Source: Coleophoma eucalyptorum (lineage: Eukaryota > Ascomycota > Leotiomycetes > Helotiales > Dermateaceae). From it: 64,000 bases of DNA. The notes under the pieces are model-generated. The model did not search any database and had not been told where the DNA came from. It saw nothing but the letters and a program-made list of their open reading frames with translations. This document shows positions 1-64,000 of the stretch, piece after piece. Each line of letters starts with the position of its first letter. Within the stretch, counting starts at the first letter, position 1. Location: NCBI GenBank assembly GCA_026120035.1, contig JALRME010000035.1:248001-312000 (forward strand), in the 5' to 3' direction. The position numbers were made by a program, and so were the translations under genes.

Positions 1-66
1 GCGGGTTGGATGGTATTTCGGTGGTTGAGTAATGACGAATGCTTGGCCTTCCTTCTCCGCTTCCAT
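1..66 (-). CDS. Possible start of a gene running off the left edge (partial)
   Basis: On the minus strand an ATG at 66 opens a frame that stays open to position 1 (22 codons, beginning MEAEKEGQAFVITQPPKYHP). The same frame is also open upstream to about 210, so this ATG may be internal to a longer exon. There are too few residues to recognise a family. The only support is the open frame and GC-rich, coding-like composition. Confidence 0.25.
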   Translation of the reverse strand, partial: MEAEKEGQAFVITQPPKYHPTR

Positions 67-907
67 AGTACGAAAGGAGCGACGGTTCTTGCGAGGGTGC
101 AGATAGGGAGGGATGCGACGGATCGAGGCGGCCCTGGCAGCAAATGACCACCAGCTGGGTTCTGCAATGGGAGTGGTACTCCGGTCTTGCGCCGATGCGA
201 GAAAGAGTTTTGTATAATATTTGATGATTATGAGAGAATGTTCAAGATCAGGTCAGTCAGGTGTCAGGTACTGTGGGGTGGACTGTTTCTTGATTGATAT
301 CCTCTTCAGATCTGCGGTTACTCGTTACACCATGTTACCACTGTGCATCGCCTTTACCGTTCACTGCTGTCCTAGTATCACCTGCCCAAATATCTAGCAT
401 GTTCTGTCAATCTTACAAATACCGTCTCGTCCCATTGGATTTGCTGTGTTTGGCCCGACGACGCCTCAAGAAGTTTGTATGGCTAGGAGTGGCGCCCGGG
501 CGGCCACGGATGAAAAATCATGATAGGATGATACCGGACCATACGATACGATACCGCGCAGGGAGCTTTTACCACTTCAACGAACAACGCACCCACAGAA
601 ATCCCGGTTTTATTGTCGGTGTCTGTTTGTGCCAAACGTCTTTATGACCCACAACGATCGTGCAACGGGGTTAGTTGTTTGAGAGGTTTGGACGTATGTG
701 CACACAAGGCGGTCGGAAATGTTCAGAGCACAACGGAATATCCATTGGCAATAATTGGTCACGGTGAAAACATTGTAAACATTAGTACTTTTGAAGTAGT
801 TGCCATTGTGAATTTTCCTACTAGCCATCCATCAGAACTCCTCATGATGATCATGTCATGCCAGAAAAGAAAGACCCAAAGCTGAATCAAGACAGAAAGA
901 CAATCGC
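67..907. other. Intergenic stretch left of RPL5
   Basis: I see no convincing gene. All three minus frames are open over roughly 10-210, which may be part of the left-edge gene. The rest is the 3' flank of RPL5, with short overlapping ORFs that lack motifs. Confidence 0.4.
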
Positions 908-2050
908 TTATTCCCGAGCGGCAGCAATCTTCTCCTTGACTCTCTGGACCTTCTCGTCCTTGGTCAACTTGCGTCCTCTGAACTTGAGGGACTCCTTCTT
1001 GTACTCGGACTTGTCCTTCTTCTCGGCAGCACCCTCGACCTTCTTGAATGGGTCCTCACGGATCTGCTTGTGGGCCTCCTGGTACAACTCCTCCAATCCA
1101 TCGGCCTCAATCTCATCATCGATGTAGCCCTGGAATTGGGACTTGTATCGCTCCTCATCATCATCAGCCAAGGTCTCCATGTACTCAGCGATGTGTCCGG
1201 CAAAGATGTATTTGCGGAGAGTCTCGGCATCGAGCTCCTTGGACTCGATATCGTAACCTGGGAAACGGTTCTCAGAGTGGGGGATGAGAATTCCTCCATC
1301 GGAAGCACCCTTCATGGCACCGAAGACACGGGCACCAGTGGAGGTACGGGCAAGACCAACATCGAGGAAGGCCTTGAATGGGCGGCGAGCCTCTCCGTCA
1401 TCACCCTCGGCGGCCTCGGTGAGAGTGAACTCTCCATCAGCCTCCTCGACACCAGTGAAGTCCTCGTCAAGACCAAGCTTCTTGAGAACACGGCGGGCGA
1501 TCAAGAGACCGACACAGTAGGCGGAAGACCAGTTGGTAAGACCATGCTCGATTCCGTAGGCCTTAAGCTCGTGGGCGTAGGCGGAGCAGAAAACCTTGTC
1601 ACCAGTGATCTCGGAGGTCACGATCTGGGCAACGATGTCGCGGTTGGTGAATCGGATGACGAGACGGTACTTTGGTGCATTGTACTTGTTCTTGGCCTGG
1701 GTGATGAGACGCTTACGTGCGTAGTAGTCGGTCTTTCCTGCACGACGACGAGCGTACTTGGTTTGGTACCGGCTAGAGATTATTTATTAGATGGGCGCAA
1801 AAGGAGCGATCGAGAGTGTCTCACCTGTAGTAGGCACTGTTCTTTACCAGCTTGGTGAAAGGCTAGATAGACCTCGAAGTCAGCAATTGGCATTTCAGAT
1901 CTTCAAATCCGAACATCTTGCTATAGACCTCTCCCCGACGAAGACTCCCAGGACTGAGCTGGTAGAATCCTGCACTTTAGATTTTCATCATGGCGTCGTC
2001 GGGGATGATATTCGCTCGAGTGTAAAGATTCGCGCATATAAACTCACCAT
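908..2050 (-). CDS. RPL5: 60S ribosomal protein L5 (uL18)
   Basis: This is the cytosolic large-subunit protein that binds 5S rRNA and enters the central protuberance with L11. Exons on the minus strand are 2050-2048, 1862-1825 and 1772-908, giving 301 residues, the usual eukaryotic L5 length. The N-terminus reads MPFTKLVKNSAYYSRYQTKY, followed by the conserved RRRAGKTDYYARKRLITQAK block and a Lys-rich C-terminus. The start is unusual: exon 1 contributes only the ATG, immediately followed by a GTGAGT donor, and a 185-nt intron precedes the second codon. The second intron is 52 nt. Both introns have good GT-AG ends, and the joined frame is intact. The family identity is very secure; start placement rests on the ATG-donor match to the known N-terminus. 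Confidence 0.96.
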
Positions 2051-4517
2051 CTTGACTGATTGGCCTCACTACTGGATTAGAGATGGTGATTTGGTCGTGG
2101 GAAGGAAGAAGATCTTGAAAGTCTTCACTTTTTCAGAATTTCTGTGCCAGTGTGTGGAACTTTTCGCTTAGAGACCCCAAAATGGGATAGCGTTTGATTG
2201 CACTATTGAAGCAGAATTTTGGCGACCGATAAGAAGGAGGGGCACGCGATGAAATTAATGGGGATACCAGCTCCTAAAGTATCTAGTCTAGAGAGTAAGG
2301 TATCTCACTCATACAATGATATTTACTTACGATCGCATTATTGCTTCTGTGCCTACCAATTTCCTATTCAGAAATGAGTCCTTCATTTGATACATCTGAG
2401 TGAACAGCTACCGTTGGTGCTTCATGCGCCCGTTCTAACTTCTGGCATTGATATTTGAGGCTGGTGGTCTGTGTCTGGAAGTTCTTCGTAGTAATCTCCT
2501 TCCCGCTAAGCAATTACTTTACTTGATCAAAGACAAGGCAGGCAGGCCTCTTCTGCTCATTGTATCGTCTATTCAGTCGGCTGTGATTCGATCAGGTCTC
2601 AGTGCCTCTCCTCTCCGCCGTTGCCTATAACTACGATCTTTGCTATTTGAGAGCATACAGTGTCATAAAGCATTTCAATTGAACTCTTCAATGGTTTTGA
2701 ACAGAGAATATTCCCATAGTAAGCCTTCTAGCTCAGATAGAGGAACATCTCCGGTTTGGTTATACTCATCTTCTTGCTTCCGCGGACACCTAAGAATGCT
2801 CCTATGACAGTTCGTAATAAAGGTTACATGCTCAGTATAAATGCTCATATGGTGGCCGCGACTGTTCCCCGCACTCACTCCGCAAGAACAAGGAAGTTGA
2901 CAATTATCCCCAGGAGCGGTAGCCAACAGTACCTTTTCACGTGCCAGCCTCTGTCCTTGGCGGTCAGATTGAATCATCTTTCATACATTATTATGCCAGT
3001 CTGACGTCGTCATTGCTTACCATGAACCTCTGCAACCCCAGTTCCTCTCCTTGCGTCAAGTAGCGAATGTATAATTCTAGAGTTATTTTAAGGCTGCTCT
3101 TTCTTTGTAAGTTCCTTGTTTGATTTCATTTCTCTTGGAAAACATTCTTCATAAGCAAGAAACCTACACCAACGCACGATTCACAGTGCCGTTCATACTG
3201 GGATTTCTATTGCTTGCGACAACAGCTGCAGTGAAAGAAGAACGCCATGCATATGGAAGGGAAGAAGATAACTCGTGCGATAGTATTGGGACAGCGGTTA
3301 TCACACTCGCAGGTACGAAGCCTCGACTACACTGCTGACCTCTCTACCTTTGGATACCCTCGAATTGGCTGTACCAAGCCTGTAGCTTTCGTAGCAGATC
3401 AGAGTTCAACGCTAGAATAAGTATCGCACCACACACCTGAACAATCCTTTACCGCAATTCTATCCAGTGTGACTCAGGCATGAGCACACAAATGAAGTAC
3501 AGCGACGTCTGTAATCGAAGGCGGCTGTCACAAGCGACGTTAGAAGTCAGTTGTGCGGTGTGGTGTCGACGTGACCATAGCCAGCACTCCGAGAGTCTCG
3601 GACAGTAGCTCCAGGAATCTCAACGAAGCCAGAGCGAGGAGATCTCTCGATATCTAAATACAGAGACACAGAGAGACTTGCTGTGCGCAACACTGCCCAG
3701 CATTTTACGTCCAAAGAAGGCGTAGTATTTGGCGAAGCCGAGAAGCGCACCAAAATCTGACATACATTTGAGCCTCAACTGACCTATATTTGGCAACATT
3801 ATCGCACCCAAAAGGGACCATCTCACTTGTCGGTCTGAGGCTGAATGCTAACATCAGAGGCTATGCTTATGATTGTCTTTCCTCACCGCACCAGCCGCTC
3901 TTATCGGGAGCTCTTGACAGCCCAACAGCGCTTATTGACGAATGGTGTCGCCCTAACCGGACACGACCCAATGTGCACGCGTCTTGCATCCTACGCCGCA
4001 CGAAAGCTGGCGCGCGTGGGAGCCTTGACGCTGAACACCCCGCCGGTCCATGCTTATGGTGGATTCCAGATAGGCGGATATCTTTGGGGCTTGCGTCTGA
4101 TTTCGGGTCCATTGCTTCCCGTACCTAACATGACCCGGACGTGAGGTGAGCACACGTTGGAAATAGTAAAGAAGGATCTCGGGAAGGCGGAGTACTGTCT
4201 ACATGGCTGCTATCTTGTTTGTCATTCACTTCTTAATGTTCTAATATTGCACACATCTCTCCCACCTGCAGCCCCCCATAGCTGCTTGGCCCCAGGCAGA
4301 CTCCTTCATGGCTGCGATGACCCACGCCAAATGACTCGAAGAGTTCTGGCAGTTACTCCATCACTCTACCTTATATACAAAGGGATGCCATTTCACCTTC
4401 TCGCCATATTTTCGCAAGCAGTTTGATAAATGTAGTCCGCTTTCACCTTTGCGACTTGAACATTTTCTAGGTTTCAATTTTCTACTGTCGCTTCTCTTTT
4501 ATTCTGTGTTGCAGGTC
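2051..4517. other. Long intergenic region
   Basis: About 2.5 kb holds no gene I can defend. Short ORFs occur on both strands (for example 2675-2977 minus and 3845-4144 plus), but none shows a motif, signal peptide or plausible splice partners. The 2050 end serves as RPL5 promoter, and the 4400-4517 end is a pyrimidine-rich leader, possibly with a 5'UTR intron ending at 4514. Confidence 0.4.
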
Positions 4518-5692
4518 ATGAGAGGCCCACCCGCAGTTGCGATGATGTCTTTCGAGGTTTCAAGACGCCCATCTCCTTGGAGGAAGTCAATCCTCTTCAT
4601 CACTTGGGCGGTCCAGATTTCTATCTTGTCCATTTTCACAGTTTTGATATGCGTCAGTCTCGGTCTCAATGTGCAAAAGTCTATCCCGTCGGGTCAGTCT
4701 GGAGTGCCTGAGTAAGTATCTTCAGCCATCCTGCCTCTTTCATTTTACTCATAGATCCGCAGGTGGACCATAGCAAATCTTGGCATTGCAATCATCACGC
4801 TTTTCACGACCGGATTCGAAGTTGTCGTGTATAATAGCCGGGAATTACGACCAAACTATTTCCTTTTCTTCAGCATCTTCAAGACTTTTGTCTGGACCAC
4901 ACCATTAGCACTGAATATTGTCGCTGTGGTTATGCGAGAGGGATGGGGAGTATGGCTATACTCGATCATTGCTATTGCTTTTAATGGCGTTTTATAGTAT
5001 GTAATGTGCCTTCTCATTTCGCCTTCGCACCCCATCCTTCAGACACGAGATAACTAACTCTTGATAATAGTATATCCTTTGTAGGCAACCTCATTTACGC
5101 AAGCATCACATACCACCATTGTCGACTTGACTCGAAGTACCATAAAGAGAAATACCTCTCTCGGCCACCGTCCATCACACTGACGGAGACCGATTCATCA
5201 ACAACCAAAACAATATACAATCATACCCCTAATTCGCCTTCCACCAACGCTGCCAAAGTGGCTACCACCCAACCAGAGCGACCAACCACACCTGACATCC
5301 CCTCCAGTCAAGGACTTCTCAGCAGCACCCAAGAATCTGCACAGAGCCCCACGATCCAGGAGATCTCTAGCAGGAGCAGTCAAGAAGCCCCACGCATCCC
5401 ACCTCGCAGCCCCTCACGCATGCGACCGGTTTCAGTCGGTCCGAACCCACAACCAAAAAATTTCGTTGCGGGTGAGAGAAGGGCACCGAGGTTGTATGAC
5501 CCTCCAAGGAGAGCGGATACTGTAAGGGAAATGGAGATGGATGAGCAATCTCTGAGGACAGGAGTTTCGATGTACCCCACTAGTCCTGATGATTATCAGG
5601 CGCTGGCAAGAGCAGATAATGGAGCGACATGGAGTTGGAGTGAATGGAGGAGGAGTGGGAATGGACATGTACATGAGCTACCTTCGCCTTGA
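4518..5692 (+). CDS. Four-helix membrane protein with disordered C-terminal tail
   Basis: Exons 4518-4711, 4763-4998 and 5085-5692 join to 345 residues. The first ~150 residues hold four hydrophobic helices: a segment near WRKSILFITWAVQISILSIF, one around TIANLGIAIITLFTTGFEVV, one around FFSIFKTFVWTTPLALNIVA, and one around LYSIIAIAFLMAFYSNLIYA. The remaining ~190 residues are Ser/Thr/Pro-rich and probably disordered and cytosolic. This arrangement is common in fungal MARVEL-like or uncharacterised plasma-membrane proteins. I do not recognise a named family. The frame opens upstream to 4449, but a typical acceptor just before the ATG at 4518 suggests a 5'UTR intron, so I chose that start. Function unknown. 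Confidence 0.72.
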
Positions 5693-6326
5693 TTTTAGAC
5701 TGGATTTTAGATGCTTTATACCCTTTGATGATTAAATGAATTAATGTCCATAATACCTTATCTTTTGATCATCTCTTGTATATGACTGGTCTTTATAATT
5801 ACAAAAGCCTCAATTTAAAAATTTGGCACTACATATAAGTTGTGCTCCATAAATTTGCTCCTCGTACACTCATAAATCGACGGTGTAATGACACAACTAC
5901 GATTGCCTCAAACGTCCTATCAGTTAATCGTCATCTTTCGCCTGAGCACCCTGTCACGAGAATACGTATAAGTCATTAATGTCTGGTTCGAGGCGGAGGC
6001 AAATGCCAAGCAGGGAGCTGCGGATGTACCAGCGCATTTTCATGTTTCGATTAGGAGCGTCATGGTTCATAGTCAATGAATGTAGACACCCTTCAGTAGT
6101 CCCTGGTGGTTCTTAAGGTTTTGCGGTGCGAACCTTGGTTGCTGGTGATCCTTATTATGGAGGTACAATATCTTCTGGGGGTTTGAGGCGCAGACCAGCC
6201 CCCACACAGAACTATATCAACCCTGCGTAAAATAAACCGCATCACCTTCGTTAACGCTCAGTTGTGCGTTGAGCTCACTGGGCATCGCGATAAGTATATG
6301 AAACAGGCTTGTGCCTTTCAGAATGA
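5693..6326. other. Intergenic region
   Basis: AT-rich spacer holding the 3' end of the membrane-protein gene and the promoter of the next gene. No supported gene. Confidence 0.4.
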
Positions 6327-8530
6327 TTGAATCGTTTCCGTAGCCTAGGCCATGAATACTTACTTATTGAATATTTAATTCCCTACCATACTTCGCAAGC
6401 GCTCATGGCTTCATGGATTTCATTGTTTGCGGGATCCCCGATTGACGATCATCCGACTGCCATTACGCTGGCAAACCGCAGTTACCAAAAGTCTGTTATC
6501 GAGATCCAGCCACCCATGAGTACCATCGCTCATCAGGGATCAGTAGACCTCTCAAAATCTGAACTCGACTATTGTATCGAACCCTTGGTAGAGCTTCCTT
6601 ATGTAGATGCCCTAGGAGAGGATGTTATTTATCCTTTTTCATCAGCAGCCGATGATCTCGGCACGCGTTACCGGCCACGCATAGGGGAAGAAGACTGGCC
6701 TCAGAAACTCCCTAGATTGCCGAGACATATGTACGGCAGCGATATCGAAGATGCCGATAATAGACGGATACTAAATGAAGCACCTGATACCATAGCTCAA
6801 GATTCGTATAAAGTTAGGACTTTAGAGCACAACGAGCTGTCGTTTCCATTACAAAGATACCTAAATTTGAGGGATGATATCCCGTTTGGTATTCGATTCA
6901 CGAACACAGATTATGATCCGGACTATAGAATAGGAGATTGGAGGATGAAGGCGGGTCTACTCTTATCAGAAACTGATAAAATTCTAGGATTGGCAGCCGA
7001 TATCCGACATGAACCGCAGACCAAATCTGTAGCTACTATCGGCAATACATTGACTTTTGCAGGGGCAGTCAATCTGGTACTATTGATACGAAGAATGCTT
7101 CGAACAAGGTTTATCATGTCCCGCGACTCTGCAAGTTCGATTTCTGATGTGCCAATATCCAACGGGCTTGATATTTTGAGCCTATCACCAAAACGACATC
7201 CATCTTTAGGAGTTGGAAATTCATCAAATACTCGGTGCGTACATTTTTCATGCTTGCCAGTCCACAAATTATGGGCGATTACTGACTGATGCCTAGTTCA
7301 TGGACAACACGATCAAGAGATTCTTCAGCCTCTAGTACCTCGGATTCGGTGGGATCAGTAGACCTGGAATTTACTGAAAGCAGTGAAGATTACCAAATTG
7401 CAGCGTTCCAGAATCCCTTTGCGATATCAATCTTGATTGCGGATCTACTCAAGAACTTCGATGAAGTCTTTGAAGGAGTCCCCACCGAAGTTGCATATAG
7501 TTTGAAAAGATTTCTTGCTGCCGAGTTCTTCAAAAGAAAATGCACGTCAGTGGCTGCTTCTTCTTCCGAAAGTCCATCATCAACAGAAATTCAATTAAAC
7601 TGCACACTTCCTACTTCGCTTTCTAGCAATGCTCAAAAGCGAACGCTAAGCAACGACAGTTTCGACACTCCAAGATGCGACGACAAAGGCAATGGAAAGA
7701 GAAAGAAACTATCTTCACCGGATTGCAGTGGCATCAGTAGTAAGAGGTGGGTGTGCCCATTTTATAAAAGGGAGCCGCATCGTTATTGTGTCGAGACAGA
7801 GCTCGGAGACTGGAGGAAGTGTGCCAAGAGCCCGGGCTTTAAAGGAGTTCATCGGGTAAAGTAAGTCATTTCTTTCGCAAGTCTAAAATCTCTCTCGTCA
7901 TAAATACTAAGTAGGATAAAGGGACCATATCTATAAATTCCACGTTGCAATATACTGCAACCGATGTTATTCTGCGTTCAAGTCCGTGGAAGCTCTCTAG
8001 GAGCATACACGACAGACCATCATGTGCGAATTAAGGCATGAACAGCGCATAGAAGGCCTTACCCTTGAGCAAAAGCAGTTAATGGTACCAAGGGATCGAA
8101 ACAGATCAGAAGAGGAGAGATGGCAAGCAATATATAGAATTTGTTTTCCAAATGACCAGACGGTTCCGAGTCCTTGTTAGTTTTTCCCGCTTATTAAATC
8201 TGAATTATCCCTAAACATCTGAAAATAACAGATTATATATATTACTCCCAAGAGGTTACTTTGCTTCGACGGGAAATATTTGTAATCGTGGAGCAAGAAA
8301 CTCAACAAGCGATGAATATCGATCAAAATCGTCTCTGGCGACGGCTAAGGGATGCTTTCAACGACAGTTCCATGGCCGAAATACTGCAACCGCAAGTCGA
8401 AGCGAACCCGGGCCCTACAGTAGAAGCTCCAGGCATTTCTTTGGACAATTTCTTTTTCGATGATAATTTTGATATAAGTGACTTTCTATCAGATAACAAT
8501 CATCCTAGAGACGATGACTTCGAAGGCTAG
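6327..8530 (+). CDS. Fungal zinc-finger-like hypothetical protein, broken by an in-frame TAG
   Basis: Exons 6327-7234, 7297-7860, 7922-8175 and 8232-8530 join in one frame (675 codons), but codon 7998-8000 in exon 3 is TAG. The C-terminal half has the arrangement of a widespread Pezizomycotina family: a WVCPFYKREPHRYC block, then GFKGVHRVKDHIYKFH, then CNRCYSAFKSVEAL. The stop sits directly after that, and an acidic helical region starting CELRHEQRIEGLTLEQ resumes in the same frame. Family members read through this point without a stop. The N-terminal ~330 residues are acidic, with no recognised domain. Downstream ATGs at 6405 or later could be the true start. The gene may be a recent pseudogene, carry a sequence error, or end early at about residue 516. 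Role unknown; nucleic-acid binding is only suggested by the Cys/His pattern. Confidence 0.6.
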
Positions 8531-9746
8531 AATGGTAGGCGAGAGCTGTTCACGGCGAACAAATAAATACAAAATTAATAGATTGTCGGCGTCAAAAATG
8601 AAAAGTGGATAGTATAGAGAGATTGCCCCAGAACCGAAAATATGTGCAGCTGATATTTGGGACCAGTTAAACGTTGATATAGGGATACTCGTTCATTGTG
8701 TCCACAGCGCTTGTTAGAAAGTGCTAATAGCTCTTATCTAGTCAATAAACGATCAAATGCAAATAGACGCATTTTACACTGAAGGATTAAAGAATTTATG
8801 TACCAAAAAATTCAATACTCGTCTCAATCATTTCTCTAATTGATTTAAGTGATTAACAGCAGTCACATGATACACAACACATGTGCGTATGGCCGGTGGT
8901 GCATCAGCTGCAGTAAGCGCCAACTTCGCCTGCATTACGGACGTGATAGAAGATATAACTCTAAAGATTATGGCTAGAACAAGCACTAGAATAGCGAACC
9001 AGAAAGTATAGTACTATAGAGGTGCGCTCGGTCTCGTAACATTTGCGGCTATCCCGGCGGAGGTGACTGGAGTTCTGAGTATAAGATCGTTAAGCGATCT
9101 CGCCAGTAGCGGGGGAGGGAGTTAAAGCTAAATAAATTTATGAATAGCATCATCTGTTCATGGAGTGTCTACGGTATGAAAACTATCCAAGCATGATTCA
9201 TGATAAGCATCTATTCCGAAAATAAAAGTACGTCAAATTTTGAATGCTGACGTACAAGTTCAAATCTCAATCACCTTATCGGGCTTTTCATGGCACCTTT
9301 ATGTGGGTACCTAGAATATGCAAGTTTATAGTTAAATTTAAGGTGATATGCACCTTTAGTCGCTTAAAGTTTAGGTTTTGTTGCTGGATCCACAATTCGT
9401 AACCAAATATACATTCTTAGCAACACCCTAGAGTATTTAAAAGGCCCAGTTGCTTTCTCCCTTTGGATCTATGAGATCTGATTTAAGTAGAAACTCTGGT
9501 ATCGCCTTGTCTCTTCACCTTAGCATTTCACCTGTCACGGTTTGAACAATATAGCAGAAATATCTGAAGTGGACGATATCCCCTCCAACCGTCTAGTAGT
9601 AATTGAAACTTGAATAAATACAAGAAGGCCGCTAGCGTTTCAAGAAAACTTGAAAATAAAGGAAGCAAAACAAAGGCCAGGTTCCTCTGTAAGCTGCAGT
9701 GAGAGCTAGTTTAATATATACATATTGTGGTGCCACCTATCGCAAT
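8531..9746. other. Intergenic region with a decayed ORF
   Basis: AT-rich spacer of about 1.2 kb. Apart from the coding-like minus-strand patch listed separately at 8890-9122, I see no gene or RNA. Confidence 0.4.
8890..9122 (-). pseudogene. Coding-like remnant with an internal stop
   Basis: Read on the minus strand, this patch gives one frame of about 75 codons. Its first half is polar (including SLNDLILRTPVTSAGIAANV), then comes TAG at 9014-9016. After the stop the same frame encodes a clear hydrophobic helix (FWFAILVLVLAIIFRVISS) and an Ala-rich end. Its GC content is higher than the flanks. It could be a degraded exon or a piece of a mobile element; I cannot name a family. Confidence 0.3.
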
Positions 9747-11481
9747 TTATTGCGCAGCTAGGACCTTGGCGACAGCAGCTTCAGCTACAACCATGACAAT
9801 GGCTTGAGCATTGCCGGTGGGAAGATCAGCGTGGATGCTTGCATCAACAATGTACTAAAGCATGAATTCATTAGCTTGTGTCCTTTCAAGTATAGTTTGA
9901 AGAATGGTATCTTACCAAGTTGTCCATGCCGTAGACCTTAGCATTGGTATCAACAACGGAAGTTCCATTAGCCAGACGTCCATCGTCCGTTCCCAGCTTG
10001 TTAGAGCCAACAAAGTGAATACCTGACGTGTAGGAATCAAGAATGGCTGAGACATTGGTGTAACCTTGAATGCTGAAGCCAGCAGCAGGGTTGTTGTAAT
10101 AGTCAACCATCTGCTGGATGAAATCAGTTGCAGCCTCGCGATCTCCTGCTGTTTGGAGGTATGGGACGGTCTCAAAGACAGTGGCATTGCCAGCATCGTT
10201 GAGGACCAAGGTACCTTCGGAGGTCAAGCCGTGGGTCATATAAGCAGTAATAGAAATGACGCCCTCGCCAGTGGTAGCGCCGACAGATCCCTGGTAGAAG
10301 CGAGTAATGTTGTCACTAGCCACGTTGGAGGTCCAGAAGGTGACTCGGTGTCTACCTTGGGTCAAGATGCCAGAATTTTCCTCCTCGTAAAGATTGATAT
10401 CGGCAGTGTCAGCGCCAGAGATAACATTGGTAGTGTTCAACAAGCTGAAAGTTCCGTTGGACTGGACATTGATGACGAAGATTGGGTGGTCCTTGATACC
10501 GACACCGACTGGGAGGGAGATCCAGTCATTCTCAGCGGGCACAGAGATTCCGGCTTGCTGGGCCTTGACGATCTCAGCTTGAGGTCCGATGCCGGAGTTG
10601 AATAGGACGTGTGGGCTACCCATGGCTCCAGCTGCCAACACAACTTTTCCGTTGGCGGAAAGCTGAACGATAGAAGTACCATTGGATGTCTGAATCTCCA
10701 CTCCTGTTGCCGTGGATCCATTGCGGACAACACGATTGACTTTGACACCAGTGCGCAGACTGAAGTTCTTGTATTGTTGAGCGAGGGGAAGGTATGTTCG
10801 GAGAGGACCAGCGCGCTTTTCGTCCTTGATGTTCCAGACAGGGTAGGAGTATGCCTGATATTTCTCGTTGGGCTCCGCTACCTGGTCGACAGATTTCCAG
10901 CCAACAGTATCAAGGAAACTCGACAAGATGTTGTAGATTCCGTAGTCGTATCGCTTGCCGTCTGCTGAAGGCAGAGAAGTGCCAGGGTTACGCTCGTACA
11001 GTCGGTTTGCAGCTGGCTTGACATCTTCCCATTTCCAGCCTTGAGGCCATTTGTCGTTGAAATCGGCCTCTTGAGGGTGAACGAAGACCATGTAGTTGAT
11101 AGTGCATCCTCCACCTAGAACGCAAGCTGCCGTACCAGCAGTGTCATCACAGACATATTCAGAGAAAAGGCCGACCTCGCTCAAGGCAGTGGACAAGCCT
11201 GGTATATCTATAGGAGTCAAGGTATCATTCCAGCTCATTGTCTCTTCAGCACCTGTAGAGACGGTTGGGCCTGAACCTCGCTCAAGCAAAAGTACTTTCT
11301 TATTAGTCTCAGCAATACGCTCCGCGGCAATGATGCCGGAAGGGCCACCACCAACGACGATATAGTCATAGGTATCTTCTGACACACTAGAAGCTTGTGT
11401 ATATGGGAGTCGGTGTGCAGTAGTTGTGGCAGCTAGGATTGAACCAAGAGCCACAAGGCTTGTGAAAGGAGAGTGATGCAT
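9747..11481 (-). CDS. Secreted GMC oxidoreductase, cellobiose-dehydrogenase-type (AA3_1-like)
   Basis: Exons 11481-9916 and 9854-9747 encode 557 residues. Residues 1-23 form a signal peptide (MHHSPFTSLVALGSILAATT...). The FAD Rossmann motif is VVGGGPSGIIAAER (about 42-55), followed by LLLERG. CVLGGGCTINYMVFVHPQEADF matches the GMC loop where cellobiose dehydrogenases have a GGGTSVNGALYW-type sequence. The C-terminal catalytic pair is His in SGIHFVGSNKLG and Asn in HADLPTGNAQ, the His/Asn arrangement of cellobiose dehydrogenase flavin domains. There is no cytochrome domain or cellulose-binding module, so it is a stand-alone flavodehydrogenase domain. It probably oxidises an extracellular sugar or alcohol; substrate unknown. 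Several NxS/T glycosylation sites fit secretion. An upstream in-frame ATG at 11553 would bury the signal peptide, so 11481 is preferred. Confidence 0.88.
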
Positions 11482-13277
11482 TTTGCCGAGACAGGAACGA
11501 ATGTTGAAATGAATCCAGAAAATTATTGGCCGAGCCTTGAGAACTAAATACACTAGAAGTTCCGTCCTTTTGAAGGCTCACTTGAACTCCACTTAATCGA
11601 TCTGGACGTCATCATGACCAAGCACCTTACTCATCCTAAAGTTTGATAAGATCCTCACGATATTTTCATAGTCGAGGATTAATCAAGGCATTTTCTTGTC
11701 GGCTGAAGACTTATCCACTAAATTTCCTTAGATTCGCCGACAGTGACAAGCCAACGGTAGCTAAGCGGCCCCGACGGACGGGAAGCCATTGGACATCAGA
11801 TGAGTTTGCAGATCGGAACAGCCTTATAGAACACGTCGGAAGGTTAATTTAACAGGTGAAACCCATGCCCTGTACCGAAGATGGATACATCCGCGGAACG
11901 GCATCGAAGGTAGGAAGGGATTAGGCTTTATCAGTAGCTTCAAGGAGTAAACGAAGCAATGATTGTAAATTTTCAATGCATGAGCTGATTTCTGTTTTAT
12001 GCTTTTAACCATCTGATATAGAGAGAAAAATTAAACATATGCAAACCATCAACACGCGACTTCGGAGCAACTTCAGGTAAATATGGCGCTGTCATATTTT
12101 ATTAAGGTTGCTAGCAGCTCAACCTCGTTCCAAGGATAATTCTTGCTTGCTCCGATTTTCGCTCGGCAGTCACCGAATTTCATTGAAGTAATGCCGGATC
12201 AGCGGCATTTCTACTAAACATATCTAAGTTATATCAACTCCTTCCGCGTTTTGTTCAGGGATACACCTGATGAGGAGGCCTAGATGCTTTTTCTTCTGGT
12301 GGACTCTTCTGATATTCAGTGCGAAAACAGTAGCAATGTCAACCATAAAACCCTGCATTATGAGCGTCACGAAGCGATCATCCAAAACCCTGATCCTGCC
12401 CTCGCTTAAAGAAACAGCTATACAAACGAGACAACTACTCCGTAAAGAGCTCTTCTATAGGAGAAGATATTTCGGACTATACACTAAAGTGGCTAGACAT
12501 TTGCTCGTCAAAGTGGAATACCTTTGAAAAATACAATTTCAACTCCGATCTGTCTTGTGCAAAAGCCAACGTTCCCTATCTACTCCAAGAAACATTCGGG
12601 TAACGGATGACTTCAACTATTAAGTTATCATCACAAAATATTTCAGGAAGATACAAAATAGGCTGTGATAAAGACCTACTTTGACACTACTAATTGGTAT
12701 TGAGTTTTTCGAGTAGTGTAGATACGAGCCATTCCGATCCCGCAAGCAGAGCCAGGGTCGGTCGAATCCATTACGTGGGAGGCGAGAGTTGTCCACAGTT
12801 TCATCCTTGGCGAAGATTGATTATCTTATCTCAAAGCTGTACAGGCAGGCAGTGAGCAAGAAACTCCTGAAACATCAAGCGAAGAAACTGTTCGGTACTT
12901 TCTAAAACAAGCTTTCTTTGATTAACTAGAGATCGGGACAACCTGGTTCAGCACGTTGGAGTGGGGGTTTTTTTGACCTGGTTTTAGTAGTATATGTGCT
13001 ACAAAGTATAGCTCTTTCTTGTTTGGGTTCTCATCCCTATCTATCCATTCCTACTGTACAACTTTACAAAATTCTTATGGGTCCTGTAGGTTTTCGACAG
13101 GATCCCACAAAAGCGTTGTTGGAGCTTGTGATGCCGGCCACGGAATGCTTGTTCGCTTACTGTCCAAATTAGGCTTCAATGCCGTTTGTTTTTATTAGCA
13201 TGATCTTGCAATTCTTTTCTTTGCAGAACTCTTCTAACTTTACAGTGCCGGGTTATGGCTGAAATTGCCCAAGATCT
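11482..13277. other. Intergenic region
   Basis: About 1.8 kb between the GMC oxidoreductase promoter and the 3' end of the ABC transporter. Short ORFs such as 12270-12527 (plus) have no motif or splice partners. No supported gene. Confidence 0.4.
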
Positions 13278-16200
13278 TCATTTTGAAGAGTTATACAACT
13301 CCTGAAAAGCACTTGGGCTTCCTAATAAAGCTCGTGGTGAATCAAACTCGACGAGTTCCCCGTTGCTTAGCAACGCAATCCTATCAAAGTCAAGTATGGT
13401 ATCCAGGCGATGTGCTACGGAGATAATTGTAGCATCCTTGAACTCTTCCCGAACCACACGCTGCACTAGCTTGTCTGTGGTCACGTCGATACTGCTTGAA
13501 ACCTCATCTAATACGATGATATTGCTTTTGCGCAGAATGGCACGAGCAAGACAAAATAGCTGCCGCTGGCCATGAGACAGGAGGTCCACGTCAAGCTGTG
13601 CATCTAGGCCCCCTCTAGCTTCAATGATAGACCATAGACCGACCTTGGTGAGAGCAAGGATGATTTCTGCATCGTCATGGGTGTTCTCCGGGGAAGAGTT
13701 CTGTCGGATACTTCCTTTTATGAAAAATGGGTCTTGAGGAATTGCGTTGAAACATGATCGAACGGCTTGTCGGCCGACTTTTGTGATATCAACCCCATCA
13801 ACAAGGACTGATGAGCATAGAGTTAGTGACTGTTAACTTTCGAGAGAGAGTATTACGACTCTTTACGTAATACGGGATAGGAAATGGGGATGATATAGCT
13901 GTAATCCACTCACTGGAACTTTCTGATGAGATCTCAAGTAGACGGAAGAGTGCCATGACTAAGGAGCTCTTGCCACTACCGGTGCGGCCACAGATTCCGA
14001 TTTTCTCACCGGGCTTGATGGACATGTCAATACTCTTGAGTACCGGTGGCCCAGCAACGGTATACGACACAACGAGGTTTTTGAATTCAATAGCACCATG
14101 TTCAGGCCAGTTATCGGAAACAGGCTGCTCTTCCCCCACGAGATTTTCATTCGGAGTGCTCTGAGTGAAGTTCTTCAACCTAGAAATGGCTCCGATGGAC
14201 GTTTCTAAAGAAGTCCATTGTCGAATGATCCAAGCTAGAGACTGGCTAAAATTGATCACATTCAGAAGTGCTAACCCAACAAACCCCGGACCAACGGAGT
14301 TTCGAAGTTTGATAACGAGTACCATCATGATAACAGCGAGAACAGTAACCATCAAGTCCAGAACAAGAGCGAGCCATCTTTGAATGCACCAAAGTAGGTA
14401 ATATGGCTTCTGTGAATTATCAAGTAGGAGCAGATTCTGCTCTACGAAAGCCTCAGACCAGTTGAATGCTCGAATAGTCACAAGCCCAGAAAGTGACTCA
14501 ATGAAATGCGAGTACAATGGGGATTTGGCTTCTAAATCAAGAAGTCGAACTTGACGCGAGGTGCGTAGATAGTATTTTTGAATCACTGCAGGTTGAGTCA
14601 GTCATTAACAACTTTTCAGAACTTTGCAAAGAAATAACACTGGTACTTACCCCAGACGACGAAGATGACCGGAGGCAACGTTAGTGCAAAGTATCCAGCC
14701 GCGAAGCACATCAAAATTGCTCCTACTACGGCCTCTACTAATGCAACGATAAGATCAATCAGTGCGAATGGAAGATCATTGTCCACTATAGACATGTCTT
14801 GGCTGAACCTGCTCCCGGATGTTCTGATTAGTGGCTATCATAGCTGTTATTGAAAATAACACTAACCTGTTTGTTGTGATACCCGTATCGGTGGATGTAA
14901 AGAAATGTAATGGCGCGTTCATAACTGTGTGCAGAAGTCTTGCGTGCAGTTTCTCTGCACTAACGGGTACTAGGTAGAGAAAGAAATGGTAGCAAGCAAC
15001 TGTCCAGGAAATTGTACCTATAACTGCCAGCATCCCATACAGGCCCATGTAAAGTCCGTTGACTTCCGTACCATACGCGGATAGTGCATTGGTCCAATAA
15101 GTTATAACCAATTCTGTCAGTTTGGCTGCTACTCCGGATAAAACAGTGAGGAACAACCACAGGAGGGTTTTCGACCACCCGATAGAGCTGAAATAGTACT
15201 TGTAAGTCGAAAACTCGCCAATGGGCCGATTGAGGTCGTCTTCCTCGGCCTTTACTTTAGCTCTGGCTTTGACGGCCTCGGTACTAAGAGTTGGCTGTGT
15301 ACCGGTGTTGTGCCCCCCTTCGCGCACGGTACCTGCACTAGCACTCTCAAACTTATGCTTAATAGCGAGCCCCTCTACGTAGCCGCCAGCATGTTGCAGT
15401 TGTTCAAGTGTGCCTTGCTCGATGATCTGCCCATTGGCGTCAAGGGCAATGATATGGTCTGCATAGGATAGTCGAGTGACACCATGTGTAACAAGAAGTG
15501 CCGTTGTACCCGACTTTCGAAGTAAACCTTGTTGACCAAAAAAACTGACAAACACCTTTTCTTCGGTCTCAGCATCAAGACCAGAAAAACCGTCATCAAT
15601 AACCATCAATTCCTTTTTCGAATAGAGGGCACGAGCAAGTGCTACGCGCTGCTTCTGGCCCCCACTTAAGGATATGCCTTGGCTTCCAACAATTGTATCT
15701 GGAATATTTTAGCATCAGTCACCTCAGAGGATTGAATTGTATCTATTTACCATGTGATTCAGGTAGTGCTGCTATATCATACTCCAAAGCGCATGCGCCG
15801 ATGGCCTCGTTATACCGTGACTGGTCAAAGTTAGATGTGCCGATAATATTCTCTCGAATAGAAGTGTTCTGGATCCAAGGGCTCTGATCTGCAAAAGCAC
15901 TCTCCAATGAGTTGCTATACACAAACCCTTTTAAGGACGGTGTTTCACTCATTAACCCCTTCAATAGAGTGCTTTTACCGCATCCTACAGGACCAATGAT
16001 GAAGACGAAAGCCCCTTGAGCGACAGAGAACGTGACGTCGTTAATTTGTGGACGACCGCTGAGACTCCATCCGAAGCTCGCATTCCGGACATCTATCAAT
16101 GGCTTTGAGTAATATGGGCGTTTGGCTTCGAAGTCCTGCAGCTCAAAATTCGTTTCTGGATTGACATTTACATCGGTAAGCGGTACTCGATCCTCGTTCA

Positions 16201-18194
16201 AGTGAGGATTACTAGAATTTGATGCAGCGCTCAGCGGCAGAATATGACATTGGCGAGAGTTTGATTCAAGAAAAGACTGGATCCGATCAAAGCATGCAAG
16301 ACCCGCCTTGATATTTGGGATCGTCCTGAGCAGAGTGCCAATTGGGTTATTTAGCATTGCAATGAGGGAAAGCATTGTGAAAGCCGAGGAAGCGGTCAGT
16401 TCTCGACCCAATGCCCCTTCAAAGGGAATAAAAAAGAGAAGTGTGACCAATGGGGCAAGCAATCTCATATTATTTGCTGTCATGTCTTAGAACAGAAACT
16501 CGATCGGGGGCAGGGTAACATACAGAAGAATGCACCGGCGGTCAGCAAGCGTCTAAAGACAAATGAGAGTTGCAACTCTTTCACCCGAAGGTCTTGTACG
16601 ATCTTTGTGATTATTGGTGTTAACCCAAGAACTTTTACAGCCTGCGATTTATTATTAGCTTTAAAATTGAGACTTTTGCTACCATCCTCCTTACCTTCAT
16701 CGAGCCCAGCATGGAGGCTGAAACATCAACACGTGTCTGTATGCCTTCATTCCAGATTTTTTGAGCACTTCCAATATATTTGGAAATCCAAATGGTGCCA
16801 ACTGCGGACAATATCGCAACAGTCGCAGGAGCAAGCAAAGAGAGACCAATTTGTCTCTGAAGTAACCATAGTGCTATGCCTAATTCAACAGGTACAGCCC
16901 AGATCTCATGTAGATTTTGAAAGCCTCCACATATACTTTCTTTAAGTTTTATCAAATTATTAGTCACCGATTTCCACAAGCAACCATTATCACGTAAAGT
17001 GACGAGTACTTACCTGTATCATTAGACATTAAGGTGATCGCCGCGGATTCATTCAAAGCAGTGATACTTAAATCCACAGTTTTAGCATATATCATGCTTA
17101 CCAAAGTCCCACGAACAGCTGTGACGAAACGATAACATGTATGGTAGTAGATGGCACTGGTAATAGCCATGCCCAAAAACACAATCAGAAAGGCGCCGGT
17201 AAGCCCCCAACCTATATTATCAGAATCTTTTTTCCGACCGACAAATTCGACAGTCCGAGATAAGAGAAATGGTTGGGCGTATCGAAAACCAATCAAGGCC
17301 AACCGGGGGAAAATGCCAGCTGCCAGTTTGATACGATTCGAGTTCAAGGTTGACCAAAACAATGCATGAGACTTGGCTTTGTCTGCTCTGGCCCATAGAG
17401 TCTCTGCTCGTCTCTTCAGCGAAATCGAACTGAGGTCATCCTCTATTGGAAACAAATCCTCGTCACGAATAACTTGACGAAATCCCATGGTCATTATCTT
17501 ATTCAACCACCAGAAAAAAGCACGACTATAGAGTCCACTAGTGGCCTCCGGAGAAACATGCTGATATGGAGGCAACAAGATCCCGCGTTTCTCCACAGCC
17601 TCTATGATAACGACAGTGAGCTTCACAGCGAGCATTGCTGAAAATACAGCAGCAATGGGTTTCGGGGCATTCTGGATCCATAGTGTCCGCGTGCGAGCAA
17701 TATCGAACAGGAGCGTTATAAATAAATAGGTATTGGCGATATCTGAGGGGCGGAGTGAGCGGAAATGCTCTGCGTGGGATAAAAGCAGCAAGCCGAGTGC
17801 ATCGATGACCGCCAGAGCCGCAGCTGCCACAGCAGAGGGCGTCCTGACGCTAGAATTAGCAGCATAGAGAGCCAATATTGCAGCCTGAAAGGCTACAAAA
17901 AGGGCCAGGAAGGTCTAATAATGGCCATGTTAGCAAGGAGGTGGTGCTTATCGGTCGCAATGCATTGAATGAACTAACTAATTTGTTGCCATAGAGAATA
18001 CTTGATGATTTTGATATCTTGGGTGGTTCTTTGCGCAATGACCATAACCTGAATGGCAGTACGAGAACCAACAGCGAGGAGGGCAGGATTGACAGAATAG
18101 AATTCTCAAAGAAAGGGTTGAAATCGAAATGCCCTGTCGTGGAAGGGCCAAAGGATTGCAGGCCCTCTATAAAATCGGTCGAATTTAAGGACAT
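13278..18194 (-). CDS. ABCC (MRP-type) full ABC transporter, first copy
   Basis: Nine exons (18194-17979, 17914-17014, 16939-16695, 16641-16524, 16476-15751, 15698-14867, 14808-14651, 14585-13914, 13807-13278) give 1465 residues with the frame intact. Order: N-terminal hydrophobic TMD0, TMD1, NBD1, TMD2, NBD2. NBD1 has Walker A GPVGCGKST (about residue 655), signature SLSGGQKQR, and Walker B VIDDGFSGLD. NBD2 has Walker A GRTGSGKSS (about 1265), signature LLSHGQRQL, Walker B IIVLDEVSSSID and H-loop VAHRLDTIL. As usual in ABCC proteins, NBD1 has Asp instead of the catalytic Glu after Walker B, while NBD2 keeps Glu. Likely a drug, toxin or conjugate exporter in the plasma membrane or vacuole; substrate unknown. 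A Zn2Cys6 gene lies just upstream on the same strand and may control it (inference). A paralogue lies at 56167-61569. Confidence 0.93.
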
Positions 18195-18761
18195 AACTGT
18201 AGCATGTGGCTCTCACTGTTTTCAATACAGTTAATATAGGGCTTTGCAGTATTATAGTCCATTGCAGTGTAAAAGTACACGGATGATTGAATCCTCAGAG
18301 GCCGGGGAACTGTACTTGCACATATACACAAAAGGTCGATGCAAGCATGACGTTTAGCGAGCGCCGTTGTTCTAGGCCAACCAGTCTCTTGCGGCGTAGA
18401 GCACGACGTGCAATATCGCGCGTGAGTCACAGATAACCGCAGTCACAAACCCCTGGCCTGATAAGAGCGATAGCATGCAGCGGCATATGTAACAGTGACC
18501 CTGGCGTATTATCTTACTGATTGCGTCTGCTACCCTGGGATGCAAAAAAGCAGATACCGAGAGCTAGGATTAGGAATGCCCGTCGCGGAATTAAACTTGA
18601 ACATGACATGGGGAGCTGACACCCGACTCATTCTGTCATAGTCAATCTTGTTTCAATAACACGTAGATATTATTTCTTGTTCATTTTGTGCCGCGACAAA
18701 TCGCAGAGTTCTCTATATTACAATTATTTCTGTGCTCAGCGATTCCCGGCTTCCCCAGATA
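18195..18761. other. Intergenic: ABC transporter promoter and regulator 3' end
   Basis: About 570 bp between the stop of the upstream Zn2Cys6 gene and the ABCC start. It should carry the transporter promoter. I found no clear palindromic CGG-type site. Confidence 0.4.
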
Positions 18762-21388
18762 TCAGAACTCATATGCATATGGTGGGGCAAGCATCCAATC
18801 TGCCAGATCTCCTGCGTCATCACTGGCCACTCCAGACCTCGTACTCCACTGCTGATTATACAGTGCATCGGCTTCAGTGTTCCACTGAGCCGCAGTCGTT
18901 TGTATCTGAGAGCTTTTTTGAAATTCGAGACTTTGTAGATTTTCTGTCTCTCCGCTCTCTCTTGAGCTTACTTCCCCTGGATTTGCAGCTTCTGCTATCC
19001 AATCTTGCAGGCTTTCTCCAGAAACATGGTCATTCGATCTGGTATAATTCTGGAGTGTCGGTAAATGTGGAGTCTGAGGCTGGAGCAGGTCGGCATCCTG
19101 TGTGGCTTCACTGTTCGATTCTGGAGCAGCGGCTCCTACTTGGGCATAAGACCATGTGCTGCGAAATGCATCCGACTTCCAGTTCCGAAAATCATCATAA
19201 GATACTTGAGGACCTTGAGAGGCTTGAAAATTTGGGGAAGCATTCGATCGTTCACCTAGATTCATTGAAAGAACCGGCAAGTAATCATAGCCGGCAAATG
19301 GGTAGTCTCTTAATAGCAATTCCACACCACGAACGGCATCTAGAATAGATGATCGGCTTTGTAAGTGAGGCCTCCGTTTTTCTATCGTGAGGGCAATAGC
19401 AGCTAGAGAAGTCAGAATTCTGGAGCATATGCTCAAAGGAAAATCTTACCTGTTGATGTGATTGTGAGAGACAGGTGAACTGGACTACTTTGAAAGTACC
19501 AGCTCTGCCCTGGGGCTCTGCCAAGAAATAGTAGTTGTCGTTCAGCACAAATAATGATGCGTGATAAGACTTGATCGAATTCACGATGAGTTTGAGCAGC
19601 CCATCCCTCAAATAAAAGGACTTTCCTCAAGTATGAGTATAAGAGTTCGAACTCAGTGTGATTACGCTGTATGATTAGAAATGATCGCTGAGGGGACTCC
19701 TCAGGATAGAAAATATCTACCTATCTGGTCAGTAAAAATATCAGCGAAGAAGTAGAGGGATGGAGCCACCTTGCAGTGAAGAATCCCAAAATAGGAGACA
19801 GTCATCAAGCATGTTCATCATAGTGGAAAGGCCAAATATAGATAGGTCTTGAGGCGAATTAAATGCGGCGATCTGAGCTTGAAATTGATCTAAAATTCGT
19901 CAGTACATACATTTGGTTTGAGTACTTCATAAAATTTTAACTTACTACGAATCTTCAGCATTTCTATCGTTCCTAGTATATGATATTCTGTGCAAGGATA
20001 TATCGGAGATTCAACAAGACTTCTTAAATTATAATTGGTATCACGCTCGGTCAAAGAATGTCGGCCGGTTCCAGATGCGATCTCTTGTTCGAGATGAGCA
20101 AGAGTCATCCATACTCTCACTTGGCGTACCAAAGTAAATCTTTTAGCAGTAAGAGCTTTCCTGGAGGCATCCTTCTGACCATTGTTATTTGTCGCTGGTT
20201 GCTGTTGTAAACTCAATAACTCTGGTAAGGATTTATACAGTTGCATCTGCTGTGCTAATCGAACAGCATGTCCAACCACGTACCAACAGCGTTTCGAGTA
20301 CGCCGCAAGGATAATCATGCCCTGTACAGTTTCAAGCTGAGAACTTCCCTCGAACAATGTCTCTGCAGCAAGTTTCTGAGCCTCCGCTTGACAAACTTCC
20401 TGGATGTTGTAAGAGCTTGGCCTGTCCGTTGGTGACAGCTTTGCAGAGACCGAAAGGATTGCTACAAGACAGAATATTGACCGAGACCTCAATGAATCGA
20501 AGTTATCAAAGATGCTATCAAATAAAGGCAAGGAGGCGCTACACCGTGATATGAACCTGTTTCAATGATAGTTGATAAGCGTGTAGCATGACATTGAAAC
20601 ACTCGTACATACCTTTCAAACAACTCCCTGCTTTGTGATTCAGAAATCAGTCCTCTGCCGATGAAATCTGTACTTTGTTGTCCTCGAGTAGCGTTCAATT
20701 GAATCGAGCGCTGTTGATAATGTGACCATCGCACCTCAGATGAATTAGAACCTGTCTTTGGGCTTCCTTGAAGAGCTGGAAATAGGTCTGTAGATCCACT
20801 GAAGGTATTCAAAGTACTATTTTCTTGCATGAAGGCTTCTGTGTCTATTTGCCTCGGGGGCGAATGAATTATTGGCGCCTCTAATAAAGTGTGGACTGTT
20901 CCACGAAGATGCTGTACTTCGCGCTGTAGTGACTGCAGCCTTCACAAAATATTAGACATGACCATGGACTACTATTAAGGAGTGGTTTTACTCTTCTTGT
21001 TCTCTCACGCCCATATTTGAGTTACTTTGACCTCGTCTGTTATTACCTACGTGATCGAAGATACAATCCACTTTTGCCGTTCTGCATCGCTTGCAAGGCG
21101 CCTTGTCCTTTCCCTCGCACCTCATCTAAATTTCATTACATGTCAGTGAATCCTCACTCAGGGTCCTTGGATCCCTGACCTTTTGACGCCTGCATGTCCT
21201 ACATGCTCTAGACGGTTGAGGTAATCGTTAATTAGCACAATAAGAGCTCTGGCATGGATTGCTCACTTGAAGAGGCGAGGCTTCCGACTTTGGACAACAT
21301 TCTGTGATAATGTGGGGGACGGTGACTCGTGAATCTTTTCTGGATTTCTGGAGCTGGCCTGTATGATGGGGCTTTCATTGGAGGACAT
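18762..21388 (-). CDS. Zn2Cys6 fungal transcription factor, first copy
   Basis: Eight exons (21388-21267, 21207-21180, 21125-20992, 20939-20613, 20556-19946, 19889-19770, 19716-19450, 19402-18762) sum to 749 residues. The DNA-binding cluster begins at residue 43: ACRTCRRQKMRCEGKDKAPC then KRCRTAKVDC, i.e. Cys43, 46, 53, 61, 64 and 71 in C-x2-C-x6-C-x7-C-x2-C-x6-C spacing. A coiled coil (EELQSLQREVQHLRGTVHTL) follows as the likely dimerisation helix. The middle ~350 residues look like the fungal-specific TF domain (LVAILSVSAKLSPT, YILGTIEMLKI region). The C-terminus is Gln/Ser/Asn-rich. The exon 2 donor is a less common GTCAGG, but it joins the zinc cluster perfectly. It lies 567 bp upstream of the ABCC transporter on the same strand, so a local regulatory role is possible. 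Targets unknown. Confidence 0.9.
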
Positions 21389-22235
21389 CACAGCTCGCAC
21401 TTATATAATGAGACGCGATTAAGCAACATATAAACCCGCGGATCTTGATGAGAGAATTGCCATTGGAGGTTGGTGGTAGAGAAGGTGGCAGTATGATGAC
21501 TCGCTATCGCCAGCCACGGCATATTACCCGAAACAAGCGGTGGAGGAGCACCTTGCAGTACCTACAGTAAGTTGGGGGCGTATGTTTAGCGAGATTTGCC
21601 TTCGTGAGACGATCCGAACAATGCAAAATACTTTAAACTTCATTGTGTGATGGTGTTAAGACACTTCCCCAACGAGACCAAGTCTGGAATACCACAAGTA
21701 GCAAAGGAAAATTCTGTAGTATGTCGTATATTTGAAGAGTACAGGTCATAACTGCCACTCCATTTATCGTTCAGATATTGAAAGTCTTTTTTGGGATTTT
21801 GTGAAATTTAGCCGACAATTTTACAACAACCAAAATCACAAAAATGAAGAAAAGTAACCACGGTTATATAAGTTTGCAGCATCAGATTGACTCTACACCT
21901 ACTCCGGACCTCGAAAATCAAGAGATGGTTTCAAATGTCAAATTCTAGGCAGTCTAGGATGTGCCCTTGAGTAGAATTCTCACTTCCGGCCGGTTTCTGA
22001 GATATGAAGGCTTAGCGCCCGGCTTTTCGGAGCCGGTAGTCTCGCCTTTGAACACCACCGGAGCCTCAATCATCAAGATTACAGATCAAAGAGTGGAAAT
22101 TTAAAGAAATGACGCATGCTGGAACAACTATATATTTGTGCTGCTTGGAAAGTTTGCAGCATGCTACACCATTTATTTGTTAAATCATTGAAACCGGACC
22201 TAGTTTTGCTTAGTATTGGCAATTAAACTTGCAAA
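21389..22235. other. Divergent intergenic region
   Basis: About 850 bp shared by the diverging Zn2Cys6 gene (minus) and saccharopine dehydrogenase gene (plus). A GC-rich hairpin-like stretch lies around 22017-22035 (CCCGGCTTTTCGGAGCCGG). No gene seen. Confidence 0.4.
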
Positions 22236-23863
22236 ATGGAAACTAAGTTCGTATTTCAAGTGCCCCAAGCGATTACAAGGACTAAAGACTAATAATAAAA
22301 AGGAACGTACTTCTTCTAGGTGCTGGTCTGATGGCGAAGCCAGCTTTGAATGTTTTTGAAGAAGCTGGCATTCCAGTAACAGTTGGTAAGTCTTGGCTTA
22401 AAGCGTCTGCAGGTCGTGTTTTGACACTTGACTAATTCTCAACTAGCTTGTAGGACTTTGTCTCGAGCAAAGGAACTTTGCCAAGATACCAAACATGCGA
22501 ATGCGATATCGGTCGATGTGAACAACCAGCAGGAATTAGATGATGCCGTCGCGAAGTCCGACCTCGTCGTATGTCTCACGCCTTATATTTATAACGCAAA
22601 AATCATCAAGTCTGCGATCCGGAACAAGAAGAATGTCGTCACAACGAGCTATATATCTCCCGCAATTCAAGCTCTAGAGCCTGAAATCAAAGACGCAGGA
22701 ATAGTCGTTCTGAACGAGTGCGGCTTGGATCCTGGAGTTGACCATCTTTACGCCTGCAAGGTGATCCAGGAGGTCCATAGCAAGGGAGGGAAGATTAAGA
22801 GCTTCATGTCCAATTGCGGAGGTTTGCCAGCACCTGAAGATTCGGACAATCCATTTGGACTCAAATTCTCATGGTCACCGAGAGGACTGATCCTCGCGTC
22901 GCAGAATAATGCAAAAAGGCTATGGAATGGGCAGATCCAAGAGATCGCCGGCGGCATTAGTCTGATGGAAAGTGCAGAGCCATATTTTATCTACCCTGGC
23001 TTCTCGTTTGTTGTATACCCCAATCGTGATGCGTCGGTCTTTTCAGAAAGATACCAGATTCCGGAAGCAGAAACGGTGTCAAGGGGTACCTTACGTTACC
23101 CTGGATGCACAGAAATTTTCAAGGCGCTGGGTGCCGCTGGCATGTTTAGCCAAGAGCCGTTGAAAATTCTGGATGGCACATCTAAATCTCCGTCTTGGAG
23201 AGAACTGACTCAAGAAGTGTTATCAGCACCGACAAACTCAGAAGTGTAGGTATACTCCTACCCGTCCTTGATAAATGCTGACCATTTTTCTAGTGACTTG
23301 ATAGCTAAGCTGGATAGTCGTACAGAATTCGAAAGTGTCTCTGAGAGAAACCATGTGATTTCTGGCCTTCGCTGGCTTGGAATCTTCTCTGATACACCCG
23401 TCAATGCACAGAAGACGCCTCTTGACACTTTGTGTGCACTGCTGCAAGAAAAGCTAAGCTTCGCACCAGATGAACGGGATATGGTTATACTTCAGCACAA
23501 GTTCGATATTGAGTATAAGGATGGCAGCAAGGTTTGTGCTACTCCTGATTCCGCTGATCTCTTGTGCAAGAGCTCACTCTTCGCATATGGGGTGCAGTAT
23601 AAATTGGTCTATGACATTTGCTAACAAAGTTGTCATTTTAGGAAACGAGAACATCCACACTTCTTGAATATGGCGACCCTAAGGGATTCTCTGCCATGGC
23701 AAGGCTGGTTGGTACTGCTTGCGGCGTGGCAAGTACACTTGTGCTCGATGGGACTATCACAACGCCAGGAGTACTTGCTCCTCTAACGGCTGAAATTAAC
23801 GACCCATTCATGCAGCGACTTCTGAAGTACAACATCAAATGCGTTGAGAAGACTATTCTGTGA
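22236..23863 (+). CDS. LYS9: Saccharopine dehydrogenase (NADP+, L-glutamate-forming)
   Basis: Five exons (22236-22246, 22303-22385, 22447-23245, 23294-23531, 23642-23863) give 450 residues, the usual length of this enzyme. It makes saccharopine from alpha-aminoadipate semialdehyde and glutamate in the fungal aminoadipate route to lysine, in the cytosol. The N-terminus METKNVLLLGAGLMAKP is the NADP-binding Rossmann loop. The central block NECGLDPGVDHLYACK and the downstream NCGGLPAPEDSDNPFGLKFS are family hallmarks. The 11-nt first exon is supported by an exact frame join (K split by the intron) into the GxGxxA motif. No lesions seen. Confidence 0.95.
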
Positions 23864-24136
23864 ACTTTCATCCATTAAGTAGAAACTATTTAGAAATAAC
23901 ATACATAAGCGTTGTCTCATTCGTTAGCAAATCTCTATTGAATTAGATCACGAAGTGATGAAATCTAAAAGGACTCTACTAGGTTATATTCAACTATAAA
24001 CACTTAATGTCACTTTTCCTGCGGAATCTGTCATGGACGAAATATATGCCATACCTCAAAGACTTACATAAGGTAGGAGGATACTAATGTAGCTCAGCCA
24101 TGATCAAACATGCTGATATTATTGGGGCGGGCCGGG

Positions 24137-24147
24137 CGCGGTCCGCG
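24137..24147. promoter_or_regulatory. Palindrome CGCGG-T-CCGCG, site A upstream of Zn2Cys6 gene
   Basis: A perfect 11-bp palindrome holding inverted CGG triplets with a 1-bp spacer, 254 bp before the regulator ATG. The identical 11-mer occurs at 27328-27338 upstream of the amidase. Inverted CGG triplets are the classical half-sites of Zn2Cys6 proteins, so autoregulation is a reasonable inference. Confidence 0.5.
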
Positions 24148-24267
24148 TTCCAAAGCGCCGCTTGTTCCTTATTCTCACTCTAGATCATGTGTTATTGAAC
24201 TCGTCTACGATCTCACCGCCTCTTAATCTGGACATCTCGAGGGCTGAATTTATCTGTACTATTTACA

Positions 24268-24280
24268 CGCGGCCCGGGTT
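24268..24280. promoter_or_regulatory. GC-rich motif CGCGGCCCGGGTT, site B upstream of Zn2Cys6 gene
   Basis: Contains CGG-C-CCG. The identical 13-mer recurs at 27274-27286 before the amidase. It sits about 120 bp upstream of the regulator start. Confidence 0.45.
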
Positions 24281-24400
24281 GTCCAACCCTACCGCCAATG
24301 TTCACAAATGTCGCTATGTCAATCTGGAATCTGGCATATGCACTTCCATGAAATTGTCGCTGTGGTGAAGTGTCGTTCATGGTGATAAGCACTCGCTAAT

Positions 24401-26851
24401 ATGGAGGAGAGAGCTGCAAAGCGTACCCGGCAGGCTTGCGATACATGCCGGTATCACTTTACAGTCCAGAAATAGTATTTGACGCCCGGCATTACTAATT
24501 ATTTATCTATAGACGGAAAAAGACTCGATGCCCAGGCGAACAACCTATTTGTTCCTTCTGTGCCAAACTAGGTCAAACGTGTAGCTATTCTGGGGAATCG
24601 AGTAAATCTGAGCAACATGGAAGTCGAGAGCCACAAGAGAGGGGCGTAGCACGGGATACCTCGTTCCTGGTAAGAGAGATTGTAAAGCAGGTTGATACGT
24701 ATTTTAGCTGAAGCTTCGAGTACTTTAGGAGGAGAGATTTGATAAACTCGAAGGGAAAGTTGATCTCATAATAGATCAGATTCTGTGAGTGGTCCATGGC
24801 CAGACCTTTCGACGACTGCGTTACTAATCCTGTTGAATTCGCCTAGAAGCCAGCCAAAATCCCAGGACACCCATGCGTTGCAATCTGAGACTGAAATTAC
24901 TGAATCACCACTTACTTCTTCCACTGGAATACCGCTTTCGTCACAGGACTTTTGTACTAGCAGGACACCCTCGGCTGCTGTGTCGGTGTCACAGGTTTCC
25001 TGGTCTACAACGCTGCCTTCGTCATCTCCACACGGTCTACCAATCACAAACACTTATGAGCAGTTCCAGTATGTCAATTCATTACACCACGTTTGCACTA
25101 CTGATATGTTAGACGATTACTCCCACTTGCAGTGCAATCAGATATCATCAGGCTTTATATACAGTATTGTGATTGCCAGCCACTTTCAATATTTGATGCC
25201 GATCACTTAGGCCCAAACTTCGAGTCCTATAACCTTGCAGTCCAGTATCTCATCCTGGCAACTGCTCTTCGGTTCTCGCATGATCCCTTCATACAAAATC
25301 AGCAGCAGCCTTTAGCCTTGGGATTGTTAGACAAGGCGCGCAAATTGATCTTTGAAGATATTGCAAACGGCGACGTAGGGCTACCGACCTTGCAGGCGTT
25401 GTCCTTACACGCATTTCTCGACATATCTGGTAAGCCTCTACTATATAAGTCAGCATGTCATGGTTGATGCGTTTTAGCTGGCAATTTTCAACGTGCCTCA
25501 CTTCATGTCGGGATTGGAGTGCAATTGGGTAATTTGGCGAAGTTGGACACTATAGAGCACACCACGACCGAGGAGCGACGCCGGTGCTTCTGGAATCTGC
25601 ATCTACTCGACTGCTTGGCTTGCCATCACCTGGAATCTAGCACTTCAAGTTCCAGTGATAGGCCATCGTTTCCGTCGAGTTTGAATTTAAAGCTAGAGTA
25701 TAACAAATCCATTCCTGTGAACACCTCAAAATGTCAGGCTTCAGGCAGCGTAGATGACTTGGGCATTATTGGATATTCACTACAACTGATTGACCTATGG
25801 AAGACCTCCCTGCACTATGTTACAGGGCTTAACCAGCAGATAGGCCAAGCCTGGGATCCAAACTCGGGGCATTTCCAGATTTTTGAGCATATAATGGAAT
25901 GGGAGTCGTACCTCTGCAAAAATCACCGGTATGCACACGTCCGGTTTGCAGAACATCGGTCCGGAGACATTGAGAAGAACTCAAGATATTGGGGGCCATG
26001 GCTACTGGTACAATTCACCTACCATGGCACTTTGTGTCTTCTGAACCACCCTTTTGTGTACCTTGAGAGGTCTGGAAACCTGGAGACCCCAGATTTGTCA
26101 ACCTTCTTAGAGAAGTCCTCTGATATTGCACTGCTTCATGCTAAGCATATCACACGTTTGATTGATACACTAGAACAGAAAAACGTCCAGGTTTCTGACC
26201 CATTTATTGGCTACTGCGCAGCCATAGCAGCCACGATACATTTGTGGTTCTGTTATGTAGAAGATCGTGGAGTCAAAGAGCAGGCGCGATCCAGATTCAC
26301 AAAATGCTATAAATTCGTTCTTCGACTTGCAAAGTTTTGGAATATCGCAGACACAATGGTACTATGTGTGCTCAGTCAAAATTAGACCATATAGCTAACC
26401 TTGAAAGGCTAATAACCTCGCCACGTTGAACATCCGGGCGTCAAGTTGGAATGCTAAATCGGAACCACCTTTCACACCGCGTGAAATTCCAGTCCAAGAT
26501 ACACTTTTAATGTGGGACTTGATAACATACCACCCAGACACGAATATAAACCATTCCTCTGGCGTCTTCAATCCAACGCTCGATCCTCATTCTGGCGTTA
26601 TTCCATCTACGATTGGCTCGCAGCACATTGACCGCAACCAGCCAGTCGATGAGATATATAGTAGCACCAATTCGGCAATTACCGCACAGAATATTGTTGA
26701 GGATTCCATGACTACAGCTATGAAAATTCCTGCCCCTCTTCTTTACCAACAATCACCCTTATTCTTCACAGAAAGTAATGCCCCACTTGGAGAGTTTGAC
26801 TTTGGGATCGATGGTGATGTTGGTGACTGGTATGAAACAGGAACTCTATGA
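24401..26851 (+). CDS. Zn2Cys6 fungal transcription factor, second copy
   Basis: Seven exons (24401-24450, 24513-24669, 24729-24784, 24847-25068, 25113-25429, 25478-26358, 26408-26851) sum to 708 residues. The zinc cluster starts at residue 13: ACDTCRRKKTRCPGEQPIC followed by SFCAKLGQTC, with Cys13, 16, 23, 30, 33 and 40. A short coiled coil (EERFDKLEGKVDLIIDQIL) follows. The fungal-specific TF domain covers roughly residues 150-500, with the typical TTEERRRCFWNLHLLDCL block. The acidic C-terminus (GEFDFGIDGDVGDWYETGTL) may activate transcription. The amidase lies 629 bp downstream on the same strand, and both promoters carry the same palindromes, which suggests a regulator-target pair. That resembles the known AmdR control of acetamidase in Aspergillus, but orthology is not shown. 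Confidence 0.9.
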
Positions 26852-27273
26852 TGAATATGCCTATGTAGCGCATAAATGCAAGAGCACTTTAGTACTTGCA
26901 GCTACATTTTGTTCAAAGGCATCGCTCTAGAGTTGCTATGTGCGTCAAGAGGAGAAGCAGGGAGTTTTTAGTACATTATTCAGTCATTGCCAGTCTAAAC
27001 CAATGGGAGGCAACTATTGTTTTCACATTATCTAGCATGAGCAGGGTCAATACTACACACAATGTTGTCCTTCGGAGGCTTTTTAGAGTTATCAAATTAT
27101 GTATTCTTAGAATCTTCACTCTCATGCTAACATCTAAGATACCAATGAAAATTGCAAACATCGCCTTTCTACGATGGATTGGGATGATTCTGGTGAGGTA
27201 TGGGTGACCCTTGTACAGTAGATAGTATACCCATAGGTAATTCATGAATGCCTGGATTCAGCAAGAAGCCGGG

Positions 27274-27286
27274 CGCGGCCCGGGTT
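27274..27286. promoter_or_regulatory. GC-rich motif CGCGGCCCGGGTT, site B upstream of amidase
   Basis: Identical to 24268-24280, about 200 bp before the amidase ATG. It is preceded by GCCGGG, the same six bases that precede site A at 24131-24136. Confidence 0.45.
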
Positions 27287-27327
27287 GGGCTGGAAATTTG
27301 AACTACCACAGACCATGGAACCCTGAA

Positions 27328-27338
27328 CGCGGTCCGCG
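27328..27338. promoter_or_regulatory. Palindrome CGCGG-T-CCGCG, site A upstream of amidase
   Basis: Identical 11-bp palindrome to 24137-24147, about 142 bp before the amidase ATG. Likely Zn2Cys6 binding site by its inverted CGG triplets. Confidence 0.5.
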
Positions 27339-27479
27339 ATATGCATCAACAAGTTAGACGACCGACATGGCCCTACTCATAAATAGAAGGTCAGAGCCTC
27401 AGTAAAATAAACACTTGTTTGACCCAAATTCACCTGAGACTTTCCATGAGATCGCTCTACTTTTGGTGTCTTGATCGAA

Positions 27480-29346
27480 ATGTCTATCGCACATCCAACA
27501 ACGCCGGGTCTTCCAAAGCCTACCATCCCACAGGCTCAGCCTCATTGGTCTGATATTGGCCTTCAAAAACGACAAGCTCGTGATGCACTCATTCCAAGTG
27601 AATGGCGCATCGACGTAGAGAAACATTCATCTCGCAGCAATGTTCTTGATGTGCCCCTGGTTTGTGGCGTGTTAAGTCCTCATGAGCTGCACATAACTTC
27701 GGATTTTGATGCAGTTGGTCTTGTGGAGAAGATGCGTGCTGGGACTTTCTCGGTTGAGGAAGTCACAACAGCAGTCTGTAAACGTGCAGCTATTGCACAG
27801 CAGCTGGTTAGCAACATAATCTATCGCAAATTTTTATCTCAAAATACGCAGCTAATTTCTTCACATAGACCAATTGCCTGACCGAGATATTCTTCAACGA
27901 AGCCATTGGCAGAGCTCGACTACTGGATCAATACCGGAAAAGTCATCCTGAAGAGACTCTAGGTCCTCTTTTCGGACTTCCTATATCTCTCAAGGACACA
28001 TACCAGATTCCTGGAATTGATGCATCTATTGGTTTAGCATGCTACGCATTCAAGCCATCTACGACGTATTCAGCTCTTCCGAAGCTGCTCTTATCTCTCG
28101 GGGCAATTTTGTACTGCAAGACTAATGTTCCACAGACTATGATGACAGCCGACTCTCACAATAATATCTTTGGACGAACTACAAATCCGTTAAATCGTAA
28201 TCTTACTGCTGGGGGGTCTACAGGCGGAGAAGGTCCTCTTATCGCCTTGCGTGGCAGTGTTCTCGGATTTGGGACTGATCTCGCTGGCAGTATCAGGATT
28301 CCCGGTTTATGCAATGGCATTTATGGTCTTAAACCAAGTTCAGGTTTCATCCCATTCTCTGGCCAGAGAATGCCGTTTCTTCCCGGATGGGAAAGTGTTG
28401 GTATTATTGCTAGTGCAGGCGCACTGGCAACTTCTTCCCGGGCATGCGCTTTTGCTCTGGAGTCAATCGTAAAAGCAAGCCCCGCCGATTTCGACCCGGC
28501 ATGTCTGCGAATACCGTGGGTTCAAGAACGCTCCGTCCCAAATACCGGTGTGAGGAAAGCCTTGCGGGTTGCCTTTGTTGCAGATGATGGACTGTCAACT
28601 CCAACGCCACCTGTGCGACGAGGACTGATGGGCAGTGTGGAGAAGCTGAGAGCCGCCGGGGTGGAGATCATTGATCTTAAGCTCCCACTAATAACTGAGA
28701 TGCTTGAACTTATGGGAGAAATGTTCGCACTCGACGGATCAAAGGTATGCAGCTTTATGCGTGTGCAAAGTAATGGTCTATCTGCTTACAAATTCAGCAC
28801 CTTACAGAACTCCTACAATCAAGCCAAGAGCCAATGGTGCCATCAGTTGAGAATATCGGCCTACTGACAGTCGGGCCATCAAAAACCATGGAAGAATACT
28901 ACTCGCTGAACCAGCGCCGATATGCCATCGCAGAAAAGTACACCGAACTGTGGCGTGAACATAAGATTGATGCTATCCTAATGGCTCCAGCACCCCATAC
29001 GGCCGTGCCATTGGATTCGTGGTCAACAGCTAGCTACACTGCTATCTTCAATATTCTTGATTACCCCAGTCTATTGATACCAGTCGGGCGCGTTGAAGAT
29101 ACAGACCTGGCTGACGATATTTCCAATGCATTGTATGGCGATGTAGATGCTCAATTGTATCAGAAATGTATGTGCTTCTCTCCACCTAGTTCTGAGAACT
29201 CACTGACCAGAGGTGGACTTTTAGATACTGGACCAGAAGCATTCAATGGTGCCCCAATCTGTGTACAGATCGTTGGAAAGAAGCAGGACGACCAAGCTTT
29301 TACTGGAGTGGCAGCCGTAATAGATTCTATCTTGACAAGCTCATAG
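27480..29346 (+). CDS. Amidase-signature family amidase (acetamidase-like), one junction in doubt
   Basis: Exons 27480-27806, 27869-28744, (28831 or 28808)-29167 and 29225-29346 give about 553 residues. This family hydrolyses amides with a Ser-cisSer-Lys triad. The Lys is in GLPISLKDTYQ, the cis-Ser in AGGSTGGEGPLIALRGS, and the nucleophile in GTDLAGSIRIPGLCNGIYGLK. QLTNCLTEIFFNEAIGRARL is also typical of fungal acetamidases. The third intron is a problem. The natural 63-nt intron (28745-28807) puts exon 3 out of frame, although a conserved-looking ELLQSSQEPMVPSVENIG is readable one phase away. A weaker AG at 28829-28830 restores the frame but drops that segment. So the gene may carry a one-base change or use the weaker site. 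Confidence 0.82.
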
Positions 29347-30842
29347 ATAGAATAAATGAGTATCTCGTGCTAATGCTCACCAAAAACTTTGAGTTCCTAG
29401 GAAGGCTGTGACTTCAACCTTTCCAGCTTCATATTTTATAGAAGATCTTGGGGGCTCAGTGTAAAAGTAGCAGTACACCTCAAGCATTGAGCTGTCGCAT
29501 ATCGAAAAAGCTCGAGGGAAATGTGATTTCTCCTAATACAAGGCTTGTTTGCGTTCAATGCGTTATCAGACTCTATTATCCAAAAAACACCCACGAGAAA
29601 CTTACAAGTTCTACCAAGGCAGACGAATTACCGGGTGGCGTACTACTTTGCCGGAGAAACTATCAAATATAGTTTCAATACAATCAGGCAGGATCAAGAT
29701 TGAGAAAATCTCGTTCGTCTGATATTGAAAAACATGCTTGGCAGATATGAATAAACAAAACGCAACCATATTAAGCGGTCCTTTGATTCTGAAAATCTGT
29801 TTGTAAAGCTTATTTATGTCTATAGCCCTTGCATCCAAGGTAAGAGGTTTATCTAGGCCCTCGAAGTCTGTGGTTTAACAGCGTAGAAGTACCTTGTTCT
29901 GCCCGGTTTGACAAGTCGTAGCGAGCGGCTTGTAATTCCCGCACATGTTTCGGAAAAGTACGTGCAACACGACCCGATTAAATGTATCAGTGCCATGCAT
30001 TTTTTTGTTATCTACATCGGGTAACCGACCCCTGGAATTGTTATCTATTCATGTGACGTGCATAGATTTCGTTTTAGATCTTCAAAAACTGCTACCAACT
30101 GGCTATAGAGTGTTACATTATGCTGTACCTCATCATGACAGGAGGTGGCGCGATATTTGACTTATGCCAACGCTTCTACGGCGCCGTTTTATATAATAGT
30201 TCCTAACAGATTGTCATCTTTAGAGCCGTGTATTACAGGATAAATATGTCAAGAATCATATTAGAGCACGGAAGGCGAACTCAAAAATCGGCATGAAAAT
30301 CGGCAACTATTGTCTATAATCCACGTCGGCGCGCACGAAGTACGACTACTGAGAAGTGGACGGAGAAGAACTGACTTTCATCAGGTCACTTTATACCAAG
30401 CCATATGCTGGTATTAATGGGGTTTACGATACAAGTTTCAAAAAGCCATAAAATATAGGCGTAATAGGAAGCCTCGGTGTGTAGTTTGATCCTCCTAACG
30501 ACTGGTGAGCTTCAATATCGAAAGGGGGTTTGGAAATGTACTAGCAAGAGGGTTCAGCTACAGCTTTGGAGCCGTCAAAACTTCACGATTTCCCATGCCT
30601 TTCCATAAAGAAAATTAAGGGTTGAATTCCGTTCTGAAATCATTGTCGCCATAGTATCCTTACACAGCCGAGCAACATTGAGAGAATTACTACATACGTA
30701 AAGTAATATTTAGCATTCATAACACCTATGGCATCTTGCATGTTTGGAATCGAAGGAGATGTTTAGTGCAGCAAACCTCCATGTTCATTGAGTTGTAGTT
30801 GTGGCACAAATTAACTCTGAGGTGCAAAAACAAAAAACAAAA
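29347..30842. other. Intergenic region
   Basis: About 1.5 kb of AT-rich DNA with no supported gene. Its right end is A-rich (30826-30842), which on the minus strand is the T-rich Pol III terminator of the 5S gene. Confidence 0.4.
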
Positions 30843-30961
30843 ACATACAACAGTAGGTATTCGCTGGTGGTCACCCACCCAACTACTAATCTACCGATCT
30901 GAGGCTTGTGTATGGCAGAGCGGACGGGATGCCCAATTCTCCTCAGTCTATGGTCGTATGT
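30843..30961 (-). rRNA. 5S ribosomal RNA, copy 1
   Basis: A 119-nt minus-strand sequence starts ACATACGACCATAGACTGAG and contains the 5S core TCCCGTCCGCTCTGCCATAC and the GTTGGGTGGGTGACCACCAG box. It ends TTGTATGT, which pairs with the 5' end as helix I. It is followed by T-runs (Pol III terminator, the A-rich plus strand at 30826-30842). It differs from copy 2 at two bases. Both differences make copy 1 slightly less like the common fungal 5S sequence. Confidence 0.95.
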
Positions 30962-31034
30962 GAAAGGTACTCCCATTATTTGAATCTATATTCAAGTCCA
31001 AATACAGCAAGATACGAGAAGCAAAAAATCCAAA

Positions 31035-31153
31035 ACATACAACAGTAGGTATTCGCTGGTGGTCACCCACCCAACTACTAATCTACCGATCTGAGGCTTA
31101 TGTATGGCAGAGCGGACGGGATGCCCAGTTCTCCTCAGTCTATGGTCGTATGT
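31035..31153 (-). rRNA. 5S ribosomal RNA, copy 2
   Basis: A second 119-nt 5S gene, same strand, 73 bp from copy 1. Ends and internal promoter boxes match copy 1. A run of T follows its 3' end (minus strand of 31023-31028). 5S RNA joins the large ribosomal subunit through L5, whose gene is also in this window by chance. The pair lies outside an rDNA repeat, as usual in Pezizomycotina. Confidence 0.95.
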
Positions 31154-32016
31154 GATAGAAATCTATCAATATCAATGTATAACATAATGTACCGTAAGAT
31201 GCTCAGCGGAAGTCAAAACATGAGAATAGGTTTGACGGCTCGAAAGCCCACCACGGAAAGATCGGACAATAACCTCCGATTGAAAGGGGGCGTAGTCAAG
31301 ATGCAGATATCTGAATTAAGCAAGACTTTGACCGAGGCTTTTCTTATGACAGATGTAGCCCTACCCGAGGTGGCTGGGCGGCCACGCAACCATATAAACA
31401 CCTCGCCTACCCTACTCCGTCGGTTTCATCTCTCGCGACGATGTGATGAATCGTGGAATAAGCCTTTTCATCCGTACATCATCTCTTTTATTGCCGTTCT
31501 ATGCTACGGGGGTACTGTCCTCTGCGCCAATTCTTTTACCTAGCCAACGTTTGATAGTCGAAACTGCTCGGCACAGCATGCCAACACGGACGCGGCGAGG
31601 TGCTCGCTTATGAGCTGCAACAGTCCCAACCTGCGGCCGTCTGATGTCTGAAACGCGCAGTGCGAGGACGAAAAAATATGTAGACAATGCGCGCACCCTT
31701 TCCCTCTCCTTTGGGAAGGCGATCCCACCAACGTTCGCGCTTTGCGTGGGAGGAGGTTGCATTTCTTGTCACAGTCTTGGCATCACACCCCACATCATTG
31801 TTACAGTACGAATGGTTCACCCATGGAATGCTTGATTGTAAGCCAAGCCTTGGGCTTGCGGATCATATATATCTCGGCAGCCTTGGTACCAAGTGACCTT
31901 CATCCAAAGCCAACTCGACGCTTCCAGTTTCTCTTCTTTTCAGTTCCATTTTCCGGGTATAATTTCTTTTCTGGGCCGGTCCCAAGTACATTCTTTACCC
32001 TTATTATTCAAGCAAG
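31154..32016. other. Intergenic: cupin promoter
   Basis: About 860 bp. Many overlapping short ORFs at 31500-31830 show no motif. A TATATAT stretch near 31865-31871 and a pyrimidine-rich leader just before 32017 fit a promoter for the cupin gene. Confidence 0.4.
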
Positions 32017-33154
32017 ATGGGCTTCACTTTAAGGGTCTTCCTATTACTGGCCATTTCCATGGCCCTGCTGGCAGTTGTGGAAGCTGTTCCTATGCAGGAA
32101 CTTTCCGGAATCAATGCCAGAGGTCTCACTGGCAACGAGGATGCAAAGAAGGCCGGTGGAACTGCAAAATCCTCTACTGCAGCCGCTGCAAATGCAAAGA
32201 CGACTGCTGCCGCCGCCGCCGCCGCCGCTAATGCCACTCCTACAACCGATGTAGACCCCAATTTCGACTTGGCTGCTGCTACATCCGCTGAAAAGGCTGC
32301 TGCTGTGAGTACATTGATGTTGGCGGGGGTTCTTTGCTACGTAGAATTAGACTGACCTTCTCAATTCTTTAGGCTTCTGCTACCGCTCTAGCTGCCTCTG
32401 CGAACGAGCAGAAAGTTGCTTCACTTATGACAGCAGCCAGCTCCGTTCAGAAGCTGGATATCCTCTCCGATGACACAGACTGGAAATTTGACTTCAACAC
32501 CGAGCCGGCCGGTGCGAACGGTTTAGGTAATTGCGTCTTTAATATAAGCTTAATGAATACAATGCTGATATCGATATAGGAGGCACTATCGTCACTGCCA
32601 ATCTTGCTTCTTTCCCAGTAACTCAAATGACTGGCTCATCTATGGCGATTGGTGTCATGGGAGCTTGCGGTTTCGCAACACCTCACTCACATCCTCGGGC
32701 TAATGAGTTGAACTTGGTAACTCAAGGACAGTTGATCTCTACCATGACACTCGAGAATGGAGCTAGAGTAATCAACCAAACCATTGGGTTCCAACAGATG
32801 ACTGTCTTCCCACAAGGCAGTATGCACATGGAATACAATCCAGGCTGCACAAACGCTACCTTCGTAGCCGCATTCACGAGCGCTGATGGAGGAGTACAGC
32901 AGACCATGACTGCGTTTACAAACTTCGGAGACCAGGTTGTGCAAGCTACAATGGGTGGAGCCTTGACTGTGGACGGAAAGGATATTGATGCATTCAAGAC
33001 TGCCATTCCCGTCAATGTGGCCCTTGGTGTCGAGAGTTGTTTGCAGGCTTGCGGCTTGAAGAAACGAAGCTTGAAGGAGACAAGAGAGGTGCTAAAGAGA
33101 GGTTTACAGGACAGGACTGTTGTTACAGAGAAAGCCCATGGCTTTGGTATGTAA
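32017..33154 (+). CDS. Secreted germin-like cupin (spherulin-1A type)
   Basis: Exons 32017-32304, 32373-32526 and 32580-33154 give 338 residues. Residues 1-23 are a signal peptide (MGFTLRVFLLLAISMALLAV). An Ala-rich low-complexity linker follows (around residues 50-70, with a run of eight Ala). The cupin domain has motif 1 in GFATPHSHPRANELNLVTQG (His, His, Glu metal ligands) and motif 2 in QMTVFPQGSMHMEYNPGC (His). This matches spherulin-1A-like secreted proteins of fungi and slime moulds, often induced by stress or sporulation; enzymatic activity is uncertain. Lys/Arg pairs at the C-terminus could be processed. Frame intact. Confidence 0.9.
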
Positions 33155-34126
33155 ATTGGTCGTTAGCTCTTCCTCTCAAAGCTCTGGACTACAACATGGA
33201 TTAATAAGAGGTCGGATGGAGCTTTTGCGCAGCACGGTGTCTCAGTTATCTGCTTGGAATTCTACTAGATTATACCCTTATTATCTTCTTCTGCATATAC
33301 GTATATTTTCCATTTCAAAGCCTGACTTTCATGCTCAAGAGATTTGTCAAGTGAAGCACGAAGATGGATTGACTCTGCTATGTAACATTTGTCACCCAGT
33401 GATCCAGCTTTGGGACTGTAGCTTGATAATTGTGGATAGACCAAATACGTCAAACACTAGATTTGGTCTGAATTTATCAGAAACTTGACGTCTGGTCTCA
33501 AGATTTGCGGCTTTGAGAATAGACGAAGCTAACCCATAATGTACTCATTTGCTCTATACCTTAAAAAGCACCATGATTCCGGGAACAGCAGGCTCGGCAT
33601 CCCGTCTCTAAACAGAAATTAAGGCAGCACAGTAACTAGGGTATCCTAGATCAAGGATCTGTGATAACTCAGCCCTGTATCGTGCACGGCAAAAAAGAAC
33701 ATATCCCGAGCTTTGCGTACTGGCAATAATAAGCGAAGGGTTATGAGACAGAGGGGAAGTACCTGACGTAGGTAGGTGTGGATCTTCTCCGCGTCAAGCT
33801 CTAACTGGCATGACAGACTGATAAATCGGCCTTATTTGCATTTCATTCCATTACGCTCCAAATCTTGACAGACTGATTTGTGTAGGGAGTGCGTACACCT
33901 AGGACTCTGCAATCCCGAATTGATACGATATGCCACCATGTCGCATAATCTGCTCAGTGTGCTATGAATTTATGATTTCAGAAATTTATTTTCATTGAAA
34001 AACTCGATACCGTTTAATAATCCATTATTTCCATCTAGCATATTGCTCTTTGGTTTGAAAATCCTCCTTTGTTGACACTATAGCTCCGAACCGTCTAGCC
34101 TTAAATGGTTATGGGGCCCTATCTCT
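33155..34126. other. Intergenic region
   Basis: Almost 1 kb between two converging genes. AT-rich. No supported gene. Confidence 0.4.
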
Positions 34127-35975
34127 CTAACACCTCATAGGAAATCTCTTCCGCAATGTACCCCCATACTTGTATATCAGCGCGGGTGCTGGTATCAAGC
34201 CCAAAGCCAAGAAACCTAATAGCGAGTTACCCCACCCGAGACCAAGAGCGGAGTACATCTTGGGACCCGCAAGAGGTATAAAAGAACCGAACAAGCAACG
34301 AACGAACGAAAGACCAGCCACAGAAGAAGCAGCATATTGAGCACTAACATCGATAAAGTATGTCTGAATAGGCGCATATACTCCCATCAAACCAAATCCA
34401 AATGGAAGCAAACCTACAATCGGAACGATCCAGTGTGTATGCTTTTCGGTGCTCCACCCGTACCAAAAGAACGAGATCGGTATGAACAGGGCAAATATGA
34501 GACAGGTTGCAAGACGCATCTCTGGCTCGTACACGCCATTGTTAGCTTTTGTAAGGCGAATAATGCTCGGGTCCGAGGTCTTCCCAACAACTATAATCCC
34601 GACGAGAAATCCCAAGCCCATGCCAATGTACGCAAGACCGCAAATTTCAGGATCCCAGCCATATGCTCCTATAAAAACTTCAGTGATCGTAGCAAAGAGT
34701 AAGTATAGCAGGCCGAAGATGAAGGATATGTAAATTGCAAGCAAGAGCAACATAGGGGAAGTGAACAGCATTCTTAGTGGACGAAACATTCCACTTATAG
34801 ATTTTGTGCGCTTTACACCGGTGTCGTCGTTGCTACTAAAGTCGAAAGCACTTTGAAGGTCCGGTCTACCGAGTTCTTTGCGAAGTTGCTCGGTCTTATG
34901 CCGTATAAGCACCATGGGATTGGTCTCTCGGTTGACGATTATGTTGGCCACAGTTACAGATCCGCATGCCATCAACAGAACCCAGTAGACCCATCTCCAC
35001 CCAGCTCTTTGCGAGATGAAACCTCCAATAATGGGACCTTATAAGATTCGTTAAGACCGTACTTGTACGCAAGCTTCCTATCACAACCACGGATTACATA
35101 CCTATAACTGGCCCAAAAAGCGGCCCGAAGGAGAAGGCCGCATTTGCCTTTCCACGTTGTTCAACAGGAAACAGATCTGAAATCACTCCTCCACCAATGG
35201 TCAAACAAGCAGAGCCACCAATGCCGCTCAAGAGACGGAATCCGATGAGAGAGCCTATATTTGGGGCTAACGCACATCCGATTTCCCACACAGTGAGCAT
35301 GATATTCGCTGCATTGAGGACTGGCCGTCGACCGTAGGCCTCACTCAGTGGCGAGAGGACTAAAGGGCCGAGCTAATCTGTTTAGTCCAGTATCACTGGT
35401 TCAAGATTTGACTTACAGCAAAACCAAGAATGAAGACGCTGACGGCGAAAGAGTCCAAAATTGAAGACGTATTGTGGAATTCAAGAGACATCAATGGTAT
35501 GCCAGGGGCAGTAATGGAGGAAGTCAAAGGACTTTTATTATCGATGGGTTAGCTATAAAGCCTGCAGACTTCAACTCTGAGCTCATTAATTCTTACCTCA
35601 TGAAAGCCACTATGCTAACACAAGCCAGCAGCAGCCATTTACGCGATTCTGGGAAATTCCTGTATGCTTGTCAATGATCCCGAATTCAATTCTGGCGGCA
35701 CTCCTCGCAAAGGTTGCAGCATACTGTGGGTTCAGAGGATCTTCCTGCCCTTCCCAACCAACTATACCTCTATTCAGATCGGTCACTGGAAACTTTTCTG
35801 TGATAACCGGTTGCTCCTTGATACTCGAGTTCGTTATCTGTGAGGAGACATCACAAGGCTGGCTCTCATCCTTCTCGGAGATCCCATTCACGTCTGGTGT
35901 ATCTAACTCACGATTCGATTCTAGATCTTTGTCTGTTGAATACTGCGGCTCAGTCCTAGGTGATGGTGGAAACAT
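34127..35975 (-). CDS. MFS multidrug-type transporter (DHA1-like)
   Basis: Exons 35975-35725, 35659-35597, 35531-35417, 35372-35102 and 35037-34127 give 536 residues. An acidic cytosolic N-terminus of ~85 residues ends in WEGQEDPLNPQNFPESRKW, the usual entry to helix 1 of fungal DHA1 carriers. The loop 2-3 motif is PLSEAYGRRPVL, and a GPLFGPVIGPIIGGF segment matches the antiporter motif C region. About 12 membrane helices can be traced. Such proteins export drugs or metabolites by proton antiport at the plasma membrane; substrate unknown. Frame intact. Divergent neighbours give no clear pathway. Confidence 0.9.
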
Positions 35976-36556
35976 TATCGAACTGATGTGCAAATTTAGA
36001 GCCCAAGAGGATTGCCAGAGCTTTTTTCTCGGAGTTTCTGCAAGAAGGCTCTTAGTTTCCGACAGCAGCAGATGACTACATGATATATGGCTGTGAACAT
36101 GCACAGTTGCCCGAACTGGACTATATCTCCGCAAAGATTGACCTGTAAGACCGGACACGGCGTAGGCCGAGATCGCGTTGGGCTGACAGGGGTTCTCCTC
36201 CGCAAGCTTTACCCCGTGCCTCGACGTGCATCAAACTTACAGCTTTGCATATATCCCAAACTACTATTGGACAAAGTCCGCAGCGTGGGAAGCTCACAGG
36301 AGCTTCAAGGAAGAACCGCAGCATAAGCTGACGGCTTCTGTAAACATTGAGCATAGTCAGGCACTTTATTCTTCAACAAAATCCAATCAAGTCCATCAAT
36401 ACCCTCCTGAACGATGCAAGCTTCATTTTCTCTCTTTCTTTCTTTTTTATATATACACTAGGTCTGTTGACAGTTGTATGACAATTTAGTGCGCCTCTAG
36501 AATGTAATGCAGATGCAAAAATAAATGCTGTCCAGATTCCAATACCCACAAATGAC
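35976..36556. other. Intergenic region
   Basis: About 580 bp between the MFS gene promoter and the helicase 3' end. A CT-rich stretch at 36423-36455 is the only notable feature. Confidence 0.4.
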
Positions 36557-39500
36557 CTATGCCCAAATAGTTCTAAACTTCTCATCAAACTCCGTCTTGA
36601 GCTTGCGGAAAGCACGATAAACATTCATCAATTTTTCATACTCCTCGTCGTCCGTCTCGCCACGGCCTTCTTCAACCATCTCATTCTTCAAAAAGTCCTC
36701 TTCGGCAACCAAAGCATCCTCGCCTGCGTCCCAGTCATCAACAACCCCCTTCTTTCCTTTCTTGATCAGTGTTGGTGGTGGGGCTGGTGCTGCGGAAACA
36801 GAACTAATTGTTGTCTCGGTGTCTGTGGCAGCGATTTGCTCGTCGGCGTCATTTTCTGCTGCATCGCCACTACCCATAACATCAAGCATTTCGGGATCTT
36901 CATTGCTACCAAGTCCAAGGTATAATGCCAAGGAAGTGCAAATTGTAGCCAGTACCATGGAGAAATCATTGAGCGCAAACCACACCTACTTTCAATTAGC
37001 ATCAGAAGAACAGATCACGTAAAATAACTTACATCAGACGAGCGAATGCCGTTGGCCTCTTCCAATGGCTTAACAGATCCATGGATAAAGAAATCAAGCA
37101 GGTAAGCATTTAATGGGGACCTTGTTTCATCTGGATAAATTTCAAGATGAGGAATAACAGCTGATTCCAAGAAAACCCCTTCTCTTGTCGAACTGCAAAG
37201 GTCTTCAATAGTTTTGAAATCATCACCATGCCCGGAAAGTGCAACAAATGCTGATCGTGCGTGAGGTGCTGATAGGGTTGGTAAGAAGTCAATATGTGTT
37301 CCTGTTGACTTTGCCTGGGTACTTCCATTTACACCTTTACCATTGACTGGGCCCGTGGCATCTGCGCCGATAGGTGTCTTTGTGAAAGGGAGTTGGCTCT
37401 CTTCCTCATCAATATGTTGTGCCGCGAAGGTCTTCACATAGGTTGTGAAGACGTCCAGCGTATCAGAATTGTGTTTCCGTAGGATATCAACTGCTTCAGT
37501 AGGCATATTTGGAAGGTATACCATGGAGGGTGATCGCTGAATCCTTTCAATCTCTTCTTCATCTTTGACTTCTCTTACAACTCTGCGCGCAAATAGATGA
37601 CTCAAAACAAGCAATAAAGTCGATGTGATTTCGTCACCTTTCGTTTCGATGTCCGCACACAAATTGTGGAAGTAGCCACCTCGTAACAGAGCATGGAAGG
37701 CGAAAGAGGAATTCTCCGTGAAGTATAGGTGAGAAACTATGCTAGTGAATTCTACAGGCTCTCCCCGAGGTCCAAGGAGCTGGTTTCGGCGCAGATACTC
37801 GATAGAGAACCTCAAGTGATGTAACACTTGTTCCTTGAAGCTCTTACCTCCGAGATAAAGTCGTGGCTGAGATAGAAGCGAGTTGATCGTTTTGACTGCA
37901 TATGGTGAACTTTTTGAATCGTTCAAGAGGGTACAGAGTCTTAGCACCAATGTTGTGGTAATTGGAAAGTGGCCAGTCATTTCAGGCAGTTGGGAACTGA
38001 GTAGTTGACTAGCTCTCTCCCGAGGGATGCCCTGGAAGACAACATTACCTAGCAGATCAAATCCACGACGACCAGATCTACCAGCTGCTTGTCGGAAGTT
38101 GAGGGCGGTAAGGTATACTGAATCTCCTGAGAACACTACTGTCGCACAAGGCATGTTGATACCCAAGGAAAGTGTGCCTGTCGCAATAACGACTCTCAGA
38201 AAGCCTTTTCGGAACAACATCTCCACAGACTGGCGGTACTTTCGATTCATACCAGCATGATGGACACCGATTCCTCGCCTAAGTAGGTCTATGAGATCTT
38301 CGGCAATATATTTTCGACGCAACTGCTTAATGTAGTCGTCCAGTTCAGTCTTTGGTAGGTGTTTAGGATTAGCAAAGCTGAAGTCTGTCTGAGGAGCGTT
38401 GGGATCGAAGTTATCATAGATTGACACTCCATCCGCAGCTGCATCATCGCGCATGCGGTCCATTTTCGATCCTCCATCGTCATCATCATTCCCTTTCTTG
38501 GATGGCTTTACCGGCTTTCGGGATTTCTTGTTCTTTTGTTCCAGATATTTCTCGAAACCTTCCATGAGCTTTTTCCACTCTCGGCCTTCTTTCCACTTGT
38601 TTTCTGCATCGACTAGCTGTGTCAATACGCTTCGCGCAACATTCTCACACTCGGTACGGTCGTAATTGAACAGAATTGCAGGAAGTGCTCTGCGCTTGTG
38701 TAGCTGGAAGAGGAGTGGTAACGTTGTTGACTTCAGGTCAAGAGGGTCGACAACGTCATTCTCTACAGATGAGCTTTCCAAGAGCAAGTCTGAGTTTCCG
38801 TTCACTGCTTCCTTTCCAGCTAGTTCTGGGGGACTAAGCTCAGAAACAATTTGGTCAAATGGTGACTCAGAATCTCCCATCCATTCTTTGAGTACCTTCT
38901 TGAGACCTTTCTCCCAAGCAAAGATATCCGCTTTTATAATACAAGCAGGAAGTGCCTTAGCAGGATCTAGCGAATCTGGGACTTTGTACTTCTCATTCTG
39001 GACTTTGCACATCACTTTCCACAGAGAAAAGCAGTCACGAGGTTCAAGAGCTAGATCATCAGGCATGCCTCGACTTTTATCGATCAAAGAAGAAATAGGA
39101 TGGAACGCCTCAAAGCCTTCGAGGCCATCAAGACCAAGACCACCACCATACGATCTGCCGAAACCGGAGAATTGGAAAGTCTTTGGCGGCTCGTACATGT
39201 ATTTTCGGAGATCAGAGTATCTGGTCGAATGCTGAATCATCTTCATCTCGTGCCCGGAAGCCTTTTGTGTTTCCGTGAGCCAGTCATTGAAACTTTCTGG
39301 GTTTCCGACAGTCGCAGATAGAGCAATAATCGGACATGGGGCAAGCAGGAGTAACTGCTCCCATACAGCACCATCTTCTGCCTGGCCAATAGAGTGAATT
39401 TCATCAAAAATGATTCGTCTGACTCTGGGTGCCCATGACTTTGCGTTCGAAGGACTCAAGAGCATGATTTGTAGGATGTGAGGGACAGTGACAAGAATTT

Positions 39501-42500
39501 GACATCCAGTTGAGTTGTTGACTCGGTAGTCTCGAGTATGGATAGCCCAGACACCTTTACCTGGCTGCGGGAACTTTTTGGAGAAACGACCTTTAGTAGG
39601 TTAGCTTATGCGCCAAAAAAAACCATTGCTTTTCATTCCATTTCCTCGAGGTATGGAGGAAAACAAGAGAGATGGGAATGTTCATAAGGAACGAAAGGCA
39701 TCGATAAATCAGTTGCTTTGTTACATACCTTGAACTTCAGCAGCGATCTGGTTAACAAGTGCCTTCGTTGGAGCAACATAAATCAAAACCCCGTCGTTGT
39801 CGGCTCTCAAAATACTTTCCATAGCATAGAAAGATATGAAAGTCTAAGAAAGTCAGCGATAGTGGAACAAAAAGATGAAAGTTGGAGCAATGTAAAGAAA
39901 GCAAGGTGCATACTTTACCAGCAGATGTTGGAGCGACCACGAATACGCTTCGGTTTGCATCCAGGTCATCCAACACCTCTCTCTGCCAACCATCAGGGAC
40001 AAAGCTTGTTACTCGAGGATCGGGCTTGGCATCAAGCATACGGGGCATATAAGGGCCACAATAGTCAAGCTGGAAGTTGACTTGAGGCATATCTATGCGA
40101 AGAGACTGTGTCAAAACCGGATATTTGAATGCAAATGACAACTTCCTCTCTGTGCCAGATGGCACTATAGGGGAAAGTGCATCTGTAATACCCAAGAGTG
40201 ATGCAACCTTGGTCATGTGTAAGATTATTTCCTTCGTGATTGGCGACTTCGTAGTGCATAAGGAGCGGATTGTTGTCCAGATGAGTGCCACAACGTGGTA
40301 TCCCTCGGGCTTCTTGCTCGCCTTGCAGTAATCAGCCCACCAGGAAAGTAGAGACTGCAGAATATAAGTGTTGACTTCCGACTCGAGATATGATGCCTTG
40401 GTTGAATCTAGGTTATTGAGATAAGAAGTTGTTCGTAGATACCGATCCTGGTAATCCGAGACAGCATCAAGTCCTTTCATGACCACAGACCATGCAGAGA
40501 AGACTTTGTCCGCCTCACTACTTCCCTTTCGCTCCTTGTTATCGGCAATCATCTGCTCTTTCTTCGACAGTCCAGCAGCCGCTTTCTTAGTCCCTTTCTT
40601 AGCAGGACCCTTGGCCTACACCATTTTCAGTTATTAAGTGATTCAATCGCTAGGGAGAATTCGTACCTCTTGCAATTCTTCCTTTTTCGATTTCTTCTCG
40701 GGTTTGGCCGGTTTTTCGGGTTTAGAGGATTTCTCTGCTATTTTGGCCAATTGCTTTGGACCAACGGTGATCGTTTCTGGTTCCAGAGTTTTCCCCTTAG
40801 CACCAGTCAAGCTTGCGGCGTAAGAAGTCATCTCGCTCATGTAGAACTGATTCAGTCTCAGGGGATTTCTTTGTTCAAATTAGCATTAGTCCCCGGAAAT
40901 CAACTGGGGATGCTTACTTCCACTTTGATACTTTCACAACCGGTGCCAGCTTCGGGTTGAGTGGTTTCCTGTGATTGTGCCAATGAGTGGTTTCTCTGTA
41001 GATACGCATTGATCCCAATCGAGCCGCCACAGAATTATCAGTTTCCACATCGATGCACTCCAGATGTTTGTCAAAGACAGGGCTAGAAAATGGCAGCACT
41101 GCGAGGCTGTCGGCACTCTCGCCAATATGAGTATCTTCTGTATTGGCCTGGGAAGATTTGGGAGTGTGAAGATCCACAAGGGTCAAAGTGGATCCGCTGT
41201 CAGTTGTTGACTTGATAATGCGGGTAGCAGTTGTCCAATTATCTTGGAAAGGTTCCGTAGATGAAGCTGTCAATTTTCCATCGGCAAAGGCCTGAAGAGT
41301 GGCTCGAAAAAGTCGTCCATCTACCAGATCGACGGTATCAGCTTCTTCGCCTTTATCATCACGGCTTTTGAGCAACTCTCGCCATTCAGAGCTATCGATG
41401 ATGCTTCGTGCAGCCGCCGAAAACTTAGCAAAGAAGCCATCTATCTCCTCCTCGTACTTTTCATCGAAAGTAATGAGTGGCAGACGACGTTGAGGCAGAG
41501 ATACTTTTTCAAGCACCAAACTATGGAGCATGAACGCAGAAGCCAGAAAAGAATTAGTCTGCTCGTTCAGAAGTTTTGCCATAGCGTGAGCTACAAGATA
41601 TGGACCAAGATTCATTTCTTCATGGGACTCAAGAGGCTCCAGCTTGGCAGCTTTGAGAGATTCACCCTGTTGCTTTCCAGCCTGGGATATCATGTAGTCT
41701 GACATCAGAGTTCGGGAAGTCCTGATTTCCTCGATAAAGTCTGAGGTCATCTGAGGCTTCAAATTGCTTGGCGGTGTAAAACTCTCCATGATCATCGTAA
41801 ATACTTTCGAGTCTCTGAACTCGATCCGATTGATCAAGGCGACATTTAGCCCGTGAATATTAAAATACCATATTATTCCACGAAGCCAGTTCCTGGAGTA
41901 TTTGGCAACCTCTGAAGTATCATCACTGTTGTACTTTGCTGCTCCATCATGGGCCATCACAAAGTGAATGGGAGAGACATGAAGATACTCCTTGAATGCA
42001 TCGCTACTCAAGGAAGGAAATTCATGAATCTCGATATTTGTTCCAGATGATGGAAGACGTAGGGTTAAATGTTGTATGATGGCTGATCTTGCAAGCAAAT
42101 AGCGGGACCATTTTTTTGCGGAAGCTCCATGAGGAATACAAAGGTACTCGTGCTCAGCAAAGAAACCAATGTGAAATTGGCAGTATCTTTTGACCAAATT
42201 TTCCAAGAAACGCTCAACGACATACACTGCGTGCAAGAGTTGGAATCCATCTGAATTGTGTTAGTCGACAGCGCTTAAAGGTAATTGTAAATCAGACGAT
42301 GCGATTGGCATGTGAATATGGGGGAACGGGCAGGGGTACCATTGAAATCAATTCTCTCATCTTCAAAGCATTCTCGTAGAAGGGAGTCGCCCTCTACGAG
42401 AAACAATTCTTTTCCGGCATAGTCTCCAACTAGATCAATCCACATGGGTCTGGAGCTGTCATACCAGGCCGATATTGATTGAATGCCACGCACTGGCTCT

Positions 42501-42523
42501 TGCTCCGGCGACGCCTCAGCCAT
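36557..42523 (-). CDS. DDX60-like Ski2-type RNA helicase, probable frame problem at an A5 run
   Basis: Exons 42523-42340, 42250-40918, 40856-40667, (40617 or 40552)-39914, 39843-39729, 39590-37033 and 36985-36557 give about 1815 residues. Helicase motifs in order: I ([12 protein letters not shown], split by an intron), Ia (APTKALVNQ), II ([10 protein letters not shown]), III (LSATVGN), IV region ([12 protein letters not shown]), V ([14 protein letters not shown]) and VI ([14 protein letters not shown]). The long N-terminal part and the DEIH box fit the DDX60 group. In animals DDX60 acts in antiviral RNA sensing; the fungal role is unclear. Exon 4 starts in a clear Lys/Ala-rich frame ([19 protein letters not shown]). 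That frame hits a stop after five A (40559-40563), and the conserved reading resumes one base off (EQMIADNKE). A downstream AG before 40552 would also restore the frame. Confidence 0.85.
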
Positions 42524-43795
42524 AATATTGGCGTTAATAGAGGCTCGTGCAATTTCTCATGAGTTGTGCTGTCCGGTTAGCCCAGATAGAAATGATCCTG
42601 AGTTGTTTCCCAGCTTCTAGGATAACAAATAATGAAGAATGAAGTTAGATCAGAACGTCCGGGGTGTTGTTAACGTTGCAATGACGGTGCTCCTCTTGTT
42701 GAGGTCGTTTGCTGAGAACGTTAATAATCCGAAACGGTTGTGGGTCACATGACCGTTGAAGTGCATGGAGATTTTGGACTACAAAGGCAGATAAAGATAC
42801 AATATGGCATTCGATAGTCTGAAGGTTGTACAAAGAATATTACGACACAAAGGGATGGCATGCCTTAATGAATGTAATGGGAACAAAATTCTGAGAGTCG
42901 TATCATGTGATGGCTGCCACATCTGCATTTTCCTGTCTCCTGACCTGTGGCAAATGCATCAAATACAGCTGCAAACAGAGCAAAGAGGCACTATTGACAT
43001 TCCTTTGATCAATACCCTCAACCTTGATCAACCTTTCCACAGGCAGCTTCGGCTCACCTCTCAGCAATGCCAAACCCTTCCCGATTGCAAAGTGCTGCAT
43101 AACTACAGCATATTAATATGAAAATGTAGACAGATATTCCAGAACCATGCTCGCGTATTCGTACACGGCATGGGTACCCGCCATTTCGAGCGTTTCGGTG
43201 TTTTAAGAATCCTGATGACAAAGCACCGTTTTCAACGCAAGCCATCTTCCTCGGTTCTTATCCCCCAGAGTTAAGCACAATACATTCCTTAGTTCTTAGC
43301 TATATGGACTACACCTTGAGAGATTTACTCCTAGGCTTTTGTGACCAAGAACTAAATCCTAATGAAGGGAATTTATCAAGGCTCTTTATTGTAAGGAAGC
43401 TTGCATTGCTCGAATCAAATCACTGAGATCCTGAGTGGCTGTTCTATTATAGATATACAAATTCAAGATTGATAACTGGGGTGTTACCATTTTCTAATGG
43501 ATGGATCTTGAATAGTTGTCATAACTATTTACCCAATGGCAGCGGAACGTCGTTCACCTTGCCATTCATTGTGCTTTACATCGCTTGCTTCCATGCCACT
43601 CACCGGTTATGATACGCATAGCTACCTTACACCATATATCGTCAAATTGGAACTAACAAATAGAAATCGATTATGGCAGTACAAAGACAGGATACAGACG
43701 CACTAGTTCCTAGCTGCTCAGGGGTCTGACGTATCTGCAATAAACTTCAATAGCAGATTGTGAGATTCAACGGTCGTTACAAGTACATTCCCTTC
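42524..43795. other. Intergenic region
   Basis: About 1.3 kb, including the helicase promoter. ORF 42804-43121 (plus) has no motif or splice partners. No supported gene. Confidence 0.4.
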
Positions 43796-44536
43796 TTAGA
43801 TGCGTCCTCCACTGATCTCAACCACGCTGCCATTCATGTAGCGACTTGCGTCACTAAACAAGAACACAACTACATCCGCTACCTCGTCTACAGTTCCAAA
43901 TCTCCCCAACGCAACATTTTTGCAACCCTTCTCAACAGCTTCGGACCCAGAAACAACCAATGCATTGGTTGGTGTATCGATATATCCCGGCGCAATGATA
44001 TTTGTCCGGATGCCCTTCGGGCCCAATTCCAGAGCTATACTCTTCGAAAACCCGATAATCGCATGCTTCGTAGCACAGTAGGTTGCGAATTCGGAACCGC
44101 CTACCAGGCCCAGGAGCGAGGAGACGTTGACGAAAGACGCGCCACTCTTCAGATGGGGAATGCAAGCTCGTGTGATGTTGAAGAGCCCCTTGACGTTGGT
44201 GTTCATCAACCTATCCCAGTACACATCGGTGACTTCTTCCGTGGGGTAGGCAGTTGGGTTGATTCCTGCACAGTTGAAGACGTGATCAATGCCCCCAAAC
44301 TTCTCAATGGTCGTGGCGACGAATGCGTTACTGGCCTCTGTTGACCCTACATCGAAAGCAGACAAAAAGTGTGTGTCGCTAGTACAAAGACTTTTTGTTT
44401 CAGTGACGGCTGTTTCATTGATGTCCGTAAGAGCCAACTTGGCACCCAACCCAGCCAGCTTGATGGCCGTCGCTCGTCCAATGCCGCTACCCGCACCAGT
44501 AATCAGGACAACTTTGTTTTCGAATGAGGCAGCCAT
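43796..44536 (-). CDS. Short-chain dehydrogenase/reductase (classical SDR)
   Basis: A single exon of 246 residues. The NAD(P) motif is TGAGSGIG (residues 14-21), then NCAG, then catalytic Ser in NVSSLLG and the Tyr-x3-Lys pair in YCATKHAIIGFSK, followed by PGYIDTP. Asp in LALTDIN at the end of strand 2 suggests NAD(H) rather than NADP(H). It is a complete classical SDR, most like the 3-oxoacyl-ACP reductase / fungal oxidoreductase group; substrate not determinable. The upstream in-frame ATG at 44638 adds an unlikely basic leader, so 44536 is chosen. Confidence 0.92.
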   Translation of the reverse strand: MAASFENKVVLITGAGSGIGRATAIKLAGLGAKLALTDINETAVTETKSLCTSDTHFLSAFDVGSTEASNAFVATTIEKFGGIDHVFNCAGINPTAYPTEEVTDVYWDRLMNTNVKGLFNITRACIPHLKSGASFVNVSSLLGLVGGSEFATYCATKHAIIGFSKSIALELGPKGIRTNIIAPGYIDTPTNALVVSGSEAVEKGCKNVALGRFGTVDEVADVVVFLFSDASRYMNGSVVEISGGRI

Positions 44537-45124
44537 TTTGAGAAAGAAGTTGGAGGGAATTACAATGAGTGAGGTAGTGCAAAGTATTATCTTTTTTTCA
44601 AGTACCCATCTTTGAGAGCTGCTCGCAAGGCACCGCACCCCACCCTCGATTTCTTTGATAGACTATGCGATTGTATAGTACAGTATCACGGATATCCACC
44701 GTGGACTTCGACGATCGGACTTCCGAACACGTGAGACATTTCGAAATCCTAAACCAGTGAAATGAATAAAACACTTGCATCCTGAAAAGCGTTTTGATAG
44801 TATGGCTGTTTCTTATACTTCTTATAATTCTCTAATCTTTATAATGTATTAAATATGCGTGCTATAGATGCTTGACCGATACTCCGCGCATGATAGAGAG
44901 GGGCTTTGTTATCGTGCTTGCAACTGCTTGATCTGAAAATGCGCCACGAGAACCCCGCAGCCACCCATTCTATCATGGCAATTTTAAGCGCATAGCCTCT
45001 AAACTAAGTAATTTGAGGGGCTATGGCAAGGACTATTTGTACTCTTCTTGCTCAATTGATCGGGCTCAATTTCATACCTTTCTCCCATTTAATACTCCAA
45101 ACTATAATCTACCTATTTTTCAAA
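44537..45124. other. Divergent intergenic region
   Basis: About 590 bp between the SDR (minus) and the DUF1593 gene (plus). The end is a pyrimidine-rich leader just before the ATG at 45125. Confidence 0.4.
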
Positions 45125-46588
45125 ATGGGCTCAAGCGACAATTACAAGGCGCTTCCAGCCTTCGAATCAAAGCCACATATCGCCGTATTGACGGACATCT
45201 GCAATGAGCCCGATGATGCGGAATCCATGACCCGGTTCTTGCTATATGCCAATGAATTTTCAATTGACGCACTGGTTGCAACTACATCAACCTGGCAAAG
45301 GAATTCTACACATAAAGACGAAATTTTAGGCATAATTGAGGCATATGCTGCGGCGGAAGACACTCTTAACCACCATGTCCCTACTTCACGGCAATATCCG
45401 ACGGCGGACTCCTTGCGTGCCGTCGTACGTTCAGGTCTGGATTCTTATGGAATGGAAGCAGCTCGAGGACCACTCAGCGAAGGTACCGAACTCCTTATCA
45501 AGGCAATCGATGCCATATCTTCCGACGGCCATATCTGGGTACTGATCTGGGGTGGGTCGAATGTTCTGGCGCAAGCCTTGCTTGAAGTACAGAAGACACG
45601 ATCGGAAAGCGAGGTTGCCACTTTTGCTTCGAAAATTCGAGTGTATGCCATCTCCGACCAAGACGACGCTGGCCCATGGATTCGTTTGAAATTCCCGAAG
45701 ATGTTTTACATTGCAAGTGTTCATGCTTTTAATATGTACGGCCTTGCAGCTTGGACTGGCATCAGTGGCGAGAGTTACTACAGCTTCAATGCTGGTGGAC
45801 CGGACACAAGCCTTGTTACCAAGGAATGGATCAAGGAGAATATTCAAATCGGCCCTTACGGAAAAAAGGCATACCCAGACCATATATTCATCCCCGAGGG
45901 CGACACCCCTACGTTCCTCTCCCTGATCCAGAACGGGCTCACCGACCCGTTGCAACCTTCTTGGGGTGGCTGGGGAGGTCGCTACGAGCTTACAGAGAAG
46001 TCTGGAGAGAGTTTCCATTATAGTGACGCCCCAGACACAGTGATTGGGAAAGACGGCAAGAAACACATGGGTAACCAAGCAACAATATGGCGCTGGCGAG
46101 ATGCTTATCAAGGGGACTTCGCAGCTCGGATGCAATGGACTTTAGATGCCTCCTTCGATTCTGCAAACCATGCGCCAATCCTGATTGTCAATGACTCGGC
46201 CGGCCTCGAACCAATCCGAGTCAAAGCCTCCTTTGGATCCAAGCTTAAGCTGGATGCATCGAAATCGTGGGATCCAGATGAGAACGACACCTTAACGTTC
46301 AAATGGTTCCACTATCGAGAACCAAGTGCCACCAACTGGAGTGTGCATTTTGAAGTGCCGACGCTAGAGGCGAAGGATATCTCTGAAGCCGGAGGAAGGA
46401 AGTTCGAAAAGGTGGAGATTCAATTGCCCGATGAAGAAGAGGGTTGTCCATGGCCGTTTGACGAGACGAAGGTTTTCAAGTATGGTGAGAAGACGTATCA
46501 CTTCGTGCTGGAGGTGACAGACAACGGGAAGACGCCGATGAAAGCATATCGAAGAATCTTGATCAGCGTTGGGGCGCAAGGAGAGTAG
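45125..46588 (+). CDS. DUF1593 nucleoside-hydrolase-like protein
   Basis: A single exon of 487 residues from the ATG at 45125 (context CAAAATGGG). The N-terminal motif VLTDICNEPDDAESMTRFLL (about residues 20-40) matches the Asp-rich metal loop of DUF1593 proteins, which are related to inosine-uridine nucleoside hydrolases and often annotated as cellulose-binding proteins. SSDGHIWVLIWGGSNVLAQAL and the later GGWGGRYEL block also fit. The C-terminal ~120 residues look like a beta-sandwich (KLKLDASKSWDPDENDTLTF). A longer reading from 45023 adds a hydrophobic leader that could be a signal anchor or just translated 5'UTR. Substrate unknown; probably a sugar or nucleoside-like glycoside. Confidence 0.88.
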   Translation: MGSSDNYKALPAFESKPHIAVLTDICNEPDDAESMTRFLLYANEFSIDALVATTSTWQRNSTHKDEILGIIEAYAAAEDTLNHHVPTSRQYPTADSLRAVVRSGLDSYGMEAARGPLSEGTELLIKAIDAISSDGHIWVLIWGGSNVLAQALLEVQKTRSESEVATFASKIRVYAISDQDDAGPWIRLKFPKMFYIASVHAFNMYGLAAWTGISGESYYSFNAGGPDTSLVTKEWIKENIQIGPYGKKAYPDHIFIPEGDTPTFLSLIQNGLTDPLQPSWGGWGGRYELTEKSGESFHYSDAPDTVIGKDGKKHMGNQATIWRWRDAYQGDFAARMQWTLDASFDSANHAPILIVNDSAGLEPIRVKASFGSKLKLDASKSWDPDENDTLTFKWFHYREPSATNWSVHFEVPTLEAKDISEAGGRKFEKVEIQLPDEEEGCPWPFDETKVFKYGEKTYHFVLEVTDNGKTPMKAYRRILISVGAQGE

Positions 46589-48424
46589 ACAGCATAGCAA
46601 GCAAAATTCTAAAACCACAAAAAATCACATCAACGAATGGGTTAGAAAGTTTTCCCGCCTCTTGCTGACCACTACCGTAAGTTGCTTCCGAGACGGCTGC
46701 AAGTACCGTCCCAAACCTCGCTCGCTACCGAAATGTGGCGCCATGCTGGAGCAGCAACGCGTGACATTTCGGCTGGTGGAGCAAGAATATCGTCTCACTC
46801 TTGCACATCGGGGCGAGCCGGTTTGGCATGTGGCTACGTTTTCTCATGACTTTGAATTTCTTGGTTCGGTTTGTATGATGATGAAATGGTATCAGGGCGA
46901 AGAATAATTCCGGGCCGTCTTCGTACGATCTCATCGCTACAAGTTGGCTAAGGTATATAACAATCACCACCTCCCTGCAATGCTATGAGCCATTCGCACC
47001 AAACCAAAAACACATCTTCACAACACAACAAGGATCACATTCATAAATCACATTTGAAAAAATGTCAGAAATCTACTTCTCTCTCACCCCTCCCTTCTCC
47101 GACGTCTCTCTCCAACAAACATCGCCCCCCCACTCTCTCCGCCACCAAGCTTCGGCGAACACGCTTTGCGACACTGAAGACACTTCATCACTGCACCTTG
47201 AGAGATCACGCACCCTCGCACACGAGAGAGAACGGTGCCAGTCCGAGCGAGCAAGCCGGAAATCAGAGAGCAGCCAACAATCAAGTGGTAGCCAACAGTC
47301 AAGTCACAGTTTGGGAAATGTAGCCAGGGTTCTGGAGAAGGCAGTGCGTTGGAAGAAACTGGCCCGGAAATATCCGAAAGATAATTCAAGACGCGAGAGC
47401 ATGGTCGTAAGCGAGAAGTCTTTGAGAATGGAGGTGTGTCGATGTACATCGGGCCTTTGAAGGGGGTTCTGGTAATCCACGATGCAGTTGTTTTTGGAGT
47501 TTTGGGGGGACAGAAAGGGACAGCATTAAATCGCCTTGGGATATTTTGGGTTTTGCGAAAAGGACGGTCGCAGGGATCAGGCGCATCTAGTTATGATACC
47601 TATATTCATGTCGATAGGAAAATGAATCACGAAGCAATCAAAATCAAGCACAAGCTCATATTGCTGATCATCGGCCTATCGCTAGCGAGTGTGACAGTTG
47701 CATAGACCTCCATCTATCTTTATATCAGCTCAATCGCTTGGTTCATCTGAGATCAAGGTCGTATCATTTTTTTGATCCCTAAAAATACTTGAGAATTTAT
47801 AGAATTATCGACTTAAATCGCTATTTATCCCAGCCATTATTAGTATCGCTGTCCTCGATTGACGCGAGTTGTTGATGAGCTTTGGCAGCACGGATGCTGC
47901 CAGCTTCGCGACGTGCAAAGCTCGCTAAACTTGACAGCACCAGAATAGAACCGCTTCATCGCAAGAACAGCCAAAACCCCCCCAAAGAAAGAACCAGTCT
48001 TGAAACCTCGCCAGCAAGTGACACCTTCTATTTTGGATTCGCAAAGGGCCTCAGCATTTCCCCACAGACTTTCCCAGGAAGTCTTCGATACCTTGACCGG
48101 GTTATTAACACTTCGTCTGTTCACATGACATTGTTTCAGACCCGTCAACACTCCCATGCGATTGGTGGACATGTCAAAACACTTCTTTGACATAGCATCG
48201 CATCGTAATGTGGTTGGATAAACCAAATATCTTTTCTTGGACCGAGCTTCGTATTCGTGATGAAAGAAGATGCTCTGAGCGTCATGTATTCGGGATGCCT
48301 TTGTATAAGTAAAGGGTTTGCCTCAACCAAATAAAACATCAAGCTTCCCATCCCATCATCAGCTCTCCAATCAACTCCTATCAATATACCAATCCCTTCA
48401 AATCACTTCCACAAATAATATAAA
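46589..48424. other. Intergenic region with one small candidate ORF
   Basis: About 1.8 kb. The candidate at 47062-47460 is listed separately. A minus-strand ORF at 47840-48226 has a hydrophobic stretch but no other support. Confidence 0.4.
47062..47460 (+). CDS. Small hypothetical protein (candidate)
   Basis: An uninterrupted 132-codon ORF. Support: a TATATAA box near 46953-46959, an A/C-rich leader without G runs, and a good start context (GAAAAAATGTC). The protein is Ser-rich and polar, with a basic helix near residues 95-110 (VLEKAVRWKKLARKYPKD), and no recognised domain. A minus ORF overlaps it fully, so chance is possible. Confidence 0.3.
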   Translation: MSEIYFSLTPPFSDVSLQQTSPPHSLRHQASANTLCDTEDTSSLHLERSRTLAHERERCQSERASRKSESSQQSSGSQQSSHSLGNVARVLEKAVRWKKLARKYPKDNSRRESMVVSEKSLRMEVCRCTSGL

Positions 48425-49784
48425 ATGGAGAAGACCAATGCAACCACACAGCTTCCCAAGCCCAGCGCACTAAGTGTGCTCAAAGTCATTTTGTCTATCG
48501 GTAAGGAAACACCTCGGACACCCGATAATACCGCATTATCAGATTGTCCAACCACCAAGTCTATCCACTCCCTCTAACAACAACTCAGAGTTCGCTTTCA
48601 CAAAACGGATATACACCGCACCATTTCGCGGGAACAATGGCGCACACTCCTATTCTCGAGATGTCCTCTATGCCGCGCTCCGCGCCGGCATTACTGGCTT
48701 CACTCCCGAGCAGATCCAACATTTGGCTTGGGATACCGAGTCCATGTATAAGATCGGTGCCAAGGTAAACGGCTGCCAGGCAAATAGCATCGACTTGATT
48801 GAAGGCGCCAAGGGACACTGGATCGGAAAGAAGGATGCGAAATATGTCATGTTATTCATTCACGGTACGTCTCTCTTTGAAGAGTCTGCAGTAGTTTTAT
48901 ACTGACATATGTGGTCTAGGTGGTGGATTCTACGGCCCCGCATCTTATGGACACCTGAAGTACCAATTCGCGTTGCAGAGAGACATGGCCAGACAAGGAC
49001 TTGACTTCGCAATCTTTTCACTTAGTTATACCCTGGCGCCCAATCTTGTCTACCCCACACAACTGCAACAAGCCGCCTCCGCATTACAATACCTAGTCTC
49101 AGAAGAAGGCCGCGATCCCAGCACCGTAAGTTTTGCAAACGACCCAAGGCCCCGATCACTCCATCGAAGTACAACAGAAAGACTAACAGTGCCTCGTAGA
49201 TTCTTCTAGCAGGCGACTCAGCGGGCGGCAACTTAGTCTCCGCCCTCCTCCTCCACCTCGCACGACCACATCCATCCGTCCACCCAATCAAGCTCTCGCA
49301 GCCACTACACGCCGCGCTCTTAATCTCGCCCTGGGTCAGCTTCGACACCTCCGATCCCTCATTCAAGACCAACGAGCAGAGCGACTACATCACCACAACA
49401 GCGCTGGACCGCGCGTCGATGGCCTACATCGCGCTCGGCTCAACCCACGACACCTACACGCAACCCATCAGCGCGAATGCAGCGTGGTGGAGCGATGTTG
49501 CCGAGACGGTGGTGTCCAACGTCCTGATCTGGGGCGGTGGTGGAGAGATCTTGATTGATGGGATCACGAAGTTCGCTTCGAATATGGAGAGTGGGTTCCG
49601 TGCTGCGGACAATGGTGCGGGTTTTCAGTTTATGGTCACACCGAAGCAGGGGCACGAGGAGATGATTATCGATACGCTGTTCTTGATGGGCCGGAAGGGC
49701 GATGGGGGCTTGGTGGTGGAGAAGTGGCTTGGGGATGTGCTGAGGATGGGGAGCAGCAATGGATATGGGAATCAGGATATTTAG
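48425..49784 (+). CDS. Alpha/beta hydrolase (hormone-sensitive lipase / steryl-acetyl hydrolase type)
   Basis: Exons 48425-48500, 48589-48864, 48920-49125 and 49200-49784 give 380 residues. The oxyanion motif is HGGGFYGPAS (split by intron 2). The nucleophile elbow is LLAGDSAGGNLVSALLLHLA, and the catalytic His is in TPKQGHEEMI. The IYTAPFRGNNGAHSY start matches fungal HSL-like esterases. It should act on small esters, possibly a secondary-metabolite acyl group. No signal peptide is evident. It lies tail to tail with the Kex2-processed precursor gene 412 bp away, so a tailoring role is possible but only inferred. Confidence 0.88.
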
Positions 49785-50196
49785 TTCGGGTTATAGTGTT
49801 TTATGGAGCAGTTGCGGACTTTTCTAGGCATATGTGCGCTTATAGGACCGGCGAGTCTCGGTGGGGGGAAGTCCATGGAGGACTAGACAGGAGTAAAGGC
49901 GTTTCGTATTTTTAAACATGCTTCATATTATCAATTATCTAAGGAGTGTCTATACCATAATCGGTGCTCATCGTGATCCATGCTTTGTTTTCCAGAAAAA
50001 AACTCCCTTATCCCTATTCTAAAATGCAGACTACCAAAATTCCAAATACCATCAGGTCCCAACGTTAAGTCATCAAAGGAGTCTGTTAAACAGTGTCAGT
50101 CAATTAATAAGAACACCGAAGATAGAGATTAGGTAAAGGTAAACTCACGTCGTTATGTAGCTTGTTTTTTTCCCCGTCTCTCACCCGTCAACTCGC
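49785..50196. other. Convergent intergenic region
   Basis: About 410 bp between converging genes (hydrolase plus, precursor minus). Should hold both 3' ends. No gene. Confidence 0.4.
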
Positions 50197-50735
50197 CTAT
50201 GCAAGGTGAAGAGCCTTGAGAGCAGCTCGCTTATAAGTTCCGTAGCTTCCGTATGAGCCATCTAAACAGTGATGATTAATATAAGAAGCTATTACATAAT
50301 TCGGAATAAAGGATTTCTCTTACAGTTGGTTGGAGTAGGGCTTGGTGGAGGGGGGGCTGGGTAATCGGTGTAAGTGCCATAGGCACCGTAGTTTCCGTAG
50401 TCAGTACGCTTCTCCTTGGGTGCGTCCAGTGCTGCATCTGGGGCGGGAGCAGCTTCCGGGTCGCGCTTGTAGGTGCCGTAGCTTCCATAAGAGCCATCTA
50501 GAGAAGTCAGATATGACATAAAATGCTTAGACTGTAAAGAGTGACTTACAGCCTGTTGGGGTAGGGGCGGCTGTTGAGGATGATGAAGAAGATGGGTAGT
50601 TGTCGTATGATCCGTAAGCACCGTAGTCACCATAGTTGCCGTAGTCAGTGCGCTTCTCCTTTGGTGCATCTGCTGCAGGTTCTGGGGCTGCGTTTGGGTT
50701 GCGCTTGTAGGTGCCGTAGCTTCCATAAGAGCCAT
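50197..50735 (-). repeat. Tandem exon-intron repeat units in the precursor gene
   Basis: Exons 3, 4 and 5 each begin with nearly the same 37 bases, encoding YGSYGSYGTYKR. The introns before exons 3 and 4 both end CTGACTTCTCTAG, preceded by similar GTCAT-containing sequence. All four introns split a codon after its first base. Internal exons (81, 186 and 174 nt) are multiples of three. Whole exon-intron units were evidently duplicated. Confidence 0.85.
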
Positions 50736-51069
50736 CTAGAGAAGTCAGAAATGACGTACAATGTCTAAGTTGTCTTCAACCACTTACAGCCCGTTGGAGT
50801 AGGAGAAGCTGTGGAAGATGAGGAGGTGGAGGAAGCAGGATAGTTGTCGTAAGATCCATATGCGCCATCTGAAGATATGTGAGTACTTGGGAACGTTTTC
50901 GTGCTAGATGGGCAGAGTCCTTACAGTCACCATAATCACCGTAGTCGGCACGTGCCTTGACTACCTTATCTGGGAGAGCATCTGCGTCTGGCTGAGCGAC
51001 AGGAGCAGCAGCGACGAGGCCTACAGATGCAAGGGCCAAAAGGGCCATGAAGTCTTTGGAAAAAAGCAT
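50197..51069 (-). CDS. Secreted Kex2-processed repeat precursor, candidate RiPP (dikaritin-like) precursor
   Basis: Five exons (51069-50925, 50868-50788, 50735-50550, 50497-50324, 50261-50197) sum to 216 residues. Residues 1-22 form a signal peptide (MLFSKDFMALLALASVGLVA). The rest is Tyr/Gly-rich (29 Tyr by my count, no Cys or Trp). It is cut by five Lys-Arg sites at 86-87, 103-104, 148-149, 167-168 and 206-207. Three tandem segments each start with DYGxYG..Y-type repeats and continue through a Ser/Thr/Pro linker. Each ends in the identical YGSYGSYGTYKR (76-87, 138-149, 196-207). Acidic Ala/Pro spacers ending KEKR separate them. This is the layout of Kex2-processed repeat proteins such as dikaritin precursors. 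A DUF3328/UstYa oxidase gene diverges from it 1.6 kb away. Alternatives: a pheromone-like or cell-surface peptide. All introns are phase 1. Confidence 0.85.
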
Positions 51070-52640
51070 GATGTAGGTGAAATAGGCTGTATTGAGGTGA
51101 GGATGATATGCTTTGTTAGGAATGAAGAAGCTGTGGATGAGGATGAGGATGGACTTCTGTTTGGGAGGAGGAAGATATTATATACAATGTAGACGACAAA
51201 GCTGTGCTCGTATAGGTACCTCAAGACTCCCAAATCTGAATGATCATAATCGAAAAAGCTAAAGATTTGACAATATGACATTATAGCAGCCTCCACCGAC
51301 AAGCTCCCGATTTAGCCGGGATGTAGCATGCTTGGGTCTTGGCCCTCCCGCCAATCATTATGAGTTGTAAGTTCGTGTTTGCCAACGTACAGGTGGACCA
51401 AGTAGCGGACGCTGTACGTATGAGTTGGTAGTCTTACAAATATCTCTAAGTATCCCATCACGAGGCTTAGCTGAGAAGATCTTATCTGCATGAGGTATTT
51501 TGAACGAGGTATTCTGCATAAACTTCAAGTTGGGTCAATCTAGTTGTTACCGACGCTGCAGTGAATTCGTAACACAAAGCTAGAATTGTGTGATAAAACA
51601 GTCTCGGGTTCAACACCCTCATCATCTGCATGTGCTGTACAAATTCGGACGGAATAGAGCCAGCTGTACGGATACACCGACAACACACCGAGACACTACC
51701 TATGCCAGGGCCTTCTCGCCGCCAAACCCAATCGTAAAGTGTAACATAAACTGCAGAAGGGTATGGAAGCTATGCTGGCTTCCATGCTTGAGTGGTGCTA
51801 TTTTGGGATAAGCTTATTAGTGATGAGGTTGGTAGCGGCAGTGTGCTCTACTGTACGAGTGCGGGGTTCTGCAGTATGCCAGATGCAGTATGCAAGATTC
51901 TCCAGCCTCGTAAAAGAAGCTCGTATCCTGTAGATCTTGCGAAAACCTTGGCCATCTACTCTACTCGGCTCGGCAAAACTAAAAGTCGGCAGATGCGATT
52001 GACCGCCAGTTCACAGCCATTCAACTGCAAGACTCCTTGCAGATAGATTCGATAGCCGTCGTGGTAATGCCATGCAAACGGAGAATTCGGAAAAAAAAAC
52101 AACGCACGAATAGGTTCCTTGGGTGATCCTTCAGTACCGATGTCTTTAGCGAGGACAACACGAGATCACTAAGACGCCGCCTGAGCCGAAGTCCAAGCCC
52201 CGGGCTGTGACAGCAGGGCAGCAGGGCAAGCTTACCTTGCAAAGTACGGCTTAACCCCGCCATGGACAACGCCGTCACAACCCCACCATCTGCTGCCTAT
52301 CCGGGCCGGCCACTATGGTCATGAGTTGTTGTAGGATTCATAAACCTCGTATTGTTCCATGGCTATTGTGAGATCGTATTGTTAAAGCCGTACTACGCAA
52401 ACAGACTTCTGTACGTCACTCACTGCGCTGTACACTTTTACCGTGCAGCTCCCCACTCGGGGTGCTTTATTTAGCATCTGCTGAGCTCATGAGAATTGAG
52501 CAGCCAAAAGCTCTCTACGGTGACAGCCGGATGTTCTTTTCTTGTCCATTGTACCCAACACCCCATCGCCTTTCGAGATCTTATCACTTCTTCTTCTTCT
52601 TCTTATTCCTCTTCCCTTCCTCCCTCTCAAAATATCCACC
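51070..52640. other. Divergent intergenic region between precursor and UstYa-type genes
   Basis: About 1.57 kb that should carry both promoters. I see no gene. Notable bases: CCCCACTCGGGG inverted repeat near 52451-52462, the GC-rich CCGGGCCGGCC at 52301-52311, and a CT-rich tract 52585-52630 just before the UstYa-type start. Confidence 0.45.
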
Positions 52641-53629
52641 ATGAGTCCCTTTGTGAATCCGGACAGTTCAAGGGCCATGTATAATCCACTATCAAATAAA
52701 AGCGAGTCGCCCGACCATGACAGTGGGTCAGAAGACTGCGAAACCCTTTTATCCGAAGAATCAGGAACTTCCTACAAGAGACCAGCCTCGAGGAGACGAT
52801 ACTTTTACTTATATATAGCAGCCATACCGGTCATAGCAATTAGTCTGATTGGGTTTGGCGCATGGATTGGAGTTCGATGGCTTGCGAATCCTGATGCCAT
52901 TTGCCCTTCATATTCCCAGCAATACTGTAAGTGTGCAACCCCAGTTCTCTCCCGGGAAACTGACACCTAGTAGCACCGATTTTAAAAGAGGTTGATCAAT
53001 CAGTCCAGATGGTTCGATTCAATGGATCATTTATGAAAGAAAGCGCCTTCCGGTTGGAAGCCGGACCTGAGGTAGATGCAGCGTGGGCATCCTTGGGGGT
53101 TGGCTGTAAGAATCTAGCAACCAGCTGCTTTGTGCAGCGTGCTAACCTGCGTATAGACCGAAGCTTGACGGTTCCAGAGAGTGAGGCGGCAGCAACGGGT
53201 CTGAAGCCTGACCAAGTCAAGATCAATCAGAAGTACGGCGGTGGCTACCCGGCGAACGTCGAGGGCTTGCATCATCTGCATTGCCTGAACCTCGTACGAC
53301 AATCTCTGTACTACAATTACGACTACTATCATTCGCGCGGGGAAGGTGCCTTCACAAACGATGACAATATCGTCAAGTACCACGTGTCGCATTGCCTCGA
53401 CATTGTGCGCCAGCGTTTGATGTGCCAACCGGATACTGGTCTCCTTGGCCAGGTGTGGTGGGATCCTCATGCTCCGAAAGCATTTGTGGACTTCAACACC
53501 GACCACAAATGCAAGAATTTTGATGCCATCAGGCAGTGGGCCGAGGACCGACAAATTTCCCAGACGGTGCCGTCGGACTTTCTGCAGCCGCCAAAGGACG
53601 GCGACACTATATATGACGCTATTCCATAA
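52641..53629 (+). CDS. DUF3328 / UstYa-type oxidase
   Basis: Exons 52641-52926 and 52974-53629 give 313 residues, a normal length for this family. A cytosolic N-terminus of ~50 residues ends in RRR, then comes one membrane helix (about residues 54-75, YFYLYIAAIPVIAISLIGF). The lumenal domain starts SPILKEVDQSVQMVRFNGSF and carries the typical SAFRLEAGPEVDAAWASLGV block. Both signature motifs are intact: HHLHC at about 195-199 (EGLHHLHCLNLVRQ) and HVSHC at about 232-236 (YHVSHCLDIVRQRLMC). UstYa-family proteins are copper-type oxidases that cyclise Tyr-containing core peptides in ustiloxin, phomopsin and asperipin biosynthesis, and also act in other pathways. With the Tyr-rich precursor next door, peptide cyclisation is the natural hypothesis. 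The start has a strong context (CCACCATGAG). Confidence 0.93.
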
Positions 53630-54666
53630 GGCTTACCGGCGCCCTTACTTCAAGATCTGGGAAGCGGGAAAATAGACGATTAACGAAGTTTTGGTTGGTA
53701 TCTACTTAATTTTAATGAAGAAGCTTAAATCTTGGCAATGCCCTACGCGAGGTTATGGGGTAATGATTGATGCTCAATTCGTGACCGTTGTTCCCCCCCG
53801 CCAGAGTCGACTTCGATCCTGGTGTTACATCGTCCAGAGTGGCACAGACCCGAGTAACACAGTCCCCACCTTTGGCTGGTGACAGCCAGCATGGACCAAC
53901 AACACTAAGCAAAACATAACAAAACTAAACAGTAAAAGGTATAGATTAGTTGCAATGAGGCTGTCTTTCTTCCAGATTGCACAGGGAAGGAGATTGAGCA
54001 TAAGGGATAGGCGAGCGGTGTAGGTATTCTGCCGCCTTAACTGGAAATAGGGTTATTCTGGCTCGTCCGTGTGTTCTGTCCGGTTCGTCCATTAATTCTC
54101 ATCGCCCCATGTGTGCAGTACAGTCAGACATGCGCACTCTGCTGGGTTTAAGATGCTTCCTCCCAGTTGCAGCAATCAACTCGTTCATCAATTCTGGGCT
54201 GTGTCCCTTGATTGGGCGCTGTCCCGCCAAGGCAGCCTCAGCCATCTAACCGTACCCAGGGGGGGCATGAGGCTGACGATCCCGTCTTGCCATATATAGC
54301 AGGAGACACTGCCGCCTTTGAGGGACTGGAGCTTGAGGGGAGCAATGGAGTGGGTGAGCCCTGGAGTTGCAGCGACACTCTCCGCCGTCTCAGAGCGGCA
54401 TGACGCACAGATCAAGATAGGATGTGGGTTCAGAAGGACTAACATGTCACTTCGCAGCACCTTTGGCACCGCCCGCGCAAGGGGCGTAAGCACTTGTGTT
54501 CATCACTTAGTACGTACAATCCCTTCCTTTCATTTACTCTTCAATCCGTCCATTGCCGTCCTTTTGCCTTTTACCCTTTTGCGCCCCTCTTGAGTCGAAT
54601 TGAGTTGGAGATAGAAGGGCGAGAAGAGAAGCGTAGAGCAGTGCAAAGCTGCGCTCGGTCGAAAAC
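53630..54666. other. Intergenic region
   Basis: About 1 kb between UstYa-type and lectin-like genes, same strand. Pyrimidine-rich before 54600. Short ORFs show no motif. Confidence 0.4.
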
Positions 54667-55654
54667 ATGTCCAACTTCAATACCAACAAGTGGTACCATA
54701 TCAATGTTGCCCTTCCGGCGAAATCGGGTCAGTCAATGATTGGCAATGTTCTCTATAGCGCCGGTGGGACTGGAACCGTTCTCTTCAACACCACGGACTT
54801 TACTGCGCCAGAACAGCAATGGCAGATCTATCCCTACAACTCTTCCTACTATGTCTTGCGCACCAAGGCGGCGGGTAGTTTTGGGTACTTGAACACGGCT
54901 GCGGCAAAGATTGAGACGACGCCGGGCAACACAGTTCCTCGAATGCTGAATTCCACTTTCTCCGATGATTCTTGTCTTTGGCAGATCTCCCCTTGGGGCG
55001 ATGGCACTTTTTATTTCACCAATGCTGCAAATGCTTCTTTATGGCATCTTTTCGTTAAACCTGGTTCGGCAATGGCCATGAGCTCAAACATCACAGCCCC
55101 CCAGACGGGCCAGAGCTTTACGTTTAATGCCACGGGAACCATCGACAACAGTACCTACTCATCTGTCATTGTGAGTGCACATATAAACTCCGGTAATCAA
55201 AATCTAACACAAGATATTACAGTTGAGAGATGCTACAACTGTTACATCCGCAGCCACATATACATCCACCTCCACCGCTTCACCAACTCCTACTTCAACA
55301 TCCAAATCAAAAGGCGGCCTATCAACCGGCGCATCTGCAGCCATTGGAGCTTCTATAGGTGGAGTTGCAGTGATCGCTTTGCTGATAGCTGGATTCATAT
55401 ACTTCAGGAAAAGAAGTAAGAGGGCGACGGCGGGATATGGAGAACCACATAACCCAGACACACCTACAAAACAGCCACTAAATCCAGACACCCCTCCGAA
55501 AGAACCCGTGAAATACTCGGACCGGCGTACCAGTGAGCTGCACGCCAACCACACAACCGAGTTACCTGGGCAGCACCGGCCAGCAGCCCCGGAACTGTAT
55601 GAAATGGATGCCAATTCGCAAATACCAGAATTGCCAGCGCAGCAAAAGCGGTGA
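54667..55654 (+). CDS. Ricin-B-like domain protein with one membrane helix
   Basis: Exons 54667-55170 and 55223-55654 give 311 residues. Residues 1-165 (FNTNKWYHINVALPAKSGQS onward) look like a ricin-type beta-trefoil, with repeated QWQIYPYNSSYYVLRTKAAG and LWQISPWGDGTFYFTNAANA blocks and several NxS/T sites. A Ser/Thr stalk follows, then a membrane helix (about 210-235, GASIGGVAVIALLIAGFIYF), and a polar cytosolic tail with repeated NPDTP. This is the layout of fungal cell-surface sensors or adhesins. No classical signal peptide is seen, so the helix would have to act as a type III/signal anchor or the start lies elsewhere. Its proximity to the precursor/UstYa pair may be chance. Confidence 0.8.
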
Positions 55655-56166
55655 AATTTATTACTTATCAAGCAGAGATGGGAACCAAGACCGCCAAGAT
55701 CGATACATTCACAATTGGAAGCCAAACAGAACGCTGGCATGCGGGCTGAGGCTCTAGTTGATATATACCCTGGGGCTCTATACGAGCGCGGTGTCATTCT
55801 CGCTAGCTTGGCTGACTACCAGTCGAGATGCTATAATCCTTTGACTGGACTGATGTTTGTAAGCAGGCCTTCATAGAACATTACTCATATGTATATAGAA
55901 TGCAGTAGCGACGAGGTCGCAGGACTGACATTTCATGAACAGCAACGGCGCAAAGGAATATTGGAGAATAATTGGTAATAGAATACCACAAAATACACGA
56001 AGAGGAATTTAGGACCGTTATCGAATCTTTGCTCCGAATATTGAAATTTTCAAGAATGTTGTGGGATGGTGTGTATATAAATTACCAAATAAGATCATGC
56101 ATGCTATGTCGCTCCTAAATTTCCAAATATCCAATAAAACATCTAACCATAAAAAGTTGCCCCTGC
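55655..56166. other. Convergent intergenic region
   Basis: About 510 bp between the 3' ends of the lectin-like gene (plus) and the second ABCC gene (minus). No gene. Confidence 0.4.
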
Positions 56167-59100
56167 TTACTTCACAATCTCACTCTCTCCTTCGCTCTCA
56201 CTAACATTCTCACTCACACTCACACTCTCACCCAAACTCTCCCCCTCTTCCTTCCCTTTATCCTTCGAACTAGCATACTTCTCATAAAGCGCCGCAAACG
56301 CACTCCCCTCCCTCGCCAACAACGTCCCCGGCGCATCACACTCCTTCAAGCGTCCCCTATCCAGCACGGCGACACGGTCGAAGTCCAGAATCGTATCCAG
56401 CCGATGTGCGACAGCAATGATAGTGCGGTCGCCAAACTCCTCACGGATAATGCGCTGCATGAGCTCGTCTGTCCGGCGATCGACACTGCTGGTTGCCTCA
56501 TCCAGCACCACGATTTTGCCAGGGCGCAGGATCGCGCGCGCGAGGCAGAAGAGCTGCCGCTGGCCGTGCGAGAGCGAGTCGGGATCCAGATCGTGGTTGA
56601 GGTCCTGTGAGAGCGCGTCCCAGAGATGCACTTTGTGCAGGGCTGCCATGAGCGCCGAGTCGCTGTGTTGTTCGTAGGGGTCGAGATTCAGGCGCACGCT
56701 GCCGGCGATGAAATATGGCTCTTGGGGTATGGCGTTGAGGCGGGAGCGTATATCGTTGCGGGGGATGGTGGAGAGGTCGATTCCGTCGATTGTCATGGTT
56801 CCGGAGCTGAGCTCGAGCATGCGGAAGAGTGCGAGGATGAATGAGGATTTGCCGCTGGGGTTTCAAAGTTAGTTTGTAATTCTCTTTGGTGTGGGGAGGG
56901 GGGTCCGAGAGATTGCATGGGGATCTCACCTGCCACTGCGGCCACAGATCCCGAGTTTTTCACCTGGATTGATGCTGAAGGAGAAGTTGTCCAAGGCCTT
57001 GTTGTCGGCGGTTCTGAGAAGTTAAGCGAGCATTGGTCAGTTGACTCTATTAAACACTACGAGGAAGCGAAGGGCCTTGGTTCTTACTTGTAATATGCAG
57101 ACACTTCGCTGAATTCCACTCTTCCATATTTTGGCCAATCCTCAGGCGGCGTGTTGGTTTCTCCTGGGAGTGCTTCTCGGGAAGTGTTCTCGTCGAACGC
57201 TTTCACGCGGGAGACGGCACCGATACTAGTTTCGAGAATGGTCCCTGGAGATGTAGGTCAGCAAACTGTAGCCTCAATAGATGAGGTTCGTGGAGGGAGA
57301 AAGTAATAACTAAAAGGACTGAATGACATACACCACGAAACAAGCTGTTGCAGCGTGTCGCCAAATTCAATGATATTGACCAGTGCAACACCCGTAAAGC
57401 CTGGACTGACAACATGTCTTAGCTTCACAGCGAGGCCGGTAACGACGAGCGCAAGACCCATGGATACCAGATCCAAAACAAGTGTCAACCAGCGCTGGAT
57501 CATAAAGAGAAGATAGAAAGGCTTCTGCGAAGTATCAAGCAATTCTAGGTTCAGGTCTTGCTCTGCTTGCTGCCAGCCGAAAGCTCGTATCGTGGATAGC
57601 CCTGAGAGGGATTCTACAAATTGCGTGCTGAGAGATTCTTAGTCTGAAATCACATTTGAAAGATAGTGCAAAGGCGCGCTTACTAGAGTGGACTCTTGGC
57701 TTCCAGATCCATGAATCGAAGCTGTCGCGAGGTGCGTAGATAGTATTTCTGGATGAAGTAGAAGACTGCTGCAATGAAAGGGTAGCAAAGTGCGATATAG
57801 AAAGTTGCTGTCGCAATCAGGACGGCTTGACCTATACCGATGAAAAAGCTTGCCGAAAGGTTCAATACAGCAAGCGGGAGTTCTCCATCGATTAGTTCGA
57901 AGTCTTGACTGAATCTGTTGCGGCAAACGTTAATTTATTATCAGAAACTACTTAGGAACAATCTTACCTGTTCAATAGAACACCGGCATCAACTTGTGAA
58001 AACAAAGCCATCGGTGCCCTGGAATGGAATTAGACCAAGTTTCTGTTGCGGGATTTTGGAAATACTTACGCCGTGACAGCGGAGAGCGTTACCCAGTGTA
58101 ACTTGACTCCTGAATTGATCACCATCGTGGTCAAGACGTGACTATATGGTTATCAGTTCTTCATACATCGTAACACTGGAAGAGGTGTACTAACAAAACA
58201 ACGAATGCAAGTGTGGCAAGTCCAGTAATCTGTAAGAACGAATAAACACCCATGTACATGCCAACATCCTTGTTTGGCTGTAGTGCATTTGTATCTGCCC
58301 ACCATTTTAACCAAACAGCTAGTATAGTTAGTCTTCGACGAGTTTTATGAGATCACAGCAGGGTGATACTGACTTGGAAATGAACTTAAGAATCCATAAT
58401 TAGCACAGGAAATAAAGAAGAGTGCTGTGGGGAAGACGCCAATGGTCTTGAAATAATAAGTGTAGATACTCAGATCACCCATTCGCCTTTTCTTCTCATC
58501 CATGGCATCATCTAAAGAGTTGCGGGTGTCGCCACCAAGTCTGAATGAGGTCTTTTTGGTTTCGCCCGTCGAGGAATCAGCCTTGGATTTTTTGACTTTG
58601 AAACTCGTCACATAGCCGTTGCTTTGATTGAGCTCATCAAATGTGCCTTGTTCCACAATGTCACCGTTGGGGCCAAGAGCGATGATATATTCTGCTGATG
58701 GGAGGAGGTTCACTATGATGGTTAGCAGAGTGCCAAAAAGGGAATTTCGCCTGGCAAAGTGCTCACCAGCATGCGTTGCAATAACCACAGTAACTCCTGC
58801 AACTTTCAACAGCCCCTGGGGGCCAAGTAGTCTCTCAAACACAAGTTGCTCGGTACTTGCATCCATCCCAGAAAAGACATCATCCAGGAAGACGACGCTC
58901 TTCCTTGAATAAACAGCTCGAGCGATTGCCTATATCCACTTGTTAGCGGCCGTCAATATCATAGTACTTGGTCTTCACAATGACCCACCATACGCTGCTT
59001 CTGGCCACCAGATAATGTGATACCTTTACTCCCAACCAATGTTTGATCACCATTTGGAAAGGTATCAAGATCTTCTTTCAGACCGCACGCATGAACCACA

Positions 59101-61569
59101 TCGCTGTACCAAGGGGCATCAAAATTTGAAAATCCAAGAATATTTTTCTGGACAGTTCCATTCTTCAGCCACGGTGTCTGGTCACAGAACGCAACCTCTT
59201 TTGATGCAACATACACGAATCCTTGTGAGCTGGGTGTCTCACCGAGGAGCGCCTTGAGCAACGTGGACTTTCCCGAAGCGACGGGTCCGATCAGCATAGT
59301 TAATTTTCCTGATTGGATGGAGATATTAAGATCTCGAAGAATTGGTCCATCTTTCGTGTTCCAGCCAAAAGTACCGTTGCGCACAATGATCGCCTCTTGC
59401 GACGATGAGGCTTTTGTGAACTCCATAGACTGGAGTTCAATACTTTCATGGCCAGCATCAGATTCCAAGAGACTAGCCTCGGATTCAGAGCTCTGTCTCA
59501 ATAAGAGTCGGTGATCGGAGTTTGTTTCTGAGCTGAGAAATTGTTGGATTCTGTTGAAGCAGCCCAAAGCACCCATGAAATTGGGGATGTTCTGAAAAAC
59601 TTGAGAGAGTGGACTCGAGAGTAGTGAAAGCAGTGATAATGAAGTAAACATCTTGGCTGTGTCAAGGGATTGGCCAGATGAGCGGGTTATTATGGTGAAG
59701 ACAGCAAATGTTACAATTGGACTTAGATGTTGCGGCGCGAACGCTGTCTTTGTTAGTAGAGTTCCATGATCTGAGAAGCGCAAGTCTTACCAATGCTCAC
59801 AGTGTAGATAAGCAGCATTCGAAACCGTTTCGCTGACTTGACTTCCACAACTCGAAGATGCTGAATCAAATCAGTCATCTTCTTCGTCAATCCAGCCATC
59901 TTCACGCCCTTCATTGAAGAAAGCATTGCTGATGTGGCGCCTTACTGATATTAGCCTTTATATAACAATAATACAGACCATAGTAGACCTACCAACTCTT
60001 TTCTGAAGCTCCTTCATCCAGAGTGCTTGCCTTGAACTAGCAGAGCTCGAGAGGCCAAAAGCACCACTCGCAGAAACTTAATTGCCATAATCAGTATGTG
60101 TCTCAGATAAGGTGGAATCTTAGACTTACGAAGTGCCACTATAATAGGAGCGATGCAAGCCAATCCAAGCTCGCGTTGAAGTAGGTAGGTTGCAATACCG
60201 ACCTGGATGAAATTCGCCCAAAACTCATGAATTGACCGAAGCCCCTGAACAATTCGCTCCACATCAGCACTCATCAGAGTGACAGCTGCGAGATTATCCA
60301 GAGCCGTGATGCTGATCTCGGTTGTCTTTCTATAGATTGCAGTAACAAGTGCTCCGCGAACCATGGTGATGAATCTGTAGGTCCGGTGATAATAGAAACC
60401 GGTTGAGATCTGTTGAAGGATTAGCATTGCTATAATAATGCATTGATTTCCGCTAAAATATTGCGTACCGCAAGTCCAAAGTAGACTAAACCATACGCTC
60501 CAATTAAACCATATCCAATATCGTCACCAGCAGTAGAATCTTCCAGATATTTGATAAAGGTATTCAAAAGAAGCGGCTGACAGAATGTAAAAGCCATTAG
60601 AACTAGTCTTGGAATAACTGGTGCCAGAAGAGGCCACTTGAAAGCGTCCAGGGTATTAAAGAAAAGCTTATGTTTTTTATTTCCCGCGGCTTTTTGAAGT
60701 ATTCGTCAGCAAATATCAAGTAACATCAAGCATATAGAATCAAACATACACTTCTCCCAAGACTTGGTCAGTTTCGACTGCAGCATCTCAGCCACTAATT
60801 GATCATCAAGAGGATACAAATCCTCTAAGGCTAAGACCTTCTTATATCCAGCATAGACGAGCTGATTCAACCAATAAAACACACCCTGGCTAAAAATACT
60901 ACTCGTCTCTTCAGGTCCGCGCAATTTATCATCGCCAATAAGATAGTCTCTCTTCTCCTTCGCCTCGAGAATCAAGACGCCAACTTTCACCACCAATGAA
61001 GTGGTGAAGACACGTGCTTCAATGGTGTCTTGACCAATGAGCCAAAAAGTACGTACGCGCACGATGTCGAAGAGAAGTGAGATGAAGAGAAAGGTTCCCA
61101 ATAGCATCGAAGGTCGGATACTCCGGCCGTGTTCAGCATAGCTGAGGAAACAGAAAACGAAAGCATCAATGAGGGATAACGCCCCCGCTGCTATTTTGAC
61201 AGGCGTTCTTTCCTGCACTTGCACACACCAGAGGACGAGGAGACTAAGCTGCAATGTTCCATATATAGCAATCGAGATCTATAGATGACAGAGAGAAAGA
61301 AAGTTTTATCAGTACTGGGTTCTCACGTGGATTTGCCTTGAACATACCAATTTAATAATCTGAAGTGTACTTCCAGCGACCCTCCTCGGTTTTCTCGTCA
61401 AGATCCATATTCTTGGCAGCGCCAGCAGCAGAAACACCACCGAGGGAAGCACAGAGAGGATTAAGTTCTCAAACTGGAGCGTAAAATCAAACGAGCGAAC
61501 GCACGGCTCGACCTGTGGACCGAAAGCATTGTCGCTCTGGTATCCGGTGGCGCATTGAGAAGAATTCAT
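56167..61569 (-). CDS. ABCC (MRP-type) full ABC transporter, second copy
   Basis: Seventeen exons (61569-61348, 61278-60750, 60689-60469, 60409-60130, 60076-59993, 59940-59791, 59743-58989, 58929-58767, 58712-58374, 58318-58195, 58141-58070, 58018-57968, 57914-57684, 57627-57332, 57244-57088, 57013-56930, 56854-56167) give 1481 residues in frame. NBD1 has Walker A GPVASGKSTLLK, signature ITLSGGQKQR, and Walker B VVFLDDVFSGMD. NBD2 has Walker A GRSGSGKSS (split by an intron), signature SLSHGQRQLFCLA, and Walker B IVVLDEATSSVD. TMD0 is present. The C-terminus ends in a Ser/Glu low-complexity tail. It is clearly paralogous to 13278-18194 but has twice as many exons. As the transporter nearest the precursor/UstYa pair, it is the leading candidate to export that peptide, which is inference. 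Confidence 0.93.
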
Positions 61570-62892
61570 TGTTTGCTTTGCGCTGTTTGTTGATGATCTT
61601 CAGATTGATCTGTAGCTGCCCCAATGAAATCTTTCCTGGCTGGGCCCTCAGTGAGTTTTACGGACTTATTCGCAAGATACGAAGCTTGTTATAATGTCCA
61701 GTGCCCTGACTCACTCACTCAAGGCACAAGCACAGCGTCACGGTCTACGTATATGGGAGAGCTCGGATAGAGGGGTTGATGGGTCTCAATACCGAATTTG
61801 CAGGAGTAAAAGTCGAGACCCTCTCACAAATTACGCAGCGTCGGTGCGTGTCCATATACAAATCGGTTTCTGCCTGACCAAGAGAAACGCAACGCAAGCG
61901 AGAACCGAGAAAAGTAGCTACGCATGTGCGAGTCTGTACATACGAGTATGTATGTAAGCATCGAACCAGGAATAATTGAATGATAGCTCGCATAAGGTAG
62001 GTAGCTACGACCGTCCCACCTACAACGGTCTTGTGTGGCTGACCGCTCGCCGACTCGAGCTTATTTCCCACCCTGTTGTATAAATGAGAGCCTCGCTCAT
62101 GCCTGCGCCGCAATCCCCAACTCTACTACTTACAGCAAATGATAACATCTTATCAATCGCCCAAGCCTTACGCTCCTGCTTATCTCTGGCTCTCTCCAGG
62201 TATTCCCACCAACCAAGAAAACCTATTTCTCCAGACTATCGCATTCACTCCCACAGAACCATTCGGTGGCTTTCCAACCCAAGAAGTGGTTGGATCTGGC
62301 TGGCTTGCGTGCGAAACACCTCCCTTTTCCAGTCTAGTTGCCCAGGCAAGCTCTTATCCGAGGATTGCTATCGACGCTGCCCCATCAAACGCATCAGAGT
62401 GGGGTGAAATTCGTCCGATTTTCTGGCTTTGGTCTACCCTTACTATGAGTGACATCTAGAGGAAGATGTCCACGAACGAGTATGTCTTAGTACGCGTGTC
62501 CTGTGAGGAATTAAGTTTGAACGTGAAGATCGGGCCCTACGATTCGGAATTCGGAGTAGTCGTCGCTTAGTTCAAGCAGCTTACGGCGTCGGCAATCGGG
62601 CTTCAACGGAACAGCAAACTTCTGATTCATTGATATCTAGACTCCTAGCCTTTGAATTTGAATTTGAATTTGAATTCGAATTCGAACTTATTTCTATCTA
62701 TTGAAGCAATGCTGTTTAACTTTGTACTGCTCTGCGTATATACTGTATTGGACAACAGGGTATCATTTAATCTACACTCAACCACTACACCCTCCTTTTC
62801 TACAGCTCTTTGTGAGCTTCTCGCACCCAAATCTAACACGATCTATCCAAATGAGATCCTATTCCAACTCGAGATTGTAATAGCAGAGTCCA
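61570..62892. other. Intergenic region
   Basis: About 1.3 kb carrying the ABCC promoter. ORF 62139-62459 (plus) lies after a TATAAAT at 62079-62085 but has no motif. A hexanucleotide repeat is listed separately. Confidence 0.4.
62651..62686. repeat. Hexanucleotide microsatellite (TTTGAA)n
   Basis: Four TTTGAA units followed by diverged TTCGAA units, in the 3' flank of the right-edge transcription factor. Confidence 0.85.
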
Positions 62893-64000
62893 TCAAGGAA
62901 CGCTATCCCACTCGTATGGGAAATCCACCAGACCGTCTAACATCCAATCGATTTCCATGATACCGTTCTCGCCTACATTGTCCATGGTAGGTGTCGCGAA
63001 GCCGCCTAGAGGTATGTCTTGTGCATCGGGAAGGATGGTTGCGTTCATGGGGAGAGGCCCCATCGTTGGCGGTTGGTGTTGTGTCGAGAGGGGTTCGGTT
63101 GTTGGGGGTTCTTGGCCACCACGTTTCGGTGCTGCATTGAAAAGAATAAGTATAAGTATGCACTTGTCTGGATGGGATAGATTGACGGTACTTACGTTTC
63201 CTTCCTCGATCACGGAATTCGCGCCAACGCCAGACAGAATCGTAGACATGACTCATGCTCATGCGACATCTCACTTGCATCTGTAGACTGCTATCCGTCT
63301 CTCGCCCCGGACTGATTGCTTCTCCTTTCCCGGCTGCAGTCCACAATCTCGTTAAAACTTCAGCCAGCCGCATAGCGCGATCGTTACTCTTGACGCTCAT
63401 TCTCTTGATAGCATCCAACGTCTGGTTGAAAAGCTGTTTGCCGTGCTCGAGATCGACATGCGCACCGAACGAGCTATTCAACAGTTTCAGCAGTGCGAAA
63501 GCAGCTGATACGACCATTTGGAGGATGTAAGCTCCGCTGTATATGAGGTTTGGGGAGTGCTTAAGCGATAAAGCACAGCCGAGGAAATTGGTCGTTGCAT
63601 AATATAGACTAATCAAGCCCTTCTGATATGTTGTTGCTGTTTCAGCATCGAAGAATGCCGAATAACGGAGATGAATTTCAGCGGCGCGGAGATGAAGAGT
63701 ATTAATTACTAACATCAAAGGTTAGTGATCTTCGCTGCAAGTGGTTCAAGAAACATACGTGATAGTCTTCCACCAAATTCCATTTCCATGGCCTGGAACT
63801 CGCGTCCCAGCACACTCACCATGGTTGCTTTCTCAGCTGCGTCTTTAGCCTCGTACTTATTGGGTGCGTTAATATAAAGGCCTTTGGTAACATTGTTGCA
63901 AAAGTTCTCAATTTGGAGTCGGATTCGAATTTCATCCGGCAGCTTATATTCCGATTCTGTTGACGAAAGAGTTTGCAGCATGCGATTGTATCGAACTATT
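62893..64000 (-). CDS. Fungal transcription factor, C-terminal part (partial at right edge)
   Basis: Exons 64000(+)-63759, 63708-63196 and 63131-62893 form the C-terminal ~330 residues; the frame is open to the window edge, so the N-terminus and DNA-binding domain lie outside. The visible part is helical, resembling the fungal-specific TF domain of Leu3-like Zn2Cys6 proteins (NTLHLRAAEIHLRYSAFF, ISLYYATTNFLGCALSLKHS). It ends in an acidic aromatic tail (IDWMLDGLVDFPYEWDSVP) typical of an activation region. It sits upstream of the second ABCC gene on the same strand. It could regulate the local group; this is inference. Confidence 0.82.

Follow-up and report, generated by a model that had tools for sequence, protein, structure and literature searches.

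The window (a 64,000-nucleotide stretch of the Coleophoma eucalyptorum genome) raises the question of whether a secreted Tyr-rich repeat protein and the oxidase encoded divergently beside it together form a pathway to a modified peptide. A DUF3328/UstYa protein with two HxxHC motifs is described as the class-defining enzyme of dikaritins (PMC12048977), and a preliminary description had proposed that this locus, a Kex2-repeat precursor with one UstYa oxidase, encodes such a RiPP. We favor, at a probability of roughly 0.6, a two-gene dikaritin-like RiPP unit in which Kex2 would free Tyr-rich products and the UstYa-type oxidase would crosslink their tyrosines.

Precursor gene structure and predicted products

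The minus-strand precursor gene (51069..50197, with the last base of the stop codon at 50197) encodes 216 aa in five exons. The spliced model confirms the secreted precursor of the preliminary description, with an N-terminus that is signal-like by eye, KR sites at residues 86, 103, 148, 167, and 206, and three Tyr-Gly-rich segments.

50925..51069, minus strand: precursor exon 1; signal-like N-terminus, a short pro-region, and the initial Tyr residues (spliced model, also recovered by protein search of the same genome)
50788..50868, minus strand: precursor exon 2; remainder of Tyr block 1a and a Ser/Thr/Pro linker, flanked by phase-1 introns
50550..50735, minus strand: precursor exon 3; YGSYGSYGTYKR, then an acidic spacer and KEKR, and the first part of product 2 (spliced model)
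50324..50497, minus strand: precursor exon 4; remainder of product 2, followed by KR, a spacer, and KEKR, and the first part of product 3 (spliced model)
50197..50261, minus strand: precursor exon 5; end of product 3, final KR, 9-residue tail, stop (spliced model)
50701..50706, minus strand: candidate Kex2 site 1, KR, residues 86-87 (by hand from the exon model)
50650..50655, minus strand: candidate Kex2 site 2, KR, residues 103-104 (by hand from the exon model)
50463..50468, minus strand: candidate Kex2 site 3, KR, residues 148-149 (by hand from the exon model)
50406..50411, minus strand: candidate Kex2 site 4, KR, residues 167-168 (by hand from the exon model)
50227..50232, minus strand: candidate Kex2 site 5, KR, residues 206-207 (by hand; matches the pattern search)

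All four introns are phase 1 and bounded by GT..AG. Identity is 81% between exons 3 and 4 and, with no gaps, 71% between introns 2 and 3, a pattern suggesting that an exon-intron module was duplicated within the precursor. The tyrosines are regularly placed: 23 of the 28 gaps between successive Tyr residues are exactly three residues. After residue 22 there are 23 Tyr pairs at spacing three, compared with a shuffle mean of 3.06, and none of 20,000 shuffles reached that number. Cleavage at the KR sites is predicted to give a first product of 45 aa (if a monobasic AR is also cut) or 63 aa, a second of 43 aa, and a third of 37 aa; two spacers (15 and 17 residues) and a short tail would be left as by-products. 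The calculated monoisotopic masses of the linear forms are 4629.83 Da for product 1 with AR cut, 4470.78 Da for product 2, and 3974.67 Da for product 3. Each predicted product consists of two Tyr blocks with a Pro/Ser/Thr-rich linker between them and holds 9-10 Tyr, mostly at period three. The released piece would therefore be of approximately 37-45 aa, and not the short core ending in YGSYGSYGTYKR that had been envisaged; the broader proposal of a RiPP from one precursor and one oxidase is retained, given that the pairing recurs. A kexin-type P domain is encoded elsewhere in the genome (C23:152624).

The UstYa-type oxidase

The plus-strand gene at 52641..53629 (stop ending at 53629) encodes, when spliced, a UstYa/DUF3328 protein of 296 aa, the same length as its relative in Coleophoma crateriformis. 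A 313-aa reading of this gene was ruled out by alignment to 12 relatives, as it retains an unspliced in-frame intron of 51 nt (53106-53156).

52641..52926, plus strand: UstYa-type oxidase exon 1; N-terminal tail and a hydrophobic stretch, probably transmembrane (by eye)
52974..53105, plus strand: UstYa-type oxidase exon 2 (spliced model)
53157..53629, plus strand: UstYa-type oxidase exon 3; HHLHC and HVSHC (candidate two-copper site, the copper role by analogy with PMC12435403), stop

The preliminary identification of a DUF3328 protein divergent from the precursor holds: the UstYa domain matches Pfam PF11807 at 8e-51, and both HxxHC motifs are intact (HHLHC and HVSHC), giving the HxxHC(x)nHxxHC motif typical of two-copper DUF3328 oxidases. 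Across a 41-row alignment of UstYa relatives, His178, His181, Cys182, and His215 are invariant and His218 and Cys219 are conserved in at least 90% (P0017 numbering). A PDB search with the domain returned two matches (E 0.63 and 1.1), neither meaningful. The characterized member CctR is described as a membrane-associated two-copper DUF3328 enzyme in which changes to HxxHC residues abolish activity (PMC12435403).

CctR also supplies the case for another reading, in which the UstYa enzyme modifies the peptides by hydroxylation or other oxidation without crosslinking. The reaction of CctR is hydroxylation at an unactivated C-H bond, and halogenation has also been linked to the family (PMC12435403), so the window oxidase need not crosslink. 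However, the Tyr ladder with its Gly neighbors suggests a tyrosine-to-tyrosine geometry, and ustiloxins, asperipin-2a, and phomopsins are described as cyclized via Tyr-ring ether bonds (PMC7329392); we consider modification without crosslinking quite unlikely.

For the favored two-gene unit, we infer Kex2 processing, the identity of the substrate, and crosslinking with its pattern from what the sequence itself displays: gene anatomy, Tyr periodicity, intact motifs, and recurrent pairing. The precursor would enter the secretory pathway, where kexin cleavage after the KR sites would release the three Tyr-rich products (approximately 45 residues if AR is cut, 43, and 37), two spacers, and the short tail. 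The UstYa-type oxidase is presumably anchored in the membrane and oriented toward the lumen, and its two HxxHC motifs would form a two-copper site oxidizing the regularly spaced tyrosines. This would most likely produce intramolecular crosslinks along the Y-G-x ladder, and the modified peptides would then be secreted.

Recurrence of the gene pair

51070..52640, unstranded: intergenic region shared by the divergent genes, whose start codons lie 1571 bp apart; no clear motif in common with the corresponding region of the second pair

A protein search of the genome identified one YG-type precursor besides that of the window, for two loci in total. Though this second precursor is a weak sequence match (E 0.007), it was accepted because of its anatomy and position; it is likewise divergent from a UstYa gene, across 1221 bp (1571 bp for the window pair), and the pair adjoins genes of housekeeping appearance. 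With 37 UstYa loci in 45.26 Mb, the chance of one precursor locus lying beside a UstYa gene is roughly 0.0036; as the window pair was the starting point, only the second pair counts as independent. The two intergenic regions have no 12-mer in common. They share nine 10-mers (shuffle mean 3.9) and 26 9-mers (shuffle mean 14.6), numbers each reached in 2 of 100 shuffles; because mononucleotide shuffles are a weak control, no promoter motif is claimed.

Among the best 120 of 163 matches listed, precursor relatives span six Pezizomycotina classes. In all three named species found in both homologue lists, precursor and oxidase lie on the same contig, the contigs being of equal size (Amylocarpus, 72057; Acephala, 848192; Endocarpon, 107020). 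In Endocarpon, which belongs to another class, the two genes carry consecutive locus tags (GJ744_000525 and GJ744_000526); the linkage in Amylocarpus and Acephala is to the same contig and does not imply adjacency. The matches for Exophiala, Pseudogymnoascus, and Xylographa come from different species or strains in the two lists and are thus uninformative on linkage. The expected co-occurrence of precursor and DUF3328 gene across genomes is supported by the second own-genome pair and the linkage in three other genera, which also answer the objection, foreseen in the preliminary description, that the neighborhood might not be conserved. Judging from these sequences, the conservation of the pairing across genomes is new here and points to a putative widespread family of modified peptides, a description of which we did not find.

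These data bear on another possibility: the precursor could be a Kex2-processed repeat protein of the ordinary kind, yielding linear, unmodified signaling or effector peptides, with the UstYa protein serving another pathway. A DUF3328 gene is reported near 22% of 7878 such precursors, so most have no such neighbor (PMC7329392), and mushroom Kex2-repeat peptides are reported as linear or minimally modified (PMC9769878). Additionally, the UstYa matches (120 of 495 listed) include proteins of Aspergillus, Penicillium, Sclerotinia, and powdery mildews that share approximately 48-61% identity with the window protein. These groups are absent among the named precursor matches listed (16 in one list; the best 120 of 163 in another); the same distribution is a point against the two-gene unit. 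However, the pairing recurs at the second own-genome locus and in three of three named species present in both lists, with consecutive locus tags in one of the three. A Tyr at almost every third position is a possible substrate for a Tyr-oxidizing enzyme, and a Pfam scan of 27 window ORFs recognized no further peptide-pathway gene. We consider this reading quite unlikely, and the least probable of those weighed here.

One branch of the precursor family has a tail consensus after the last KR (KR-A-V/I-D/E-F/W-V/I-K-R/S-L/I-W/F). By a crude rule, this conserved amphipathic C-terminal tail is present in 36 of 125 precursor relatives; it is a candidate enzyme-recognition follower. Several relatives have a single core only and could evade repeat-based mining for that reason. 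Pfam gave no family below E 1 for five of six precursor relatives and a sub-threshold glycine-rich match for the sixth, while NCBIfam gave sub-threshold matches only, for one of five. Among the papers listed in literature text searches with precursor peptide strings, no title concerned a fungal peptide.

The window protein belongs, in the UstYa tree, to a clade (99/99) whose 25 rows are all Leotiomycetes, and four further Leotiomycete rows lie outside it. The tree includes the own-genome paralogues L002-L005 and omits L006-L008; the positions of those included carry no weight because their branches are very long. The clade is roughly what vertical descent predicts and is consistent with a structural role, in which a secreted matrix or wall layer would be assembled from the Tyr-Gly peptides, these being joined between chains by the UstYa-type enzyme or by general tyrosinases or peroxidases, as in Tyr-rich adhesives and eggshells. 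In composition and period, the Y-G-x pattern is reminiscent of structural proteins; literature with YG strings includes, from titles and the start of abstracts, mussel adhesion and insect eggshells, as well as prion-like and condensate proteins. The named precursor matches listed include what we take to be a lichen fungus and fungi of other lifestyles, which would make a general role likelier than a toxin. However, predicted soluble Kex2 pieces of 37-45 residues and a single adjacent enzyme gene better suit a small-molecule pathway, and the protein search of the genome found two loci, not a multigene structural set. A structural role is, in our estimation, unlikely.

Comparison with known systems

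The two-gene unit resembles the dikaritins (ustiloxin, phomopsin, asperipin-2a) in its signal-peptide precursor (signal by eye), its Kex2-bounded repeated Tyr cores, and a nearby DUF3328/UstYa oxidase with two HxxHC motifs. It departs from them in repeat length: known examples span 8-14 aa, typically 13, 14, or 8 (PMC7329392), whereas the products predicted here are 37-45 aa (43, 37, and 45 or 63). Asperipin-2a is described with a single DUF3328 gene, as at the window locus (PMC7329392). Tyrosinase had no match on C30 or C22, the contigs of the two pairs, and no P450, methyltransferase, or S41 peptidase was found in the Pfam scan, which covered 27 window ORFs (26 of 50 listed and one more) of at least 130 aa, so that short exons or a small multi-exon gene could escape it. 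A toxin-cluster reading was set aside on these results; some known dikaritin clusters do lack one or more of tyrosinase, methyltransferase, and peptidase. Unlike known dikaritins, the window-type pairing is also present in another class, and one of its copies neighbors genes of housekeeping type. The predicted products exceed known dikaritin repeats in length, and the locus belongs to a family with matches in six classes (among matches listed) rather than standing alone as a new cluster.

BURP-domain cyclases are plant enzymes of an unrelated family with short cores. A likeness to them and to plant burpitides, as copper-dependent peptide macrocyclases, is a proposed analogy; four conserved His in one plane are described for BURP and modeled for CctR (PMC12435403). 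The precursor also resembles KEPs in its secreted KR-bounded repeats and, in many relatives, acidic KREAEAE-type spacers. Some types in the KEP surveys are Tyr-rich (PMC7329392, PMC6339444); the Tyr-Gly ladder type is not known to be named in either, and their figures or supplements may hold it unnamed. POI2 of Neurospora crassa, which belongs with the Kex2-repeat proteins of ustiloxin-precursor type and is reported to be required for sexual development, offers a precedent for a non-toxin role, its own repeats being of a short Tyr/Ile type and the likeness one of description only (PMC7329392).

Implications

A broader proposal, which we advance tentatively and regard as rather unlikely, is that of a Pezizomycotina-wide, mainly vertically inherited system: a dedicated UstYa lineage would make long polycyclic peptides with Tyr at every third residue for development or surface biology rather than as toxins, and in one branch the C-terminal amphipathic tail would act as an enzyme-recruiting follower.

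If the two-gene reading is correct, UstYa/DUF3328 chemistry would extend from a handful of short peptides to Tyr ladders that are long and regular, the family having matches in six classes (among matches listed), and the enzyme may place many crosslinks into one peptide. Genome miners would also gain a search key for precursors whose shortness, introns, or single core can hide them from repeat-based surveys. The family would additionally allow a test of whether the cyclic peptides of fungi originated in developmental or structural roles, with toxins arising only later.

Structure of the window pair

The window pair is best read as a two-gene dikaritin-like RiPP unit, in which a Tyr-Gly-rich precursor with candidate Kex2 sites is encoded divergently from a putative Tyr-crosslinking oxidase of the UstYa (DUF3328) type:

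51069..50197, minus strand: precursor gene, five exons, 216 aa
52641-52926, 52974-53105, 53157-53629, plus strand: UstYa-type gene, three exons, 296 aa

The four precursor introns are all in phase 1 with GT..AG borders. The encoded protein has a signal-like N-terminus (judged by eye) and five KR sites, and Cys, Trp, and Phe are all absent after residue 22. Its Tyr pattern is mostly Y-G-x, where x is Ser, Thr, Asp, Asn, or Ala; Tyr-to-Tyr spacing is exactly three in 23 of 28 gaps, as compared with a shuffled mean of 3.06 spacing-three pairs, and 23 such pairs were reached in 0 of 20,000 shuffles. Exons 3 and 4 share 81% identity, and introns 2 and 3 share 71% in a gapless alignment; this suggests that the repeat probably grew through copying of an exon-intron module. 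Kex2 cleavage would yield products of 43 and 37 aa, plus a first product whose length depends on AR: 45 aa with a cut there, 63 aa without one (the signal cut being assumed at residue 22), each long product carrying two Tyr blocks with a Pro/Ser/Thr-rich linker between them. Predicted by-products would be two spacers (15 and 17 aa) together with a 9-aa tail.

The UstYa-type protein has a hydrophobic N-terminal stretch, HHLHC and HVSHC motifs, and a Pfam match to the UstYa domain (8e-51). A 313-aa reading of this gene was rejected when alignment to relatives exposed a retained in-frame intron; the homologue search and alignment used this intron-retaining reading as query. Other genes observed in the window are:

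54637-55654, plus strand: protein adjoining the UstYa gene; it matches ricin-type lectins weakly and contains a hydrophobic segment
37018-42260, minus strand: large helicase carrying a DDX60 PIN-like domain, possibly related to viral-RNA sensors
13281-17914 and 56170-61278, minus strand: two exon stretches about 40 kb apart, resembling related full-size ABC transporters

ABC domains were found in 56170-61278 only; 13281-17914 was judged from ORF text, and one scanned ORF within it matched no Pfam family.

A second pair in the same genome

Searching the C. eucalyptorum genome (45.26 Mb, 101 contigs) with the precursor protein returned six matches, five to its own exons and one elsewhere (C22:247485-247670, on a second contig; E 0.007). 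This match identified a second divergent pair, its genes 1221 bp apart:

C22:247715..247461, minus strand: second precursor, single exon, 84 aa, signal-like start
C22:248937-250218, plus strand: second UstYa gene, 294 aa, both HxxHC motifs

The second precursor contains one KR-bounded Tyr core of two blocks and ends in the amphipathic tail type (KRVSEFFKRLLT). Flanking ORFs, with matches to the WW, PEBP, and class-III aminotransferase families, look like housekeeping genes. Both precursors of this type found in the genome (2/2) are thus divergent from a UstYa gene. Because the window pair was selected for its pairing, the fair chance figure is that of UstYa adjacency for the second precursor alone, ~0.0036. 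In this genome, a more stringent DNA pattern for the end of the repeat hit the three window copies and nothing else.

The genome contains 47 PF11807 (UstYa domain) exon matches, which collapse to 37 loci when merged at 1 kb; the window UstYa is the top match. At C11:328085-331181, on another contig, ~2.5 kb at most separates UstYa exon matches from a tyrosinase match; this is perhaps a more classical dikaritin-like gene set, separate from the window pair.

Linkage and distribution in other fungi

Homologues were compared from a precursor protein search (16 matches at E <= 0.001), a precursor profile search (163 matches at E <= 0.01, best 120 compared, with only the 8000 candidates sharing most words scored), and a UstYa search (495 matches, best 120 compared). 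Co-occurrence was assessed by eye among the matches listed. Three named species had both genes among these, in all three cases on equal-size contigs: Amylocarpus encephaloides (precursor P0001, UstYa P0040; 72057), Acephala macrosclerotiorum (P0003, P0049; 848192), and Endocarpon pusillum (P0155, P0050; 107020), the last with consecutive locus tags. Endocarpon belongs to the Eurotiomycetes; Amylocarpus and Acephala belong to the Helotiales. Exophiala, Pseudogymnoascus, and Xylographa appear in both sets of listed matches, but as different species or strains only.

UstYa proteins ~48-61% identical to the window protein occur in Aspergillus, Penicillium, Sclerotinia, and powdery mildews (best 120 of 495), while no precursor from these groups was found among the matches listed (16; best 120 of 163). 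The explanation is either a diverged or unannotated precursor in these genera, or other substrates of this UstYa lineage. Coleophoma crateriformis, the closest genome by UstYa, likewise has no precursor among the matches listed; a likely cause is that annotation overlooked the five-exon gene. The precursor protein search also returned a close partial reading (P0005; 89% over 22%).

Named precursor matches (best 120 of 163) span Leotiomycetes, Eurotiomycetes, Lecanoromycetes, Dothideomycetes, Sordariomycetes, and Geoglossomycetes, with class confirmed for at least one matching species in each. Of 125 matches examined, 102 combined a crude signal sequence with four or more YxxY, and in 100 of these 102 half or more of the Tyr gaps equal three. 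Some listed matches are not true family members: the rows include a shrimp protein (P0241), a TIGR03000-named protein (P0199), and one with another Pfam domain (P0234). Low-complexity sequence also inflates lists of this kind.

A short amphipathic tail, spanning 10 to 18 residues from the last KR, is strongly conserved and shared across several classes (36/125 matches by a crude rule). Among 12-residue tails (n = 19), position 5 is Asp/Glu in 18, position 6 Phe/Trp in 17, position 8 Lys in 18, and position 11 Trp/Phe in 18. Remaining matches have an acidic tail (28/125) or no clean tail (61/125). The window precursor, ending in AALKALHLA, has neither tail type.

Phylogeny of the UstYa lineage

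The UstYa tree has 53 rows, made up of 47 matches taken from the 120 listed, the two spliced genes of this genome, and four pieces of its other UstYa paralogues. The window UstYa groups with C. crateriformis (90% identity over 280 columns) within a 25-row clade (support 99/99), where the enzymes of Amylocarpus and Acephala and those of four powdery mildews are also placed. All genera of this clade belong to the Leotiomycetes, a placement checked for four of them. Outside it fall Endocarpon, the UstYa of the second pair, and other classes, as well as four Leotiomycete rows that may be paralogues (Sclerotinia borealis, two Pseudogymnoascus, and Xylogone). Other own-genome pieces are very distant. 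The tree would fit mainly vertical inheritance together with duplication, but does not prove it.

Proposed mechanism and relation to known dikaritins

The DUF3328 protein CctR is described as a membrane-associated two-copper enzyme that requires its paired HxxHC residues, and its helical domain has been proposed to face the lumen of the organelle (PMC12435403). By analogy with CctR, the window oxidase would encounter the precursor inside the secretory pathway. In known dikaritins, cyclisation runs through ether linkages on the Tyr ring (PMC7329392), and Tyr at nearly every third residue could supply neighbouring rings for repeated links. Which atoms the window oxidase would join, or whether it would hydroxylate instead of linking, is a matter of inference.

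The pairing of a Kex2 precursor with UstYa is as such already known: a DUF3328 gene is reported near 22% of 7878 surveyed Kex2 precursors, and known repeat lengths are given as typically 13, 14, and 8 aa (PMC7329392). The long Tyr-ladder core is unnamed in the sections covered of that survey and of PMC6339444, and text searches with Tyr-ladder peptide strings brought up no fungal-peptide publication, judged by title; the core may still be present, unnamed, in tables of these surveys. We rate the long Tyr-ladder core as a new form within the known Kex2 precursor and UstYa kind.
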